A DNA stretch of 64,000 nucleotides, taken from Armatimonadota bacterium (GTDB lineage: Bacteria > Armatimonadota > Fimbriimonadia > Fimbriimonadales > ATM1). Where the stretch lies: contig QEUM01000005.1 of NCBI GenBank assembly GCA_003577165.1, positions 1 through 64,000 on the forward strand, given 5' to 3'. The notes beneath the pieces are model-generated. The model made no database searches. It was not told the origin of the DNA and saw only the letters and a program-made list of their open reading frames with translations. Every line of letters begins with the position of its first letter. The stretch's first letter is position 1. Positions 1-64,000 of the stretch are shown in pieces. The translations under genes and the position numbers were made by a program.

Positions 1-12
1 GGGCCGCGGCGT

Positions 13-468
13 TTAAACCCGCAAGCACTCGCGAAGTTTCACGATCTGCCCGACGTGGTAGCCAGCGTGGACGTACCTGCACAGCAGGTCCGGAAGACCG
101 TAGGGGCTGTCTTGAATCTGGGCGTAGGTGACCGTCTCGAGCATGTGGGCGACCGCAGCAAAAGAGTCGGCGAGACGAATCTTGGCTGCTTCCCACGCCG
201 TGTCGTCGGGGTCCGGCGGCAGCGGCGGCCACGCGCCTTCTTCCGGATCCGCGTTCTCTCCGGTGAGGACTCGCGTGACGATGTTCTCGTTCCAAACCGA
301 AAGGTGCAAGACGATTGCCCAGATGGACCTGCTCTCGCCTGAAGGGTGACGTAGAGCGGCTGCTGCGTCCAGCCCGTCCAACAACTCCGAGAGAGGCGTG
401 GTCCAGTCTTCGTGGAGATACGCGTATTCCCATCCGACGGCGAGTTGTCTGAGCAGGTCCGTACTCAC
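13..468 (-). CDS. DinB-like four-helix-bundle protein
   Basis: The 151-aa protein fits the DinB/YfiT-like superfamily in size and pattern. A single His at about residue 55 (AIVLHLSVWN) and a His-x3-His pair at 134/138 (YVHAGYHVGQI) form the usual metal-binding triad of this four-helix bundle. Family members are often thiol-dependent transferases or stress-linked metalloproteins, but substrates are rarely known. The start is GTG with no clear Shine-Dalgarno sequence. The gene is divergent from the methyltransferase gene at 567. A second DinB-like protein lies at 21361. Substrate and partner cannot be inferred here. Confidence 0.8.
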   Translation of the reverse strand: MSTDLLRQLAVGWEYAYLHEDWTTPLSELLDGLDAAAALRHPSGESRSIWAIVLHLSVWNENIVTRVLTGENADPEEGAWPPLPPDPDDTAWEAAKIRLADSFAAVAHMLETVTYAQIQDSPYGLPDLLCRYVHAGYHVGQIVKLRECLRV

Positions 469-566
469 GACCGATCAAGATACTCGATCGGGTTCGCCGG
501 CGCCCCGTGATTTGCTGCGACCGGGGGCGTTCGTGCTTCGTCTCTTAGCATGGGTAAGGAGGCGAT

Positions 567-1325
567 ATGAGAGTCTTCGCACTTCTGTATGGGCTCGTTT
601 CGTACGTCGTGTTCCTCGGCGCGTTCCTGTATGCCATCGCCTTTGTGGCGAACTACGCGGTGACGCTCGGTGGAACCGTGCTGGTTTCCAAGACGATCGA
701 CGGCCCAGGGGCGTCCGCGCCGTTCGACGTGAACTCGCTGTTGGTGAACGCTCTGCTTCTTGGCGCGTTTGCGATTCAGCACAGCGTCATGGCGCGGCGG
801 TGGTTCAAGGAATGGTGGACGCGCATCATCCCGAAGGCGATCGAACGGAGCACGTACGTTTTGATATCGAGCCTGCTTCTGTTTCTCCTGTATTTCCAGT
901 GGCGGCCGATGACAGATCCTGTGTGGACGGCGCCCGAAGGCGCGGCTCGCACGGTTCTGCATGCGTTGTACGCGCTTGGATGGTTCATCGTCCTGACGAG
1001 CACGTTCTTGATTAACCACTGGGACCTGTTCGGCCTGCGCCAGGTGGCGGCGTATGCTTCGGGGAAGGAGCCGGGGCCGCTTCATTTCACGAAGCGCGGC
1101 CTGTATGCCGTGTGCCGGCACCCGATCATGCTGGGGTTCATCATCGCGTTTTGGGCGACGCCGGACATGACGATCGGACACCTCGTCTTCTCGATCGCGA
1201 CTACGGCGTACATCTTCGTCGCGCTGCAATTCGAGGAGAAAGACCTGGCGCGGCAGCATCCCGAGTACCAAGATTATCGGCGCACGACTTCGATGGTGTT
1301 CCCGCTGCCGAAGCGCTCGCGCTGA
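567..1325 (+). CDS. mddA: MddA-like methanethiol S-methyltransferase
   Basis: A 252-aa integral membrane protein with about five hydrophobic segments. It ends in the isoprenylcysteine-methyltransferase/NnrU-type module: Arg-His-Pro at 184-186 inside LYAVCRHPIMLG, then the acidic QFEEKDL stretch followed by H-x-E-Y-x-x-Y near 220-236. The N-terminal motif IQHSVMARRWFK and the AIERSTYVL segment resemble MddA, which methylates methanethiol with SAM to give dimethyl sulfide. The start is supported by a good ribosome-binding site (GTAAGGAGG) a few bases upstream. The gene is monocistronic by spacing. General membrane methyltransferase assignment is strong; the exact substrate is inferred from family resemblance. 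Confidence 0.75.
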   Translation: MRVFALLYGLVSYVVFLGAFLYAIAFVANYAVTLGGTVLVSKTIDGPGASAPFDVNSLLVNALLLGAFAIQHSVMARRWFKEWWTRIIPKAIERSTYVLISSLLLFLLYFQWRPMTDPVWTAPEGAARTVLHALYALGWFIVLTSTFLINHWDLFGLRQVAAYASGKEPGPLHFTKRGLYAVCRHPIMLGFIIAFWATPDMTIGHLVFSIATTAYIFVALQFEEKDLARQHPEYQDYRRTTSMVFPLPKRSR

Positions 1326-1359
1326 CCGAGCGACGCCATTCCTTGCAACCCGCCCAATG

Positions 1360-1385
1360 GCTCGGGGGACCCCCACCCCCCGGGC
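1360..1385. terminator. GC-rich hairpin between convergent genes
   Basis: A 9-bp arm (1360-1368) pairs with 1377-1385 (one G-T wobble) around an 8-nt loop, directly abutting the stop codon of the minus-strand gene. It sits between two convergent genes, where a bidirectional terminator would be expected. No T tract follows, so intrinsic termination is uncertain. Confidence 0.35.
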
Positions 1386-2894
1386 CTAATACTTCACTTC
1401 GAAAGCGACGTTGAACTTGCGACTGCCGGTGGTTACCGTCGTGTTCTTCGTGTCGAAGTCGCCCGTCCAGGCGGTGACTGTAAGGTTGGTCTGCATCGTG
1501 TTGTAGTCCGTCCAGTACACAAGTTCCTTGTGCACCCCCCCGGGATAGTGCTTCTTCTGAAGCATGTTGGGCATGAGCGCCATGAAGACGGGAAGCGGGG
1601 CTCCCGGCTTCAGAGTCGAGACGCCTTGAGCATAGGGATTGAAGAGCCGGCCGTCCCAATCGTTGGTCGCCCATACGCCGGTCCAGTCGAACGCGCTTAC
1701 GCTCACACCGTTCAGCGCTTCATTCGTCTTGTTGCGAATCAAGACGATCGCGTAGGCCCATTCGATAGTGTATTGGCATGCGGTGTCGCTTCCGGCGTTG
1801 CCGAGTTTCTTCTTCGCGGCCTTTGCTCCGGCGAGGATGCCGCTCTTGATGTGCTGTTTGGCTATGTCGTTTGCGACCGGCGGCCCGATCTGGCCGGCGA
1901 CCTCGCCCGCCAAGTAGTCCGCGCCTTGTTCCATCAACTGGTCGAGATTCGGAATGTTGGGCGGCATTCCGCACGCGGCGAGCGCTCCATCGAGTGCCGT
2001 CTCGAACGCTTCTCTCGGCACGAAGGGCAAGAGGCTCGACGCCAAGTCCACGACGGCCTTCTTCGCTTCTTGATACTTCTCGGCGGCCCAGTTCCAGGCC
2101 TCCGTTACAAACGAGACGACCTTCTCGTACCACGGTTTCTGCTCGCCGACCTGATTGCAAACGGTCTTGCTCGGATGAACGAAGCAGTACTCTTTGACCG
2201 GAACGTACTTGACGCTGACGATTTCGATGGGCGACGGCTTCGTGGGAGCGGAAGATGGGTTGGTGATGTTGAATCGAAGGCTGTTCGGGGGGGATTTCGC
2301 GTAGACGATTTGCAACGACCCGGACGCGAGTCCGACAGGGCGAGGATCCGAGACGGACGCGATGGGAACGACCCGAATGTAGACTGTGAAATGCCCGCCG
2401 TTCGCGATGAAACTCGCGCGGCGGTCAATTCCTTCCGTGCGCACGGGTCCGGTTCTCTCGGGAGGAGGGACGTAACCGGCGTCCGTCGCGATTTGGCCGA
2501 CGCTGACTGTGGTCGCGCCTCTCGTGCCTTCGATCCGCTCGATAGATACGATCGCGCGCGGCCTCGAATCCGGGCTCTTGTCAAGCCCGAAGGGGGCGCG
2601 TGCCACTTCGAGGAGAACTCCGTTCGCTCCGCGCACGCGCGACACGTCCCATTTGATCTTCTTGCCGCCGAGGCTCGGCGGGACGACGTGAGCGATCGTG
2701 TACGTCGCGTTCGCGTCGCCCATGTCGAATTGAAGGGCCGCTCCGCCTGGAAGCGGCCCCGCGATCTGCCGGAGCGTCTGCGGGTCGGACCGCCTTTGCG
2801 GATCCGCGCTGCGCGCGTGCGTCGTCGGAATCAGCGAGATCGCCGCTGCGATCACCGCCGCCGCTGCGAAGTGTCTGAAACGGCTCAAACTCAT
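1386..2894 (-). CDS. secreted protein of unknown function
   Basis: About 502 aa. I chose the ATG at 2894 over an upstream in-frame start at 3101 because AAGGAGG lies about 9 nt before it and because the resulting N-terminus (MSLSRFRHF, an Ala/Ile-rich core, then THARSA) is a classical signal peptide. The mature part begins with a beta-rich segment; a middle helical region rich in Trp/Lys/Glu (WNWAAEKYQEAKKAV) follows, and the C-terminus is beta-like again. I recognise no catalytic motif. It lies 64 bp downstream of another secreted protein on the same strand, so the two are probably cotranscribed and may act together at the cell surface or periplasm. Confidence 0.65.
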   Translation of the reverse strand: MSLSRFRHFAAAAVIAAAISLIPTTHARSADPQRRSDPQTLRQIAGPLPGGAALQFDMGDANATYTIAHVVPPSLGGKKIKWDVSRVRGANGVLLEVARAPFGLDKSPDSRPRAIVSIERIEGTRGATTVSVGQIATDAGYVPPPERTGPVRTEGIDRRASFIANGGHFTVYIRVVPIASVSDPRPVGLASGSLQIVYAKSPPNSLRFNITNPSSAPTKPSPIEIVSVKYVPVKEYCFVHPSKTVCNQVGEQKPWYEKVVSFVTEAWNWAAEKYQEAKKAVVDLASSLLPFVPREAFETALDGALAACGMPPNIPNLDQLMEQGADYLAGEVAGQIGPPVANDIAKQHIKSGILAGAKAAKKKLGNAGSDTACQYTIEWAYAIVLIRNKTNEALNGVSVSAFDWTGVWATNDWDGRLFNPYAQGVSTLKPGAPLPVFMALMPNMLQKKHYPGGVHKELVYWTDYNTMQTNLTVTAWTGDFDTKNTTVTTGSRKFNVAFEVKY

Positions 2895-2958
2895 TTTCCT
2901 ATTCCTCCTTGTGGTCGTTGGCAATTCGCGGGTCTGATCGAAGAAAAGCGGTGGCGCG

Positions 2959-4599
2959 TTAGTCGCCGAGGTCCTTGACGAACTTCTTGCTGGTGTCGAA
3001 CGAGATTTGCCAATCCACGACGACGCCCTTGTCCGAAGTTTCTCGGTGCGCGGTAAACGTCTTGGCGACGAAGCGGTTCCCCGTGGCGTCCTTCTGGACA
3101 TCCACGTTGAACGTGTCGCCGAATCCTTTCGTGAGAATCCAGAACGCCGGTTGAATTGGCACTTTGAAGACGGTGAAATCCGGCATCAGGCCCGTGAACA
3201 CGACGATGAGGGTGCGATGCGCCATCACATCGGAGAAGTCCGATCTCGCCGGCTTGAACGCGAGCGTGATGCGATCTCCGTCCATTTGCGCGCCGAACGG
3301 GACGTTGAAGGACGCAGGCGTGGACATGTTCGCGATTGCGCCGATGTCGACGGGCGACTCCACGGCGACAGGGAAGGAAGGAGGCGCGAGCCACTCGCGA
3401 GCGAGCAGCGTGATGGTCGGCGGGAGGGGCTCCACGACGAACACATTCTCCCAAAACTCATGCTTAACCGCGTTGCCCTCGACTTCGCCCGTCATTGGAA
3501 TCGGCTGCCCCGGCGCGTTCTGCTTCTGGAATCGAAAAGAGATCCGGCCTTCGAGAAAGACGGTGTATTTCATCCACGGCTTGTTGCCTTCGTTCCAGAC
3601 CATCGTCATCTTCGCCTTGAACGGTCCTCGGTAAGTCACGCAATACCGGTTGAAGAGTTCCTTTGTGAAGAACTCGACGACGTCGAGCACGAGGCCCGGG
3701 ATTGAGGTGAGGACGCCAAAGTCTCCTTCCATTTGGGCGACTCCGGCTTTGACTCCTGAACTGATGCTGAGCGATAACCCCCCCTCGCCGACCGCAGAGT
3801 TCACGATCGAAGGTATGCCCTTGTCGAGCACGCACTTCCGAAGCGTGTCCAGTCCGTTCTTGCCGACGTTGAAGGCGAACGCCGCGAACTTGCAACCCTC
3901 GATTGCGGTGTTGATGGTCTCGCAGACGTTGTCCTTCGCGCGCTTCAGAATGCCGCTTCGGTCGATTTCGTCGGTCGTCTCATCCGCCTCCTCGATCCAC
4001 TCTTGCAGCTCACCGAAGATCTTGATCTCATCCAGGTTGACGACGTTCTGTTGTTCTTGAATCTTCTTGAGTTCTCCGAGGATGAGCACGGGTGGCAGGT
4101 TTATCGTCCGCTCTTTGTTTTCAATTTCCAGAATCTTGTTGATGACGTCGTCGCGCTCCTTCGAAGAGGGAAGCGCGACCGCGATTTCTCGCGCGACTTG
4201 AAGTAGGCGCATGCCGCGGTCCTCGAGCTGAAGGAACGCCTGCTCGACCTCTTCCGCAAGCCCGCCGATCGGCGCTACCTTGAACGCCGCCGCGCCTTTG
4301 CCCTTCCCGTCGGGAGAGGTCACGTCGACCGTGTACTTGCCGGCCTTCTTCGTGTCCGTGAAAGTGATCGAGAATTTGCCCTGGGGGGTCACGGGCGCCT
4401 TCAGCGTCGCCGATGGCGTGCCCGACTCATGCCGGATCGCGATGGTCGCCGTCTTGGTTTTCTCGTGGTATCCGGTCTCGCCTGCGATCACGACGGGCTG
4501 TCCGATGAGGGCGACGGACGGCGTGGCCGACACCTCGACGAACGCCCCCGGCGTCTTGGTCTGCATCGCGACGGCCAGGAATGGGATAAGGGCCAGCAT
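2959..4599 (-). CDS. secreted protein with N-terminal Ig-like domain
   Basis: A 546-aa protein with a short signal peptide (MLALIPFLAVAMQ). Residues of about 20-110 look like an Ig-like or invasin-type beta sandwich (VALIGQPVVIAGE, GKYTVDVTSPDGKG). Next comes a helical acidic segment of about 115-230, a Cys-containing middle, and a beta-rich C-terminal part. No enzyme motif is visible. It has no Shine-Dalgarno sequence; a -10-like TACAAT lies six bases before the ATG, so the message may be leaderless. It is the first gene of a probable two-gene operon with the secreted protein at 1386. Confidence 0.6.
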   Translation of the reverse strand: MLALIPFLAVAMQTKTPGAFVEVSATPSVALIGQPVVIAGETGYHEKTKTATIAIRHESGTPSATLKAPVTPQGKFSITFTDTKKAGKYTVDVTSPDGKGKGAAAFKVAPIGGLAEEVEQAFLQLEDRGMRLLQVAREIAVALPSSKERDDVINKILEIENKERTINLPPVLILGELKKIQEQQNVVNLDEIKIFGELQEWIEEADETTDEIDRSGILKRAKDNVCETINTAIEGCKFAAFAFNVGKNGLDTLRKCVLDKGIPSIVNSAVGEGGLSLSISSGVKAGVAQMEGDFGVLTSIPGLVLDVVEFFTKELFNRYCVTYRGPFKAKMTMVWNEGNKPWMKYTVFLEGRISFRFQKQNAPGQPIPMTGEVEGNAVKHEFWENVFVVEPLPPTITLLAREWLAPPSFPVAVESPVDIGAIANMSTPASFNVPFGAQMDGDRITLAFKPARSDFSDVMAHRTLIVVFTGLMPDFTVFKVPIQPAFWILTKGFGDTFNVDVQKDATGNRFVAKTFTAHRETSDKGVVVDWQISFDTSKKFVKDLGD

Positions 4600-4605
4600 A
4601 AGGAC

Positions 4606-4633
4606 ATTGTAGACGCCGATTTGCCGACATCAA
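4606..4633 (-). promoter_or_regulatory. predicted promoter, leaderless type
   Basis: On the minus strand TTGATG (4628-4633) and TACAAT (4606-4611) are separated by 16 nt, a plausible -35/-10 pair. The -10 ends six bases before the ATG at 4599, placing the expected transcription start at or within a base or two of the start codon. Confidence 0.5.
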
Positions 4634-4759
4634 TCCTTAGCCTGTTGAAGAAGCGCCATTTCGCCGCACGATCCCGCTACTACGCGCAGGCTGGCTCTGC
4701 CCACCGGACCTGGAACACTGTGGTACAAAATCGAGTCCGTCAATAGGAGGGCTGTTGGG

Positions 4760-5869
4760 ATGAAAACTGCTTTCGCAAAATCGGACAAGCGCGTCGCCTG
4801 TGCATCTCCAAGCAGCGGTAAGCGTCGCGCCTGGAAACATGCATTCCTTCGTATTGTCATCATTGCCTCCGCAACCATGTGGGCAGCGATGGCCCATCCG
4901 GCCCCATCCGTAACATGGCTTGGAACGCTGGGCGGCCGCGGCAGCGAGGCCTGGGGCGTGTCGGCAGATGGGCGGGTCGTTGTCGGTCGCAGCACGAACG
5001 CCCTGGGCTTCACTAGGGCGTTCCGATGGGAAGCCGGAGTGATGCAGGAACTCGGAACGCTCGGTGGCTCGAGGAGCTTCGCTTGGGACGTTTCCGCTGA
5101 TGGCCGTGTGGTTGTGGGACAAGCCCAAGACTCGAGCGGATACTACTGGCCCGTTGCGTGGGTCGACGGTCAGACGATTCTATTGTCGTCCCCGGATTTC
5201 CTCGGCGGGAGCGCAAATGCCGTCTCGGCCGACGGAATGACAATCGTCGGATGGATCCAAAGAAGAATGGACACCGGTGGGGTGGCCTACCTATGGGTGA
5301 AGTTCCGGCCAGGACCTGCCCTCTACGATCCCGGCTACTACAGCATGGAGGCAACGGGAATCTCGCTCGACGGCCAAGTGATAGTAGGTAAATCGACAGT
5401 TGGCGAGATGGGAAGGGCACTTAAGTGGTCTCCCAATGGCTACGAGGAATTGCCAACCCTCGGAGGCCGAACTGCGCTCGCAGAGGGCGTCAGCGCCGAC
5501 GGAACAGTCGTCGTTGGCTCCTCTCTCCCCGCACAGGGCAACATGCATCCGTGCAGGTGGGTGGGAGCACAGGTTCAGAACCTCGGAACTCTCGGCGGGA
5601 GTTTCGGCTTCGCGCATGCGGTGAGTGGTGACGGCAGAACGGTAGTTGGCTCGTCGGGGCATCCATCATTTGATCGGCGCGCGTTCCGGTGGACCCCGGA
5701 GCGAGGAATGGAAGACCTGACGTCGCTCTATGTTGACCCCGCTAATCCTAACGCATACTTCAGGGTCGCGACGGGGATCTCGTTAGACGCGCGCTACATA
5801 GTCGGCTACGGAAGGCTACCGTCGCTGGAGTCTCGAGGGTTTTTGATCGACACACACCAGCAGCCTTAG
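4760..5869 (+). CDS. HAF-repeat extracellular protein (copy 1)
   Basis: A 369-aa protein with an N-terminal hydrophobic export segment (about residues 28-46), followed by tandem HAF-type repeats. Units contain LGTLGG, then GVSADGRVVVG, then AFRW, recurring about every 45-50 residues. HAF repeats are found in predicted extracellular beta-propeller-like proteins of unknown role. The start has a good ribosome-binding site (AGGAGGG). A paralogue with the same organisation lies at 8277, beyond a radical SAM gene and a membrane-protein gene. A GC hairpin 45 bp downstream probably ends the transcript. Confidence 0.85.
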   Translation: MKTAFAKSDKRVACASPSSGKRRAWKHAFLRIVIIASATMWAAMAHPAPSVTWLGTLGGRGSEAWGVSADGRVVVGRSTNALGFTRAFRWEAGVMQELGTLGGSRSFAWDVSADGRVVVGQAQDSSGYYWPVAWVDGQTILLSSPDFLGGSANAVSADGMTIVGWIQRRMDTGGVAYLWVKFRPGPALYDPGYYSMEATGISLDGQVIVGKSTVGEMGRALKWSPNGYEELPTLGGRTALAEGVSADGTVVVGSSLPAQGNMHPCRWVGAQVQNLGTLGGSFGFAHAVSGDGRTVVGSSGHPSFDRRAFRWTPERGMEDLTSLYVDPANPNAYFRVATGISLDARYIVGYGRLPSLESRGFLIDTHQQP

Positions 5870-5913
5870 CCTCCAATTACTCCGGCTCGCGAAGTGAGGG
5901 AGGACTACGGTCC

Positions 5914-5942
5914 ACGAGCGCGCGGTGATGCCGCGCGCTCGT
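5914..5942 (+). terminator. perfect 12-bp hairpin after HAF gene
   Basis: Arms 5914-5925 and 5931-5942 are perfectly complementary (12 bp, nearly all G/C) with the loop TGATG. The hairpin begins 45 bp after the HAF stop codon. There is no downstream T tract, so it may work as a 3-prime stabiliser or need Rho. Confidence 0.5.
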
Positions 5943-6063
5943 CAGGCTGGCCGTGACCCTCGATGCGAGCGTTAAGGGTGGTCTCCGCGTACCGGGAGCC
6001 TTCCATGGGTGTCTATCGCCTGCCCTGCCACGTTCTGACCCAGTGCGACTCAAAGCCGCCAAA

Positions 6064-7437
6064 ATGGCAGTAGAGATCATGGGCGGGATGCGCGCGAAGA
6101 GGGTCGTCCTCCTTGCGATGAGCGGAGTTCGCGTCAAAGACGCTGAACTGCTTCGACTCGGCATGACGCTTCCCGGATTCGTCGAAAGGGGCCGCGTCAT
6201 AGCTCAACTTCCCAGCTTGGGCCTCCTCACGATCGCCGCCGAAGCCGGAGGAAACCGGGACTACATCTATGTCGAGGCCGGCGACGACCTCGGAGCCACG
6301 ATTGAATCGGTGCTGGATTTGAGGCCCGACGTAGTCGCGATCTCGTCGCTCACTGCCCGCATCCTCGACGCCTATGCGATTGCCGACGCTCTGCGCTCAT
6401 GCGGCGTCACAGTTTTCTTGGGAGGGCTGCACGCTTCTGTCATGCCGGATGAGGCCGGGGAGCACGCGGACTCCGTATCCGTCGGGGAAGGGGAGGGCAC
6501 CTTTCGCAGGATGCTTGAGGACTTCGAGCGAGGATGCCTTCAGCCCCGTTACGTCGGGTCCACTCACGACGTTCGATTCACGACGTCCCGCGCCGTGCCG
6601 AGATTCGATCTCTTGGAGAAGAGTCGTTACAATCGCCTTACGATTCAGACTTCGCGGGGCTGTCCACTGGACTGCGTTTTCTGCGGCGCCTCCCGTCTCA
6701 TCAGTCGGTACAAGATCAAGCCGATCGAACAGGTTCGCAGAGAGCTGGAGGTCATTTCGAGCATATGGCCGGAGCCCTTCATCGAACTTGCTGACGACAA
6801 CACATTCGTGAACAAGAAGTGGGCGCAGTGTTTGGCGCGCCTGCTCGCAGAGTTCCGTGTCCGATGGTTCACGGAGACGGACATCTCCATCGCGGACGAC
6901 GATGCGCTACTCGAAACCCTGGCCGCATCGGGATGCGTGCAGCTCCTGGTCGGATTGGAGTCAGCGAACCGATCTGCGCTTCGATCGGTGGACCGGAAGG
7001 GTTGGAAGCATCGCCGGTGGGACGATTACTTTGCGGCGATCGCGAAGGTTCAAGGGTATGGCATCAGCGTCAATGGCTGCTTCATCCTCGGATTCGACGA
7101 GGACGGTCCGGAGGTCTTCGAGGCCACGCGCGATTTCGTGACGCAGAGCGGGCTCACGGAGGTTCAGGTGACGATCCTGACGCCATTCCCCGGCACGGCC
7201 CTGTATCGCAGGCTTCTGAGTGAAGACCGTCTGCTAAAGCCCGTCTTTTGGGACGAGTGCACTCTCTTCGACGTCACTTTTAGGCCCGCACAGATGGCGC
7301 CCGAAGAACTCAGAAACGGTTTCGTTTGGCTTTTGCAGCAGATCTACTCGCCGCAGGCGAGCGCGGATCGCAAGACGAAGCTGCGGCGACTTATGCGGTC
7401 GGCCGTCGCATCCCGCGTTCAGGAGTCAGGGGAATGA
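6064..7437 (+). CDS. B12-binding radical SAM protein
   Basis: About 457 aa from the ATG at 6064; later ATGs at 6079 and 6088 and an upstream GTG at 5953 are alternatives because no start has a strong Shine-Dalgarno sequence. The N-terminal ~140 residues form a Rossmann-like cobalamin-binding domain (GGLHASVMP, then the D-S-V-x-V-GEGE pattern). Cys200, Cys204 and Cys207 form the CxxxCxxC iron-sulfur motif in TSRGCPLDCVFC, followed by the TIM-barrel motifs of class B radical SAM enzymes (LVGLESAN, GCFILGFDED). Such enzymes often methylate unactivated carbons or phosphinates, or rearrange substrates. The stop overlaps the start of the next gene (ATGA), so the two are translationally coupled. The substrate is unknown. 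Confidence 0.85.
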   Translation: MAVEIMGGMRAKRVVLLAMSGVRVKDAELLRLGMTLPGFVERGRVIAQLPSLGLLTIAAEAGGNRDYIYVEAGDDLGATIESVLDLRPDVVAISSLTARILDAYAIADALRSCGVTVFLGGLHASVMPDEAGEHADSVSVGEGEGTFRRMLEDFERGCLQPRYVGSTHDVRFTTSRAVPRFDLLEKSRYNRLTIQTSRGCPLDCVFCGASRLISRYKIKPIEQVRRELEVISSIWPEPFIELADDNTFVNKKWAQCLARLLAEFRVRWFTETDISIADDDALLETLAASGCVQLLVGLESANRSALRSVDRKGWKHRRWDDYFAAIAKVQGYGISVNGCFILGFDEDGPEVFEATRDFVTQSGLTEVQVTILTPFPGTALYRRLLSEDRLLKPVFWDECTLFDVTFRPAQMAPEELRNGFVWLLQQIYSPQASADRKTKLRRLMRSAVASRVQESGE

Positions 7438-8156
7438 AGATGTGGTCGGCCGTATTCGGCACGCTCTTTCGAGTCCTAACGTTCAGGGCGAGGAGGGAAG
7501 AACTGATTGCCATGAACTGGCGGCACCTCACCGTCGGGCTGTTCTTCACTTGGCTGGCGGGCATGGGCCGGTATTGGGACAACCCGCGGGCCGAACAGCT
7601 TCAAGTGTATGGATTCGGGTCTGTCATCTACGTCTTCGCTTTGAGCACCCTCGTGTATGTCGTTGTGTGGGCGCTTCGCCCTCGAGATTGGCGCTACTCC
7701 AACCTGCTCACATTCGTCACGCTCACATCCCCCCCGGCGATCCTGTACGCGATTCCGGTGGAGATGTTTATGAGCCGCGGTGCCGCGACAAGCGTGAACT
7801 CCTGGTTTCTCGCGATCGTGGCTGCGTGGCGCCTCGCGCTGCTCGTGACCTATTTGAAACGCGTGCCTGCGCTGAAGGGAGTGGACCTGGTGACCGGTTC
7901 GTTATTGCCCGTCGTACTGGTCATCGTGTCCTTGACCATGTTGAACCTCCAGCACGCGGTGTTCGACATCATGAGGGGCACGGAAGCGACGCCCGAGGAC
8001 GCTGCATACATGGTGCTCCTTCTGTTGACTTGTCTCTCCATGGTTCTTGTGTGGCCGCTCCTACTGGCTTACTTCTTTCGCGTCGCGGAACTGTGGCCCC
8101 CCAAAGATGGCAAGGACCCGCAGGAGATCAGCCCGGACGACTCTGACCCGCCGTAA
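7434..8156 (+). CDS. multi-pass membrane protein, unknown
   Basis: A 240-aa protein starting at an ATG that overlaps the radical SAM stop codon (ATGA) and is preceded by AGGAG. It has about five or six hydrophobic segments (e.g. VYVVVWALRP, LLVTYL, VLVIVSLTMLN, MVLVWPLLLAYFF) and a short Pro/Asp-rich cytosolic tail. The arrangement resembles Yip1-like small membrane proteins, but I recognise no diagnostic motif. Tight coupling suggests it serves the radical SAM pathway, for example as transporter, anchor or substrate-presenting protein; this is inference. Confidence 0.65.
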   Translation: MKMWSAVFGTLFRVLTFRARREELIAMNWRHLTVGLFFTWLAGMGRYWDNPRAEQLQVYGFGSVIYVFALSTLVYVVVWALRPRDWRYSNLLTFVTLTSPPAILYAIPVEMFMSRGAATSVNSWFLAIVAAWRLALLVTYLKRVPALKGVDLVTGSLLPVVLVIVSLTMLNLQHAVFDIMRGTEATPEDAAYMVLLLLTCLSMVLVWPLLLAYFFRVAELWPPKDGKDPQEISPDDSDPP

Positions 8157-8161
8157 GGCGG
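8148..8161 (+). terminator. short GC hairpin over stop codon
   Basis: CCGCC (8148-8152), a GTAA loop and GGCGG (8157-8161) form a 5-bp hairpin that contains the TAA stop of the membrane-protein gene. No T tract follows; it is a weak candidate terminator or stability element. Confidence 0.25.
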
Positions 8162-8276
8162 TGTGCCCTTGAGCAGCATCGGACGCTTCGTTCCGGACTC
8201 GGGGGCGTCGGCGTCGGGTAACCCGCATGGCGTGGAACAAAGCCCCGGTCGTGTGCGTCGGTCAAACGAGGTTGGG

Positions 8277-9353
8277 ATGATGAAAACCTTCTTTTCACGT
8301 ACGTTTGTGTCTCCGCGCGCCAGCGCTTTGTCCCGTCGCATCGCGCGCTGCGTTGTCTTGGTCGTTTGCGTTACTGCCGTCGCACCGCTCTTCTCGTCGT
8401 CCTTCACGTGGATAGGGACGCTTGGAGGCAATGGGAGTAGGGCGGCAGGCGTTTCCTCTGATGGCCGAGTCGTCGTCGGCAGCAGTGCCAACGCCTTAGG
8501 TTTCGGTCGCGCATTCCGTTTGGAGAACGGAATCATGACCGATCTGGGAACGCTGGGCGGCACTTCGAGCGAGGCGCACGGCGTGTCTGCTGACGGCCGC
8601 GTCATCTTTGGAACTGCATACGACGCGGCCGGAGTTCAGTGGGGCGTCGCATGGTTCGATGGCAGGATCGTTCCGTTGGTGACTCTCGATGGGCGGCCAG
8701 CGGCGATCAACGCCGTGTCCGACGACGGCGCTGCCTTCGCGGGGGAAGGAGATCGCGTAGCATATCGGTGGGTCGGCACTTTGCCTCAGCGGATCGGCCC
8801 TGGGAATCCGCACTTTCCGTCTTCGGCAAACGGGTTGTCGGCGGACGGAAGTGTAGTTGTGGGCCAGATAAGATTCGGCGGCGGAAGCCGAGCGGCTCGA
8901 TGGGGCGAAAAGGGGCTCGAGTTGCTTCCGACCCTGGGTGGAACCGGTGCGAACGCAACAGCGGTGAGCGCGGACGGGAGCATTGTGGTCGGCAGATCGA
9001 GTCGGTTTCCTGGGGATCCTGCAAGACCTTGTCGGTGGGTGGACGGTCGTCCGGAGGATCTGGGAACGGCCGGCGAGCGAGGCGGAATTGCCTACGCCGT
9101 AAGCGCTGACGGCAGGGTAGTCGTCGGTGCGCTCTACCGGTGGAGTTCCCCAACACATGCCTTCCGCTGGACTCCGGAGCGGGGGATGGAGAACCTCAAC
9201 AGGTTGTACATGGATCGCCTGACGCGATATGGGGTGCTGGCCTGGGCACGAGACGTCTCACCGGACGGCCGGTTCATCGTGGGAACCGGCCTGCTGCATA
9301 GAAACAGCAATCTCGTGCGTGGCTACATCATCGACACCCAAGGCGGCCCCTGA
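8277..9353 (+). CDS. HAF-repeat extracellular protein (copy 2)
   Basis: A protein of about 358 aa, starting at one of two adjacent ATGs (8277 or 8280). A longer in-frame start at 8163 is less likely, because the context before 8277 (gttgggatg, then a Met-Lys-Thr N-terminus) matches that of the paralogue at 4760. After an export segment it carries the same HAF units: IGTLGG, GVSSDGRVVVG, AFR, and the distinctive FRWTPERGMENLN near the C-terminus, which corresponds to FRWTPERGMEDLT in the first copy. The last 31 bases overlap a convergent minus-strand gene. The role is unknown; the duplication is local. Confidence 0.83.
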   Translation: MMKTFFSRTFVSPRASALSRRIARCVVLVVCVTAVAPLFSSSFTWIGTLGGNGSRAAGVSSDGRVVVGSSANALGFGRAFRLENGIMTDLGTLGGTSSEAHGVSADGRVIFGTAYDAAGVQWGVAWFDGRIVPLVTLDGRPAAINAVSDDGAAFAGEGDRVAYRWVGTLPQRIGPGNPHFPSSANGLSADGSVVVGQIRFGGGSRAARWGEKGLELLPTLGGTGANATAVSADGSIVVGRSSRFPGDPARPCRWVDGRPEDLGTAGERGGIAYAVSADGRVVVGALYRWSSPTHAFRWTPERGMENLNRLYMDRLTRYGVLAWARDVSPDGRFIVGTGLLHRNSNLVRGYIIDTQGGP

Positions 9354-10021
9354 GTCAGCGCACTCGACCAGCCATCCTCTCGAATCCCGGACCCTCCAGA
9401 TTCCTTGAGGGGGACCACCTGAAAGCCGTTGATGGCCACCGGCCCCGCCCACGGGTCCTTTTCGAACACCCACCAAATCGTGTTGTTTGTCACATGAACG
9501 TCATGGATGCTGTGCGTGACTAGGTGCTCGAAATGGTTCGGCCTCATCGGCCCGGTCACCACTTGAAATTCAGAACCCGAGACCGATATCTTGACGGGGA
9601 TGCGGACACGCATCGGGCTGGCCGCATACGTGTAGACGCGATACCAACCGTTCCGAACGCCAGTTACTTTGAACTCGGCGCGAGGCAAGAACATCCGGTT
9701 GTAGTCGTTCATAAGGCGCCGATAATCCCCCAAGTTGTACGGGTCGTTGTAGTAGAATCCGGCCCCGGACATCCCATAGCCGACATACATCACGTCTTGA
9801 AGAACGAGGTCTGTTCCCACGAGACGTTGCGTCACATTCCCGCGCATGGGCACGGCGTTCCACGGACCGGGCTGCCCGGCCGCTCCCGCGAACCAAATGT
9901 TCGGGGCGCCACCACCCAACTCGAAGGGTCCTCCGATACAATCGAAATCGACATTCCATCCTGCCCACCCTACGCCCTGTGAGGCCAGGGCCGTTGAGAT
10001 GGCAAGCGACAAGAGCACCAT
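9323..10021 (-). CDS. secreted protein, unknown
   Basis: A 232-aa protein with signal peptide MVLLSLAISTALAS. AGGAGG lies nine bases before the ATG at 10021 and directly against another in-frame ATG at 10030, so 10021 is the better start. The mature part is rich in Gly, aromatic and beta-type segments (GWNVDFDCIGGPFELGGG, MYVGYGMSGAGFYYNDP) and may be a beta-sandwich or carbohydrate-binding-like domain (GWYRVYTYAAS); no specific family is evident. Its 3-prime end overlaps the plus-strand HAF gene by 31 bases. Confidence 0.6.
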   Translation of the reverse strand: MVLLSLAISTALASQGVGWAGWNVDFDCIGGPFELGGGAPNIWFAGAAGQPGPWNAVPMRGNVTQRLVGTDLVLQDVMYVGYGMSGAGFYYNDPYNLGDYRRLMNDYNRMFLPRAEFKVTGVRNGWYRVYTYAASPMRVRIPVKISVSGSEFQVVTGPMRPNHFEHLVTHSIHDVHVTNNTIWWVFEKDPWAGPVAINGFQVVPLKESGGSGIREDGWSSALTQGPPWVSMM

Positions 10022-10370
10022 TGCTTCCATCCTCCTTTTCGGCCGCGCTTGCCTACCCCGGCGGCAGGAGGCCCCGGTCCCCCGGGGCGCGACTCGATGC
10101 CATTGAGTCCGACGACTATCAGCGCACTTCGGTTCCGCATCCGGCTTCTGCCGGTTTCCGATGAGTCGTTGCCATCGGGAGAGCGCGGTCGAACGCGTGT
10201 CGTAGGCCCGCGGTGGCGTCGTGGTCTTAACTGTCGCCTGCGCAAGCGTCACGTCCAGGCGCAAGCATGCGAGTCATATTCACACCCCTGGGAAGGGGAT
10301 TCGAGGCGAGCGACGATTGCAGGGCCTCGCCCCGATCGCAAGGGCACGCGCGTGTGGGCCGCAAGTCCGA
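10022..10370. other. 349-bp intergenic region
   Basis: No convincing gene is visible between the secreted-protein start and the hydrolase stop. It contains a 7-bp GC hairpin (10071-10077 with 10082-10088) within the probable 5-prime leader of the 9323-10021 gene, and a small hairpin (10285-10289 with 10294-10298) that could lie near the 3-prime end of the hydrolase transcript. No promoter consensus stands out. Confidence 0.5.
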
Positions 10371-11189
10371 TCAGATGTCGGCGACGGGATGCTTGACCGG
10401 TCGGCCTTTGTCGTCGAACGACACGGTTGCCGCTGCAACATCGGGATCGTGTTGAAATACGACGAGCCAGCGGCCCGCGACCGCTCGCTCGAGAAACTCG
10501 CGCTTCTCGTTCACGCCGCGCTCCGCACACATGTCGTAGCCCATCGTGAAGTGCTGCGGAAGGTGATGCGAAGTGGGGCAGAGGTCGCTCGGGAAGGCGA
10601 TTGTCAGCCCAGCGTCCGTTACCTCCACCCACTGGAGGCCGAGCGTGTGCCCGCTGGCTTGGTGAACGAAGACACCTGGCCAGACTTCATTCGCGTCGTC
10701 GGTTAGGCACAGGTCAACTTCGGTCAGGACGTCCACGTTCTCCGCCAGGTAACTCGCGCGCTCTCGAATGTTCGGGTTCTTGGCGTTCTCCAAGTTCGCA
10801 CGGGAAACGTAGTGCCGCGCGTCCGGGTAGTTAGGAACGAGCCTCCCTGTCGAGTCCCGGCTGGAAACTCCGCCTGCGTGGTCGAAGTGGAGGTGAGTGA
10901 GCAGCACGTCCGTCACGCCGGGAACTGGAACATAGGGATCCGCCGGGATTGCGAAGATGTCCCGCTGCTTTTCCGGCCACTTGTCGCCGCAGCCCACGTC
11001 CACCAGCAGCCGCCTGCCCGATTCGTCCTCGACGATCAGCGAGCGGGTGGCCATCCGAATCCGGTTCCTCTCATCCGGTTCCGTCCAGGTGGCCCAGAGC
11101 GGCTTGGGCACCGATCCGAACATCGCCCCGCCGTCCAGTCGGAACGGGCCGTGATTGTGGAGGCTCACTCTGTATCGGCCGATCTGCAT
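10371..11189 (-). CDS. MBL-fold metallo-hydrolase
   Basis: A 272-aa protein from the ATG at 11189 (MQIGRYRVSLHNHG). The metallo-beta-lactamase-fold signature THLHFDHAGG is present, followed by a later His in ASGHTLGLQWVE and a C-terminal His in FQHDPDV, completing the usual two-metal ligand set. DVGCGDKWPEK precedes the HxHxDH loop, as in AHL-lactonase and other quorum-quenching-like members, but those activities cannot be assigned from motifs alone. It is divergent from the predicted selenoprotein gene, with 102 bp between their starts. No clear Shine-Dalgarno sequence is present. Confidence 0.82.
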   Translation of the reverse strand: MQIGRYRVSLHNHGPFRLDGGAMFGSVPKPLWATWTEPDERNRIRMATRSLIVEDESGRRLLVDVGCGDKWPEKQRDIFAIPADPYVPVPGVTDVLLTHLHFDHAGGVSSRDSTGRLVPNYPDARHYVSRANLENAKNPNIRERASYLAENVDVLTEVDLCLTDDANEVWPGVFVHQASGHTLGLQWVEVTDAGLTIAFPSDLCPTSHHLPQHFTMGYDMCAERGVNEKREFLERAVAGRWLVVFQHDPDVAAATVSFDDKGRPVKHPVADI

Positions 11190-11291
11190 CGGCCCAGTTT
11201 GCCCGAAACGGGGGACGCCCTCGGCGCACGCAGGGCAGGGAGGGCCTCGGCGCGAGCGGGTACCCTCAGCGGTTACGAGGTGATCGCTCAC

Positions 11292-12614
11292 ATGAAACAA
11301 GCAATCCGCTTGGTGGCGGTGTTGGCCGCTGCCGCATGTGCGCTTGCGTCCCTCGCACAGGGCAAGGACCCGGCTGAAGTCCTCAAGGACATCGCAGCGC
11401 TCCGCACCAAGCGCGCATCCGAGGCGCGCGAGGCGAACAAGCCGTTGGACGTCAACGGACTGAACGCGGAAATCAAAGCGATGGCGCTCGAGGCGACCGC
11501 CGGAGTCGACCCTGCCAAAGTGGACGCTGCGCAAGCATACGACTGGGCGCAGGTGTTCTCCTATGCCGGCAAGCATAAGGAGACCTGCGACCTCTGCGCG
11601 AAGTTCGTCGCATCCAATCCTGCGCCGGAACGCAAGTTCTCGGCCCAGATGTTGATGCTGACTTCCTGCAACGAACTCGGCGAAGGGGAGATGATCTTGA
11701 TGGCTCTGCCCGACGTCGTGCTTCCGAATTGGTCTGCCAGCCAGCAACTGTTGCGCGCGACTCTGAGCCAATACGCGGGGACGATCCTTGTGGACAAGGG
11801 TCTCGACGCGGCACTGAAGGCTATCGACGACGTTGCGAGCCGGGTCCAGTACGAGTCGCCCGAGGACTACGCGAACCGAGTTTTCGCGGCGACGAAGGCG
11901 AGGAATCCGAAGAATCCGGACGGCACTCCACAGACCGATGAGCAGATTCGAGCCACGCTCCTGACTCAGGGAAAGGGCATCAACGATTCGCTGAAGTTCT
12001 CAGTCGTATCGAAGAAGGCTTCTCTCCTATCGGAGGGGGGGCGCAAGAGCACAGCCGTCGCGCTTCTCGATAGTTACATCGCGGAAGTCGGCGCGGACAG
12101 CGCTTACGGCAAGCGTGCTTCGACCACCCGAACGCAGCTGACAATCGTAGGTGCAGTAGCGCCGGAACTCGTTTACGATCGCAAGATCGGAGAGTTCCCG
12201 GGCCTCCAGGCCTGGCGAGGCAAAGTCGTTATCGTTGATTTCACCGCACACTGGTGAGGGTTCTGTCAAATGTCCGTTCCGGACATGAAGCAGCTGTACG
12301 CTGACTTACACGACAAAGGACTCGAAATCGTAGCGGTAACCTCGTATTACGGCTTTTACAAAGACCAGCGCGACATCAAGCCCGATCAGGAATTCGAATT
12401 CATGAAGGGCTTCGTCAAGGAGAAGGAAGAGCCGTGGCCGTTCGTCTTTGGTGATCGCACCACGAATCACTCTGCCTACGGCGTGAGCGGAATCCCGCAC
12501 TGGGCCGTTCTCGACCGAGACGGAAAGGTGGCTTTCATCAACATCGGATACTCTGCGGACCTCTTCAAGGCGTTCCGCAAGAAGGTGGAGGACCTGGTAA
12601 ACAAGAAGCCATAG
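11292..12614 (+). CDS. TlpA-like thioredoxin-fold selenoprotein (Sec at UGA 12255-12257)
   Basis: Read through the in-frame UGA this is a 440-aa exported protein. Residues 1-23 are a signal peptide (MKQAIRLVAVLAAAACALAS). Residues of about 24-300 are a helical, TPR-like region, and about 300-440 a thioredoxin fold. The motif reads VDFTAHW-UGA-GFCQ: the UGA (residue 322) occupies the first Cys of WCxxC and Cys325 is retained. Downstream come the helix VPDMKQLYADL, the strand LEIVAVTSYYG, and the cis-Pro loop GVSGIPHWAVLDRDGK (Pro402). The start has GAGGTG upstream. A strong terminator follows 20 bp after the stop. A SECIS-like hairpin lies just after the UGA. UGA is a normal stop elsewhere in the window. 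The alternative is a nonsense mutation with re-initiation at ATG 12270 (GAGGG lies 9 nt before it), but that product would lack the first strands and one active-site residue. No sel genes are in this window. Confidence 0.82.
12255..12293 (+). promoter_or_regulatory. candidate bacterial SECIS element
   Basis: After the UGA (12255-12257) comes an 18-nt spacer to the apical loop. The upper stem is 12270-12275 (ATGTCC) with 12281-12286 (GGACAT), perfectly paired. The loop GTTCC begins with G, as in the bacterial SECIS consensus where a G is required in the first two loop positions. A symmetric 4x4 internal loop and a 3-bp lower stem (12263-12265 with 12291-12293) extend it. G12276 and C12280 could also pair, leaving a TTC loop. 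Spacing falls in the accepted window of about 16-37 nt. No folding energy was computed. Confidence 0.7.
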
Positions 12615-12633
12615 ATCCGACGCTGGCCGAACG

Positions 12634-12674
12634 GAAATCGGGGCATTCCATTGCGGTGCCCCGATTTCTTTTTT
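12634..12674 (+). terminator. strong intrinsic terminator
   Basis: A perfect 12-bp stem (12634-12645 with 12657-12668), an 11-nt loop, and then TTTTTT (12669-12674). It begins 20 bp after the TAA at 12612-12614. Its position shows that transcription is meant to continue through the UGA at 12255 to the downstream stop. Confidence 0.9.
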
Positions 12675-12830
12675 GTGTGCGGGCGAATTCCGCGGGGAAC
12701 AAAGTGCGGCAAAACTCCAAATATTGGGGAGGCCGTGAGCGAACCCGTGGGAAGATACGTCCGTCAGAAATCGCAGGAATCGTAAAGGCCTTTCGATCCC
12801 GGATATTCATATGCGCACAGGAGGATATCC

Positions 12831-13232
12831 ATGACGAAGAGGTTACTGGCGCTCGCGGCTTGTGCTGTGGTCGCCGCATGCAATCCGATGGACCCCATCG
12901 GAGATCTCGGAGGACGCGTCGGCACGTGGACCGGTGCTTGGTCTCTCTCTCGCAATCCAGAACTGCTATCCGTTCAGTTGACAATTGAAGCGGACGGCAC
13001 AGTAACGGGGACCATCCGCAACGCGACGACGAACGTCAACGGAGTCATCAACGCACACATGTCGGCATCCGGTCAATTCGATGGAACCCTGGATTTCGAA
13101 ACCGGCGCCGACTTCACTGTGAACGGTACGGCGAACGTCGCGCCGAATGACCATCTGATCGGCAACTTCGTGCAAGTCGATCAGCAAACGACGACAATGG
13201 TGACAGGTACGTTCGACTTGACGAGGATGTAG
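12831..13232 (+). CDS. small lipoprotein, unknown
   Basis: A 133-aa protein with a lipoprotein signal: MTKRLLALAACAVVAAC with a lipobox ending at about Cys17. The mature region is beta-rich and polar (LTIEADGTVTGTI, GQFDGTLDFETGADFTV), typical of small beta-barrel or lipocalin-like surface lipoproteins, with no recognisable catalytic motif. A good ribosome-binding site (CAGGAGG) precedes the ATG. It lies between two terminators, so it forms its own transcription unit. Confidence 0.75.
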   Translation: MTKRLLALAACAVVAACNPMDPIGDLGGRVGTWTGAWSLSRNPELLSVQLTIEADGTVTGTIRNATTNVNGVINAHMSASGQFDGTLDFETGADFTVNGTANVAPNDHLIGNFVQVDQQTTTMVTGTFDLTRM

Positions 13233-13256
13233 AGTGTCCTCCTCCTGATACCGGTA

Positions 13257-13276
13257 GGGGTGGCTTTAGCCACCCC
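13257..13276. terminator. bidirectional hairpin terminator
   Basis: GGGGTGGCT (13257-13265) pairs with AGCCACCCC (13268-13276), 9 bp with a minimal loop. It lies 25 bp after the lipoprotein stop and between two convergent genes. Only a weak T-rich stretch follows on the plus strand. Confidence 0.65.
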
Positions 13277-13352
13277 TTCATAACTCTTTGCCACTCCCCA
13301 GACCAGAGGCCGCCCGCTCGATGGTGAGCCGGGCGACAGTGAAAGCCGGGGA

Positions 13353-14033
13353 CTAACCGCCGTGTGTTCGGAGCCAGATCTGGGCCATCCGGCCGCTCGG
13401 CGAATCCGGGGCGACTGAATACGCGGCCTGATAGTGCTCCCTGGCTAACTCGATGATGCCCGCCTTTTCGAGCGCGGCCGCCATCGCGACCTCCCAGTCG
13501 GCCCTTCGCGGCGCCTCTAGGGCGGCAAACTTGTCGCCGAATAGCCTTCGTGCGATGGCGAGCGTGTTTGCAGCCTCTCGGTAGAGGTTCGCGTCGGCCG
13601 GCAGTCCGGCGAGAACGAAGCCGGCATCGAAGCAGAAGTCTCCGTCCCTCGCGCCCATGGGCAGCGATTCGGTCATCGCCCTACGGCCTTCGTCGATCCG
13701 ACGCTTTCTCGTCACGGGATCTCGGGTGTCGAAAGCCTCCTTGTATCGCAGGAATCCGTAGGCGAACCTGGCCCTCGGGTTCAGTTCGTTGGAGCCTGCG
13801 AGGCGCTCGGCCGCAGGCTTGCCGTGCTTGTGGGCCTCGGGATCGCCTTGCACCGACCGCATGACGAGAACCCAAACAAGGCGCACCTGCTGGTCGTAAG
13901 TGTCGCCGCCCTGTTGTGCGAGTTGCCGGATCTGCTCGGCGATCTCGGCATTCGTTCTCAGGTCGTCGGTGGCTTGCGGCAGTCCTGCGGCCGCAATCAG
14001 CATACAGGCGATGGTGGTGGCAATCCTTTTCAT
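13353..14033 (-). CDS. secreted helical-repeat (TPR-like) protein
   Basis: A 226-aa protein starting at ATG 14033 with a signal peptide (MKRIATTIACMLIAAAG). The rest is alpha-helical with TPR-like spacing (RFAYGFLRYKEAF, ANLYREAANTLAIARRLFG, WEVAMAAALEKAGIIELAREHYQAAYSVAPDSP). No catalytic residues are evident; it probably mediates protein contacts in the periplasm. No Shine-Dalgarno sequence is seen. It is divergent from the Asp-box protein at 14192, with 158 bp between them. Confidence 0.65.
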   Translation of the reverse strand: MKRIATTIACMLIAAAGLPQATDDLRTNAEIAEQIRQLAQQGGDTYDQQVRLVWVLVMRSVQGDPEAHKHGKPAAERLAGSNELNPRARFAYGFLRYKEAFDTRDPVTRKRRIDEGRRAMTESLPMGARDGDFCFDAGFVLAGLPADANLYREAANTLAIARRLFGDKFAALEAPRRADWEVAMAAALEKAGIIELAREHYQAAYSVAPDSPSGRMAQIWLRTHGG

Positions 14034-14191
14034 GTTCGCTATGTATTGGGACGGAGATATCGGCCTCATTGCTTCCGCACGCAACTTTACCGGCCCGTCC
14101 GGCAGTATTGGACCAGGAGGGACCGGCCCGAGTGTCGAACTTTGCGCAGGGGCTACGGCTCCCTTTCGAACGTTCAGAGGAGGGTTTAGAC

Positions 14192-16855
14192 ATGCGTGAG
14201 TTCTCGCGCGCCGCACTTGGCGGCATCGTGGCGTCGGTCTTTTTGGCTGCGCCACTCTCGAGTTGGGCCCAGGCCAGCACGAGTGACATCCTGCAGGAGT
14301 TGAGATTCCGGAGTGTCGGTCCGGCGGTCATGAGCGGCCGCATCGCCGACCTCGAAGTAGATCCCAAACGTCCTGCGACCATCTACGTCGCCACGGCATC
14401 GGGAGGCGTCTGGAAGTCCACATCCGGTGGGGTCAACTGGACCCCCATCTTCGACTCGATGGACTCGGCCTCAATCGGAGATGTCACGGTTTCGTCGGCG
14501 GATTCCAACATCATCTGGGTCGGCGCGGGCGAGTCGAACAACCGGAACAGTTCTGCGTGGGGAAGGGGAGTGTACAAGTCCGCCGACGCCGGAGCGACGT
14601 GGACGAAGATGGGCCTCGAAAGCACGCAGCAGATCGCGAGGATCGTCACGCATCCGAAGGACCCGAACATCGTCTGGGTAGCCGCTCTCGGCGCGCTCTG
14701 GGGGCCGAATGAGGACCGCGGCGTGTACCGAACCGAAGACGGAGGGAAGACCTGGACAAAGGTCCTCTACACAGACGAGAACACCGGAGCGATCGACCTT
14801 GTGATCGATCCGAAGAACGCAAACGTGCTTTACGCTGCCATGTACGAGCGCCGTCGCTACCCGTACACGTTCCGCAGCGGCGGTCCGAACGGAGGCATCT
14901 TCAAGAGCACCGATGGAGGCAAGAAGTGGGAGAAACTCGGTGGGGGTCTTCCGACCGGACAAACGGGACGAATCGGCCTGACGATCTACCCGCAAAACCC
15001 GAAGATCGTGTACGCCATCATGGAGGCGGAGCGGGGCGAGAAGCCGGAAGACAACAAGAACGGCGTGTATCGCTCGGATGATGCAGGGAAGACCTGGAAG
15101 AAGGGCGGGACGTTCAACACGCGCCCGTTCTACTACCACGAGATACTCGTGGATCCGAACGACGACAAGCACCTGCTTGGCGTCTCGACGTCGCTGATGG
15201 AGTCCAAGGATGCGGGTGCAACCTGGCGCTCAGTTCGAATCAGCGTCCACGTTGACTTCCACGCGCTCTGGATCAATCCGAACAACTCCGAACACTGGAT
15301 GACCGGTTCGGATGGCGGCGTGGCCGTCACCTATGACGGAGGCGCATCCTGGCGACATATGGCGAACATTTGCGTCGCACAGTTCTACGCTGTGTGCTAC
15401 GACATGGCATATCCGTACCACGTTTACGGCGGTCTGCAGGACAACGGAAGTTGGGGCGGCCCGTCGAGGTCTCGAAGCAATCGAGGCATCGGCAACTACG
15501 AGTGGTACAACGTCGGCGGCGGAGACGGCTTCCACGTCCAGGTCAACTGGGAAGACAACGTAACGGTCTACAGTGAGAGCCAGGGCGGGAACATCCAGCG
15601 ATACAACAAGAAGACGGGCCAGTCTTCGTTCATCCGCGGAAGTCTCCCGCGGCCGGCGGAAGGGCAGAGGTTCCGATTTAACTGGTCGTCACCGATCGTC
15701 ATGAGCCCGCATAACCCGAAGGTAGTTTGGTTTGCCGGCAATGTGCTATTCAAGACCGTAGATGGTGGTGACTCCTGGAAGGCTGTCAGCCCGGACCTGA
15801 CGACAAACGACCCCGAAAAGCAGAAGCCCATGGGCGGTCTCTCGCCGGAGAACACGGGAGCGGAGACTCACTGCACCATCATCACGGTCGCCGAGTCGCC
15901 CCTTCGCCCCGACACTGTGTGGGTCGGTACGGATGACGGCATGGTTCAGCTGACCGAGAACGGTGGAGTTGAATGGAAGAACGTGACGGCCAACATCCAG
16001 GATCTGCCGAAGGGCACGTGGTGCAGCCGCGTTACGGCGAGCAAATTCAAACTCGAACGCGCGTACGCCACATTTGACGGACACAGGTCGAACGACATGA
16101 ACGCCTACGTGTACGTCACGGAAGACTTCGGCCAAACATGGAAGAGCCTCCGAGGCAACCTTCCTGCCGAGTCGGTCTACGTGATTAAGGAAGACCTCGC
16201 AAACGAGAACGTCCTGTACGTCGGAACCGAGTTCGGCCTTTACGTCTCGCTCGACCGAGGGACCACGTGGACTGCATGGAAGAGCGGTCTGCCTCCCGTC
16301 GCGGTCCACGACATCGTTCTGCACCCCCGAGAGCGGGAGATTATTCTCGGCACTCACGGACGAGGCATCTGGATCGCGCCCGCGGACCCGCTTCAGGAAT
16401 TGACCGGCGAGGTTCAACTCAAGAACGCGCACCTATTCGATCCCGTGACCGCAGTTCAGTGGGTACGTGATCCAACGGGCGGCTATGGGGACGGCGAGGG
16501 TTGGTTCTTCGGTCAGAACCCGCCGCCCGGCGCGCGACTCGCGTACTACCTGGGCAAGGCCGCCGAAGAGGTCAAAGTCGAGATCCTCTCGGCTGACGGC
16601 GCCGTGATCTACACCTTCGCGACAGCTCCCGGCACGGCAGGCACTCACGTCCTCTATTGGCCGTTCCGAGTTGACGCGCCGGGTGGCGGACAGCCAGGAG
16701 GCGCGGGCGGAGGCGGCGGTCGAGGCGGTGGCGGCGGCGGACAGCGTGCCGGGCGCCTTGTCGATCCTGGAACCTACGGAGTCCGACTCACCGTCAAGGG
16801 CGAAGAACCGGTCACGAAGAAACTCGTGGTGATCGCAGACCCCATCTCAAAGTAA
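14192..16855 (+). CDS. secreted Asp-box (BNR/VPS10-like) beta-propeller protein
   Basis: An 887-aa protein from ATG 14192 (ribosome-binding site AGAGGAGGG) with a signal peptide ending near SSWAQA. It carries at least ten Asp-box motifs of the S/T-x-D-x-G-x-T-W type (KSTSGGVNW, RTEDGGKTW, KSTDGGKKW, RSDDAGKTW, ESKDAGATW, VTYDGGASW, KTVDGGDSW, VTEDFGQTW, VSLDRGTTW), indicating one or two sialidase/sortilin-like propellers. Near the C-terminus a beta-sandwich-like segment is interrupted by a low-complexity Gly-rich tract (about 16680-16745). Family members are usually annotated as exo-alpha-sialidase-like or glycosyl-hydrolase-like, but the sialidase Arg triad cannot be confirmed by eye; activity is unknown. 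Confidence 0.85.
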   Translation: MREFSRAALGGIVASVFLAAPLSSWAQASTSDILQELRFRSVGPAVMSGRIADLEVDPKRPATIYVATASGGVWKSTSGGVNWTPIFDSMDSASIGDVTVSSADSNIIWVGAGESNNRNSSAWGRGVYKSADAGATWTKMGLESTQQIARIVTHPKDPNIVWVAALGALWGPNEDRGVYRTEDGGKTWTKVLYTDENTGAIDLVIDPKNANVLYAAMYERRRYPYTFRSGGPNGGIFKSTDGGKKWEKLGGGLPTGQTGRIGLTIYPQNPKIVYAIMEAERGEKPEDNKNGVYRSDDAGKTWKKGGTFNTRPFYYHEILVDPNDDKHLLGVSTSLMESKDAGATWRSVRISVHVDFHALWINPNNSEHWMTGSDGGVAVTYDGGASWRHMANICVAQFYAVCYDMAYPYHVYGGLQDNGSWGGPSRSRSNRGIGNYEWYNVGGGDGFHVQVNWEDNVTVYSESQGGNIQRYNKKTGQSSFIRGSLPRPAEGQRFRFNWSSPIVMSPHNPKVVWFAGNVLFKTVDGGDSWKAVSPDLTTNDPEKQKPMGGLSPENTGAETHCTIITVAESPLRPDTVWVGTDDGMVQLTENGGVEWKNVTANIQDLPKGTWCSRVTASKFKLERAYATFDGHRSNDMNAYVYVTEDFGQTWKSLRGNLPAESVYVIKEDLANENVLYVGTEFGLYVSLDRGTTWTAWKSGLPPVAVHDIVLHPREREIILGTHGRGIWIAPADPLQELTGEVQLKNAHLFDPVTAVQWVRDPTGGYGDGEGWFFGQNPPPGARLAYYLGKAAEEVKVEILSADGAVIYTFATAPGTAGTHVLYWPFRVDAPGGGQPGGAGGGGGRGGGGGGQRAGRLVDPGTYGVRLTVKGEEPVTKKLVVIADPISK

Positions 16856-16876
16856 GAGCACCGTAATGGTGGAGAA

Positions 16877-16910
16877 GGCGGGCTAAGAGATCTGGCCCGC
16901 CTTTCTCTTT
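16877..16910 (+). terminator. intrinsic terminator
   Basis: GGCGGGC (16877-16883) pairs with GCCCGCC (16895-16901), followed by TTTCTCTTT. It begins 21 bp after the stop codon of the Asp-box gene. Confidence 0.8.
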
Positions 16911-17146
16911 GTCCAGTTACTCCCCAGGACTCCAGCTGACTACAGAGTCAACATAATACATATTATCAGACAGTACGCAAAAGAGGGCAAGTTGGCGGCC
17001 GGCTGCGTTCCGGGAGTGGGTGCGAAGGCTTCTCCACACCTGCTCCCTCTACGCGAGGCGGCGTGACATCGCTGGGAGGCGAGCGCGGTGGGAGAGCGGG
17101 CCGCGACCCGGTCTGGGGGTCGCTGCAGTGGGAGTGTCGGCCGGGA
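16911..17146. other. intergenic region between convergent genes
   Basis: I see no supported gene here. The stretch includes an AT-rich inverted repeat (16953-16958 with 16961-16966), unusual against the GC-rich surroundings, and several GC-rich runs. There is no T-tract hairpin for the minus-strand gene that ends at 17147. Confidence 0.45.
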
Positions 17147-17353
17147 TTACGACGCGGAGACTTCGCTGACGATCTTGTCGAGTTCGTCGGCCTTGGTCCT
17201 GCAGAAGTTGACGGCGTCGTCAATCAACCGGTCGACGCTCTTGGCCTGGGCCTTCATTCTGCGGACGTAGTAGGCTGCGGCGGCGCTGATGCCGACGACG
17301 GCGGCCGTAACCGCGAAGATCTTCGCCCAGTTGGGCCCTGACTGTCGAGCCAT
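17147..17353 (-). CDS. small membrane protein, YtxH-like
   Basis: A 68-aa protein with one transmembrane helix (IFAVTAAVVGISAAAAYYV, about residues 12-30) followed by a basic then amphipathic helical tail (MKAQAKSVDRLIDDAVNFCRTKADELDKIV). This layout resembles YtxH/DUF-type small membrane proteins with a coiled C-terminal tail. It lies 32 bp downstream of the response regulator on the same strand and is probably cotranscribed. Function unknown. Confidence 0.6.
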   Translation of the reverse strand: MARQSGPNWAKIFAVTAAVVGISAAAAYYVRRMKAQAKSVDRLIDDAVNFCRTKADELDKIVSEVSAS

Positions 17354-17385
17354 ACCTTTACTATCGTCGGACGAGCGGGAAAAGT

Positions 17386-17784
17386 TCAGATTTCGTACCT
17401 TTTCGATGGGTCGTCGCCGCCCTGGATGATCCGCTTGATGAACGTGACGAGTTCCATCGGGTTGAAGGGCTTGGTGAGGTACACGTCGGCGCCGTAGTGG
17501 TAGCCCTCGAAGACGTCCTTGTCCTGGGCTTTGGCCGTGAGCATGACCACGGGGAGATTCTGCATCTCAGGGTCGCGGCGGAGGGTCTTGAGGACCTCGA
17601 AGCCATCCATGTAAGGCATCATCACGTCGAGGACCACGATGTCCGGCTTCTCGGACTTGATCTTCTCCAAGCCCTCCTTGCCGTCATACGCCGTCACGAC
17701 CTGCCAGCCCTGCCTCTCCAGGTTCACCTGGATCAGCCGGACGATGCTCCTCTCATCGTCGCACACAAGAATCTTTACCGCCAT
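17386..17784 (-). CDS. single-domain response regulator (CheY-like)
   Basis: A 132-aa stand-alone receiver domain. Asp9/Asp10, the phosphoacceptor Asp53 (VVLDVMMP), Thr83 (VMLTAK) and Lys105 (LTKPF) are all in place, so it should be phosphorylatable. There is no output domain, so it acts by protein-protein contact, for example in phosphorelay or motility/secretion control. No histidine kinase is nearby. It precedes a small membrane protein on the same strand. Confidence 0.92.
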   Translation of the reverse strand: MAVKILVCDDERSIVRLIQVNLERQGWQVVTAYDGKEGLEKIKSEKPDIVVLDVMMPYMDGFEVLKTLRRDPEMQNLPVVMLTAKAQDKDVFEGYHYGADVYLTKPFNPMELVTFIKRIIQGGDDPSKRYEI

Positions 17785-17868
17785 GCTATCAGTACCTCTC
17801 CATGCAAGGAATCAGGGCGAATCCTACCTCATGCCGCCCGCCCCTCCCTGGCGGCTGAGACCTCTGCC

Positions 17869-18402
17869 CTACTCACCCTCATTGTAGGACTCGAGGATCG
17901 AGTCTAAGACGAATATCCCGGAGCCGGTTCGCAGGGCGAGGGCGATCGCATCGCTCGGCCGGCAGTCCACTTCAATTTCCTCCGCTCCCTTGCGGATATA
18001 GAGCTTAGCGTAGTAAGTCGAGTTCCAGAGGTCGTCGATCACGACCCGATCCAACTCCACGTCCACACGATCCAGCAAAGTCTTCATCAAGTCGTGGGTC
18101 AGGGGCCTGGACACAGACGAGTTTTCGAGGGCGATGTGGATCGCCATCGCTTCGTAGGGTCCGATCGAAATTGGAAGCACTCGCCCCGAGTCGTCCTCAA
18201 GTTGGACGAAGCGATGGATCGTGCCGGCCTCCTCGGTGCTGTACACCCCTTCGACTCGGACGGCGACTGGCGTTCCCGCAAAGCCCTCCCGCCCTATGTC
18301 CGTTGGGAAGAACGGGGGTGGGGTTTCGAGGTCCTCTGGAAGCTGCGACCCCTCCTCTTCCCTCTCGTCGTCCGGTTCGAATTCGTCGCGTTCCCTATCC
18401 AC
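17869..18402 (-). CDS. bifunctional nuclease family protein (DUF151)
   Basis: A 177-aa protein from a GTG start. The first ~45 residues are a very acidic, Pro-rich tail. The DUF151 core follows: VYSTEEAGTIHRFVQLEDDSG, then LPISIGPYEAMAI, LTHDLMKTLLDR, and the signature DCRPSDAIALALRTGSGIFV near the C-terminus. Family members were described as bifunctional RNase/DNase enzymes in plants and appear widely in bacteria with an uncertain role. It sits just downstream of rho (28-bp gap, same strand), so cotranscription is likely. Confidence 0.88.
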   Translation of the reverse strand: MDRERDEFEPDDEREEEGSQLPEDLETPPPFFPTDIGREGFAGTPVAVRVEGVYSTEEAGTIHRFVQLEDDSGRVLPISIGPYEAMAIHIALENSSVSRPLTHDLMKTLLDRVDVELDRVVIDDLWNSTYYAKLYIRKGAEEIEVDCRPSDAIALALRTGSGIFVLDSILESYNEGE

Positions 18403-18430
18403 GGTGTGAGTCCGTCTCCAGAACCGTAGT

Positions 18431-19825
18431 TTAGCCTCCGCGCATCCTCTGCACGATGCCCTGCAGGAATTCCGCGTTGGAAGCCGTCCGTTTCAGCAAC
18501 TTGATGAGGGACTCCGTTGCTTCGACCGTGTCCTGCTGGTTTGCCAACAGGCGGTGAAGTTGGTAGACGCTTTCGAGTTCGTCGGGCGCAAAGAGTTTCT
18601 CCTCGGCTCGCGTCGAACTCCGCTTGACTTCGATGGCGGGCCAGATGCGTCGCTCTGCGAGGTCGCGGCTTAGGACGAGTTCCATGTTGCCCGTGCCCTT
18701 GAACTCCTCGAAGATCGCGTCGTCCATCTTGGATCCCGTGTCGATGAGCGCCGTCGCGATGATGGTCAGGCTGCCGCCTTCCTCGATGTTGCGGGCAGAC
18801 CCGAAGAACCGCCTGGGCCTGTACATCGCTGAGGGGTCCAATCCGCCGCTGAGGGTCCGGCCCGATGGGTTGACCGTCAGGTTGCTCGCCCGCGCCATTC
18901 GGGTGATGCTGTCGAGGAGGATCACGACGTCATTGCCCACCTCTACCAGCCTGCGGGCCTGCTGAAGGCAGAGTTCGGAGACTCGCATGTGGCTTTCGGG
19001 CGGTTCGTCGAACGTGCTGGAAATGACCTGGCCCCGCACCGACCGCCTCATGTCGGTAACTTCTTCCGGCCGCTCGTCCACGAGAAGCACCATCAATTTG
19101 ATTTCGGGATGGTTTCTCTCGATGCTGTTCGCGATGGTCTTCAGGAGGCTCGTCTTTCCGGCCTTCGGCGGGGAGACGATCAGGCCCCTTTGGCCCTTGC
19201 CGATCGGGCAGATCAAGTCGATGATTCTCGCCGCGATGTTCTCGGGAGATGTTTCCATCCGGATTCGTTCGTCCGGGAAGATCGGGGTGAGCTTGTCGAA
19301 CTCCACCCGATTTCGAATCGTGTCGGATTCCGTCGGGAAGGTGTTGACGGACTCGACCCTAAGCATCCCGTGGTACTTCTCGCCTTCCTTTGGGGACCTG
19401 ACCTGTCCGAAGACCCAGTCGCCGGTTCGAAGACCGAATTTGCGCACCTGCGACTGGCTTACATAGACGTCCTCGGGCGAAGGGTGATAACTCTTCTGCC
19501 GCATGAAGCCCCAGCCTTCCGGCAAGAGTTCCAGAACGCCACTCCTGTATTCGGCGCCATTCTCCTTGTTCGCCTCGACGAGGATCTGCTCAACGATCTG
19601 GTGGCGACTGGCGCCGTTCAGGGAGATCGAGAGCTTCTTGGCCTCCTTGACCAACTCGGCATCGGAGAGCGAATCGTAGAAGGCGTAGTCCTTGTCGGGC
19701 AGCAAGTCCAGATCTGCCTGAGTGATCTGAGGCTCACGGGGGCGATCCTGACGACCGCCTTTCGATTTGCGCCTCTGACGTGAAGGATTGTTCGAGTCCG
19801 AACCACTTGGTTTGCGGAAATGCAT
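18431..19825 (-). CDS. rho: transcription termination factor Rho
   Basis: A 464-aa RNA-dependent ATPase. Residues 1-35 are a basic low-complexity extension. Then come a Rho N-terminal helical domain (about 36-90), an OB-fold RNA-binding domain with LLPEGWGFMR at about 100-109, and a RecA-like domain with Walker A SPPKAGKTSLL at about 218-228. Walker B (VVILLDSITRMARA) and the Q-/R-loop region of hexameric Rho (SGGLDPSAM, PRRFFGSARNIEEGGSLTII) follow. Length is typical for Rho with a short N-terminal insertion. Several transcripts in the window lack T-tract terminators, in keeping with Rho-dependent ends. Confidence 0.97.
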   Translation of the reverse strand: MHFRKPSGSDSNNPSRQRRKSKGGRQDRPREPQITQADLDLLPDKDYAFYDSLSDAELVKEAKKLSISLNGASRHQIVEQILVEANKENGAEYRSGVLELLPEGWGFMRQKSYHPSPEDVYVSQSQVRKFGLRTGDWVFGQVRSPKEGEKYHGMLRVESVNTFPTESDTIRNRVEFDKLTPIFPDERIRMETSPENIAARIIDLICPIGKGQRGLIVSPPKAGKTSLLKTIANSIERNHPEIKLMVLLVDERPEEVTDMRRSVRGQVISSTFDEPPESHMRVSELCLQQARRLVEVGNDVVILLDSITRMARASNLTVNPSGRTLSGGLDPSAMYRPRRFFGSARNIEEGGSLTIIATALIDTGSKMDDAIFEEFKGTGNMELVLSRDLAERRIWPAIEVKRSSTRAEEKLFAPDELESVYQLHRLLANQQDTVEATESLIKLLKRTASNAEFLQGIVQRMRGG

Positions 19826-19892
19826 GATGGATCACCAACCGATGAAGAGGAAGTCACGAGGGCTGACGGCCGCTCGAACTGGGTGTGGGTTT

Positions 19893-19898
19893 AGTATA
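19893..19898 (-). promoter_or_regulatory. predicted -10 element for rho
   Basis: On the minus strand TATACT matches the -10 consensus about 67 bp upstream of the rho ATG; the best -35 candidate is weak. The implied leader of about 60 nt would allow the autoregulatory attenuation known for rho in other bacteria, although no hairpin is obvious. Confidence 0.4.
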
Positions 19899-19960
19899 TC
19901 ACGAACCTGGGCGAAGTCCCAAAGTTCGGCGGGAATATCCTACCCGGTTACCCGCCCACG

Positions 19961-20524
19961 TTACTTGTCGGCTGGACTTCCGCGAGCCTCCACCTCGGAA
20001 GCCACGTGGATGTCCGGGAGCCAGCGGTACCGGCCGTCTAGGTCGAGACCGTAACCGACGACGAACTCCGGCCCCACCTCGAAGCCGATGAACTGAGGCT
20101 TCACGGCGCCCCGGAAGGCGGACGCTTTGAACAGCAGGGTCGCGACCATGATTCTCTTGGGGCGCTTCGCCTGGAGGAGCCCGACGATGTGGTCGAGGGT
20201 AAGTCCCGAGTCCACGATGTCCTCCACTACGAGCACTTCCCTTCCCTCGATGTCAGAACTCACGTCCAACTTGATCTCGACCGCTCCGCTGCTCTTCGCG
20301 CCGACGTATGAGCCGACGCTAATGAACTCGAGGCTGCAGTCGAGTCCGAGAGCCCGCAGCAGATCGGCGACGAAGACGAAGGAGCCCTTGAGAACTGCGA
20401 CGACAACAGGGGGCTCGGCGGCATACACTTGTCGAATCTCAAGCGCGAGAGCCCGCACCCTCTCCTCGATCCTCTCCTTCGAGATCAGCGGCACGGTATT
20501 CGCATGCCGCACGTGCTCATTCAA
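19961..20524 (-). CDS. hpt: hypoxanthine phosphoribosyltransferase
   Basis: A 187-aa cytosolic purine-salvage enzyme that transfers phosphoribose from PRPP to hypoxanthine or guanine. The PRPP-binding signature VLVVEDIVDSGLT spans about 98-110, with the conserved acidic pair at 101/102. The N-terminal VVVAVLKGSFVF (PPi loop) and the GAKSSG flexible-loop region are also in place. C-terminal FVVGYGLDLDGRYRWLPDI is typical for bacterial Hpt. It starts 5 bp after the stop of the upstream esterase gene, so the two are probably cotranscribed. Confidence 0.95.
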   Translation of the reverse strand: MNEHVRHANTVPLISKERIEERVRALALEIRQVYAAEPPVVVAVLKGSFVFVADLLRALGLDCSLEFISVGSYVGAKSSGAVEIKLDVSSDIEGREVLVVEDIVDSGLTLDHIVGLLQAKRPKRIMVATLLFKASAFRGAVKPQFIGFEVGPEFVVGYGLDLDGRYRWLPDIHVASEVEARGSPADK

Positions 20525-20529
20525 TTCTG

Positions 20530-21288
20530 TCAGTGCTCCCGGAAGAACTTCGCAATTTTCTCTCCCGCGTCACCCGGCAGGCGATGGCCCTGTTCGTGCA
20601 GGTAGACGACGACGTCCGCCCCCCCGGCGCCTCCCTTGTAGAGAGTGCACTCCTTAGCCCAGGCTGCGCCCTTCTCCGGTGAGCGGCAGATGTCCTTGAC
20701 TCGCTTGATCGCTCGCTCTTGCACGTCGTATGAGACGATTCGATCGCTTTCACTCGCCAGAACCATGATCGGCTTCGGGGGCAGTTGGGAAATGAGCGCA
20801 GTCGAGGAAGCCGCAGACGGCGCGAGGGCAGCAAACGCTTGGCTCCTCGCTTTCCACAGGAGGTACACGAACGCCCCCCCGTTAGAATGGCCGGCTGCAT
20901 AAACGCGCTTTGGATTCACTCGATGCTTCTCGATGGCCCATCGCAAGATGGCGTCCACGAACTTGATGTCCCTGTCGCCGTTCCCACCGCTCACCAGTTG
21001 CCAGCCCGCCCTTTTGCCCTCTGGGTCACGTCCAGTTGAGGTGGGCAGACCTTGGGGATAGACGGTGACGGCCTCCGGCCAAGAGTCGTGCAGGCGAAAC
21101 GACCGCGCCGCCTGCTCGCTCGATCCCCCGTGGCCGTGAAAGACGAGCACGAGCGGAGAATCCGTCTTTGAAATCTTCGAGTCGTAGACGAGGAAACTAC
21201 GCTCAACGCCCTCGACTTGAAGTTGCACCTTCGCGGGAGCGAATCCATGGAAGGCTGTGAGAAGAAGCGAGATAATTGCTACTGCCAT
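20530..21288 (-). CDS. PHB-depolymerase/feruloyl-esterase-like alpha/beta hydrolase
   Basis: A 252-aa exported alpha/beta hydrolase with an N-terminal hydrophobic signal (MAVAIISLLLTAFHGFA). The oxyanion region is LVLVFHGHGGS and the nucleophile elbow is GHSNGG (Ser at about 139). The C-terminal His is in HEQGHRLPG, giving the pattern of the Lpq/PHB-depolymerase esterase family (COG3509). An Asp in ASESDRIVSYD probably completes the triad. Likely substrates are polymeric or aryl esters; the exact one is unknown. It is upstream of hpt with a 5-bp gap, although function does not suggest a pathway link. Confidence 0.82.
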   Translation of the reverse strand: MAVAIISLLLTAFHGFAPAKVQLQVEGVERSFLVYDSKISKTDSPLVLVFHGHGGSSEQAARSFRLHDSWPEAVTVYPQGLPTSTGRDPEGKRAGWQLVSGGNGDRDIKFVDAILRWAIEKHRVNPKRVYAAGHSNGGAFVYLLWKARSQAFAALAPSAASSTALISQLPPKPIMVLASESDRIVSYDVQERAIKRVKDICRSPEKGAAWAKECTLYKGGAGGADVVVYLHEQGHRLPGDAGEKIAKFFREH

Positions 21289-21360
21289 TGCCAGGTCATA
21301 CGTCGGAGCATCACTAAAGTTCGGCTTCGTCGGCCTCCACCTCGCCTCTCGTCAGCAGCC

Positions 21361-21837
21361 TCACTCAAAGTCCCAGTGAATCTCCGTGTCTCCGTTGAGC
21401 GCTTGGAGCTGGTTGAGTTGCCCGTCGTGATACGCCATGTGCGTGATCGCAATGGACATCAACTCCAGTGGCGTCGTCTGCCCTGCGGGCAGGACGATTG
21501 TTTCAGCGATCCTGTCATCGGGCACCGCATTCCATGCTGAGAGCATGTCGTCAGTAGATTCTCCGAACTCCTCGATCGCCTTCTCCTTGCTCCGGTACTC
21601 ATCCGGAGCGACGAGAAAGCCCTGAGGAAATTGGCCGGGGTCCTCACCCCGAAGTCGCTTTGCGAACCGTCGGTGCACATACGAGAGTTCGTAGACATAA
21701 TCGACTGCGGCCCGAGCCGCGCCCCCGGGCGACGTAAGAAGAAGATCTTCAGGCGTGGCGGCAATGTCCGCGGCTACCATCTTCCTCCCTTGTTCGATCT
21801 GTTCACGAATGTAAGACTTAAGGCTCGGCTCGCTCAT
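21361..21837 (-). CDS. DinB-like four-helix-bundle protein
   Basis: A 158-aa DinB-superfamily protein. His54 (YELSYVHRRFAKRL) and the C-terminal His-x3-His pair in ITHMAYHDGQLNQ make the metal triad. The spacing to the esterase gene upstream of hpt is about 70 bp on the same strand. It is unrelated in close detail to the DinB protein at 13, so not a recent duplicate. Function is not inferable beyond the family's presumed thiol-transferase or hydrolase activity. Confidence 0.82.
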   Translation of the reverse strand: MSEPSLKSYIREQIEQGRKMVAADIAATPEDLLLTSPGGAARAAVDYVYELSYVHRRFAKRLRGEDPGQFPQGFLVAPDEYRSKEKAIEEFGESTDDMLSAWNAVPDDRIAETIVLPAGQTTPLELMSIAITHMAYHDGQLNQLQALNGDTEIHWDFE

Positions 21838-21933
21838 AACCCATTATGGCCACCGCGAACTCGGCTCGGGTCCTCCACTGGCCGCCCCACCTCAGGCTCA
21901 AGTGAATCTCTCGACGTGCCAAACTCACCTACC

Positions 21934-22581
21934 ATGATCTTCATGAGCGCAGCCTCCGTCCTTTTCGCCGCGCTGTCCCCGGCCCTCCCCGCGGAAACCG
22001 TGCGCCTCTTCGACGGCAAATCCCTTACCGGATGGACCATGGACATTCCGGACGCCGATAAAGACCCGACGGTGGCAAAGCCCTTTCTAGTGAGAGACGG
22101 CGTGCTCGTGAGCCTCGGCAAGCCGATGGGCCACCTGGTCACCGACGGCGCTTACGAGAACTACAAGTTGGTCGTGGAGTACCGCTTCGTGAAGGAGGCA
22201 GGGAACTCCGGAGTAATCGTTCACGTTTCGAAGCTGCGAGCGCTTAACAACTTCCTTCCACAGGGGATCGAGTGCCAACTCCGCAGCGGCAACGCCGGCG
22301 ACTTTCACCTGTTCAATGAAACTCTCAAGCAGCGCGGGACGCAAACCGAGGCCAACGCCAGAAGGCTCGTGAACTTCACCGACAATTCCGAAAAGCCGAT
22401 CGGCGAGTGGAACCGTATGGAGATTGAGTGCAAGGAGGACACGATCAAGGTGTGGGTGAACGGCGACCTCGTCAACGACGGATATGAGTCCTCCGTTCGG
22501 CGTGGACGCATCGCCATCCAGTCTGAGGGCACCGAAATCGAGTTTCGCAAGATCGACTTGACTCCGCTCGCAAAACCGTAA
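21934..22581 (+). CDS. DUF1080 (3-keto-disaccharide hydrolase-like) secreted protein
   Basis: A 215-aa protein from ATG 21934 with a short signal peptide (MIFMSAASVLFAALSPALPA). The DUF1080 concanavalin-like fold is clear: VRLFDGKSLTGWT at the mature N-terminus, FLVRDGVLVS, YKLVVEYRFVKEAGNSGVIVHV, GIECQLRSGNAGDFH, EWNRMEIECKEDTIKVWVNGDLVN and GRIAIQSEGTEIEFRKIDL at the end. The family includes 3-keto-glycoside hydrolases and carbohydrate-binding proteins. No Shine-Dalgarno sequence is seen. It stands alone between oppositely oriented genes. Confidence 0.88.
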   Translation: MIFMSAASVLFAALSPALPAETVRLFDGKSLTGWTMDIPDADKDPTVAKPFLVRDGVLVSLGKPMGHLVTDGAYENYKLVVEYRFVKEAGNSGVIVHVSKLRALNNFLPQGIECQLRSGNAGDFHLFNETLKQRGTQTEANARRLVNFTDNSEKPIGEWNRMEIECKEDTIKVWVNGDLVNDGYESSVRRGRIAIQSEGTEIEFRKIDLTPLAKP

Positions 22582-22628
22582 GAGATACCCGTCCTTAACG
22601 GATTCCCAATGGCCGAGCGATCGAGGCG

Positions 22629-23903
22629 CTAATCAATCGTTGCGCTGTATACGGCGCGGATAACTTCGTCCGGCGTGGTCATTCCCTTCAAGATCTTCTC
22701 CCGCCCGTCTTCCAACATGGTCTTCATGCCCTGTCGTCTAGCGGCGGCGAGGATTTCGCCGTGGGATGCGCCCTTGGCGATCGCCCCGCGCATGTCGGGT
22801 GTTCCGAGGAAGAGTTCAAAAACTCCCGTTCGGCCCTTGTATCCGGACCCTCTACAGTTCGCACAGCCCTTCCCCGCAAACATCGTGCCGTGAACCGTTT
22901 GACCTGGCTCGAACCCGAGCGCGATCAGTTCGTCTTCCGTCGGTTGGTAGGGCTGGATGCAGTCTTGACAGTTCGTTCTCACGAGCCTCTGCGCCATCAC
23001 TGCGACGGTGACGGCCGCACAGAGGTATGGCTCAGCTCCCATGTCGAACATTCGTCCAATCGTCTCGACGGAGTTGTTCGTGTGAATCGTGGTCATCACG
23101 AGGTGCCCCGTGAGCGCGGCTTGAATGCCGATGCCGAGCGACTCGCCGTCCCGCATTTCGCCAACCATCATCACGTCCGGGTCCTGCCTTAGGAACGAGC
23201 GCATGACGCGCGGAAAGGTCATCTTCTCCGTGACCTGGACCTGCGTCACATTGTCGCTGAACTCGTATTCGATAGGATCCTCGACTGTGACGATGTTTCG
23301 CTGTTTGCGATCAAGAAGATGCAGGCTCGCGTACAGGCTCGACGTCTTGCCCGAGCCGGTCGGCCCGGTCACCATGATCATGCCGTAGGGGTTCTGGATC
23401 GCCTTCACCCACTTCTCCATTGTCTCGTCGGGCATGCCGAGCTGACGAAGGTCCACGCGCATCGCGGCCGGGTCGAGCAGTCGGAGAACGACCTTTTCGC
23501 CGTTCAGCGCCGGAATCACGGAGCAACGCGCGCTGAGTTTGCGGTTCATGTACTCCATGTCGATGCGGCCGTCTTGCGGCTCGCGTCGCTCGTCGATGTG
23601 CATGCCTGCCGCCAACTTGATTCGCGCGATGACGTTTGCGGCCGTTTCTGGCGGAAGTTGCCCGTTCTCCGTCAGTTGCCCGTCGACACGGAACCGAATC
23701 TTCAATTGATCGCGCTCGGGCTGGAGGTGGATGTCGCTCGCTCCCGCTTCGAGGGCGTTCATGAAGATGTTGTCCACGATCTGAACGGCGATGGACATCT
23801 CCTCGCCGCCCATTTCACGCGCTTTCCCCTGTTCTCGCAGGATGAGGCGGAATCTCTTCATCGCGCCGAAGTTGCTTCGGCTCATGTCGGTCATTTCAGG
23901 CAT
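22629..23903 (-). CDS. GspE/PilB-type secretion ATPase, short form
   Basis: A 424-aa ATPase from ATG 23903, chosen because GGAGG lies close upstream; the longer in-frame start at 23966 lacks one. It lacks the ~150-residue N-terminal MshEN domain of PilB/GspE. What remains is N2 (VQIVDNIFMNALEAGASDIHLQP), Walker A GPTGSGKTSSLYAS, the Asp box TVEDPIEYE, Walker B VGEMRDGESLGIGIQAALTGHLVMTTIHTN, and the CxxC...CxxC zinc motif (TNCQDC and KGCANCRGSGYKGRTG). It would power type IV pilus or type II secretion assembly at the inner membrane. No pilin, PilC or PilQ genes are nearby. Confidence 0.9.
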   Translation of the reverse strand: MPEMTDMSRSNFGAMKRFRLILREQGKAREMGGEEMSIAVQIVDNIFMNALEAGASDIHLQPERDQLKIRFRVDGQLTENGQLPPETAANVIARIKLAAGMHIDERREPQDGRIDMEYMNRKLSARCSVIPALNGEKVVLRLLDPAAMRVDLRQLGMPDETMEKWVKAIQNPYGMIMVTGPTGSGKTSSLYASLHLLDRKQRNIVTVEDPIEYEFSDNVTQVQVTEKMTFPRVMRSFLRQDPDVMMVGEMRDGESLGIGIQAALTGHLVMTTIHTNNSVETIGRMFDMGAEPYLCAAVTVAVMAQRLVRTNCQDCIQPYQPTEDELIALGFEPGQTVHGTMFAGKGCANCRGSGYKGRTGVFELFLGTPDMRGAIAKGASHGEILAAARRQGMKTMLEDGREKILKGMTTPDEVIRAVYSATID

Positions 23904-23994
23904 GGCTCCTCCGATGTTACCGTTGTGGTCTGCTGTAGGACGCCGAGCGGGCTCCTGCCTGTTCACGTGAACTCGTGCAGAATCCGCTCCCAGG

Positions 23995-24921
23995 ATGGAA
24001 TTCGTCGCCGATCGGCGCGAGCGGCTGGATCAGCTGCTGGCCCGGCACTTCCCAGAGGCGAGCCGCAGCAGGCTGGCGGCCCACGCCCGGACCGGAGGGG
24101 TGCGGGTCGACGGCATCGAACGCAAGCCCAGTTACCGAGTCGAGCCTGGTGAGGTCGTTTCTGTGGCGCCACTTCTGGACTCGCCGCCCCATGACCTCGA
24201 CCCCGTTCCCCTCCCACTGACCGTCGTCTTCGAGGATGCGCATCTGCTGGTTCTCGACAAGCCCGCGGGCCTCACTGTGCACCCTGCCGCGACTTCCAAG
24301 GGACCGACACTCGTCCAGGCGCTGCTCGCCCACGGAGTCTCTCTCAGCGCCGCAGGCGGGGCGTTCCGACCCGGCATCGTCCACCGGCTCGACAAAGACA
24401 CGAGTGGGTTGCTCCTGGTCGCAAAGTCGGATCGGGTTCACGTCGCCCTTCAGAGGGCGATTCAGGAGCGGCAAGTGGACCGAAGGTACTGGGCTTGGGT
24501 GCTCGGCGTCCCGAGGGAGACTGAGTTCAGGGTGGAAAGCCACGTCGGACGCCATCCGCGAGACCGGAAGAAGCAAGCGGTTCTATCGCAATCGGCCCCG
24601 GGAGCAAGGCTGGCGATCACGGACTGCCGGCTCGTTTCGAGCGGCGCTGACCCAAGTGGGGTTACCTTGTCGCTCGTCGAATGCAAGCTCTCGACGGGGC
24701 GAACCCATCAGATACGCGTCCACCTGGCCTCCGTCGGGCTACCCATCTTGGGGGATCGCGTCTATGGCGCAAGTTCGGAACTTGCGCCGCGCCAGGCGCT
24801 CCACGCGTACCTGCTCACCTTCGAACATCCGGTGACGCTCGAGGCCATGAGTTTCGTTTCGCCCGTGCCAAAGGACCTCGAACCCATCGCGTCTATCGCG
24901 CCGCCGCCAGGGGCTTCCTGA
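23995..24921 (+). CDS. rluD: RluD-type 23S rRNA pseudouridine synthase
   Basis: A 308-aa RluA/RluD-family enzyme. An N-terminal S4 RNA-binding domain (RLDQLLARHFPEASRSRLAAHARTGGVRVDG, about 10-40) precedes the catalytic domain. The catalytic Asp lies in HRLDKDTSGLLLVAKS (about 135-150), with VLDKPAGLTVHP before it and the C-terminal TGRTHQIRVHLASVGLPILGD. It isomerises uridines in 23S rRNA; the exact target position is not readable from sequence. The gene is divergent from the secretion ATPase, with 91 bp between them. Confidence 0.92.
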   Translation: MEFVADRRERLDQLLARHFPEASRSRLAAHARTGGVRVDGIERKPSYRVEPGEVVSVAPLLDSPPHDLDPVPLPLTVVFEDAHLLVLDKPAGLTVHPAATSKGPTLVQALLAHGVSLSAAGGAFRPGIVHRLDKDTSGLLLVAKSDRVHVALQRAIQERQVDRRYWAWVLGVPRETEFRVESHVGRHPRDRKKQAVLSQSAPGARLAITDCRLVSSGADPSGVTLSLVECKLSTGRTHQIRVHLASVGLPILGDRVYGASSELAPRQALHAYLLTFEHPVTLEAMSFVSPVPKDLEPIASIAPPPGAS

Positions 24922-24976
24922 AGGCAACCCCGGCGGCTCCCTTCCGGTATGGTGACATCGGGAGGCACTGGACGCT

Positions 24977-25765
24977 TTGCGAAAGTTTTGGCGCGTTTAC
25001 AAGGTGATGCTCGTTTCGAGCATTCGCCGGGACATGGAGTTCCGGGCAAACTTCTGGGCGCGAGTCGGGCAAAACGTGCTCTGGTGCACTTTCTACATCC
25101 TCGTCCTGGTCATCATCTATCGAAACACAGACTCGATTGCGGGATGGGGGGCGGGTGACAGCTACCTCCTGATGGCCACGCTGCTATTCCTGTGGGCCTT
25201 CCTCGAGGCCTTCGTGGGCGAAAGCCTGATGGAACTGCCCGAGAAAGTGCGGAAGGGCACACTGGACTACGATGTCCTCAAGCCAATCGACGCGCAATTC
25301 CTGATCAGTTTTCGCCGGTTCCGTCTTCAGTCGCTCGGAGTGCTGTTCAGCGGAGTCGCGACGCTTGCCGTAGGGCTTCATCTCGGCGGCTACTCGCCAT
25401 CGGTTCTGCAGTGGCTCAATTACGGGATACTGACGACCTGCTCGGTGGTGATCTTCTACTCGTTCCAATTCATGATGATGACCTTGTCCATCTGGTTCGT
25501 GAGAGTGGATAACTTGTGGGTCCTCGGCGAGTCACTGTTCAATGTGGCGAGGTTTCCGCTCGACGTGTTTGGCAATCCAATCCGGATGTTCCTGACGTTT
25601 GTGTTGCCTGCCGCGTTCATCGCGACGATCCCCGCACGAGCCCTCATGGCTCCGCTGCCACTGGGATGGACAGCCGGCGCGATCGCGTGGGCGTGTGGTT
25701 TCTTCTTGGCGAGCCGAGCGTTCTTCGCATTCGCCATTCGACAATACTCAAGCGCAAGTTCGTGA
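24977..25765 (+). CDS. ABC-2 type permease (DUF990-like)
   Basis: A 262-aa six-helix membrane permease from a TTG start preceded by GGGAGG. The N-terminal MRKFWRVYKVMLVSSIRRDMEFRANFW segment and the middle LPEKVRKGTLDYDVLKPID motif are typical of the DUF990/COG3694 half of ABC-2 exporters, which usually occur with a second permease and an ATPase. Neither partner is adjacent: the next gene, 13 bp downstream, is a UPF0182 protein. Its ATPase must be encoded elsewhere if it functions as a standard exporter. Confidence 0.85.
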   Translation: MRKFWRVYKVMLVSSIRRDMEFRANFWARVGQNVLWCTFYILVLVIIYRNTDSIAGWGAGDSYLLMATLLFLWAFLEAFVGESLMELPEKVRKGTLDYDVLKPIDAQFLISFRRFRLQSLGVLFSGVATLAVGLHLGGYSPSVLQWLNYGILTTCSVVIFYSFQFMMMTLSIWFVRVDNLWVLGESLFNVARFPLDVFGNPIRMFLTFVLPAAFIATIPARALMAPLPLGWTAGAIAWACGFFLASRAFFAFAIRQYSSASS

Positions 25766-25778
25766 GGGGGTTCACAAC

Positions 25779-28595
25779 ATGATGGAAAGAGATGCTGAGG
25801 CTCGTGCGCGACGCAGACTGCTCACTGTCGGAATCGTCATTGGCGTTCTGCTGCTTCTGCTGACCTTTGGCTCCGCGCTTATTCGGCTCAACGTCGACTA
25901 CCTTTGGTACACGCTCGACGCGAAGGCCCCGATTGTCTTCTTCACTCAACTGAAGACTCGATTGGTCCTCTTCGCCATTGGCTTCGTCGTTTCAGCACTG
26001 CTCATCTGGATCTCGGGGCGAGTCGCCGTCTCCATCGCTGACGAGTTTCCGGTAATTGTGGGGGACTCGCTTGCCGCGATCGCCCAGCGCGCCCTGCCAT
26101 GGAGCGCGCGCACTGCGCGAAGGATCGTCGCCGCTGGAGCCGTGGTCGTCGGGCTTGGGCACGCCAATGCCTTCGCTCAGAAGTGGGATCAGTATCTCAT
26201 GTACTCCCGTGGCGGTGACTTCGGGACCCGCGACGCTGTCTTCAACACTGACTTGGGGTTCTACGTTTTCCGACTTCCCTTCCTGTCCGGCATCGTCGGT
26301 TGGATGGCGAGCGTTTGGTTCTTCTGCGCAGTTGCCGCTTTTGGGATTTACCTCTATGCTGCAGGGCGCTCGATCGGGCCGGTCATCGCTCAGCATCTTC
26401 AGACAAGGGCTGTAGTGCGACATGGGTTGGTGCTCTTCGCGACTCTGTGTCTGCTCATTGCCTGGGGAGCCTGGCTGTCGCGCTATGCAGACCTCACCTT
26501 GCAGGGCGATCGCTTCACCGGGCCTGGGTACGCGCAACTTCAGGCCATGGGCGCGGAGGCGTTGGTTGCCTACGCGTGGTTGTTCACGGCGATCGTCTCG
26601 CTCCTCGCGCTACGCGGTCGCGGGTCCTTCCGACTTCCCATCGGAGGCTCCGTTGTTGCAGTGCTGATTTACGTCGGCGGAGTCGTGATCTACCCGGCGG
26701 CAGTAGAGTCCTATCACGTCAAACCGAACGAGATTAGGGTGCAGACCCCGTACGTGGAGCGGGCCATCACAGCGTCTCGCTGGGCTTACGGTTTGGACAA
26801 GATCGCAGTTCGGCCGTTCGACGTGAAAGTACGACCAACGAAGGAGGAGATCGAGAAGTCAGCCTCCACGCTCGAGAACATGCGCCTGTGGGATCCAGAG
26901 ATCCTAAAGCGAAACGTAGACGGACTCCAAAGCCTTCGGGCTTACTACACCTTCCAGGACATCGACGTCGATCGCTACGTCATCAACGGCCGCCAGCGGC
27001 TCGTGATGGTTGGAGCGCGAGATCTTTCCGTCGAGAAGTTAGACGAGTCGCGCCGTTCGTGGCAGAACGTGCACCTACAATACACTCATGGAATTGGTCT
27101 GGTCGCCGTGCCCGTGAGCGCGGTGTCCGGATCTGGAAACCCTTCTTACCTGCTCAAAGACGTTCCGCCGATCGGCGCCGCTGAATTGTCGGTCGAGGAG
27201 CCGCGAATCTACTACTCCGATCTGCGCGTCGAAGACCACTCCCGGCTTCCCGTTGCGGACCGCGCGGCCGATGACCGCTACGTAATCGTCCGCACGAAGC
27301 AGCCAGAGTTCGATTACAGCGTGTCCGGTGAAGTCGAACACACATGGAAGCACGATGGCGGAGTGCCCGTGGACAGTTGGTGGAAGGAGGTCGTGTTCAG
27401 CTACTTCTTCTCAGACTTCGACATACTTCTCAGCAATGACATCACGGCGGAGTCGCGCCTCTTGTGGAGACGAAACGTCCGAGTGCGCGCTCAGCACGTT
27501 CTTCCCTTCCTGACTTGGGACCGAGACCCGTACGTTGCGGTCGTGAATCGAAGACTCGTTTGGATACTGGACGGATACTCGACCACGGACGCTATTCCTT
27601 ACAGCGAAATGTCGCTCGCGGGCTCCGTCCAACTCAATTACATCCGCAACACTGTCAAGTTCACGGTCGACGCGTACACGGGCGAGTGGGCCGCATACGC
27701 GATGGACGAGAATGAGCCGATCCTCGCCGCTTGGATGCGCGTGTACCCTGGTCTCGTCAAGAAGGCGAGCGAGGCACCCAAGGACCTCGTGAGGCACTTC
27801 CGCTATCCAGAGGACATGTTCACGCTTCAGGCGCTTCAGTTGGCGCGCTACCACGTCACGAAGCCGCTCACTTTCCTTCGAGAGGAGGACGCTTGGGAAG
27901 TCCCGCGCCACACGAGCGAGGCCGGCATTGCGGAACTGTTGAAGCCTTACTATGTGCAGATGCGCTTGCCCGATGAGCCACAGGACGGCTTCCTCCTGAT
28001 CCTTCCGTTCACCCCGGCGCGGCGCGCAAACATGATCGGATGGTTGGCGGCGCACTGCGACCCGGGAGACTACGGAAACCTGGTGCTGTATCAGTTTCCG
28101 AGGGATCGAAACATCAACGGCCCTGAGCAGCAAGAGGCGAAGTTCGAGCAGCATGCGCCCCTTTCTGAACGGATCACACTGCTCAGCCAGACCGGCAGCC
28201 GCGTCGTACCAGGAAACCTACTTGTGGTCCCTATCGGGTCGAGCGTGATGTACTTGAAGACTCTCTTCTTGGAGTCGGATCGTCAGGGCATCGGAGCGCT
28301 GCCGGAATTGAAATTCGTCGTCTTGGCCTTCAGCGACAAGATTGTGTTTGCTGAAACCTACGAGCGGGCGCTGCAACTCCTCTTCGAGGATGCCGCGCCT
28401 TCACAGCCTGCTCCGGACACACCGAAGCCCCCCCCGTCGCAAGGGGTGGTCGTGGAAGGCAACGCGGCTCGACAGGCTCTGGAGATATTCAATCAAGCCG
28501 AGGCAGCGCAGAGGGCTGGAGACTGGGCGAAGTACGGCGAACTCATGAAGCGCTTGAGGGACCTGCTCGAAAAGGCCGCCCAAGGTGGCAATTAG
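25779..28595 (+). CDS. UPF0182 (COG1615) membrane protein
   Basis: A 938-aa protein from ATG 25779 (GAGGGGG upstream; an adjacent ATG at 25782 is also possible). The first ~320 residues hold about seven transmembrane helices; the rest is a large extracytoplasmic domain with the COG1615 hallmarks. These include DYLWYTLDAKAPIVFFTQLKTRL near the N-terminus, ERAITASRWAYGLD, NMRLWDPEILKRNVDGLQSLRAYYTFQDIDVDRY, YTHGIGLVAVPV and YVERAI. Pro-rich linker and helical tail (residues of about 875-938) follow. Function is unknown for the family. It appears to be in an operon with the ABC-2 permease upstream and the next three genes. Confidence 0.92.
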   Translation: MMERDAEARARRRLLTVGIVIGVLLLLLTFGSALIRLNVDYLWYTLDAKAPIVFFTQLKTRLVLFAIGFVVSALLIWISGRVAVSIADEFPVIVGDSLAAIAQRALPWSARTARRIVAAGAVVVGLGHANAFAQKWDQYLMYSRGGDFGTRDAVFNTDLGFYVFRLPFLSGIVGWMASVWFFCAVAAFGIYLYAAGRSIGPVIAQHLQTRAVVRHGLVLFATLCLLIAWGAWLSRYADLTLQGDRFTGPGYAQLQAMGAEALVAYAWLFTAIVSLLALRGRGSFRLPIGGSVVAVLIYVGGVVIYPAAVESYHVKPNEIRVQTPYVERAITASRWAYGLDKIAVRPFDVKVRPTKEEIEKSASTLENMRLWDPEILKRNVDGLQSLRAYYTFQDIDVDRYVINGRQRLVMVGARDLSVEKLDESRRSWQNVHLQYTHGIGLVAVPVSAVSGSGNPSYLLKDVPPIGAAELSVEEPRIYYSDLRVEDHSRLPVADRAADDRYVIVRTKQPEFDYSVSGEVEHTWKHDGGVPVDSWWKEVVFSYFFSDFDILLSNDITAESRLLWRRNVRVRAQHVLPFLTWDRDPYVAVVNRRLVWILDGYSTTDAIPYSEMSLAGSVQLNYIRNTVKFTVDAYTGEWAAYAMDENEPILAAWMRVYPGLVKKASEAPKDLVRHFRYPEDMFTLQALQLARYHVTKPLTFLREEDAWEVPRHTSEAGIAELLKPYYVQMRLPDEPQDGFLLILPFTPARRANMIGWLAAHCDPGDYGNLVLYQFPRDRNINGPEQQEAKFEQHAPLSERITLLSQTGSRVVPGNLLVVPIGSSVMYLKTLFLESDRQGIGALPELKFVVLAFSDKIVFAETYERALQLLFEDAAPSQPAPDTPKPPPSQGVVVEGNAARQALEIFNQAEAAQRAGDWAKYGELMKRLRDLLEKAAQGGN

Positions 28596-29138
28596 ATGGC
28601 CGAAAGCATCCGGGCGACACAGATCGACATGACCGTCTCGGGTCTTGTTCTTCCGAACGGGCTCCGTATTCACAGCGTCACGCTGCTGCTTCCGTCTCCC
28701 ATCGTGCACACAAGCCCATGGACGATTCCAGAAGGAACGCAAGTTGACGCAAACGTCGTCGTGAAGTGCTCCGATCTGGAAGACCACCTCAGCGAGCGCC
28801 GGCCAGCGGGACTCAGCGACTTCCGTATCTCCGCCGAGGCCGGGCGACTGCAGGTTGTGGCGAGGATGAGAACGATCGTGGCTGTGGAAGTGGGGGCCGT
28901 CGGCACCCTCGAGTTCCGGCAGGGCCATGTGGACTTCGTCGTCGAGCGCGCGGAAGTTGCGGGCCTGGAGGCCCCTCGGAAGGTGATCGACGAGATCATG
29001 CTCAAGGTCAACCCTCTCATCGACCTAACAGGTTGGCCGGTGGACATTCATGTACGAGAGTTGACGTCCGGCGACGGTGAATTGCGATGGGACGTGAGGC
29101 TGCGGTCTACCGCCCCAGTGCCGCGTCGAGAGCCCTGA
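28596..29138 (+). CDS. DUF2993/LmeA-like lipid-binding protein
   Basis: A 180-aa protein starting directly at the base after the UPF0182 stop codon (TAG-ATG), so translation is coupled. It has a beta-strand-rich pattern with a conserved middle (DLEDHLSERRPAGLSDFRISAEAGRLQVVARM) and the ending ERAEVAGLEAPRKVIDEIMLKVNPLIDLTGWPVDIHVREL. This matches the DUF2993 family (LmeA-like), tubular lipid-binding-type proteins. No signal peptide is visible, which is unusual for the family, so it may work at the cytosolic membrane face or the N-terminus may be misjudged. Confidence 0.7.
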   Translation: MAESIRATQIDMTVSGLVLPNGLRIHSVTLLLPSPIVHTSPWTIPEGTQVDANVVVKCSDLEDHLSERRPAGLSDFRISAEAGRLQVVARMRTIVAVEVGAVGTLEFRQGHVDFVVERAEVAGLEAPRKVIDEIMLKVNPLIDLTGWPVDIHVRELTSGDGELRWDVRLRSTAPVPRREP

Positions 29139-29161
29139 TATCCGGTAGAGTAGCCGACCAC

Positions 29162-29989
29162 ATGTCTAAGCCCCTAATCCGTGTCGGGCATAGCCCGGAC
29201 AGTGATGACGCGTTCATGTTTTGGGCGCTCGCAACCGGCAAGGTGGAGTCTTCTTTCGAATTCGAACACATCCTGCGCGACATTCAAACCCTCAACGATT
29301 GGGCACTGGAGGGCAGACTTGAGACGACGGCGGTCTCAGTGCATGCGTTTGCGCACGTCGCAGACAAGTACGCGCTCTTGCGGCACGGTGGGAGTTTCGG
29401 CGAGGGTTACGGACCGATGCTCGTCTCGAATCGCCCGATGCACAAGTCCGATCTTCGCGACGTGACGATCGCCGTGCCGGGCACTCTGACCAGCGCGTAC
29501 CTTCAGTTGCGGCTTTACTATCCCGACGCAAAGTCGGAAGTGATGCCCTTCGACGAGATCATGCCTGCGGTGAAATGCGGACGCTTCGACGTGGGTCTCA
29601 TCATTCACGAAGGACAACTCACTTGGGAGCAAGAGGGCTTGCACCTGGTCGAGGACTTCGGCCTGTGGTGGCGGGAGTTAACCGGTCTTCCCCTTCCCCT
29701 CGGCGTGAATGTGGTCCGCAAGGACCTGGGCAATGAGGCGATCGGGGAGTTGAATCGAGTGATGAAGGAGAGCATCCGCCTGGGACTTGAGAATCGACAG
29801 GAAGCGTTGCAGTACGCGTTACAGTTTGCACGCGGACTCGATTTGGCAACGAGCGATCAGTTCGTTGGGATGTACGTGAACGAGCGAACCTTGGATATGG
29901 GGGAGGAAGGACAGATGGCGATCAAAAGACTTTTGGAGATGGGAGCGCAGGCAGGCATCGTGCCCGCCGTGGAGGTCGAAGTTGTTTAG
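29162..29989 (+). CDS. mqnD: 1,4-dihydroxy-6-naphthoate synthase (menaquinone, futalosine pathway)
   Basis: A 275-aa periplasmic-binding-protein-fold enzyme that converts cyclic dehypoxanthinyl futalosine to 1,4-dihydroxy-6-naphthoate. The N-terminal GHSPDSDDAFMFWAL and the following TLNDWALEGRLETTAVSVHAF, the VAVPG-like segment (IAVPGTLTSAYLQLRL) and IIHEGQLTWEQEGL are characteristic of MqnD. The start follows a -10-like TAGAGT (29146-29151) by ten bases and there is no Shine-Dalgarno, so an internal leaderless promoter is possible. The stop codon overlaps the next gene by eight bases. No other mqn genes are in the window. Confidence 0.93.
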   Translation: MSKPLIRVGHSPDSDDAFMFWALATGKVESSFEFEHILRDIQTLNDWALEGRLETTAVSVHAFAHVADKYALLRHGGSFGEGYGPMLVSNRPMHKSDLRDVTIAVPGTLTSAYLQLRLYYPDAKSEVMPFDEIMPAVKCGRFDVGLIIHEGQLTWEQEGLHLVEDFGLWWRELTGLPLPLGVNVVRKDLGNEAIGELNRVMKESIRLGLENRQEALQYALQFARGLDLATSDQFVGMYVNERTLDMGEEGQMAIKRLLEMGAQAGIVPAVEVEVV

Positions 29990-31061
29990 AGGACGTCGCA
30001 CTGTAGGAGTCGTCGCACTTGGAGTCGTTGGCTCTGCTTCGATCGCTCAGCTACCTGCCGCGGACAAAGTCGGCGATGTCTTCCGCCTCGTTTACGATGC
30101 GAGGAGCATGGGCATGGGGGGGGCTGGCCTGGCCCTGAGGGGCATCAACAGCGCAGGCGTTGAGAACCCAGCGCTTCTCGCCTACCGTGTACGGAGGTTC
30201 TCGCACACGGCGAACTACTTCGCCGATGGCGATCCTGCGGGGCCGTTCGACGTTCCGGAGTACCTCCTGGCGGGCGTGCCGAAGAAGGTGAAGAATCCTC
30301 GCCATTTCGACACGGTTTTCGGTTACGGGTCAGTCTCCGGCGAGGACACGGGCGCCGATCTCACGGTATTGGTCACGTTCGACTACGGCCCTTTCGAACT
30401 CTACGGAACGAAGGGCGCGATCGCAGATGCGAACATCCGCTCCGAGGTCGTCAACGGGCTGCGAAGAGTCACGGTTCTCGGCGAAGCCTTCGAATACGAG
30501 ACCCTCGGGGGGGCGTATGGGACGCGCCTGTGCGAAAACACGGCCATCGGCTTCACCGCCCGGGAGATTCGCTTCTATCGCGGACTAATCGACTACGAAG
30601 CCGAAGAGGGACCGACGGGCGAGATCACGATGATTCGCGACGACTCGGACATTCCGCGTGGCCTGGAGTGGGGACTCGATGTGGGCATCTACCATGAGCC
30701 GGCGGAGGGCGTCGGACTCGCGTTCGTCGCTCGTCACGTTAACGCGCCCCTCTTTCACACGGTCTCAGGCGACGCCGAATGGAGGTTTTGGCCCTCTTTC
30801 GACGTTGGCGTGAGCGTCACGAACGACCGAGACATCTGGGCATTGGATTTGCGAAACGTAAGTCTCGAAAACGGCGGACGCGCAATCGTTCGCATGGGGT
30901 GGGAGCACCAGTTGAATTCGCGGTTCGCCATCCGAATGGGGCTTCTCGATGGCAAGGGGAAGATCGGCTTCGGTTACCGAAGCGGGTCTGTAGATTTCTC
31001 CCTTGCAACCGGAATCGAGCCGAGCAAACAGTTGATGCTCAGCCTCGGAGTTCGTTATTGA
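29982..31061 (+). CDS. outer-membrane beta-barrel-type protein (PorV/UPF0164-like)
   Basis: A 359-aa protein from a TTG start preceded by GGAGG, overlapping the mqnD stop by eight bases. It has an export signal (VGVVALGVVGSASIA), then the DARSMGMGGAGLALRG and ENPALLAY signature seen in PorV/TraF-type outer-membrane proteins. Alternating beta strands run to the C-terminus, which ends in SLGVRY, a terminal-aromatic barrel signature. Coding for the MGMGGAG motif creates a run of eight G at 30116-30123. Role unknown; candidates are transport or secretion-associated porin. Confidence 0.8.
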   Translation: MFRGRRTVGVVALGVVGSASIAQLPAADKVGDVFRLVYDARSMGMGGAGLALRGINSAGVENPALLAYRVRRFSHTANYFADGDPAGPFDVPEYLLAGVPKKVKNPRHFDTVFGYGSVSGEDTGADLTVLVTFDYGPFELYGTKGAIADANIRSEVVNGLRRVTVLGEAFEYETLGGAYGTRLCENTAIGFTAREIRFYRGLIDYEAEEGPTGEITMIRDDSDIPRGLEWGLDVGIYHEPAEGVGLAFVARHVNAPLFHTVSGDAEWRFWPSFDVGVSVTNDRDIWALDLRNVSLENGGRAIVRMGWEHQLNSRFAIRMGLLDGKGKIGFGYRSGSVDFSLATGIEPSKQLMLSLGVRY

Positions 31062-31165
31062 CGCTGGTTCTTGTTATTCCTCGTCCTCTTCGCTTCTGCC
31101 ATCAGAATGTAGAGGAACAGGGCGCAGAACACGAGTATCGGTGGCGTCCATAGAAGCCAGTCCAT
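31055..31165 (-). CDS. ccmD: CcmD-like short membrane protein
   Basis: A 36-aa ORF (MDWLLWTPPILVFCALFL, then a Met-Ala-Glu and a basic tail) with one transmembrane helix and a Lys/Arg/Asn-rich C-terminus, as in the alternative CcmD family that assists CcmABC haem handling. Its ATG at 31165 has a clear GGGAGGT ribosome-binding site. It overlaps the last 92 bases of ccmC in another frame and the last seven bases of the convergent plus-strand gene. Position directly at the end of ccmABC supports the assignment. The ORF is too short for most gene callers. Confidence 0.68.
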   Translation of the reverse strand: MDWLLWTPPILVFCALFLYILMAEAKRTRNNKNQRQ

Positions 31166-31826
31166 TCGTTACCTCCCTTGTCTTTTCAATTTGAAGCGCA
31201 GCGATCCGCCATTTGTAGGCTGTGACCGCAAGCGCAAAAACATAAACCGTCGCAATCCAGAAAATGGTTCGATAGGTTGAGTCGAGTTGTCCGCCGACAA
31301 CGGCCTGGTTCGCTCCTTCGTGCTTTGTGAAGGCGACGACGCGCGGCAAGACCCAAACCAGGAACGGCACGGTGATGAACGCGAACGCCGCATACGTCGC
31401 CGTTACCTTCGCAGCCCGGTCTCGATCCGTGAATGCCGAACGCAAAGCGAAGTATGCGAGGTAGATCAGAAGTTGAATGAGGATGCTCGTCTGGCGCGGG
31501 TCCCACTCCCAGTACTTCCCCCACTGTGCCTTCGCGAACATCATCCCTGTCACGGTGGCGAGAGCACAGAGCAGCGTGCCGATCTCGACGGACGCTTGCG
31601 TGGCCATGTCGAAGTAGGGTTTGCGGCTGGACACGTATCGGATGCCCATGATTGCGGCCCAGAGGAAGAACACCGTGCAGAGCATCGCGGGCGGCACGTG
31701 GAAAAAGATGATCTTCGCAAGATCTGGAACGGGAAAGCCGAGCGCACCCGGCGCATTCGAGTAGGTGACGAGAAGCGCGGCGTAGCCGACGATCAACAGA
31801 ACCAGCCAGACGTATCTTCCGCTCAT
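31074..31826 (-). CDS. ccmC: haem exporter subunit CcmC
   Basis: A 250-aa six-helix membrane protein that hands haem to the chaperone CcmE in cytochrome c maturation. The Trp-rich motif WGKYWEWDPRQTS is present at about 104-116. The two haem-ligand His residues lie in FFHVPPAM and VVAFTKHEGANQ. I chose ATG 31826 because it overlaps the ccmB stop (ATGA); the longer frame start at 31910 would run into ccmB. The C-terminal ~30 residues (acidic, TRVLRPVPLHSDGRSEEDEE) extend past the usual end and overlap the CcmD-like ORF. Confidence 0.93.
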   Translation of the reverse strand: MSGRYVWLVLLIVGYAALLVTYSNAPGALGFPVPDLAKIIFFHVPPAMLCTVFFLWAAIMGIRYVSSRKPYFDMATQASVEIGTLLCALATVTGMMFAKAQWGKYWEWDPRQTSILIQLLIYLAYFALRSAFTDRDRAAKVTATYAAFAFITVPFLVWVLPRVVAFTKHEGANQAVVGGQLDSTYRTIFWIATVYVFALAVTAYKWRIAALQIEKTREVTNGLASMDATDTRVLRPVPLHSDGRSEEDEE

Positions 31827-32479
31827 GACTTCCAGGCGGCCGCAAATGCGTACGGGCCGGCCGCGCAGAGCGCGCTGCCGAATCCCACGAGGGCCACGAC
31901 GGATGCCCACGCGTTCGGCAACGGGTCACCCAAAGAGGCGCGCAGCGCCGCGATACCGGGGGCAAGGACGAAAAGAAGCAATGGAATCGCCATTACACCT
32001 GCTAAGCCCGCTCCGCCGCCGGCACGGGCCGCCATGGAACTACAGACGGTGAGGCCGACGGCCAGGGTGCAGCAGCCTGATGCGAGGCTGGCGATGAACA
32101 TCAGTGGATCGGCCACGGATCCGCTGAGCAGCACGAGAACTAGACCCGCCTGCAGAAACCCGAGGCAGATCATCACGGCGGACGCGTACACGACCTTTCC
32201 CCAGAACACGGCCGACATGCGGCCGAAGACGCGAAGCAGGTCTGCGGTTTTGGCCTCCTCCTCGGCGATGAACGTTCTCGAGACTGCTACCACGCTGGTG
32301 AAGAGCACGGCCGCCCAGGTCAAACCCGCGATCACGGAAGCGGAAGCCTCAAACTTCGACCCCGCCAACCCGAGGGAGACGGCCGAAGAGACAGCAAACA
32401 GCACTCCGGTGCCAAGTCCGGTTCGGCTCCGCATGTCGCAGACAAACTCCTTCTTGACGATCTCCCAGGCGTCACGCAT
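31823..32479 (-). CDS. ccmB: haem exporter permease CcmB
   Basis: A 218-aa six-helix membrane subunit of the CcmABC complex. The N-terminal WEIVKKEFVCDMRSRTGL and RTFIAEEEAKTADLLRVF are family signatures. It overlaps ccmA by eight bases at its start and ccmC by four at its end, so the operon is translationally coupled. The original frame has an upstream start at 32662 but ATG 32479 fits the operon and family length. Confidence 0.9.
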   Translation of the reverse strand: MRDAWEIVKKEFVCDMRSRTGLGTGVLFAVSSAVSLGLAGSKFEASASVIAGLTWAAVLFTSVVAVSRTFIAEEEAKTADLLRVFGRMSAVFWGKVVYASAVMICLGFLQAGLVLVLLSGSVADPLMFIASLASGCCTLAVGLTVCSSMAARAGGGAGLAGVMAIPLLLFVLAPGIAALRASLGDPLPNAWASVVALVGFGSALCAAGPYAFAAAWKS

Positions 32480-33041
32480 CCAGCCGAAGCTCCATGTCCG
32501 CGAGGAGTCGCTCCTCCGGGTCGTTCGTTGCGAGCAAAACGGCGCCCTGCTTCGCTTGCTCGCGCACGATGTCGGCGACGAGCCGACGGCCCTGAGCGTC
32601 GAGAGACGCGCCCGGCTCGTCGAGCAAGAGGAGCACGGGCCGTCCGATAAGCGCAAGCGCAAGGCGCAGGCGCGACTTCATGCCCGTGCTGTACGCGCCG
32701 ATCCGCTTGTGCTCGGCCCCGCTGAGACCCACATACGCCAGGACGCCGAAGTCAGGGGCTACCGAGCGGAGCGCGGAAACGAATGAGACGTGCTCCGCGC
32801 CGGTGAGATGCGCGTACAGGCCGAGTTCAGGGCCCGCATATCCCAAGGCGTCGGAAGCGCTCCGTTCGACGTCGCCGTTGGTCTGAGTTTCCAATCCGGC
32901 GATGATCCTGAGAAGCGTGGACTTCCCTGAGCCGTTGGGGCCGGTGATGGCGAGGATGTCTCCACGCACCAAATCGAAGTGAACCCCTTCGAACACCCGG
33001 GCCCCCCCGTACCATTTGGCGAGACCTCGGGCGGAGAGCAC
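32472..33041 (-). CDS. ccmA: haem exporter ATPase CcmA
   Basis: A 189-aa ABC ATPase from a GTG start. Walker A is GPNGSGKST (about 35-43), the signature is YSTGMKSRLRLALAL (about 117-131) and Walker B is LLLLDEPGASLD (about 136-147). It is first in the ccmABC(D) operon and drives CcmC/CcmE haem release. The signature motif departs from LSGGQ, as is usual for CcmA. ccmE, ccmF, ccmG and ccmH are not in the window. Confidence 0.92.
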   Translation of the reverse strand: MLSARGLAKWYGGARVFEGVHFDLVRGDILAITGPNGSGKSTLLRIIAGLETQTNGDVERSASDALGYAGPELGLYAHLTGAEHVSFVSALRSVAPDFGVLAYVGLSGAEHKRIGAYSTGMKSRLRLALALIGRPVLLLLDEPGASLDAQGRRLVADIVREQAKQGAVLLATNDPEERLLADMELRLDA

Positions 33042-33086
33042 GGCTACAGGATATCCACTTGTCGGCCCGCGATGACGGGGCGGTGC

Positions 33087-33092
33087 CAGAAT
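33087..33092 (+). promoter_or_regulatory. -10-like hexamer, leaderless type
   Basis: CAGAAT lies six bases before the ATG at 33099 and no Shine-Dalgarno sequence is present, so the acetyltransferase message may start at its start codon. Confidence 0.35.
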
Positions 33093-33098
33093 CGGGTC

Positions 33099-33647
33099 AT
33101 GGGCATCGGTTGGCGGGGCCAGCGCGTGGCGCTCGTGCCACTCGACAAATCAAAGCACATGGACAACGCGTGGCGGTGGGTCAACGACCCAGAAGTGACC
33201 CAATGGCTGCTCATCGGCGATTACCCAACCACTCGCGCGATGGAGGAGGCTTGGTTCGACGCTCATGACGCGGTGAATCCGAAGGAGATCCACTTCGCGA
33301 TCGAGACGCTCGTGGGTCTGCACATCGGGCAGTGCGGAATTCACTCGATCGACTACGTCAGCGGCGCAGCGACGACGGGTCTCTTCATCGGGCCCCCGGA
33401 ATATCGGGGAAAAGGGTTCGGGCGGGACGCGGCAACAGTCAGGACGCACTATGCGTTCGAAGTGCTCGGATTGCGAATGCTCTATGTCGAAGTGTTTGCA
33501 GAAAACGAAGCGTCAATTCGCAACCTGAAGCAACTCGGCTACGAAGAGTACGGCCGCTGCCCGGCGCGATACTGGCGCCGCGGCGCGTATCGCGACACGG
33601 TCGAACTCGTGCTGACCCGGGAGAAGTTCAGCCCCCAGGTGCAGTAA
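33099..33647 (+). CDS. GNAT family N-acetyltransferase (RimJ/RimL-like)
   Basis: A 182-aa acetyltransferase from ATG 33099. The acetyl-CoA-binding motif is PPEYRGKGFGRDA (R/Q-x-x-G-x-G/A), followed by the conserved GLRMLYVEVFAENEASIRNLKQLGYEEYGR. The N-terminal VPLDKSKHMDNAWRWVNDPEVTQWL is typical of the RimJ/RimL and spermidine-type subgroup, which acetylate ribosomal-protein N-termini or small amines. It is divergent from ccmA with 57 bp between them. A 21-bp repeat tract begins 48 bp after its stop. Confidence 0.9.
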   Translation: MGIGWRGQRVALVPLDKSKHMDNAWRWVNDPEVTQWLLIGDYPTTRAMEEAWFDAHDAVNPKEIHFAIETLVGLHIGQCGIHSIDYVSGAATTGLFIGPPEYRGKGFGRDAATVRTHYAFEVLGLRMLYVEVFAENEASIRNLKQLGYEEYGRCPARYWRRGAYRDTVELVLTREKFSPQVQ

Positions 33648-33977
33648 CGCCGCCATCCCGACAATCGCCCGGTCACCCGGCCTTCGTCTGCGCCGACGCG
33701 CCCCAGATGCGGCCACAATCGCCCGAAACTCGCGGTGATCTGCCGGAGATGAGGCCCGATGTGCCTCAGATGGGGAGCGACTTGGGACGGATTGGGCCCG
33801 ATCTGCCGCACATACGCGTTTACGAGGCCCAAATCGGCCCCGATCTGTCCCAGATGAGGCGCGATTTGTCGCGGATACGCGGTGATTTGGGCTTCCGCCA
33901 ATTGGCGGAGCGTCACCGCCAGTCGGCGGAGCGGCTCCGTCTAGGCTTGGCCCCGGGCTGACGGGCGTGGAACCGGA
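33648..33977. other. 330-bp region holding the 21-bp repeat tract
   Basis: No functional gene is supported here. Most of the stretch is the tandem degenerate repeat described separately. The reading frames that cross it (both strands) are open mainly because each unit is 21 nt with no stop codon, and they run into the 3-prime part of the acetyltransferase gene. Confidence 0.6.
33695..33937. repeat. degenerate 21-bp tandem repeat array
   Basis: Ten consecutive 21-nt units (33695-33904) can be aligned on the pattern GAT-YTG-nnn-CAG-ATG-nGG-nCC. In the plus frame this reads as heptads like GDLPEMR, PDVPQMG, SDLGRIG and PDLPHIR. The last unit overlaps two 21-nt units of palindromic form (CCGCCAATTGGCGG at 33895-33908 and CCGCCAGTCGGCGG at 33916-33929). 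Periodicity is exact in length but units differ at several positions. It lies between a plus-strand gene and a minus-strand gene end, and no known mobile element flanks it. Confidence 0.8.
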
Positions 33978-34679
33978 CTACTCCCCTGGCTTCGGATCGA
34001 AGTTCGTCAGCCAGTGCCAGTAGTACTCGAGGACTGCGACGCACTCCGCTTGGCGTTCGCGCGGCAAGAGAGGCAGGATCTTGTCGAAGTTCGTCATCGC
34101 GCGGCGGTTCACAGTGAGGATGTCCTTCCAAGCGACTCCCCGCGCTGCCAGGTCCTTCCGCTCCGCTTCGGTGATCGTCCCGTTTTCGCCGAGGCGCTTT
34201 CTGATCCAGCCGATCAGGTCGAACATGCGCATCCGTCTCTCGAGATTCGGAATGTCGACCGGCCGGGTGTTGATGAGGATCAGCGTATAGAACAGGCTTT
34301 CATCGGCGACGACCGCTCGCGCGCTCGCATGCGTGTACATCGTTCCGCCACCCGCATACAGGGACTGCACTTGGATGGCGTCCTGCCGGAACTGCACGTA
34401 GAGTTCCTTGTACTTGAGGATTCGATCTCGGTCCGGCGCCTGCAGATCCTTCACCGCAGCGTCATTTCGCTCTTTAAGGCACGAGCCGTAGACCCTGGCC
34501 GCAGCATCCTGGCTCGCCTCGCTCGAGTCGGCCTTTTGCTGCGTGTAGTAAGTCGTCCACTGCTCGGGGGACATGGCGAGAATCTCCTCGCACGACTTTC
34601 CAAGCCGTCCCTCGGCGCCCTGCGCCAGGGCACTGCCGGCGATCGCTGCGACGGCAAGCGCCGTACAAAACCTGTTCAT
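33978..34679 (-). CDS. secreted protein, unknown
   Basis: A 233-aa protein with signal peptide MNRFCTALAVAAIAGSALAQ. The ATG at 34679 has AAGGAGACGAATCTT just upstream, so I prefer it to the in-frame start at 34709. The mature protein is helix-rich with Cys in LGKSCEEILAMSPEQW and YGSCLKERND and a C-terminal YYWHWLTNFDP. No family or catalytic motif is recognised. It is divergent from the GT9 gene. Confidence 0.65.
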   Translation of the reverse strand: MNRFCTALAVAAIAGSALAQGAEGRLGKSCEEILAMSPEQWTTYYTQQKADSSEASQDAAARVYGSCLKERNDAAVKDLQAPDRDRILKYKELYVQFRQDAIQVQSLYAGGGTMYTHASARAVVADESLFYTLILINTRPVDIPNLERRMRMFDLIGWIRKRLGENGTITEAERKDLAARGVAWKDILTVNRRAMTNFDKILPLLPRERQAECVAVLEYYWHWLTNFDPKPGE

Positions 34680-34750
34680 AAGATTCGTCTCCTTTAGGGA
34701 TTCCCCCACAAGTTCGGGACGTGTGGGACTCCCTTATGTTTCCTCTTTGC

Positions 34751-34756
34751 TACAAT
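34751..34756 (+). promoter_or_regulatory. -10 element TACAAT, leaderless type
   Basis: TACAAT sits eight bases before the GTG at 34765. No Shine-Dalgarno sequence is present, so transcription probably starts at or next to the start codon. No clear -35 element is visible. Confidence 0.5.
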
Positions 34757-34764
34757 CGCGGCCC

Positions 34765-35832
34765 GTGCAAAGATTTACAGGTCAGCACCTTGGCCAGCGG
34801 CCGCGAGTCGCGCTGATGGCCAACGACGCTCTCGGCAATTTTGCCATCTGCACGCCGATCGCCCGCGCGTTTCACTCGCTGTATCCCGGACTCACGCTCG
34901 ACTTTTACGGCGGGACGAGGACGGAGGAGCTGGAAGTCCCGCTTGTCGGCCCCGATGGGCTGTTCTGCTGGCGTTGCTCGGCTCACGGCGCGGAGCCTTC
35001 CGAGGTCTTCGCGAAGGGTCTTGCCCGGGCGCACGAGTTGGGCGGCTACGACCTGGTCCTTAACATCGAGGCTGGAGGGCTGAATCGGGCGCTCGCCGCG
35101 GCTATCGGAAGTGGGGCCCATGTGTGCGGCCCCTGCCTCTCTCCGGACGGGAGGAAGGAATGGGACTACCCGGACGACTCTCGCGGAGACCTGTGGCGGG
35201 ACAAGGAGTGGGTCTCCGCTGAACTCGTGGCGCGCTACCCCTTCCTGCAGACGGGATTCATCGCCGAAGTCTTCCTGAGGCTGGCCTACGTCGAACCATT
35301 GCCCGACGCGGAGTGGCCGGGGGGCGTCCCGAAGTACCTGTTTCCGCGCGACGCGCCTGCGATCCCCGTCCCTGACGTCTTGATCGCGACGGGCGGCACG
35401 CTGCCGTCGAAACTCTGGCCGAAGGAGAATTGGATCGAACTGGCGACTCGGCTCCGCGCTGCCGGCCTCTCGGTCGGGCTGTTGGGGGCGCCTCCCAAGA
35501 GGCAGGCAGCCTTCTACCACTCAGCGAGCGACGAGGACGCCCTCGTCGAGGCTGCGCTCGTGGCTGACCTACGAGGCAAACTGACTCTTCCCCAAGTCGT
35601 GGGAGCCGTTGCCGCTTGCCGCCTGCTGGTGACTATTGACAACGGAATCCTCCACTTCGGCGCTGCGTTCGACGTGCCTACGGTCGGCCTCTACAGGCCA
35701 GAGGTGCAGAGGCTGTGGGCGCCGCCCAATCCGAACTTGACGAAGGTTTGCCCGGAGGGGGGAACCGTCGCGGACCTTCCGTTCGATGCTGTTTGGCGGG
35801 CGGTCGAAGGTCGGCTGACCTCCGTCGCTTAG
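34765..35832 (+). CDS. GT9 family glycosyltransferase (heptosyltransferase-like)
   Basis: About 355 aa from GTG 34765; ATG 34816 is a shorter option. The fold is GT-B: N-terminal RVALMANDALGNFAICTPIARAFHSLYPGLTLDFYGG, and a C-terminal nucleotide-sugar half with VPDVLIATGGTLPSKLWPKENWIELATRLRAAGLSVGLLG, LTLPQVVGAVAACRLLVTIDNGILHFGAAFDVPTVGLY. This matches glycosyltransferase family 9, which adds heptose to lipid A core or related surface glycans. Cys-rich WRCSAHG is an unusual insertion. It overlaps the convergent L,D-transpeptidase by exactly four bases. Confidence 0.87.
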   Translation: MQRFTGQHLGQRPRVALMANDALGNFAICTPIARAFHSLYPGLTLDFYGGTRTEELEVPLVGPDGLFCWRCSAHGAEPSEVFAKGLARAHELGGYDLVLNIEAGGLNRALAAAIGSGAHVCGPCLSPDGRKEWDYPDDSRGDLWRDKEWVSAELVARYPFLQTGFIAEVFLRLAYVEPLPDAEWPGGVPKYLFPRDAPAIPVPDVLIATGGTLPSKLWPKENWIELATRLRAAGLSVGLLGAPPKRQAAFYHSASDEDALVEAALVADLRGKLTLPQVVGAVAACRLLVTIDNGILHFGAAFDVPTVGLYRPEVQRLWAPPNPNLTKVCPEGGTVADLPFDAVWRAVEGRLTSVA

Positions 35833-36275
35833 TCGATTTTTACAACCAGGCCAACTTCGGCCCACTCAAAGAGTTTCGGCGCGTCCGAGTACTTCAGGCG
35901 GATGCACCCGTGTGAGGCCGGATAACGAGGGACGCTCTTGTGCGCGTGGATCGCAATCCTCTTTCGTCTGCCGTTTACGACGATGTCGAGACAGAGAGAC
36001 CATGGGATGGGCACGCTTCCGTACTCCGGCAGCGCGCGGTTGTATCGCCGCTTCTGGCGGATCGGCCACTCGCCTTCTGGAGTCGCGTTGTTCCGGCCCG
36101 TGGAGCACTGGAATTCGAACTTGAGGGTATCGCCCTCAAATGCCCGGAGCATCTGGGCCTCAAGGTCCACCTCGATCCGCTTCTCGACTTTCGGCTCAAG
36201 ACCCGGATCCGGCTTGGGCTTCGGGAGGGGGACCTCCTGCGCGGAAAACAACAGAACGACCGCTGCAAGAATCAT
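35829..36275 (-). CDS. L,D-transpeptidase (YkuD domain)
   Basis: A 148-aa exported enzyme with an N-terminal signal (MILAAVVLLFSAQEVPLPKP) and a short Pro/Lys linker. The YkuD catalytic motif HxxxxxxxxxxSHGCIRL is intact with the nucleophile Cys124 and His at about 110. It forms 3-3 cross-links in peptidoglycan or attaches proteins to it. Length is short for the family, meaning a bare catalytic domain without LysM or peptidoglycan-binding modules. Tail-to-tail overlap of four bases with the GT9 gene. Confidence 0.9.
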   Translation of the reverse strand: MILAAVVLLFSAQEVPLPKPKPDPGLEPKVEKRIEVDLEAQMLRAFEGDTLKFEFQCSTGRNNATPEGEWPIRQKRRYNRALPEYGSVPIPWSLCLDIVVNGRRKRIAIHAHKSVPRYPASHGCIRLKYSDAPKLFEWAEVGLVVKID

Positions 36276-36452
36276 CGTTTGCGAACCAACTCCTCTCTCT
36301 CCGGCGGCGGTTGACCCCTCGGATCGCGTCCCCTCGCCTGCCTCGATTATGTGCTGATTCGCGCCCCTTCCTTACGGAAAAGCGTGCGCTCGGCCTGCGA
36401 ACCGCAAGCGACTTGACGTGCGCTTCCACCCGGTAGACTCTATCAGGTCGCG

Positions 36453-37043
36453 ATGGAACTTCGGCAAAAGGCATGGGACCTGTTGTGCGCCCACACGAAG
36501 TCGGAGTCGCTCCGCAGGCACTGCCTCGGGGTTGAGTGCGCCATGAGGTGGTACGCCCGAAGGCATGCCCAAGATGAAGAGCTATGGGGCGTTGTCGGCC
36601 TGCTCCACGACTTCGATTACGAAGGACATCCTGACGAACACCCCGAATGGGGCATGCGTCTCTTAGGGCAGGAAGGTTGGGATCCGGTGATCATACGCGC
36701 CGTCGGTTCGCATAACAGCAGGCTCGGCATTTCGCGCGAGTCGAGCCTGGAGAAGCATCTCTTCGCCTGTGATGAGTTGAGCGGCTTCATCATGGCCGTC
36801 ACGTACGTGCGACCGTCGAAGAGCATTTACGAAGTCGAGGTGGGAAGCGTCCTCAAGAAACTCAAACAGCCGGCCTTTGCAGCCGGGGTAAGTCGCGACG
36901 AAGTCTACGAGGGCGCAGAGGGCATCAGCCTTCCGCTTGAACAACACATTTCCAACGTCATCGAGGCGTTTCGCGAGAACGCTGAAAATCTTGGGATCGC
37001 GGGCGTTCCGGCGACTCATGCAAACGGAGTGGATCAAAGGTGA
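36453..37043 (+). CDS. HD-domain phosphohydrolase-like protein
   Basis: A 196-aa HD/HDIG-type protein. Metal ligands are visible as His23 (RRHCLGVE) and the HD pair in [19 protein letters not shown] (about 51-67), with a later His in [13 protein letters not shown] and an Asp in [20 protein letters not shown]. Such proteins hydrolyse nucleotides or cyclic dinucleotides, or handle RNA. It overlaps the start of a receiver-like protein by four bases (GTGA), so the two are coupled and may form a signalling pair. Confidence 0.85.
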
Positions 37044-37405
37044 AGATCGTTTTCATTTGTCGCGAAGAGGATTTGATCTCCGAAGCCAAGACGGCCTTTG
37101 AGAAAACGGACAACCTGGTGGTTTGCGAGCAGTGGTCCGACGGACTCAACGCATGCGAGGGGGCGGAACTCCTCATCGTGGACCTGCTTGCGACATTGGA
37201 ACAGCCACACAAGATTGCAGGCTATGAAAACTTCGCGCTGGCCAAGATGGCTCATCCGATCGCGAAAGACGTTCCCCTCGTGCTCATCTCCCCCCCGGAA
37301 GACTACGACCTGGACAGCATGGTGGGCTGGCCTGGATTCGTGTTCGGCCACGTCCGAAGGCCGGTGACTTGGAAGATCTTCCGTCGGATCTCGACTTGGG
37401 TTTAG
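37040..37405 (+). CDS. degenerate receiver-like domain protein
   Basis: A 121-aa protein from a GTG that overlaps the HD-protein stop (GTGA). Its layout follows a receiver fold: [11 protein letters not shown] strand, [13 protein letters not shown] with an Asp at the phosphoacceptor position, [13 protein letters not shown] and a final [18 protein letters not shown] helix. The usual acidic pair and the Lys-Pro of the phosphorylation site are altered (REED, RRP), so phosphorylation is doubtful. It probably acts as a protein-interaction module for the HD protein. Ends in an exact four-base overlap with the MutL-type gene. Confidence 0.65.
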
Positions 37406-39273
37406 ACGGCTGCTGTTTCCAGACGCCGGAGTCCAAACGCGTCGAGCGCTCGGCCTATCCACTCGATACGCTCCGCAGAATTCGAAGGAAGCGCGAGGGG
37501 CCGGCCCCTGCAGTCGATCACGAGGCCGATCAATCCCGATTCGAAGCGCTCCCCACCGACGTGCGCGCTCGATGAAGAGTGGGCCGTCACCTTTCTTCCT
37601 TTGCCCGCTCCCACGTCGAAGCCCCTTGCGGGTTCGATCTCGATCTTATCGAGGCCGGGATCGACTGGAACGACCTTGATCTCGCCATAGGCCACCGAAA
37701 CGTTGAGGCCGGAACCCGTGACGGTTACGCAAGGCTCGCCCGGCTTTCCGGTTCCAACGGGAGCGATGCAGGTTCCGATCTTGACGAGGCAGTCCCGTTC
37801 GAAAACCTGCTCCGCTGCCTTCGGATGATGCTCGCTCAAGACGCCGAGGTGAGGCATCATGAAGATCGAGTCCACTGTGAGTATCGTGACGCCCTCGGGC
37901 TGGTAGGCGTCCACCATCATGAGCGCGGATTGCCTACGGTCCGGAGCGTGGCTGAGTACGCCACCCGATCCGATGATCATGTCAAGTTCCATCATGCGGA
38001 CGAGCGTCTGTCCCGATGCTTCCTGACTTAGAGCCTGCCCGATGTCCCGCTGCTGTTGAATTCCTACCAGCCCTCTTGCCAGGCTCTTGTGGTGTTCGAA
38101 CGCCAGCCTCATCGCTTCCCTTGCAACCGCATGCTCGATGAGCAGGTCGGCGTACGTTTGTGGGATGGTCACGGGCCGAATCATCTTGTTGCGCAAACGA
38201 TTTCGGAGGTCGAACGGGTCCATCTCAAACGGAAGCCAACGCGCGATGTTCTCGGTTCCCGCTTCCTTGAGGACGTTACAAATGCTGTAACTCATGCCGA
38301 GGTTCGCCGACACGGTTCGATTGTAAATCCCGCTGAAGACGGAGAAGATGTCCGTGGTGGCGCCGCCGATGTCCACTCCCAGCAGGTTGATGCCACGCGA
38401 GCGCGCATAGCTTTCCATCAGTTTGCCGACAGCATTCGGCGTCGCCATGATCTCTTCGCTGGTCCAGTCAATCAGTTTGCTGTAGCCTGGCGCTTGCTGC
38501 ATGACGTGCTCGAGGAACAGCTCATGGATCGCTTCCCTCGCGGGTCCGAGGTTTTCGCGATCGAGTGTCGGACGAATGTTGTCGACCACCTTTACTTCGA
38601 TGGACTCGCCGATTTCATGGGCTACATGCTCTCTCGCTTCCTTGTTGCCAGCGAAGATCACGGGAAGTCTCATATCACCGAAGCGCGGCTTGGGATCGGC
38701 GCGCTTGATGACTTCCGCCATCGCGATGAGGTGATCCTTCGTACCCCCGTCGGTTCCGCCGGACATGAGAATGATGTCGGGTCGCAGCTGCCTCAACCGC
38801 TCGACGCGCTGAAACTCCTTTCTCCCATCGTCCACCGCGAGCGTGTCCATGAGAATCGCGCCTGCGCCGAGCGCGGCGCGCTCTGCGCTCTCAGCGCTCA
38901 TGGCGCGCACGACGCCGGCAACCATCATTTGAAGGCCCCCACCCGCCGACGAAGTGCTGAGATAGATGTCAGCCGCCTCGTCAGGATCGTGCCGCGCATC
39001 CAGGATGTGCCCGCCCTTCATGAGCCGCCACACCCGGTTGTCCTTGAGGAGAACTCGCTTCGTTCCGAGTTTCGCTTCGGCGACTTCTTCCAATTCTCGA
39101 ACCGCGTTCAACACGCCAGCGGTTACATCTTCGAACGGCTTCTCGACGGTAGTCGGCGCTTCGCCTCGCGCTACGAGGCGGTATTCACCCTCAGGGGTGC
39201 ACTCGATGAGAATGGCCTTCGTGGTCGTAGACCCGCAGTCAGTTGCGACGATTCGTTTGATGTCTTCGTACAT
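37402..39273 (-). CDS. MutL/GlmL-type ASKHA protein (glutamate-mutase-linked family)
   Basis: About 623 aa from ATG 39273 (GTG 39294 is an upstream option). The two phosphate loops of the ASKHA ATPase fold are ATDCGSTTTKAILIE at the N-terminus and GVDIGGATTDIFSVF near residue 300. SGGTDGGTKDHLIAMAEVI and FAGNKEAREHVA are hallmarks of the GlmL/MutL family, originally found with B12-dependent glutamate mutase as a reactivating or chaperone factor. No mutase subunits (GlmE, GlmS) or other B12 mutase are adjacent, so the partner is unknown. Confidence 0.85.
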   Translation of the reverse strand: MYEDIKRIVATDCGSTTTKAILIECTPEGEYRLVARGEAPTTVEKPFEDVTAGVLNAVRELEEVAEAKLGTKRVLLKDNRVWRLMKGGHILDARHDPDEAADIYLSTSSAGGGLQMMVAGVVRAMSAESAERAALGAGAILMDTLAVDDGRKEFQRVERLRQLRPDIILMSGGTDGGTKDHLIAMAEVIKRADPKPRFGDMRLPVIFAGNKEAREHVAHEIGESIEVKVVDNIRPTLDRENLGPAREAIHELFLEHVMQQAPGYSKLIDWTSEEIMATPNAVGKLMESYARSRGINLLGVDIGGATTDIFSVFSGIYNRTVSANLGMSYSICNVLKEAGTENIARWLPFEMDPFDLRNRLRNKMIRPVTIPQTYADLLIEHAVAREAMRLAFEHHKSLARGLVGIQQQRDIGQALSQEASGQTLVRMMELDMIIGSGGVLSHAPDRRQSALMMVDAYQPEGVTILTVDSIFMMPHLGVLSEHHPKAAEQVFERDCLVKIGTCIAPVGTGKPGEPCVTVTGSGLNVSVAYGEIKVVPVDPGLDKIEIEPARGFDVGAGKGRKVTAHSSSSAHVGGERFESGLIGLVIDCRGRPLALPSNSAERIEWIGRALDAFGLRRLETAAV

Positions 39274-39336
39274 GATTTCCCGTGGACGCGCCACGCGCGG
39301 CGCAGTTGGTGAGTGGAGTGCGGATTCTATCCCAAA

Positions 39337-39624
39337 CTACAGTCCGCCGAAGAGCTTCTCGAATCGCTCTGCTGCCGCAACGTCCTTGTCTGTGACGCCT
39401 CCCTCGGAATGGGTCCAGAGCACGATGACGACCGTACGCCAGCGGAGGTCCAGGTCCGGGTGGTGGTCGTGGACTTCAGCGAGGTAACTGCACGCGGCGG
39501 CAAAAAGCGAGGCAAGAGAGTGGCTGTCGAAGCGATATTCCCGCCACAGGCGGCCGTCTCGAACTTCCCAGTTCGGGAGGTCCCCCAGCAGCCGGCCGAT
39601 CTCGTCAGAGGTGAACTTCCCCAT
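39337..39624 (-). CDS. phhB: 4a-hydroxytetrahydrobiopterin dehydratase
   Basis: A 95-aa pterin-4a-carbinolamine dehydratase. The active-site signature VHDHHPDLDLRWRTVVIVLWTHSEGGVTDKD (about 51-81) carries the three His of the family. N-terminal NWEVRDGRLWREYRFDSH is standard. It recycles pterin cofactor for aromatic amino acid hydroxylases or acts in folate/molybdopterin metabolism. No phenylalanine hydroxylase is nearby. Confidence 0.93.
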   Translation of the reverse strand: MGKFTSDEIGRLLGDLPNWEVRDGRLWREYRFDSHSLASLFAAACSYLAEVHDHHPDLDLRWRTVVIVLWTHSEGGVTDKDVAAAERFEKLFGGL

Positions 39625-39702
39625 TAGGGGTTGGGTTTACCTTTGAGGGAGGCCTCTGCGCAAAGGTGCCGCGGGATATGCGGCAGAATCAGCGCCGGGC
39701 TG

Positions 39703-40368
39703 ATGGAATCTTTCGACGGACTGTTCGAATCGGCGACGCTCGTTGCTGCGGCCGAGCTTCTGATGAAACTGGGACTCGGGGTTCTCGTCGGCGGAGCCAT
39801 CGGCTGGGAGCGAGAGACCCACGGCCATCCGGCAGGAGTGCGCACCCACATGCTCCTTTGCCTCGGCGTCGTGCTGTTCTCTGAGGTGAGCAAGTCTTTC
39901 GGCGGAGATCCCGGCCGGATTGCCGCGCAGATTGTCACGGGAGTCGGCTTCCTCGGCGCGGGAGCGATTCTGAGGACCGGTCTGGAAATCCGAGGTCTGA
40001 CCACGGCGGCATCCCTATGGGCGGTCGCTGGGATCAGCATGGCCGTCTCTGCTGGGCACCAGTTCTATTGGGTGGCGATCGCCTCGACCTTCCTCGCCCT
40101 CTTCACCCTCTCCGTGGTTGACAATTTCGAGCGAAGGTTCGCCCCCCAGGCCCAAGGGTTCGAGTGCAGGGTCGTGCTGCCCGACGCGGCCTCATTAGCC
40201 CGATGCCTCGAGGAGATCGAGCGAACTGGCTCCGGAATCCGCGAAATGAGGCTCACGCGGCTCGGAGAGAGCCGACTCGAGGTCACGTTCCGGGTCACGG
40301 GTGGACGCCGGCCACAGGTGCTTCAGGCGATCGAGTCCTGTCAGGCGGAGTCGGTCGAAATCGTGTGA
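39703..40368 (+). CDS. MgtC/SapB family membrane protein
   Basis: A 221-aa protein from ATG 39703. The N-terminal half has four to five helices with the MgtC signature LGVLVGGAIGWERETHGHPAGVRTHMLL and ITGVGFLGAGAILR (QIVTGVGFLGAGAIL here), then TTAASLWAVAGISMAVSAG. The C-terminal ~75 residues form a cytosolic ACT-like domain (CRVVLPDAASLARCLEEIERTGSGIREMRL). MgtC proteins are linked to magnesium limitation and phosphate/ATP homeostasis. A PEP carboxykinase gene follows 66 bp downstream on the same strand. Confidence 0.9.
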   Translation: MESFDGLFESATLVAAAELLMKLGLGVLVGGAIGWERETHGHPAGVRTHMLLCLGVVLFSEVSKSFGGDPGRIAAQIVTGVGFLGAGAILRTGLEIRGLTTAASLWAVAGISMAVSAGHQFYWVAIASTFLALFTLSVVDNFERRFAPQAQGFECRVVLPDAASLARCLEEIERTGSGIREMRLTRLGESRLEVTFRVTGGRRPQVLQAIESCQAESVEIV

Positions 40369-40434
40369 CGAAAAGGTAGAATCTCGAAGCCTCAAAGCGC
40401 AATCTTGCGCAGCGGAATCAAAGGAGATCCCGAA

Positions 40435-41973
40435 TTGGCAAGTACTGCTTTACCGTCAACTCATTTCGACCTTACGACCGCGAAAGAGCTTCACGTTAAC
40501 CTTCCGATCGCAGAACTCATCGAATGCGCAGTGCGTGGCGGCGAGGGAGTTCTCGCCTCAAATGGAGCCCTCGTTACGCGCACCGGCAAGTACACCGGCC
40601 GAACGCCAAAAGACAAGGCCGTCGTTCGCGAGCCGAACTCCGAAAACCACATCTGGTGGGAGAACAACCGCGAGTTCGATCCAATTCATTTCGCCTCGCT
40701 AAAGAGAAAAGTCGCAGAGTTTCTGCACGATAAGCGCCTTTACGTCGTTGACACTTTCGGCGGCGCCGATCCCCGCTACCGCATTCGTGCACGCTTTATC
40801 GTTCAGAGGGCCTGGCACGCAGCGTTCATCAAGACCCTGTTGATTCGGCCCACAAGAGACGAACTCGAAGATTTCGAACCGGACTGGACGATCGTGGATG
40901 TTTGCGATCTCAAGGCCGACCCTGCGCAAGATGGAACGGTCGGCGAAGCGTTCATCGTGTTGAATTTCGCAGAGAAGTTAGTGCTCATCGGCGGCACGGA
41001 GTACGCAGGGGAGATGAAGAAGTCCGTCTTCACGATCCTGAACTACTTGTTACCGATGGAAGGCGTGCTCAGCATGCACTGCTCGGCAAACATTGGGAGT
41101 CGTGGAGACACGGCTCTCTTTTTTGGATTGAGCGGCACCGGCAAAACGACGCTGAGCGCTGACCCTGAGCGAAGGCTAATCGGTGATGACGAGCACGGGT
41201 GGTCCGAGGAAGGCATTTTCAATTTCGAAGGCGGCTGCTACGCAAAGTGCATCCGGCTCTCAAAGGAGTACGAGCCGCAGATCTGGAATGCGATCCGATT
41301 TGGAAGCGTTCTCGAGAACGTCATCTTGGACAATGACCGACATCCCGATTACGACGACGGCACGATCACTGAGAACACTCGGTGCTCTTATCCGGTCGAG
41401 TTCATCGACGGCGCCGTGATTCCGAGCGTGGGCGGGCATCCGAGGAACATCTGCTTTTTGACCGCCGACGCGTTCGGCGTCCTGCCTCCGATCAGCCGAT
41501 TGACCCCGCACCAGGCGATGGAGCAGTTCCTTCTCGGATACACGGCGAAGGTCGCCGGTACCGAGGCGGGAGTGAAGGAACCAAGCGCGACATTCAGTAC
41601 CTGTTTCGGCGCCCCCTTCTTGCCGCTTCGCCCGAAGGTCTACGCGGACATGCTCGGGAAGAAGATCGCCCAGCACGGCGCAACGGTCTGGCTGGTCAAC
41701 ACAGGTTGGACCGGCGGGCCCTACGGTGTGGGACAGCGCATGAACATCCATCACACGCGATCGATGGTGAAGGCTGCTCTAAACGGCGAGTTGGAGCAGG
41801 TGCCGTACGTTTCCGATCCCGTGTTCGGGTTGAGCATCCCGCAGGAGTGCCCGAACGTCCCTGTGGAAGTCCTGAATCCTCGAGACACCTGGGCCGACAA
41901 GGCCGCCTACGACGCGAAAGCGAGGGAATTGAAGGCCATGTTCGACGCCCAGTTGGAAAAGATCAGCCGCTGA
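40435..41973 (+). CDS. pckA: phosphoenolpyruvate carboxykinase (ATP)
   Basis: A 512-aa enzyme from a TTG start eight bases after AAAGGAG; an upstream TTG (40405) lacks such a site. It decarboxylates and phosphorylates oxaloacetate to PEP in gluconeogenesis. The signature [12 protein letters not shown]-loop, the kinase-1a region [15 protein letters not shown] and the DDEHGW metal motif are present, with [26 protein letters not shown] for substrate binding and the C-terminal [15 protein letters not shown]. Length and motifs are those of the ATP-dependent type. Confidence 0.96.
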
Positions 41974-42021
41974 CGGCCTCTGTTCCCGCCCCGAGGAACC
42001 GGGCAAAATCGTAACTGACAC

Positions 42022-42798
42022 ATGGATGCAGGATTGTCCGGGACGGATTGGGTGCTTCTGTCCCTTGTCGCCGCGCTCGCCGGCGCCTTTGGATCCCTGT
42101 TTGGAATCGGCGGCGGCATCGTCCTCGTGCCGATCCTAATCGCATTCTTCGGCATCGACACAGAACTGGCAAGGAGCGCGAGCCTCGTCGCAGTGTCTGT
42201 CACGAGCATGGCCGGGAGTCTCGTCTACCTCCGAGAAGGTGTGACAGACCTTGACTCCGCGAGTTTTCTTCAGCTTCCCACGGCAATCGGCGCAGTACTT
42301 GGCGCGCTCCTGGGAGGAGTCATTGACCCGCGAGCCATCAAGATTGGGTTTGCTTGCGTGATTCTCTTCGTGTCGTATCGGCTGATCCGCCACGCGACAC
42401 TGAAGCCGCGCACCGGCCCGCCGACGAAGTCGGAGTGGGGATTTGCTCTCTTGGCGTGCCTGTCAGCCGGAATTCTGAGTTCACTTCTTGGGGTGGGGGG
42501 CGGCCTCGTCTTCGTCCCCACACTCACCATGCTGCTGCACCGTGGGGCGCGCGAATCCTCGGCGACGAGCACCTATCTGATCGGGCTGACAGGCGCGGCG
42601 AGCGCACTCATCTATGCAAAGGCCGGCCACATGGACTACGCTCTCACGGCCCCCGTCGCCCTCGGGATTCTCATCGGCGCACAAGTCGGAGCGCGAGTGT
42701 CCAAGCACATCCCTGCGCAGAAGCTAAGTTACGCGTTTGCAGGCGTGATGGTCGTCAACGCAGTTCTCTTGGTGAACAAGGCGGTGCAGGGTGCATAA
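42022..42798 (+). CDS. TauE/SafE family sulfite/anion exporter-like protein
   Basis: A 258-aa protein with eight predicted transmembrane helices in two related halves. Each half begins with a Gly-rich signature: AGAFGSLFGIGGGIVLVPIL (about 20-40) and GILSSLLGVGGGLVFVPTL (about 150-170), the duplicated TauE/SafE motif. Family members export sulfite, sulfoacetate or other anions. The start has no Shine-Dalgarno; a GTAACT lies five bases upstream. The stop overlaps the next small gene by eight bases. Confidence 0.88.
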   Translation: MDAGLSGTDWVLLSLVAALAGAFGSLFGIGGGIVLVPILIAFFGIDTELARSASLVAVSVTSMAGSLVYLREGVTDLDSASFLQLPTAIGAVLGALLGGVIDPRAIKIGFACVILFVSYRLIRHATLKPRTGPPTKSEWGFALLACLSAGILSSLLGVGGGLVFVPTLTMLLHRGARESSATSTYLIGLTGAASALIYAKAGHMDYALTAPVALGILIGAQVGARVSKHIPAQKLSYAFAGVMVVNAVLLVNKAVQGA

Positions 42799-43030
42799 GC
42801 AGAGAGTCGGAGTTCTCACGTTTATCGTACTCGCGGCTGGGCTGCTGGCCTTCGTCGCGCTCCTTCCCTTCCCTGGAACCTCGCGGACTTGCATTCAGAT
42901 TACGATGTGGACTCCTATCGCGGCGTCCGCTTCGACGTCTCTCGAGTTGCTCCTGCGCAAGAAGATATGGTCGGGGCTGAGTCTGTTGGCAGCAATCTGC
43001 GTCGTGGTTGCGTCTGTGGAGTTCTCTTGA
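42791..43030 (+). CDS. small membrane protein, unknown
   Basis: A 79-aa protein from a GTG start that overlaps the TauE-type gene by eight bases. Two transmembrane helices are evident (VLTFIVLAAGLLAFVALLP and IWSGLSLLAAICVVVASVEF), separated by a short loop with one Cys. Its stop codon overlaps the ispE start (TTGA). The tight coupling on both sides argues that it is genuinely translated. No family recognised. Confidence 0.6.
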   Translation: MHKQRVGVLTFIVLAAGLLAFVALLPFPGTSRTCIQITMWTPIAASASTSLELLLRKKIWSGLSLLAAICVVVASVEFS

Positions 43031-43860
43031 GCGACGCCGCCCTGTCTCTCAAGGCGTTCGCCAAGATCAACACGCAGCTGCGCGTCGGTCCACTGCGCGC
43101 CTCAGGCCTGCACGACATCCTGAGTGTCGTGGAGGCGATTGATCTCTACGATACGATCACCCTGCGCCCTGTTGAAGCGATGCGTGTCACCTGCAGCGTC
43201 GAGGAGTTGAGCGGCGAAAGCAACATCGTCGCGAAGGCTATTCGGCTCATGAAGGAAGTCGTGGATGTCCCCCCCCTTGCGATTCACATTGAAAAGCAGA
43301 TTCCGATTCAGGCGGGACTGGGAGGCGGCAGTTCCGATGCGGCCGCCGCGATTCGGGGCGCGAGTGCACTCGCTGGCCACTCAGTTCCGAAGGCCGTTCT
43401 CCAGGATGTCGCGCTCGCTTGCGGATCAGACGTGCCCTTCTTTCTCGGGGAGAGCACGGCTGCCGTGGTCAGCGGGTGCGGCCAGGTTCGTGAATCGCTT
43501 GAGAGTAGACCGCGACTGTTGTGCATCGCGAAGCCTTCGACAGGCGTGAGCACCGCTGGAGCGTACTCTGCCCTCGACCGCATCGGCGTGCGTGAGGATC
43601 TCGGCGACATCACGGACCCCAACGCTTTAGAAAACGACTTTGACGCGGTTGCGCCTGCGGAGTGCTTGGACATCATGGAGCGCATGGTCAATCTGGGAGC
43701 GGAGTGCGCTCACCTTTGTGGAAGCGGCTCCGCTGTCTACGGGCTCTTCACCGACGAGGAACGCTGCAACACTGCGCAGAGCCGGTTCGAACAGGCGGGT
43801 ATGTGGAGTCGCGTCTGCAAAACGCTGGACCGCTGGGAGCATCAAACATGGATGCGGTGA
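43027..43860 (+). CDS. ispE: 4-(cytidine-5-diphospho)-2-C-methyl-D-erythritol kinase
   Basis: A 277-aa GHMP kinase of the non-mevalonate isoprenoid pathway. The start is a TTG overlapping the previous stop (TTGA) with GGAG just upstream; earlier in-frame starts would enter the neighbour. The N-terminal SLKAFAKINTQLRVGPLRASGLHDILSVVEAI contains the conserved Lys/Asn pair, and the ATP loop IQAGLGGGSSDAAAA is intact, followed by CGSDVPFFL. Other mep-pathway genes are not in the window. It overlaps the next gene by 13 bases. Confidence 0.92.
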   Translation: MSDAALSLKAFAKINTQLRVGPLRASGLHDILSVVEAIDLYDTITLRPVEAMRVTCSVEELSGESNIVAKAIRLMKEVVDVPPLAIHIEKQIPIQAGLGGGSSDAAAAIRGASALAGHSVPKAVLQDVALACGSDVPFFLGESTAAVVSGCGQVRESLESRPRLLCIAKPSTGVSTAGAYSALDRIGVREDLGDITDPNALENDFDAVAPAECLDIMERMVNLGAECAHLCGSGSAVYGLFTDEERCNTAQSRFEQAGMWSRVCKTLDRWEHQTWMR

Positions 43861-44585
43861 TCCTCGCTGGCGGAAGGACTACGCCCGACCTTCAAGAAGC
43901 CACCGGCTGTTCGATGCGAGGTGACTTGATGATGGGCGGGAGGAGACTAGTGCAGATCGCCTACGAAGCCTGCAAGAACGTCTGCAGCGGATACGTCATC
44001 TGCGTCGGCTCGTCGGTCGAGGGTGCCGTCGCACTGCCCGCAGGACAGACTTTTCTCGAGAGCATTCGTTCCGGCCTCGAGGCCTCGAGCGGAACGGAGG
44101 TCGTACTGTGCACCGCAGATATGCCATTTCTGACAGGCGACGCGCTCAACTCATTCATCTCCCAGTGCGAACGTGACGCGCACATCAACTACGCCATCGT
44201 CCCGACTGCGCTCTGCGAGAGCCGTTATCCAGGAATCCGAAGAACATCTCTCGCAATTCGGGAGGGACGATTCACCGGTGGAAACGTTGCGCTCGTGAGT
44301 CGAGAGGCGTTTCTCTCGGTACTTCCCATCTTGGAAAGGGCATATGCAAACAGGAAGAGCCCGCTGAGGTTGGCAATGCAAGTCGGTGTAGGAACGCTCG
44401 CACGCGTGATGCTTGCCAAGTTCCTGCCTAAAACGCTTCCTTTACGTGAATTGGAGAATCGCGTCGGGCGATTCATTCATGGAAGAGTCCACGCAGTCGT
44501 CAGCGATTCTCCAGAAATCGCCACAGACGTGGACAATCTCGAGCAGTACAAAGCCGTTCTTGAAATTCTGAAAGCCGACCCTTAA
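43848..44585 (+). CDS. MobA-like nucleotidyltransferase domain protein
   Basis: A 245-aa protein from ATG 43848, overlapping ispE by 13 bases. The N-terminal MDAVILAGGRTTP is the nucleotide-binding start of the MobA/GlmU-type nucleotidyltransferase fold, with CTADMPFLTGDALNSFI carrying the metal-binding Asp and FTGGNVALVSREAFL as in MobA-like enzymes. The usual R-M-G-x-x-K motif after the Gly loop is replaced (EATGCSMRGDLMMGGRR), so activity may differ. C-terminal HAVVSDSPEIATDVDNLEQYKAV is typical of the family. Substrate unknown. Confidence 0.82.
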   Translation: MDAVILAGGRTTPDLQEATGCSMRGDLMMGGRRLVQIAYEACKNVCSGYVICVGSSVEGAVALPAGQTFLESIRSGLEASSGTEVVLCTADMPFLTGDALNSFISQCERDAHINYAIVPTALCESRYPGIRRTSLAIREGRFTGGNVALVSREAFLSVLPILERAYANRKSPLRLAMQVGVGTLARVMLAKFLPKTLPLRELENRVGRFIHGRVHAVVSDSPEIATDVDNLEQYKAVLEILKADP

Positions 44586-44812
44586 TCCTCGAGTTCGACT
44601 TCGGGTTCGACTTCCTCGTCCTCAGCGTCCTCCGCTTCGGGTTCGGTCGCGAGCAGGGTCTCGTCCTCATCGATGTCTTCGCGGAACGGCGCGAGCACCG
44701 CCTCGCTAATCGATCCGCCAGGGCATTCTGCGCATCGAAACCTGACGTTCAGAGTTTCGATCCACTTTGGCAGGTTCTCAACCGGACGACCGCATTCGCA
44801 GCAATTAGGCAT
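44582..44812 (-). CDS. small zinc-ribbon protein with acidic tail
   Basis: A 76-aa protein with two Cys pairs (NCCECGRP and FRCAECPGG) that can coordinate one zinc ion. A run of about 30 mostly acidic residues follows (EAEDAEDEEVEPEVELED). This looks like a small regulatory or adaptor zinc ribbon. It overlaps the membrane protein at 44805 by eight bases and the convergent MobA-like gene by exactly four. Confidence 0.65.
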   Translation of the reverse strand: MPNCCECGRPVENLPKWIETLNVRFRCAECPGGSISEAVLAPFREDIDEDETLLATEPEAEDAEDEEVEPEVELED

Positions 44813-45062
44813 CTTTCTCCCCGTCTATCGCCTCGCTTCGCTCTCGAAGATAAGCGGAGTGACTCAAGTAGCCGTTTACGAAGAAGATCGCTGCGGCAGC
44901 CAGGTACAGCCACGCGAGCGAATCCACAAATGGTTGGCCGGGATCATGGATCGACTTCGGCCCTCGGAGAAACCCGACGAGCGCGAGGACGAACAAGATC
45001 CCTCCAAAGTGAAAGTAGGTGTTGAACCACCAAGGACGAAGTCCTTTCGGCTTCTTGGTCAC
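44805..45062 (-). CDS. small membrane protein, unknown
   Basis: An 85-aa protein from a GTG start with two transmembrane helices (GGILFVLALVGFL and LAWLYLAAAAIFFVNGYLS) and a basic/acidic C-terminal tail. It is cotranscribed with the zinc-ribbon gene downstream (eight-base overlap). A TATACT sits nine bases upstream of the GTG, so the message may be leaderless. Confidence 0.6.
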   Translation of the reverse strand: MTKKPKGLRPWWFNTYFHFGGILFVLALVGFLRGPKSIHDPGQPFVDSLAWLYLAAAAIFFVNGYLSHSAYLRERSEAIDGEKDA

Positions 45063-45071
45063 GCGGCGGGG

Positions 45072-45077
45072 AGTATA
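45072..45077 (-). promoter_or_regulatory. -10 element TATACT, leaderless type
   Basis: TATACT on the minus strand ends nine bases before the GTG at 45062. Spacing predicts a transcript starting within a few bases of the start codon. No convincing -35 element is visible. Confidence 0.45.
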
Positions 45078-45091
45078 CCAAAGGCGGTGAG

Positions 45092-45123
45092 GGCCGCCTG
45101 CCAGGAATCCCGGGCAGGCGGCC
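45092..45123 (-). terminator. 11-bp GC hairpin after HDOD gene
   Basis: 45092-45102 pairs perfectly with 45113-45123 (11 bp), loop of 10 nt, seven bases after the HDOD stop codon on the minus strand. No T tract follows, so termination may need Rho or the hairpin may act as an RNA-end stabiliser. Confidence 0.55.
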
Positions 45124-45129
45124 GCCGCA

Positions 45130-46008
45130 TCAGGTTAGTTCGAGCAGTTCGGATGCGCTACGGAAACGGCTCATCAGGTCGGCCTGAACCCGCGTCAGGT
45201 CGTTCGGGTTGGTGAGCCCCAGACGATCCATCGAAGAGGTGTCCACCTGGATCGTGAAGTTCTCTGCTCCGAGGCCGATGCCGAGAGCCTTGCAGAGGTA
45301 GTCCGCGACGTGAACGGCGTCTACGAGGAGGCTCGTCCGCGCCAGTTTGCTCGGCTCATGGTGCATGGCGATGCAGTCCAGGAGCCTGGGTGGGAGGTTC
45401 CAGTCAGCGCCAAGCGCAGATCCCACTTCCATGTGGTTGTATCCGAAAACCAACTTTTCCGTCTCGTGGAAACTCAGCTTCTTCTGGACGGAAAACTGGA
45501 TCAGCGTTGGGACCTTGTCGGCTGCCCAGCGCACGATGACGCTCATCCCGATGTTGTGAAGTAGCCCTGCACAGAACGCCTCATCGGCGAGCCGACGGTC
45601 GATCCTTCGCACGATGACTTCCGCGCCGGCTGCCACGCCCACCGCGTGCTCCCAGAGGTTGCACTCTGCTGTGGCCTCGTCTTCGGCGTCGAACCACGGG
45701 TAAGAGGCGGCCAGCATGGCGACGCTTCGGACCGTCGCTCGGCCCAAGAGCGTCACTGCATCCTGAACTGTGGCGACCTCTCTTGGGAGGCCGTAGTACG
45801 CCGAGTTCGCCAAGCGGAGCACTCGAGCCGCCAAGGCGGCGTCGACGGATATCGCATCGGCCAAGTGGCTTGCGCTGCTGTCGGGATCCCCGGCCAGCCT
45901 CAGAACTTCCAGTACCGCCGTCGACATGGACGGAATGGCTGGCGTCTGCTCGATCAACTGCTTCAGCGTGGTCGGAACGCGACGGGGGGAATTTGCAGGT
46001 AATGCCAT
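45130..46008 (-). CDS. HDOD-domain signalling protein
   Basis: A 292-aa HDOD protein: LIEQTPAIPSMSTAVLEVLRLAGDPDSSASHLADAISVDAALAARVLRLANSAYYG is the family N-terminus, followed by HAVGVAAGAEVIVRR and CAGLLHNIGMSVI. The metal-ligand HD pair of true phosphohydrolases is replaced (LLHNIG), so it is probably a non-catalytic signalling module. It is four bases downstream of a CheD-like gene on the same strand, which suggests a chemotaxis- or motility-linked operon. Confidence 0.9.
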   Translation of the reverse strand: MALPANSPRRVPTTLKQLIEQTPAIPSMSTAVLEVLRLAGDPDSSASHLADAISVDAALAARVLRLANSAYYGLPREVATVQDAVTLLGRATVRSVAMLAASYPWFDAEDEATAECNLWEHAVGVAAGAEVIVRRIDRRLADEAFCAGLLHNIGMSVIVRWAADKVPTLIQFSVQKKLSFHETEKLVFGYNHMEVGSALGADWNLPPRLLDCIAMHHEPSKLARTSLLVDAVHVADYLCKALGIGLGAENFTIQVDTSSMDRLGLTNPNDLTRVQADLMSRFRSASELLELT

Positions 46009-46012
46009 CTGC

Positions 46013-46495
46013 TTAGCCCCCCAACCTAAAATGGGTGGTCGAACTCCCCTGACCCTGGACGACGTCGACGACTCCGTTTCTGCAGTTCAGCTTTAGGCTT
46101 CTTCCCATCGATCCCCCGGTGTCTTCGCAAATATGGTCAATCCCCAGCGACCGCAGGCCAGTCGTGACGGCGCGGCTGAGCCCTTCTCCGGGCCTGAGCC
46201 TCGGATCTTCGCCAGCATTGAGGGGCTGGGCCCCTCCAGCCACCACCGCGCGAACCTCCGAGGGAGAGGCGCCTGTCTCATCGAGCCATCCCTTCAAGTC
46301 CTCGAGGGCCGGAGGTGGCGCTGTCGGCGAACCTCTATGCTCCCAGTCCGTCTGAAGCACGTGCGCGACAAAGCCCCTTTTCCTGCGAGCCTCATATACA
46401 ACAAAAGCGACGCCTGAGCCGATCCAGTCTGCCTGCACCGAGTCCGCGTCGTGAACTGTCCTTGTTTGTCCTCGTTCTAATCTTATGACATCCAT
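46013..46495 (-). CDS. CheD-like protein with catalytic Cys replaced
   Basis: About 160 aa from ATG 46495; the in-frame start at 46552 is less likely from family length. It follows the CheD pattern: IGSGVAFVVYE where CheD has LGSCVAVCL, then GFVAHVL for the MAHVMLP strand, AVVAGGAQPL for the AKIAGGA segment, and EDTGGSMGRSLKLNCRNG for the conserved C-terminal part. CheD deamidates chemoreceptor Gln residues with a Cys-His-Thr triad. Here the Cys position is Gly28 while His45 remains, so it should be catalytically dead and may bind partners only. Confidence 0.78.
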   Translation of the reverse strand: MDVIRLERGQTRTVHDADSVQADWIGSGVAFVVYEARRKRGFVAHVLQTDWEHRGSPTAPPPALEDLKGWLDETGASPSEVRAVVAGGAQPLNAGEDPRLRPGEGLSRAVTTGLRSLGIDHICEDTGGSMGRSLKLNCRNGVVDVVQGQGSSTTHFRLGG

Positions 46496-46689
46496 GCGTC
46501 CTGGCACTCCTGTCTTCAATGGATTATCGGCCTGCCTGAAAATCGTTCTCACAGGGGAGGCGGCGACAAAAGTGCTGGGTTTTCGGCCCTATCGGGGCAC
46601 GGGACCGTAAGCGGGCCCTGCGAAGATTGCCTGCTCGGGGTGCCTGGACTTGATATACACTGTATGTGACCGGTGATGGAGGAATTGTG

Positions 46690-46935
46690 ATGGCAGGAAG
46701 CGACTGGCAACAGTTGTTCGATATGAAGGGCTGGGTCAAGGACGGAACCCTGATCAAGCCGGATCAAAAGGTCGTGGTGCTGTTCCGCGGCGAGGCGGAA
46801 GAAGACCTTCGACACGCTACCGAAGTGACGGACACGTTCCTCGTGTTCGACCACACGGTCCACGGGTACCTCGCGTACCATCGTTGGGACGACATCGTCG
46901 GCGTCCGAGAGTCACGCAGATCGGCGGCAGAATAA
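46690..46935 (+). CDS. small conserved-looking soluble protein
   Basis: An 81-aa protein from ATG 46690, chosen over GTG 46666 because GATGGAGG lies just upstream. The sequence is rich in beta-type residues (VVVLFRGEAEEDLRHATEVTDTFLVFDHTVHGYLAYHRWDDIVGVRE) with no known motif. It lies 73 bp before metH. Not recognised; possibly a small regulatory or chaperone-like protein. Confidence 0.55.
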   Translation: MAGSDWQQLFDMKGWVKDGTLIKPDQKVVVLFRGEAEEDLRHATEVTDTFLVFDHTVHGYLAYHRWDDIVGVRESRRSAAE

Positions 46936-46994
46936 CCTCGGACAGCGCTCATTCGGCAGGTCGAGACCGGCGGGGCAATCTGCCGACCGACTGC

Positions 46995-47000
46995 CATAAT
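46995..47000 (+). promoter_or_regulatory. -10-like CATAAT, leaderless type
   Basis: CATAAT lies eight bases before the metH GTG at 47009 and no Shine-Dalgarno is present, so the message probably begins at the start codon. Confidence 0.4.
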
Positions 47001-47008
47001 CACGGCTC

Positions 47009-50000
47009 GTGAGCCGGCCCTCCCCACTCCTTAGCCGCCTGAAGGAGCGCGTCCTGATCTGTGACGGCGCGATGGGCACGCAGATTCAGGCGGGAGGCCT
47101 GGCGCCCCCCGACTTCGAAGGTCTCGAGGGCTGCAATGAGATCCTCTCCGTAAGTCGTCCCGACTTCATCGAGCACGTTCACGGTCTGTATCTGGACGCT
47201 GGCGCGGACGTCATCGAAACAAACACCTTCGGCGCACTTCCCTGGGTTCTCGACGAGTTCGGAGTGGGCAGTCGTCAAGCCGAACTCTGCGAGGCGGCCG
47301 CACGCATCGCCAAGAAGGCCGCTGAACTGGCCTCCAGTCCCGACAGGCCTCGGTTTGTCATCGGAGCGCTTGGGCCCGGAACGAAGTTGGTCAGCCTGGG
47401 CCAAATCGTCTTCGACGAAATGACCGACGGGTATCGGCAGGGCTTCGCGGCAGTCATCCGTGGCGGCGTGGACGCCCTGATGATCGAGACCTGCCAAGAC
47501 CTGCTTCAGGTGAAGGCGGGCATCGTCGGTGCGATTCGCGCGATGCGCGATCAGAATACGGAACTTCCCCTCTTCGTCCAAGTGACGATCGAGCAGACGG
47601 GCACCATGCTCTTGGGAAGCGACTTGGGGGCTGCGGTGAACTTCGCGGAATTCTTTCCGGAAGTTGCGGGTATCGGCCTCAATTGCGCGACCGGGCCGGA
47701 GGAGATGTACCCTCATTTGCGAGCTCTGTCCCAAGCGACTGATCGCATCATCAGCGTGCAGCCGAACGCCGGCTTGCCGCAGATGAGGGGGGGCGAAGGC
47801 GTATACGATTTGTCGCCGGAAGACCTGGCCCGCGCACACACCGACTTCGTCACCCAATTCGGCGCGCGCCTCATCGGCGGATGCTGTGGAACGACACCGG
47901 AACACATACGCGCGGTCTCAGACGCCGTGCAGGGCCTTTCGCCTGCGCAGCCGGCCGTGCAAAGACTGGTCGGCTGCTCGTCGCTCTACTCGTTTCAGCC
48001 CTACGACCAATCTCCAAGTTTTCTCATCGTCGGCGAGAAGACCAACGCGAACGGCAGCAAAAAGTTCCGGGAACTGCTCGCGGACGAAGACTTCGACGGT
48101 TTGGTTGAAATCGCAAAGGAGCAGGAGCGCGAAGGCGCGCACATGCTCGACGTGTGCGTCGCCTACGTGGGACGGGATGAGCCGCGAGACGCAGACGAGC
48201 TCTTCCGGCGGCTTAATTTACAAACGAGCCTTCCGCTCGTCATTGACACGACCGAATGGCAAGTGGCGGAGATTGCGCTCAAGCGGATCGCCGGGAAGTG
48301 CCTGATCAACTCCATCAACTTCGAGGATGGCAACGAGCGAGCAAGGCGCGTGCTCAACCTGTGCAGAGAATACGGAGCCGGCGTCGTGGGTTTGACGATC
48401 GATGAAGAAGGCATGGCAAAGACCTGCGGCAAGAAGGTTGCGATTGCCGAACGTGTCCTGGAGGCCACTCGTTCGGCCGGCATCGCAGACGAGGACGTTT
48501 TCATTGACTGCCTCACGTTCACGCTCGGCTCGGGCGACGAAGAGTTCCGCCCCTCCGCGCTCGAGACGATCGAGGCTGTTCGGATGGTCTCCGAAAGGTT
48601 CCCCAGGGCCAACACGATATTGGGAGTTTCGAACGTCAGTTTTGGCTTATCGCGCGCCGCTCGAAACGTCCTCAATTCGGCATTCCTCCACCGCTGCTTG
48701 GAAGCAGGACTTACGAGCGCAATCGTTCATGCGGGCAAGATTCTGCCAGAAGGCCGAATTGACCCAGAGCAATGGGCTGCAGCCATGGCGCTCATCGACG
48801 ACGCGCGAAGCCCTGGCATCGATCCGCTGGTTCAGTACATGGCCCTCTTTGAGAACGTGCAAGAGCATCGCACGGAGTCCGAGGACCTTGCTGCGTTGCC
48901 TTTGACCGATCGGTTGATCCATCACATCGTGGACGGGGTGAAGACGGGGCTCACTTCCGCGCTCGACGAGGCGCTCCAGTCCTACACGCCGACTGCGATC
49001 ATCAACGACATCCTTCTCGAAGGAATGCGACGCGTCGGTGATCTTTTTGGCGCCGGCAAGATGCAGCTGCCATTCGTCCTCCAGTCCGCTGAGGTTATGA
49101 AGGCCGCCGTTTCCTATCTTGAGCAGTTCATGGAGAAGGCAGATGTCCCGGAGAAGGGCTCGATTCTTCTGGCAACCGTGGCCGGCGATGTGCATGACAT
49201 CGGGAAGAACCTCGTAGACATCATACTCACCAACAACGGCTACCGAGTTCACAACATCGGCATCAAGCAGCCGATCCAGACGATCATCGAAAAGGCACGC
49301 GAACATGATGTGGGCGCCATCGGCCTGAGCGGCTTGCTCGTCAAGTCCACGCTCGTGATGCGAGACAACCTCATCGAATTGAACAACCGTGGGCTCCACG
49401 ACTATCCCGTGATTCTCGGCGGCGCAGCCTTAACTCGCTCATACGTCGAAGAAGATCTGCGCGCGATCTATAAGGGTCGTGTGTTCTACGCGCAGGACGC
49501 GTTCGATGGGCTGAGATTGATGGACGAGTTGGGCCAGGAGTCGGAGGCGCCACAGGAAAGCGTTGAAGAATACGCACCGCGCGTTCACAGCCACCGGTCT
49601 CCCAGAGTCCTAGAAGATGCTTACGCCTTTGACGGAACCAAATCGGATGTCGCCCTTGCAAAGTGCATTCCCTCACCGCCCTTCTTCGGTGCGAAGGTCG
49701 TCCTCGACGTGTCCCCAGAAGACATCTACCCATTCATCAATGAGATCGCACTCTTCCGTGGGCAGTGGGGCTTTCGGCGACCCAAAGACATGGGCAATCT
49801 TGAGTTCAACGAATACCTGGAAGAACGAGCCCGGCCGTCCTTTGACAAATGGAAGGAGGACCTCAAAGAGGTGCTCAATCCGAAGATCACATACGGCTAC
49901 TTCCAGTGTCAATCCGAGGGGAACGACCTCATCGTGTACCGCGAGAACGAACCTGCGCTGCGATTCCATTTTCCTCGGCAGAGAGACGGTCGGAGGCTGT

Positions 50001-50452
50001 GCATCGCAGACTTCTTCCGTCCAGTCGAGTCCGGCGAAATGGATGTAGTCGCATTTCACATCGTCACCGTCGGGTGCGAAGTCTCGAGATTGGAGCGCAA
50101 ACTGTTTGAGGAAGGAAGTTACCAGGACTACCTTTATGTTCACGGAATGGGCGTGGAGAGCGCAGAGGCCCTGGCAGAGTTCTGGCACAAGCGCATTAGG
50201 GAGGAACTTGGAATCTCGGAGGAAGACCCGGAGTCGATCCGGCTCCTCTTCAGCGCAAAGTACCGTGGCTGCCGGTACAGTTTCGGATACCCTGCCTGCC
50301 CGAACCTCGATGACCAGGCCAAGGTCATGGACCTCCTCCTGCCCGCACAGATCGGAGTATCACTGACCGAGGAGTTCATGCTGGTACCGGAGCAGACCAC
50401 CAGCGCGGTCATCTGCCACCACCCGGAGGCCGCATACTTTGTGATTCGGTGA
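47009..50452 (+). CDS. metH: cobalamin-dependent methionine synthase
   Basis: An 1147-aa four-module enzyme that methylates homocysteine from methyltetrahydrofolate. The homocysteine-binding module is residues 1-310 with zinc Cys in NCATGPEE and GGCCGTTPEH (Cys292/293). The folate module spans about 325-600 (VGEKTNANGSKKFRELL). The B12 module contains the Cap and the cobalamin loop DVHDIGKNLVDIIL, with the lower-ligand His at 729. The reactivation module spans about 890-1147 (YRGCRYSFGYPACPNLDDQ). GTG start. It requires B12, as does the radical SAM enzyme at 6064. Confidence 0.97.
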   Translation: MSRPSPLLSRLKERVLICDGAMGTQIQAGGLAPPDFEGLEGCNEILSVSRPDFIEHVHGLYLDAGADVIETNTFGALPWVLDEFGVGSRQAELCEAAARIAKKAAELASSPDRPRFVIGALGPGTKLVSLGQIVFDEMTDGYRQGFAAVIRGGVDALMIETCQDLLQVKAGIVGAIRAMRDQNTELPLFVQVTIEQTGTMLLGSDLGAAVNFAEFFPEVAGIGLNCATGPEEMYPHLRALSQATDRIISVQPNAGLPQMRGGEGVYDLSPEDLARAHTDFVTQFGARLIGGCCGTTPEHIRAVSDAVQGLSPAQPAVQRLVGCSSLYSFQPYDQSPSFLIVGEKTNANGSKKFRELLADEDFDGLVEIAKEQEREGAHMLDVCVAYVGRDEPRDADELFRRLNLQTSLPLVIDTTEWQVAEIALKRIAGKCLINSINFEDGNERARRVLNLCREYGAGVVGLTIDEEGMAKTCGKKVAIAERVLEATRSAGIADEDVFIDCLTFTLGSGDEEFRPSALETIEAVRMVSERFPRANTILGVSNVSFGLSRAARNVLNSAFLHRCLEAGLTSAIVHAGKILPEGRIDPEQWAAAMALIDDARSPGIDPLVQYMALFENVQEHRTESEDLAALPLTDRLIHHIVDGVKTGLTSALDEALQSYTPTAIINDILLEGMRRVGDLFGAGKMQLPFVLQSAEVMKAAVSYLEQFMEKADVPEKGSILLATVAGDVHDIGKNLVDIILTNNGYRVHNIGIKQPIQTIIEKAREHDVGAIGLSGLLVKSTLVMRDNLIELNNRGLHDYPVILGGAALTRSYVEEDLRAIYKGRVFYAQDAFDGLRLMDELGQESEAPQESVEEYAPRVHSHRSPRVLEDAYAFDGTKSDVALAKCIPSPPFFGAKVVLDVSPEDIYPFINEIALFRGQWGFRRPKDMGNLEFNEYLEERARPSFDKWKEDLKEVLNPKITYGYFQCQSEGNDLIVYRENEPALRFHFPRQRDGRRLCIADFFRPVESGEMDVVAFHIVTVGCEVSRLERKLFEEGSYQDYLYVHGMGVESAEALAEFWHKRIREELGISEEDPESIRLLFSAKYRGCRYSFGYPACPNLDDQAKVMDLLLPAQIGVSLTEEFMLVPEQTTSAVICHHPEAAYFVIR

Positions 50453-50455
50453 GTA

Positions 50456-52972
50456 TTGATGCACGGGATTCGGACGTCTAAGCAAAGAGCGTTGATGGTT
50501 GCCATTCGAAGGGTTTGTTGTAGGCTCTGCTTTGCGCTCTGTCTTGTCGCAATGTTCGTCGCTGCGGCGGCGCAGTCCACCCTCGAGAGGGCGATAGCAG
50601 CGCACAAGGCCGGGAAAGCAATCGAGGCCATCAGCCTTTACCAGGAGGCGCTGCGCGAATCCCCGAAGTCGTTCACGGCGCACTACAACCTCGGCTTGCT
50701 TCTTATGAGCACAGGGCAGTTGGAGGGCGCAATCTCCCATCTCAACTCTGCTTCCGCGATCGAGCCGCTCCGTCCGGAACCGTATCTCGCTCGCGCGAAC
50801 GCCTACGCTGAACTCGGGGATTTGGATAAGGCCATTCAGGTCCTCACCAACGGCGAGACTCCCAATCAGAAGATCCCACAGTATTGGCTGACGCGAGCAA
50901 GCATCGAGGCAGCGCTCGGGTTCCTCGACAGAGCCAAGGTCTCTGCCCAGACAGCGGCGACCGTTGCGGCAACTTCGCCGATGATCCTGAGTGAGGTTGG
51001 GAAGTTCCTCACCGTCGTTGGTGATTTGACGGGCGCGGAGGACCACATCGCGCGGGCCCGCGGCCTCGCCCCAAGCAATCTCGACCTGCTCGACGCGCAC
51101 GTGGACCTGCTGATCAAGTTAAAGCGATTCCAGGACGCGCTCGCGGTTGCCTCCGCCGAATTGGAGAAGGACCCACGAAGCGCGCGAGCGAGGATCGCTC
51201 GGAATCGCGCGATTCAGGCCGCTTCGGGAGTGGATGCCGCGTTGAGCGATGCGAACCAGTGGGACGCCAACTCCCCGGGATCTGAACTTCTCAACGTTCG
51301 CAAAGCAGAACTCTACTTGGCCGCAAACCGCAACGAAGATGCGCGCCGTTCGCTGGAGGAGGCGATTCGGAAGAACGCGAACCTCCCCCCCGCCCGACTG
51401 TTGCACGGAGAATTGATGCTGGCTGCCTCTCAACCCGAGGCCGCGCTCGAAGACGCGATCCAAGTGCTGAAACAGTTGCCGCGGGACCCGCGTCCGCACA
51501 ACCTCGCTTGGCGTGCTTTCGTCGCGCTCGGTGCGAAGTCGGAGGCCGTAGCAGCGCTCCGGTCATGGTCCATCCTGGTGCCTCACGATCCCACCCCCCT
51601 CATGCCCCTCGCATCTGCTCTGTTGGAAGCCGAAAACTACGCGATGGCTGCGCCCCTCCTTGAACGACACATAAGACTGAAACCGGGCGACCTCGAGGCG
51701 TACGACAAATTGGGCCAAGCCTACATGGGTTCGCAGAACGCAGAAAAGGGCATCGAGGTTTTGGAGAAGGCGATCGCCGATGGCAGAAAGTCTGCCGACA
51801 TCTTTGTGCGCTTGGCGCTTTGCTATCGCCAAACCGGCCAGCACGCGAACGTAATCTCGACGTTGAGGAGGATGCGCACCGAGTATCCTGCAGACCTCCG
51901 GTCGTGGACACTCGAAGCGGCGACCCACGAAGGTGCGCGCCAATTCAAAACAGCATATGAGGTGTACGAGGATCTGTCGAAGAGCCACCCTCGGAACTCC
52001 GCGGGCCTTGAAGGGATGGCCAGAAGCCTCGGCCTCATGGGGAAGCCGCTTGAGGCAGCAGAGGTCTTGAAAACGCTTGCGGCACAATTCGACGACCAGA
52101 AGTCCGCTTACCTAATGGCCGCGCGGAACTATGCAGCCGCGAAGCAAGTTGCACTGGCAGATCAGATGTTCGCTGATCTCATGCGCGAGCGTCCCGAGGA
52201 TCGCGACATCTGGCTAATGCACGCACAATTCCTCGCCGAAACGGAGCGCAAGCCAGAAGCCATCCGATCCTTCTTGGCGTGCATCCCGAAGTGGCCGGAT
52301 CACGAACCGACATATCGCGCGGCGGCCGTACTTCATGCGGATGCAAAGGAGTACTCTCAGGCGTGCGACGTGTTGCTTCAAGCATCGCGAGCGTTCCACC
52401 TCAGTCGAGATGCGTTAGCGGAGTTGGAGAAGTACTCGAAGCAGGCCAACCGGCTTGAGGACTTGGATCGAGAACTCGACCGACTGATTCTGCTCTCCGA
52501 TGTCCCGCAGCATACAGCGATGGCTTACGTCGAAACCAGCCAGCGTCGTGGTCAACTTCAGTCTGCGCTGAAGGTGCTCCAGGAGCGAACCGCGAGCACT
52601 CCAAAGAACGCGGGCATCTGGGTTGCTCGCTCTCGATGTGAGGCGCTGATGGGCGATGGCAAGGCTGCGCTTCAGTCGCTCCGATCTGCCTCGGAAGCCG
52701 ATCCGCGAAGCGTCGAATTTGCCCGGCTTCTGGCGACGGCCGCGGAGACAGAGGGCGACTTCCCTCTCGCGGCGGAGGCATACGCTCGGCTTGCGGACCT
52801 CGTGCCTCACGAGCCCGCGTACCGCCTCAAGCAGGCGGCGTATTTGAACGAAAGTGGGAAGCGAACCGAGGCGATCGCCGTCCTCGAAGTCGCTTCGCAT
52901 CGGTTCTACAACAACAAGGACATCCTGACGCTCCTCAAGAAACTTCGCGGGGACGCGGGTGGCCTCATCTAA
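50456..52972 (+). CDS. exported TPR-repeat protein
   Basis: An 838-aa protein from TTG 50456 (ATG 50459 and 50495 are later options) with a hydrophobic N-terminus (CFALCLVAMFVAAAAQ). At least fifteen tetratricopeptide-type helical repeats follow, with the canonical A-x-x-x-L-x-x-x-G-x-x-x-x-A spacing (e.g. YNLGLLLMSTGQLEGAI, YDKLGQAYMGSQNAEKGIEVL). Such proteins scaffold assembly at the periplasmic face of the membrane. It lies 3 bp after metH and 3 bp before pstB, so it is probably in the same transcript, although a functional link is unclear. Confidence 0.85.
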   Translation: MMHGIRTSKQRALMVAIRRVCCRLCFALCLVAMFVAAAAQSTLERAIAAHKAGKAIEAISLYQEALRESPKSFTAHYNLGLLLMSTGQLEGAISHLNSASAIEPLRPEPYLARANAYAELGDLDKAIQVLTNGETPNQKIPQYWLTRASIEAALGFLDRAKVSAQTAATVAATSPMILSEVGKFLTVVGDLTGAEDHIARARGLAPSNLDLLDAHVDLLIKLKRFQDALAVASAELEKDPRSARARIARNRAIQAASGVDAALSDANQWDANSPGSELLNVRKAELYLAANRNEDARRSLEEAIRKNANLPPARLLHGELMLAASQPEAALEDAIQVLKQLPRDPRPHNLAWRAFVALGAKSEAVAALRSWSILVPHDPTPLMPLASALLEAENYAMAAPLLERHIRLKPGDLEAYDKLGQAYMGSQNAEKGIEVLEKAIADGRKSADIFVRLALCYRQTGQHANVISTLRRMRTEYPADLRSWTLEAATHEGARQFKTAYEVYEDLSKSHPRNSAGLEGMARSLGLMGKPLEAAEVLKTLAAQFDDQKSAYLMAARNYAAAKQVALADQMFADLMRERPEDRDIWLMHAQFLAETERKPEAIRSFLACIPKWPDHEPTYRAAAVLHADAKEYSQACDVLLQASRAFHLSRDALAELEKYSKQANRLEDLDRELDRLILLSDVPQHTAMAYVETSQRRGQLQSALKVLQERTASTPKNAGIWVARSRCEALMGDGKAALQSLRSASEADPRSVEFARLLATAAETEGDFPLAAEAYARLADLVPHEPAYRLKQAAYLNESGKRTEAIAVLEVASHRFYNNKDILTLLKKLRGDAGGLI

Positions 52973-52975
52973 TCC

Positions 52976-53812
52976 TTGCTCAAGGTAAACTCAAGTTCCT
53001 TGGCAGGCGAGAGCATAACCCTTAGCCCCGGCAGTCCTGAACCTCGGGGAAACTCGGCAGATTTCGCTCTCATCGCGCGAGACGTAAGTTTCTATTACGG
53101 CTCTTTTCAGGCTCTCAAGAACGTCAGCCTGGACGTCCCCCGGAACCGGATCACGGCATTGATCGGACCTTCCGGATGCGGAAAGACCACCTTCCTGCGC
53201 TGCTTCAACAGGATGAACGACCTCGTAGACGGAGCGAGGTTCGAAGGGACGATTCTGTTCGGCGGCAAGAACCTCTATGACAAGGACGTCGACGTCGTCG
53301 CGCTTCGCAAGCGGATCGGCATGGTCTTCCAGCGTCCGAATCCGTTTCCGATGTCCATCTACGACAACATCGCTTATGGACCGCGCATTCACGGCGAGCG
53401 GGATAAGTCGAAACTCGAACACATCGTTGAACAGTCGTTGCGCCGCGCCGCACTCTGGGAAGAGGTCAAGGACAAACTGAAGAGCCCCGGAACACAACTT
53501 TCGGGGGGGCAGCAGCAGCGGCTCTGTATCGCACGCTTACTTGCGGTGGAGCCTGAGGTGATCCTCATGGACGAGCCCTGCTCGGCGCTCGACCCGGTCG
53601 CCACCTCGCGCATCGAGGACCTCATGCTCGAACTGCGTTCCGACTACACAGTGGTCATCGTCACGCACAACATGCAGCAAGCGCAGCGCGCCAGCGACTA
53701 CACCGGCTTCTTCCTCGCGGGCGAACTGATCGAATTTCAAGAGACGACGAACCTGTTCGTCGTGCCTCTCAAACGCGAGACTGAAGACTACATCAGCGGG
53801 CGATTCGGCTAA
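52976..53812 (+). CDS. pstB: phosphate ABC transporter ATPase
   Basis: A 278-aa ABC ATPase (TTG start) of the PstABCS phosphate importer. Walker A is [19 protein letters not shown], the Q-loop [17 protein letters not shown] is diagnostic for PstB, the signature is [16 protein letters not shown], and Walker B is [13 protein letters not shown]. The N-terminal 30 residues are an extra extension. pstS, pstC and pstA are not here, so the operon is incomplete or the permease genes are elsewhere. It overlaps sucC tail-to-tail by exactly four bases. Confidence 0.95.
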
Positions 53813-54960
53813 GAGCCGACCAACGACGCGATCTTCTCGGCTGCCTCTTGAACCGTCTTCGCCGGCGTCAGGTTTGCGGTCGCCAAAATGGACCTCGCCT
53901 CTTCGGCGTTCGTGCCTTCGACCCTCACGACTACGGGCACCTGTACCTTCAAGTCTTGAAGCGCCTCCACAACACCTTTCGCAACTTCATCGCCCCGTGT
54001 GATCCCGCCAAAGATGTTGATCAGCAACCCCTTCACCCTCGGATCCATGAAAATCAGTTCGACGCAAGAGCGGACTCGATCCGCCTGCGCCCCCCCGCCA
54101 ACATCCAGGAAGTTCGCCGCCTTCTTCCCCGTCTTCGCGATCTCATCGAGTGTCAGCATCACGAGGCCCGCCCCATTGCCGATGACTCCAATCTCTCCGT
54201 CGAGGCGAACGTAAGCGATACCACGAGCAACAGCCTCCGCCTCGATGGGGTCTTCAGCCGATTCCGACCCGAGCGCTGCATAGTCGGGATGTCGGAAGAG
54301 AGCGTTGTCGTCGATGATAACCTTCGCGTCAGCGGCGACCACCTTGCCATCCTTCGTCAGCGCACATGGGTTGATCTCGAGAAGCGTCGCATCGCTCTCT
54401 TTGTAGGCGGAATAGAGCGCGTGGATCATGGGGACCATCTGGCGGTGCGCCCGTGGGTTAATCTTCGCGGCGACCAACGCCGCACGGATCTCGTAGTCGC
54501 AGAGCCCCCACTTCGAATCGACGGCCAACCTCACGATTGCTTCCGGCTCGGATGCTGCAACCTCTTCGATGTCCATCCCCCCCTTTGCGCTCACCATAAT
54601 CGTGTCGCGCTGTGCCGCGCGGTCGAGAAGGATCGCCGAGTAGAACTCCTTCTCGATCTCGATCCTCTCCGAAACCAAGACCTTCTCGACGACCATCCCT
54701 TGAGGGTTCTGCACAGACACGAGCCGCTTGCCGATGAGGTCGGCAGCGAACACCGAAGCCTGCTCCGCGTCGTCGAAGACCTTCACTCCACCGGCCTTGC
54801 CACGCCCCCCCATCAGCACCTGGGCCTTCACGACCACCCTCCCACCGAGCCTCTCGGCGATTTCCCTCGCCTCACCGCCGTTCGTGGCGACGGATCCCGC
54901 AGGGACGGGAACCCGAAACTTCTCCAGCAATTCCTTTGCCTGGTACTCCTGTAACTTCAT
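53809..54960 (-). CDS. sucC: succinyl-CoA ligase (ADP-forming) beta subunit
   Basis: A 383-aa ATP-grasp subunit of the TCA-cycle enzyme that makes succinate and ATP or GTP from succinyl-CoA. ATG 54960 gives the family N-terminus [12 protein letters not shown]. The ATP-grasp residues in [23 protein letters not shown], and the C-terminal [17 protein letters not shown] with the active-site region are present. The alpha subunit sucD is not adjacent: downstream lies pstB, upstream is aroC. The enzyme therefore depends on a sucD elsewhere. Confidence 0.95.
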
Positions 54961-54988
54961 GAACGGCGCGCAGAATACCAGCCCGTTG

Positions 54989-54994
54989 TAAACT
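54989..54994 (+). promoter_or_regulatory. -10-like TAAACT, leaderless type
   Basis: TAAACT sits six bases before the aroC GTG at 55001. It is in the short region shared with the divergent sucC start. No Shine-Dalgarno is present. Confidence 0.45.
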
Positions 54995-55000
54995 CGGCGC

Positions 55001-56086
55001 GTGGGAAACACTTTCGGGCGACTGTTCCGAGTGACGACCTGGGGCGAATCGCACGGCGGAGCGGTCGGCGCGGTAGTTGACGGCTGCCCGCCCCGGTTGG
55101 AGTTGAGCGAAGAGGACATCCAGCCCGAACTCGACCGCCGCCGACCGGGCCAATCTGCGATCGTGACGCAGCGGCGCGAGTCTGACCGCGTGCAGATCCT
55201 CAGCGGCGTGTTCGAAGGGAAGACGCTGGGCACGCCCATATCCATGCTCGTCTGGAATGAGGACGCCCGCCCTGACGCCTACGAGGAGGTGCGCGAGAAG
55301 TACCGCCCCAGCCACGCTGACTACACGTACGAAGAGAAATTCGGCATCCGCAACTGGCAAGGAGGCGGGCGAAGCAGCGCGAGAGAGACGGTCGGTCGCG
55401 TCGCAGCGGGCGCAATCGCAAGCAAGTGGCTACGGCTTGTCTACGGGGTTGAGATCGTCGCGTGGGTGTCGAAGGTGGGGGTCATTCGCGCCGAATGCGA
55501 TCCCGACACAGTGAACCGCGAACTAGTCGACGCGACTGCGATCCGATGCCCTGATGGCGAAGCGGCCGCGAAGATGATCGAACTCGTGGAGAGTGTTCGC
55601 AAGGAGGGGGACTCCGTCGGGGGGATAGTCGAATGCGTCGCTCGCAATTGCCCAACCGGATGGGGTGCGCCCGTGTTCGATCGCCTGGAAGCGGACCTTG
55701 CGAAGGCGATGCTCAGCCTTCCGGCCAGCAAGGGTTTCGAAGTCGGATCCGGTTTTGCGGGGACAGACCTGACGGGACTCCAACATAACGACGAATTCGA
55801 AATGCGCGAGGGAAAGGTGCGAACCCGCACAAATCGGAGCGGCGGCATCCAGGGAGGGATTACAAACGGTGAACTCATCCACTTCCGCACCGCTTTCAAG
55901 CCGACCGCGACGGTGATGCGCGAGCAACACACAGTCAATGTCCGACGTGAGAACACCACGATCACAGGAAGGGGACGACACGACCCCTGCGTGCTCCCAC
56001 GGGCCGTCCCGATCGTCGAGGCGATGGCTGCGTTAGTGCTTGCGGATCATGCGCTTCTTCAGTCGGCCGTTCGGCGCGACGCCTGA
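55001..56086 (+). CDS. aroC: chorismate synthase
   Basis: A 361-aa FMN-dependent enzyme that makes chorismate from EPSP in the shikimate pathway. The family signatures [19 protein letters not shown] at the N-terminus, [17 protein letters not shown] at about 120-136, [15 protein letters not shown] and [18 protein letters not shown] at the C-terminus are all present. GTG start, divergent from sucC with 40 bp between. Its 3-prime end overlaps the convergent nth gene by 54 bases. Confidence 0.96.
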
Positions 56087-56767
56087 GGACGCGCTTGGAC
56101 AGATCCGTCGCAAGACGCACTCTCCGCACAAGGGGGTCCTTGCTTTGCACGTCCGACGTCCGTGTTCGATCAAGGCAACGTGGAATCGGAATGCAAGTTC
56201 TGGACGGATCAACTGGCGCAGAATCCGATGCGCCTGCGCCTCGCTTGTCTTCTCATCAGTGAGGCCAAGCCGCTTCGAGACCCGATGCACGTGCGTATCC
56301 ACCGGCACGACCGGCCTGCCAAACGAGAAGCACATCACAATTGCAGCGGTTTTCGGTCCGACGCCCGGCAGCGAGCACAGCCACTCAAGCGCAGTATCGG
56401 TGTCCATCGCGTGAAGGAGCTCAAGCGAATAGTCTCCGACACGCGACTTGATTTCTCTCAGAGTGGCCAGAATCGCCTTCGCCTTCTGATTTGCCAATCC
56501 GGCCGACCGAATCTCGTCGGCAAGCGTCGTTGGCTTCAATTTCGCAATCTCGCTCCAATCCGGGTACTTAGTCCTCAGCGCAAAGAAGGTTGGAAAGGAG
56601 TTGGCGTCTGAGGTGTGCTGGGATAGGATGCAGGATACCAACTCGTCCATGGGATCCATTCGCACGTAGTGTTCCGTGACGCCGTACTCTGCCTCCAAAA
56701 GGCTGAGCGCTTTCAGCGCCTTTCGTTTGCGGGCGGCGTTCACCTGGCCGACTAAGGCCTGAGCCAT
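56033..56767 (-). CDS. nth: endonuclease III-type DNA glycosylase
   Basis: A 244-aa HhH-GPD DNA repair enzyme. The helix-hairpin-helix [37 protein letters not shown] carries the catalytic Lys (in GPKTA) and Asp (in VDTHV). The iron-sulfur cluster Cys follow the C-x6-C-x2-C-x5-C spacing: [18 protein letters not shown]-terminal basic tail is longer than in E. coli Nth and overlaps aroC by 54 bases. It starts 16 bases inside the upstream hydrolase gene, an operon with ArsR and hydrolase. Confidence 0.93.
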
Positions 56768-57516
56768 GAATTCAGAAACTCGGTCAATTCATCCCAAACA
56801 TCGCTCGCGCCCTTCGGGTTCCTCTCCGGGATCAACATGGACGCGCCGTGGACGCCGTTGCTGGGAATGCAGAGGCGCTTCTCCTCGATCGGCATTGCTT
56901 CGTATATTTGTTGAACCGCATCCAGTTCGCCTGGTGCGCCGGTGAGAAATGTCGGCACCCTTACTTCACCGGCCCAACTCCGGACAATTCCCTTCTTCGT
57001 GAAGTACTCGCCAGGAGAGAATGCGATCACACCGGCTATTCCCTGCTCCTCCGCCGCAAGCCGGAGCGAAAGAGACGCTGAGTAACTGCTCCCAAATAGG
57101 ATGATGGAGTGATATCCCTCCTTCTTCGCCCAAACGACGGCGGCCTTCATGTCCTGATACGCCGACTCGTAGTCGGCCTCGCCTTCCAACGCCTCGGCAG
57201 TACGATTCGCTCCGAACTTATCTCCGCCAGATCGGAGGTCCACCGCAAGGCAATCGTATCCCTTCGCTGCGAGTTTCGGTGCGATGGTGGCGAACTCGTC
57301 GGCGCTGCTGCCGGCCTGATGAAACAGCAGCATGAGAGTGCTCGCCTGTTCTAGCTTCGCAGAGTAGCGGTCACCGAAGACCTCGAGGCCATCACCTGAA
57401 CGAAAGGTGACTTCGTTCGCTCCCTTGGGTTTTGGCAACTCCGCGCCATTGCCGCCTCCCGAGCAGCCGACTAACAAAGCGCCCGCGGATGCGCAGACGA
57501 GGCGTGCGAACTTCAC
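56752..57516 (-). CDS. lipoprotein alpha/beta hydrolase (dienelactone-hydrolase-like)
   Basis: About 254 aa from GTG 57516, which gives a lipoprotein signal (VCASAGALLVGC). The alpha/beta-hydrolase core has the loop STLMLLFHQAGSSADEFATIAP, the nucleophile elbow FGSSYSAS (Ser near 139), and a C-terminal Asp/His region (GVHGASML). The gene is between arsR (8 bp upstream) and nth (16-bp overlap), so all three are cotranscribed. Substrate unknown; ArsR-type control would suggest a stress-responsive enzyme. Confidence 0.78.
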   Translation of the reverse strand: MKFARLVCASAGALLVGCSGGGNGAELPKPKGANEVTFRSGDGLEVFGDRYSAKLEQASTLMLLFHQAGSSADEFATIAPKLAAKGYDCLAVDLRSGGDKFGANRTAEALEGEADYESAYQDMKAAVVWAKKEGYHSIILFGSSYSASLSLRLAAEEQGIAGVIAFSPGEYFTKKGIVRSWAGEVRVPTFLTGAPGELDAVQQIYEAMPIEEKRLCIPSNGVHGASMLIPERNPKGASDVWDELTEFLNSWLRP

Positions 57517-57524
57517 GCCGGAGA

Positions 57525-57956
57525 TTATGCTTCGGGGCTTCGCTCCGACGCCTGCCCCTCTCGCTGTGACTTCCACAGCGTCTCCAGCAGTTCCACGAGA
57601 TCGCCAAGCAGTTCGTCCGTAAGACTGTAGAGCCTCGCCGTGCCGTCGTGCTGCTTCGTCACGGCTCCGGCGCGTGAAAGAACGCTGAGGTGTTGCGAGC
57701 AGTTCGCCTGACTGATTTCCAAGTCCTGACACAACTGGCTCACGGTCATCGGGCCTTGCCGTAGCAGCATCACGATCTGAAGTCGCGTGGGGTGTCCGAG
57801 ACTCGTGAGAAGGTCCGCAGCGAACCTACGAAACGAACCATCTACGTCCAGCGCGAAGAGGGCGTTCGGAATCGGCAGCAGTTTCAGGCTGCCCACCAAG
57901 GTCTCGTCAGCGAGGCTGTGACGCTTGGTCTTTGGGACGCGGGCTGGCGCTTTCAC
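57525..57956 (-). CDS. ArsR-family transcriptional regulator
   Basis: A 143-aa winged-helix regulator from a GTG start. The core LLTSLGHPTRLQIVMLLRQGPMTVSQLCQDLEISQANCSQHLSVLSRAGAV is a standard ArsR-SmtB DNA-binding domain, with recognition helix SQANCSQHLSVL. The residues CQDLEISQANC could hold a metal- or redox-sensing pair. It sits directly after the Asn-synthetase-like gene (7-bp gap) and upstream of the lipoprotein hydrolase and nth. Probably an autoregulator of this operon. Confidence 0.9.
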   Translation of the reverse strand: MKAPARVPKTKRHSLADETLVGSLKLLPIPNALFALDVDGSFRRFAADLLTSLGHPTRLQIVMLLRQGPMTVSQLCQDLEISQANCSQHLSVLSRAGAVTKQHDGTARLYSLTDELLGDLVELLETLWKSQREGQASERSPEA

Positions 57957-57963
57957 GGTCGGG

Positions 57964-59430
57964 TCAGGTCAATTCGGTTCGACCCAGTAGTTTGACGAAC
58001 GATGCGGGAAACTTGCTGCTCCAAATGTGGAAATAGAGGAGTTCGTCCTTCGTTCTCCGAGGCGGCAGGTCGGATTCGCCACGCTGAGCGGCCACCAGGT
58101 CTTCGTCGGAGAACACCGTCTCCGCATACCCCTTCAGGGCCTCCTGGATGCCGGTGAAGTGCACGTCATCGTGGTCTGGGCGATCCACGACCCACGCCGG
58201 GAGTTCCGTGCTGAACGCACGACGGAGAATCCATTTCGACCTTCCGTCGTCGCTGATCTTTAGGTTCACCGGCAGTCGAAACGCAGTGTGCACGAGTCTG
58301 CGATCGAGATAAGGCAGTCTGCCTTCAAGGGAGAAGGCTCTCGTGATGCGGTCCCACCGCTGCAATTGCGTGTGATGCAGGTCTTCCGTGATCTTCCGAA
58401 CCTCGTCCGACAGCTTCTCCGGGAACATCGGGCGGAGATAAGGGTAGCCCGCGAACAGTTCGTTTGCGCCGTCACTTCCGACGAGCACGTCGACGACTTC
58501 CCTTGCGGCTTTGGCTGCGAAGAAATCGGCCACGCCATGCCGTACGAGTGGCGCGTCGAAGGTCTCGATCGTATGCACGATTTCGGGAAGCTTGTCCAGG
58601 ATGTCCTGCTCAGTGACCTCGACGTGAGTGTGATCCGTCCCGATCCAAGACGCCACCTTTTTCGCCGTATGCCCGTCTTGCGTGCCTTCAAGACCAACCG
58701 AGAACGTCCTGATCTTTCGATTCTTCTCTGCTGCGATCGCGGCGACGATGCAGCTTTCCACGCTGCCGGTGAGGTACACGCCCAGTTCGCCTTCGCGGCA
58801 TCGTTTGCGCACAGCATCAGTGACGAGCATGCGTACGATTTCCGTGGCCTCTTGGACGTTTACCTCCGACGCCGGGCGCTCGGGCAACTTGAAGTACCGC
58901 CGTGCGCCGACCTGAAGATCAAGATAACAGCCAGCTGGGAACTCAACGACCTTCGCATCCGAACTGAGGAACGCCTTTAGGTCGCTCGCAAATAGCCAAC
59001 CTGTGTCACGCCTCGCGTAATAGAGCGGTCTCTGGCCCAAAGGGTCGCGCGCTGCGAGAAGCGTGTCGCCGTCCACGATGACGAACGCAAACGATCCGTC
59101 GAGATAGTGGACGCACTTTCTGCCTCGCTGCTTGTATAGCGCCAGCACAAGGGCCGCATCGCTCGAGCCTTTGGGTTTGGGCTTCAGTTGCTCACGCAGC
59201 TTCTTCCCGTTATAGAGCGATCCCGAGAAGAGGATGCACGTCTTCTTGTCGGGCGCCTCGAAGGCGCCTTCAAGAGCAGACTTCTTGTCGGCCCGACCGC
59301 CGAAGATGGCGAACGGGTGCTTCTCGACGACGCGCTCGCAGTGGCCGTTGTCTCCGATCTCTAATCGGTCCAACATGGCCGAGACTGTTGCCTCGTCTCC
59401 TGTACGTATTGCGCAAACGACTCCAGACAT
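57964..59430 (-). CDS. asparagine-synthetase-like protein with degraded active sites
   Basis: About 488 aa from ATG 59430 (a TTG at 59442 adds four residues). The fold is that of AsnB: an N-terminal Ntn glutaminase domain and a C-terminal PP-loop synthetase. In the N-domain the essential Cys2 is Ser (MSGVVCAI), so ammonia release from Gln is doubtful. The rest of the domain (DGSFAFVIVDGDTLLAARDPLGQRPLYY) is well kept. In the synthetase domain the SGGxDS loop reads LTGSVES (about 220-226), altered at several positions, but GSDGANELFAGYPYL is retained. It may have become a scaffold or acts on another substrate. Confidence 0.82.
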   Translation of the reverse strand: MSGVVCAIRTGDEATVSAMLDRLEIGDNGHCERVVEKHPFAIFGGRADKKSALEGAFEAPDKKTCILFSGSLYNGKKLREQLKPKPKGSSDAALVLALYKQRGRKCVHYLDGSFAFVIVDGDTLLAARDPLGQRPLYYARRDTGWLFASDLKAFLSSDAKVVEFPAGCYLDLQVGARRYFKLPERPASEVNVQEATEIVRMLVTDAVRKRCREGELGVYLTGSVESCIVAAIAAEKNRKIRTFSVGLEGTQDGHTAKKVASWIGTDHTHVEVTEQDILDKLPEIVHTIETFDAPLVRHGVADFFAAKAAREVVDVLVGSDGANELFAGYPYLRPMFPEKLSDEVRKITEDLHHTQLQRWDRITRAFSLEGRLPYLDRRLVHTAFRLPVNLKISDDGRSKWILRRAFSTELPAWVVDRPDHDDVHFTGIQEALKGYAETVFSDEDLVAAQRGESDLPPRRTKDELLYFHIWSSKFPASFVKLLGRTELT

Positions 59431-59485
59431 AAACTGCTTCAATGCGCACTAACCACGTGCGCGCGGCTGCTCGCCAGGCGGGCCG

Positions 59486-60130
59486 TTACTCGCCTTCCGA
59501 CTCGGTGGTGTCTTCGCCGACCACGGGGACCTCCGCCGAAACGGCTTCGGTCTCCGGCGTCTCGATGCTCGCCATCTTGGCAACGGTGAGTGAACAGATA
59601 ACCGTCGAGGGATGGGCGGGCTCGCAGCCGTCGGGATACACGATGTCACCCGCCGTGACCACGTCACCGATCTGAAGGCCGGAGATATCGACCGCGATCA
59701 TGTCCGGAAGGTCGGAGACCTTCCCGTGGACGTCCACGGACTCGGAGGCCACCAAGAACTGGCCGGACTTGTCGGCGACGGCCGTAGGCTCGCCAACGAA
59801 CTGAACCGGCACGGAAGTCGTCACGACCTGCTTGGTGTTGACCTCTTGGAAGGCAGCGTGAGTCACCTTCTTGCTCAAGGGCTCCCACTGAAGCTCCTTG
59901 AGGATGCCGAGGTGCTTCTCGCCCTTCGACTCATCCAAAAGCTGCATCACTCCGCCTACGCCCGTCTTGTGGGCGGCGGTGATCAACTCTTGCCGATCGA
60001 CCGCCAGGTTGAGCGCAGGCTGGCCGCTGCGGCTCAGCACGGCCGGCACGAGCCCGCTTCGGCGCAGGCTCTTCACCGCGCTGCCGCTGGTCTCTGATCG
60101 CTCTGTTACGTGAATCGTGTGATGTCTCAA
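59486..60130 (-). CDS. rplY: ribosomal protein bL25 (Ctc/TL5 type)
   Basis: A 214-aa 5S-rRNA-binding protein from TTG 60130 with GGAGG seven bases upstream; the in-frame start at 60280 would overlap folP. The N-domain (SGSAVKSLRRSGLVPAVLSRSGQPALNLAVDRQEL) and the C-terminal beta domain (FQEVNTKQVVTTSVPVQFVGEPTAV, SDLPDMIAVDISGLQIGDVVTAGDIVYPDGC) are those of the CTC form. The acidic tail (ETEAVSAEVPVVGEDTTESEGE) is typical. An AT-rich palindrome lies just upstream. Confidence 0.92.
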   Translation of the reverse strand: MRHHTIHVTERSETSGSAVKSLRRSGLVPAVLSRSGQPALNLAVDRQELITAAHKTGVGGVMQLLDESKGEKHLGILKELQWEPLSKKVTHAAFQEVNTKQVVTTSVPVQFVGEPTAVADKSGQFLVASESVDVHGKVSDLPDMIAVDISGLQIGDVVTAGDIVYPDGCEPAHPSTVICSLTVAKMASIETPETEAVSAEVPVVGEDTTESEGE

Positions 60131-60160
60131 TCCCTTGCCTCCGGCACGCCCGATCCGTGC

Positions 60161-60184
60161 ATATATTCGAAACTTCGAATATAT
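60161..60184. promoter_or_regulatory. AT-rich 11-bp inverted repeat upstream of rplY
   Basis: ATATATTCGAA (60161-60171), AC, TTCGAATATAT (60174-60184): a perfect palindrome in a GC-rich context, 31 bp before the rplY start and overlapping the last base of the folP stop. Its tiny centre makes it unlikely as a hairpin terminator; it looks more like an operator or a symmetrical protein-binding site. Confidence 0.55.
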
Positions 60185-60996
60185 TACCCGGAATTCTGCA
60201 GGGCTTGCCACACTCGGATCGCCCCGACGGTAGCCGCGACGTCGTGCACGCGGAGGATTCTGGCGCCCTGCTGGAGGCAATAGAGGCCGGCCGCCATCGA
60301 TTCACCGAGCCGGAGACGAGGGGTCGCCTCCCCCGATATCGTTCCTAGAAAGGACTTCCGAGAAACCCCGACGAGCACGGGAAACCCGATCGAGCTGATC
60401 TCCTCCAACCGCCTCAGCAGCACCAAATTGTCGTCGTGCCGCTTGCCGAATCCGATCCCCGGATCAACCCAGATGTTCTCGTGACGGACCCCCCTGGATG
60501 AGAGCAGGTCCGCCTGGCCAGCCAAGAACCCCTTCACCTCTTCGACGACGTCCTTGTAGAACGGCGCGGACTGCATGTTCCTGGGTTCACCCTTCATGTG
60601 CATGATGCAGACGGTCGCTTGAGATTCGGCCGCAACTCTGACCATGTCTGGGGCGCGAAACCCTGAGACGTCGTTGATCACCACCGCGCCTGCTCGTAAC
60701 GCCTCCTCCGCCACGGTCGCCTTGCGCGTATCAATGGACACAGGAACCCCTGAACTCGCAAGTTCCGACACGACGGGAATCACCCGCCGCATCTCCTCTT
60801 CGACGGGCACTTCTACTGCTCCTGGGCGGGTTGACTCCCCCCCCACGTCGACGATGTCTGCTCCAGCGGCGGCGAGCGACCGACCATAGTCGGCGGCTTC
60901 TCGCCAATCCGCGAATGCGCCGCCGTCCGAGAAACTGTCGGGCGTGACGTTGAGAATGCCCATGACCGCAGGGCGGTCCGCGGGCAGTCGAATCAT
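60184..60996 (-). CDS. folP: dihydropteroate synthase
   Basis: A 270-aa folate-pathway enzyme that joins p-aminobenzoate to the pterin pyrophosphate. N-terminal MGILNVTPDSFSDGG, the VDVGGESTRPGA loop, ISIDTRKA-like (VSIDTRKATVAEEAL), and the C-terminal PVLVGVSRKSFLG and ARILRVHDVAATVGAI are characteristic. A TAGAAT lies seven bases before the ATG and there is no Shine-Dalgarno, so it may be leaderless. Upstream by 24 bp lies the DUF4097 gene stop. Confidence 0.96.
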   Translation of the reverse strand: MIRLPADRPAVMGILNVTPDSFSDGGAFADWREAADYGRSLAAAGADIVDVGGESTRPGAVEVPVEEEMRRVIPVVSELASSGVPVSIDTRKATVAEEALRAGAVVINDVSGFRAPDMVRVAAESQATVCIMHMKGEPRNMQSAPFYKDVVEEVKGFLAGQADLLSSRGVRHENIWVDPGIGFGKRHDDNLVLLRRLEEISSIGFPVLVGVSRKSFLGTISGEATPRLRLGESMAAGLYCLQQGARILRVHDVAATVGAIRVWQALQNSG

Positions 60997-61003
60997 GAGT
61001 TCG

Positions 61004-61009
61004 ATTCTA
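61004..61009 (-). promoter_or_regulatory. -10-like TAGAAT, leaderless type
   Basis: TAGAAT on the minus strand ends seven bases before the folP ATG at 60996 and lies in the 24-bp gap after the upstream gene. No Shine-Dalgarno sequence is visible. Confidence 0.5.
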
Positions 61010-61020
61010 TGCGATATCCG

Positions 61021-62244
61021 CTACTTCGGGCTTCCTGCGGCTGCCGTCCCGGTCGCGAAGCACACATCCCCACTGATTGAACTGATGTCGATCACGGCGG
61101 TACCGCTCCCGAGTTTGCCCGTCACTCTGTTCTCCGAACTCACCTTCTCCGCGAGGTCTTCTGCGCAGCGAAGGCTACCGTTCACAGTGGAGAGGTTGAT
61201 CCGCGCGTCCGCTGTCGGGGGGACGTCGAGAACAACATCGCCGGACACCGAACGGAGACTCACGGCGCTCTTCGGCCCCTCGATGATCTCCACGATCACG
61301 TCACCGCTGACCGACTCGAGAGTCAGTGCTTCTGCCTTCGCCGCGGTGCATCGGATGTCCCCGCTCGAGCTCCGCGCTCGCGCGGTGCCCGCAACGGACT
61401 TCAGGACGATGGATCCCGACTTCGACTCCACATCGACGAGGGCGGGGTCTGCCCTCTCAACTCGAATGTCGCCCGACGCTGAATTCGCCTCAATAGATCC
61501 CGACGCCTCGACGACGACAACGTCGCCGCTTGTCGAGGATGCTCGCACGTCAGCGTTCGTTCCTGTCACGGAGATATCGCCGGACTCGCAGCGGATGTCC
61601 ACTTTCACTCCGCGCGGCACGCGCAGAACGTAGTCCTCCGAGACCGTGTGCTCGGACTGCCGAATCGAAACTGATCCGTCGCTCTCTTCGATGACTGCGC
61701 TCCACGACGCCTTGCGCGTTTCCAGTTCTTCCTTCGATCCAGCACGAATCCAGGCCGTTGCCGTGAGGCTGCCGACATCATGGCCGCCTTCTACCGTCAC
61801 GTCGCCCTGAGAAACTTGAACCTTCAGCGTTCGATCGCTCGCGACCGCTAACGGCAGTTCGATCGTAACGCTGTCGCGCTGCCCAAAGCCGCTGAAGCGA
61901 AATCCGCCCTTCGACATCTGGTCGACGGTGCCCTTGATGGACTCCACTCCCTTCTTAGCGGCCTCCTTGATCTGGCCCGCCACATCCGACCAGTTGACTG
62001 CTTCAGCCGCCTCCTTGGTCGCCTTCTCGATGCCATCCACAAGGCGAGTCACCCAGTCCGGCGATTGCCTGCTGCCAGACGACTTCGCGTCGGCGGTTTC
62101 CCCATCCGCGCCTCCCTCCTGCGAGCCCTCTTGTCTCTCTGCTTCTTCCAGGTGCAGGAAAGAGTCCATGAGGTCGAGAGCGTCGCTGGGCGACAGCCGT
62201 CCTTCCGCGACCATCTTCAAAATTCGCAGAACCTGCTCTTTCAA
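61021..62244 (-). CDS. DUF4097 beta-helix protein with N-terminal SHOCT-like region
   Basis: A 407-aa protein. The N-terminal helix MKEQVLRILKMVAEGRLSPSDALDLMDS resembles the SHOCT/YvlB-type helical segment. A Ser/Gly-rich linker follows, then a long right-handed beta-helix-like stretch of repeated V-x-S-x-S-G-D-V/I units (about 200-390), the DUF4097 signature. Some family members (YvlB, LiaX) take part in envelope-stress signalling. It overlaps the upstream DUF2089 gene by four bases (ATGA) so the two are coupled. Confidence 0.85.
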   Translation of the reverse strand: MKEQVLRILKMVAEGRLSPSDALDLMDSFLHLEEAERQEGSQEGGADGETADAKSSGSRQSPDWVTRLVDGIEKATKEAAEAVNWSDVAGQIKEAAKKGVESIKGTVDQMSKGGFRFSGFGQRDSVTIELPLAVASDRTLKVQVSQGDVTVEGGHDVGSLTATAWIRAGSKEELETRKASWSAVIEESDGSVSIRQSEHTVSEDYVLRVPRGVKVDIRCESGDISVTGTNADVRASSTSGDVVVVEASGSIEANSASGDIRVERADPALVDVESKSGSIVLKSVAGTARARSSSGDIRCTAAKAEALTLESVSGDVIVEIIEGPKSAVSLRSVSGDVVLDVPPTADARINLSTVNGSLRCAEDLAEKVSSENRVTGKLGSGTAVIDISSISGDVCFATGTAAAGSPK

Positions 62245-62651
62245 CTCTGTGCCTCCTTCATCGCCTTCTTGGCTTCCTCCGGCGACAGTTCGCCGGCCTC
62301 GAGCCGATCGAGGATCTCCTTGTGCTTGTCCGATACCTTGGTCCTAAGCCCATTCTCCGGTATGTCAGGAGCGGTCAATTCAAGCGCGGCCAGCAATGCA
62401 TCGAGCCGGGAACGGACAGTCGGGTAACTGATTCCTAGTTCTTTCTCCACTGCTGAAAGCACGCCCCGGCAACGCAGAAACGTCACGAGAAAACTCTCCT
62501 GCTCGGAGGTCAGCCGCTGGAATCTTGAGATCTCAAACTTGCCTCGAACCGACAAAGGCGGATCTGAACAGGTGAATTCGCTGATGTGCCAGTCACCAAG
62601 GTCGGCAAGACCATCGGGCAATCCTCGGAGTGGCTCCCGCTGTCGGCTCAT
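62241..62651 (-). CDS. DUF2089-family regulator
   Basis: About 136 aa from ATG 62651 (TTG 62669 is an upstream alternative). The helix-turn-helix-like core is RFQRLTSEQESFLVTFLRCRGVLSAVEKELGISYPTVRSRLDALLAAL, diagnostic for DUF2089. The C-terminus KEILDRLEAGELSPEEAKKAM repeats the SHOCT-like motif found in its partner DUF4097 gene. The pair is known to be genomically linked, acting as regulator and envelope-stress effector. It is divergent from trmFO. Confidence 0.88.
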   Translation of the reverse strand: MSRQREPLRGLPDGLADLGDWHISEFTCSDPPLSVRGKFEISRFQRLTSEQESFLVTFLRCRGVLSAVEKELGISYPTVRSRLDALLAALELTAPDIPENGLRTKVSDKHKEILDRLEAGELSPEEAKKAMKEAQS

Positions 62652-62689
62652 GTCTCGGTTACGTCTCAACCGAGCGGTGGGTTGCGGGG

Positions 62690-62695
62690 TACCTT
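62690..62695 (+). promoter_or_regulatory. -10-like TACCTT, leaderless type
   Basis: TACCTT ends six bases before the trmFO GTG at 62702. No Shine-Dalgarno is present. It is a weaker match than the other leaderless cases. Confidence 0.3.
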
Positions 62696-62701
62696 GCGGC
62701 C

Positions 62702-64000
62702 GTGAATTCAGGCCGCGTTACCGTCGTCGGAGGCGGATTCGCCGGATGCGAAGCCGCGTGGGCGGCCGCCCACCTCGGCGCCGAGGTCACCCTCTACGAG
62801 ATGCGCCCGACCGTCATGACGCCGGCGCACTCGACCCACTTGCTGGCGGAACTCGTTTGCAGCAACAGTTTCAAGTCGAACGACCCAGAGTCGCCACCCG
62901 GCCAGCTGAAATCGGAGATGGTCGCCCTTGGGTCCGTCATGATCCCATCGGCGTTGCGAAACTCAGTGCCGGGTGGCTCGGCGCTCGCTGTCGACCGGGA
63001 GAAGTATGCGGCCGAGGTCACAAGCCTCATCGAGGGGCATCCCAGAATTGAGGTCGTTCGCCGCGAGTGGACGCCCGATCTCGCGAAGGGAGAGCCGACT
63101 GTCATCGCCACGGGCCCTCTCACGTCACCTTCTCTGTCCGACTGGATCGCGAGCGTCACGGGCGAAAAGCACCTGTACTTCTATGATGCTGTGAGTCCAA
63201 CCGTCATGGCGGACACAGTCGACCGGTCCGTCGTCTGGGAGCAGAGCCGCTACGACAAAGGTGAGGCTGCGTACCTCAACTGTCCGATGACGAAGGAGGA
63301 GTACGAGCGGTTCGTGGATGCCCTCCTCGCTGCTGAGCAAGTAACGCCACATGACTTTGAAGAGGGCAAGTATTTCGAGGGATGCATGCCGATCGAAGAG
63401 ATCGCGCGACGCGGAAGGAACTCGCTCTCATTCGGCAACTTCAAGCCGGTGGGCCTGACAGACCCTCGCACGGGTCGGAGGCCCCACGCGGTGATTCAGC
63501 TGCGCCCCGAGAACCGCGAGAAGACGATGTACTCCCTCGTCGCGTGCCAAACGCGCATGAAGTGGGGCGCGCAGGCGGAAGTGTTCCGACTGGTGCCCGG
63601 CCTCGAATCAGCCGAGTTCGTGCGCTTCGGCGTGATGCACCGAAACACCTACCTCGACTCCCCGCGCCTCATCGACCAGAATCTCCGTTTCGGCTGGCGG
63701 GGGGGCGAGGAGCCGTTTCCATTGTTCTTCGCCGGCCAGATTACAGGTGTGGAGGGCTATGTCGAGAGCGGCGCAACCGGCATCCTCGCTGGCATCAACG
63801 CGTTCAGAGCATCTTCGAGCCAGCCTCTCGTCTCGCCCCCGAGGACCACGGCGCTCGGATCTCTCCTCGCCCACGTGACGAACTCCGAAGCAAAGGAGTT
63901 CTCGCCGATGAACATCAACTGGGGGTTGTTCCCCCCCCTTCCAGACCCGCCGCGCGATAAAGCCGTGCGAAGGAAGATGCAAATCGAGTTGGCACGCCGG
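62702..64000 (+). CDS. trmFO: tRNA m5U54 methyltransferase TrmFO (3-prime end beyond window)
   Basis: 433 codons without a stop up to the window edge; the family is about 440-480 aa, so little is missing. GTG start. The FAD/NAD-binding N-terminus VTVVGGGFAGCEAAWAAAHLGAEVTLYEMRP is followed by THLLAELVCSNSFKSN with the catalytic-type Cys. Later motifs include PSALRNSVPGGSALAVDREKYA, CMPIEEIARRG, and FAGQITGVEGYVESGATGILAGINA. The enzyme methylates U54 of tRNA using methylenetetrahydrofolate and FAD. Divergent from the DUF2089 gene. Confidence 0.95.
   Translation, partial: MNSGRVTVVGGGFAGCEAAWAAAHLGAEVTLYEMRPTVMTPAHSTHLLAELVCSNSFKSNDPESPPGQLKSEMVALGSVMIPSALRNSVPGGSALAVDREKYAAEVTSLIEGHPRIEVVRREWTPDLAKGEPTVIATGPLTSPSLSDWIASVTGEKHLYFYDAVSPTVMADTVDRSVVWEQSRYDKGEAAYLNCPMTKEEYERFVDALLAAEQVTPHDFEEGKYFEGCMPIEEIARRGRNSLSFGNFKPVGLTDPRTGRRPHAVIQLRPENREKTMYSLVACQTRMKWGAQAEVFRLVPGLESAEFVRFGVMHRNTYLDSPRLIDQNLRFGWRGGEEPFPLFFAGQITGVEGYVESGATGILAGINAFRASSSQPLVSPPRTTALGSLLAHVTNSEAKEFSPMNINWGLFPPLPDPPRDKAVRRKMQIELARR

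Follow-up and report, generated by a model that had tools for sequence, protein, structure and literature searches.

Thioredoxin-fold selenoproteins with Sec in a UxxC motif have been described before. Redoxin and TlpA-type (cd02966) members were reported from marine surveys and appear in the current inventory, in which Table 1 has entries for a 'Redoxin family protein' and a 'Thiol-disulfide isomerase-like protein cd02966 UxxC' (PMC13188914). The GOS survey names a 'Prx-like 3, pfam08534, UxxC' (PMC2398784). The bSECIS model in the inventory has a stem of 4-16 bp, a loop of 3-9 nt, a G in the first two loop positions and a distance of 16-37 nt between the UGA and the loop, with a minimum free energy threshold of at most -7.5 kcal/mol (PMC13188914). 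No paper discussing selenoproteins of Armatimonadota was found in the open-access literature searched. Here, we describe a predicted selenoprotein gene from this phylum, located at 11292-12614 on the forward strand of the window (the whole 64-kb stretch of DNA analyzed).

The frame starting from ATG 11292 contains a single in-frame TGA, at 12255-12257 (+ strand), within DFTAHW-U-GFCQMSVPDMKQLY. It is followed by 118 sense codons and a TAG stop codon at 12612-12614, so that read-through would give a 440-residue product in which Sec is residue 322 (W-U-G-F-C). The start, the TGA and the continuation are as the first-pass annotation gave them. Its final stop, TAA at 12612-12614, reads TAG in the sequence, and its 119 codons after the UGA are reached by counting the stop. 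The intrinsic terminator that it placed downstream of the second stop is present at 12633-12675 (+ strand), where a stem of 15 pairs (12633-12669) is followed by a T run, 18 bp beyond the TAG stop. The other 13 large ORFs of the window that end in TGA were inspected by eye; no redox-like motif lies at their TGA codons, and their extensions are mostly short or run into another reading.

The N-terminus, MKQAIRLVAVLAAAACALASLAQ (11292-11360, + strand), resembles a signal peptide as read by eye. Helix 2-20 has low pLDDT and is followed by a break, and the N-terminal segments of the orthologues end in similar SFAQ/ALLAQ sequences. This signal-peptide-like N-terminus suggests that the protein is exported. 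Residues ~27-285 (11370-12146, + strand) form a helical, TPR-like domain. No Pfam family matches the N-terminal half by itself, and TPR_14 matches are found in 6 of 18 family members. Residues ~286-440 (12147-12611, + strand) form a TlpA/ResA-like thioredoxin-fold domain (Redoxin PF08534). When the TGA is read through, residues 286-421 match the Redoxin, AhpC-TSA and Thioredoxin_8 families of Pfam above their cut-offs; the Redoxin score is 51.2 bits against a gathering threshold of 26.6, and the redox motif, U322-G-F-C325, starts with Sec. The AlphaFold model calculated with 18 family members is confident (pLDDT 92.1, pTM 0.81). In the model, the helices of residues 27-285 precede the thioredoxin fold, the U-x-x-C motif begins helix 323-342, and the cis-Pro loop GIP is at 400-402. 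Among solved structures, ResA, DsbE and the C-terminal domain of DipZ are the nearest. The model and the N-terminus read by eye support the earlier proposal that an exported oxidoreductase is fused to a helical domain.

The assembly containing the window (2.75 Mb in 23 contigs, 97.5% complete) encodes the whole Sec-decoding trait. A search for selA, selB, selC and selD, which the first-pass annotation had proposed, found all four. The tRNA-Sec gene is at C17:31693-31783 (76.4 bits; SeC with anticodon tca, i.e. UCA, in ARAGORN), and selB is at C1:96692-98527 (376 bits), in the contig to which the window belongs. The scores of selA and selD are 491 and 355 bits, respectively, and selD has its own in-frame TGA.

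Other TGA-containing frames were observed in the same genome. Two AhpC-TSA/Redoxin proteins have the in-frame TGA at the redox position: C10:53396-53764 (L161), with NFWFYN-U-GGC, and C16:47636-47992 (L163), with EFWGYW-U-GPC and a long N-terminal extension before it. C22:392969-393454 (L164) encodes a deiodinase-like protein (T4_deiodinase in Pfam, 97 bits); it too is of Redoxin type, has its in-frame TGA at a redox position, SYT-U-PPF, and is likely to be a further selenoprotein. Together with SelD and the gene at 11292-12614, these C10, C16 and C22 genes bring the candidate selenoproteins of the genome to at least five. Another Armatimonadota family has two TGA-containing TlpA-like frames on 3.7 kb (L139, G071:C111:14300-18000), with the motifs FFAHW-U-GPC and FFSHW-U-FEC; they are apparently duplicated selenoproteins.

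Orthologues were collected from 291 Armatimonadota genomes by an alignment-based search and from named genomes by a further scan, and 47 rows were used for the tree; the named relatives are nearly all metagenome-assembled. A single-protein query against the genome contigs gave no match; the alignment-based query did find relatives. The family belongs to Armatimonadota, chiefly Fimbriimonadales, with a few relatives in Verrucomicrobiia and one in Acidobacteria. The codon at the UGA position is TGC or TGT in 42 of the 47 rows and TGA in the remaining five, and no other codon occurs. These counts agree with the earlier claim that UGA replaces the first redox Cys, and they answer the alignment check proposed with it. 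In addition to the window, TGA is found in G128 (58% identical), G101 (47%), G005 (36%) and G043 (30%), which fall in three GTDB families. Both selB and tRNA-Sec are present in each of the five TGA genomes, and both are absent from the Cys-form genomes G073, G092, G093 and G094. The observation is far beyond chance, because the Pfam matches span the UGA, four other genomes share the TGA, and every remaining orthologue examined has Cys at that codon.

A putative bSECIS apical stem-loop, AUGUCC-GUUCC-GGACAU, is located at 12270-12286 (+ strand). Its 6-bp stem, its loop GUUCC and its loop start 18 nt after the UGA are within the published geometry (PMC13188914). In each of the five TGA genes, a hairpin of this kind lies 16-18 nt after the UGA, with a G among the first two loop nucleotides (-6.4 to -11.9 kcal/mol). 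The G128 and G101 hairpins are AGGUCC-GUUCC-GGACCU, in which the stem shows a compensatory change from U-A to G-C. The stems of G005 (AUCCGGG-AGUU-CCCGGAU) and G043 (AGCGGGG-GUA-CCCCGCU) differ in sequence and lie at nearly the same place, the hairpin shifting by a few nucleotides between lineages. No corresponding hairpin better than -4.0 kcal/mol is found in the Cys orthologues. The 17-nt hairpin of the window alone has an energy of -6.4 kcal/mol, short of the published threshold of -7.5, and the 42 nt after the UGA have -12.9; the hairpins of the other four Sec genes have -8.6 to -11.9. The energy of the real hairpin is matched by 7% of synonymous shuffles for the window, whose hairpin is the weakest, and by 1.9%, 1.8%, 1.0% and 0% for the other four. 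Since the window hairpin is weak by both measures, the SECIS case is based on the five-gene set.

Constraint at the nucleotide level extends over the 24 codons at 12258-12329 (+ strand), in which synonymous change among the Sec orthologues is nearly absent. Among the window, G128 and G101, 90-96% of codons are identical at +1 to +24 in pairwise comparison, and the remainder of each pair has 46-61% (Fisher p 0.0009, 2e-5 and 2e-5); dS is 0.07-0.16 in the 24 codons compared with 0.9-2.0 elsewhere. No comparable excess of synonymous identity after the equivalent codon is found in pairs of Cys orthologues. Downstream of the UGA, dN is smaller than dS, which indicates that the extension is translated. 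In the folds of the four W-U-G-F-C genes (the window's gene, G000, with G128, G101 and G005), GGGUUCU just after the UGA pairs with AGGACUC/AGGGCUC ~60 nt on. This pairing would join the ends of the 24-codon stretch in an extended SECIS region and would account for the reach of the synonymous constraint. We put the long-range lower stem forward as a suggestion, because the test of folding energy over the whole 75-nt region is a weak one (z from -0.3 to -3.1 across the Sec genes, with G005 and G043 not significant).

Three other readings of the locus were weighed. If the UGA were a true stop, or a premature one in a decaying or mis-sequenced gene, the product would be only the 321-residue helical protein. 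A standard ORF call does end at 12257, and UGA is a normal stop in the window, terminating 14 of its 38 large non-overlapping ORFs. Contrarily, the TGA shared at this codon by four other genomes from three GTDB families, with Cys in every other orthologue, is hard to reconcile with a stop, as are dN < dS after the UGA, the near-zero dS immediately downstream of it, the Sec machinery of the genome, and a terminator that sits beyond the TAG. We regard this reading as very improbable; in particular, the recurrence of TGA in four genomes and the RNA-level constraint downstream make a sequencing error very unlikely. The same UGA stops bear on a changed genetic code, in which UGA would be read as Trp or Gly and which would also explain why the open frame continues. 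Because 14 of the 38 ORFs end in UGA and the tRNA-Trp of the genome has the anticodon CCA, UGA is not generally reassigned; the first-pass annotation had judged a changed code unlikely. The tRNA-Sec is the sole UCA tRNA among eight tRNA loci checked, and the orthologues carry neither Trp nor Gly at the position. The probability left for a changed code is close to nil.

The downstream part might also be made separately, since an ATG at 12270 could start a 114-residue product. Such a product would be devoid of both active-site residues and of the first strand of the fold. Besides, GGTGAGGGTTCTGTCAA contains no Shine-Dalgarno-like sequence, and the Met is replaced by Arg in G128, G101 and G005. 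Separate translation therefore deserves hardly any weight. The pseudogene, the separate downstream ORF and the changed code were all rejected. Judging from the sequences, UGA 12255-12257 very probably directs Sec insertion into a TlpA-like redox protein. The computed support comprises the Sec machinery, the equivalence of UGA and Cys, the RNA hairpin with nucleotide-level constraint, and the fold.

With Sec insertion as the preferred reading, a mechanism can be proposed. SelB and Sec-tRNA(UCA) would bind the bSECIS stem-loop, which lies inside the reading frame a short way past the UGA, and the ribosome would then read the UGA as Sec. The product would be a 440-residue exported selenoprotein, in which a helical (TPR-like) domain precedes a ResA/TlpA-like thioredoxin fold. 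In the redox pair Sec322-Gly-Phe-Cys325, Sec322 would attack in place of the usual first Cys and Cys325 would resolve. Disulfides or other oxidized thiols may be reduced (or exchanged) outside the cytoplasm, and we lean, with some reserve, towards a reductase acting there. A DsbD/CcdA-type membrane reductase may recharge the pair, and a DsbD_TM protein in the window's genome is a candidate reductant. The helical domain may dock the substrate or a partner. The Pfam-scanned neighbors (metallo-beta-lactamase-fold, small lipoprotein-like, sortilin/BNR-repeat and unassigned proteins) give no functional clue. The flanks are not conserved in the relatives, where no conserved gene neighborhood was found, and the gene is not placed in a cytochrome c maturation operon, no such neighbors being seen at the locus.

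The distribution of Sec and Cys on the tree should also be considered. On a motif-masked tree, Sec requires at least three changes, also when well-supported branches alone are counted. The proteins of G128 and G101 (family f2) cluster with that of the window although they come from another family, a grouping that suggests transfer between families. The residue two positions after Sec is Phe in every Sec orthologue (U-[GT]-F-C), while nearly all Cys orthologues have C-G-P-C. The Cys orthologues with Phe are those of G041 and G042 (C-G-F-C; L167 and L168) and G034 (C-I-F-C; L169), which are sisters of the Sec form of G043 and whose genomes gave no selB match at the threshold applied. Their C-[GI]-F-C motif may be the footprint of a Sec residue that disappeared along with its machinery. 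The joint reading, that Cys and Sec switched at least three times in this Armatimonadota family, each Sec form being accompanied by Phe, and that C-[GI]-F-C in the f12 Cys sisters, which have no selB match, is the footprint left by a former Sec codon once the machinery was gone, is tentative, and we think it somewhat less probable than not. If true, the protein sequence itself would record the gain and loss of Sec, with the extended SECIS region of ~75 nt partly dictating the peptide. Such a footprint is worth testing, because the replacement of Sec by Cys has been judged rare and mostly limited to formate dehydrogenase and SelD (PMC1794560).

With this gene, a little-studied phylum gains a well-supported predicted selenoprotein and a genome that uses Sec and has at least four more redox genes containing TGA. 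Standard gene calling would cut the protein to a domain without a Pfam match, and the enzyme would be lost. Within the family, one oxidoreductase, probably exported, occurs naturally in closely related Sec and Cys forms, which is useful for questions on the benefit of Sec and on Sec/Cys exchange.

Compared with known systems, ResA, TlpA and DsbE are the closest in fold. The best profile relatives are 3gl3 and 1st9 (E about 1e-21), and the fold matches 4nmu, 3gl3 and 2h1b (TM about 0.8 to the target). The protein differs from them in having Sec for the first Cys and an N-terminal helical domain, and it scores far below the NCBIfam cut-offs for ResA (49.8 against 170) and DsbE (28.4 against 123) and also below that for TlpA (29.7 against 230). 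NF041054 (WAxxUGC_long) is likewise a Sec-containing ResA-like family. It matches weakly at residues 280-350, with 32.5 bits against a cut-off of 300, and has the motif UGC, whereas the target has AHWUGFC (UxxC) and is not a member. The Redoxin UxxC selenoproteins share with the target the PF08534 family and Sec at UxxC in a thioredoxin fold. Going by the survey descriptions, the target is set apart from them by the 260-residue helical domain that comes first, by a distinct Armatimonadota group and by the motif U-G/T-F-C; the fused helical domain, Armatimonadota and U-[GT]-F-C were not found in the accessible descriptions of PMC13188914 and PMC2398784. The two-part helical and TlpA-like architecture is common with Cys in Fimbriimonadales, and UxxC Redoxin/TlpA-like families are already catalogued (PMC13188914), so that the first-pass annotation, although correct on the identity of the protein, overstated its novelty. 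For the same reason, the gene at 11292-12614 is an addition to the known UxxC selenoprotein class rather than a new kind of system, with the helical fusion, the repeated Sec/Cys exchange and the Phe that accompanies Sec as its unusual details.
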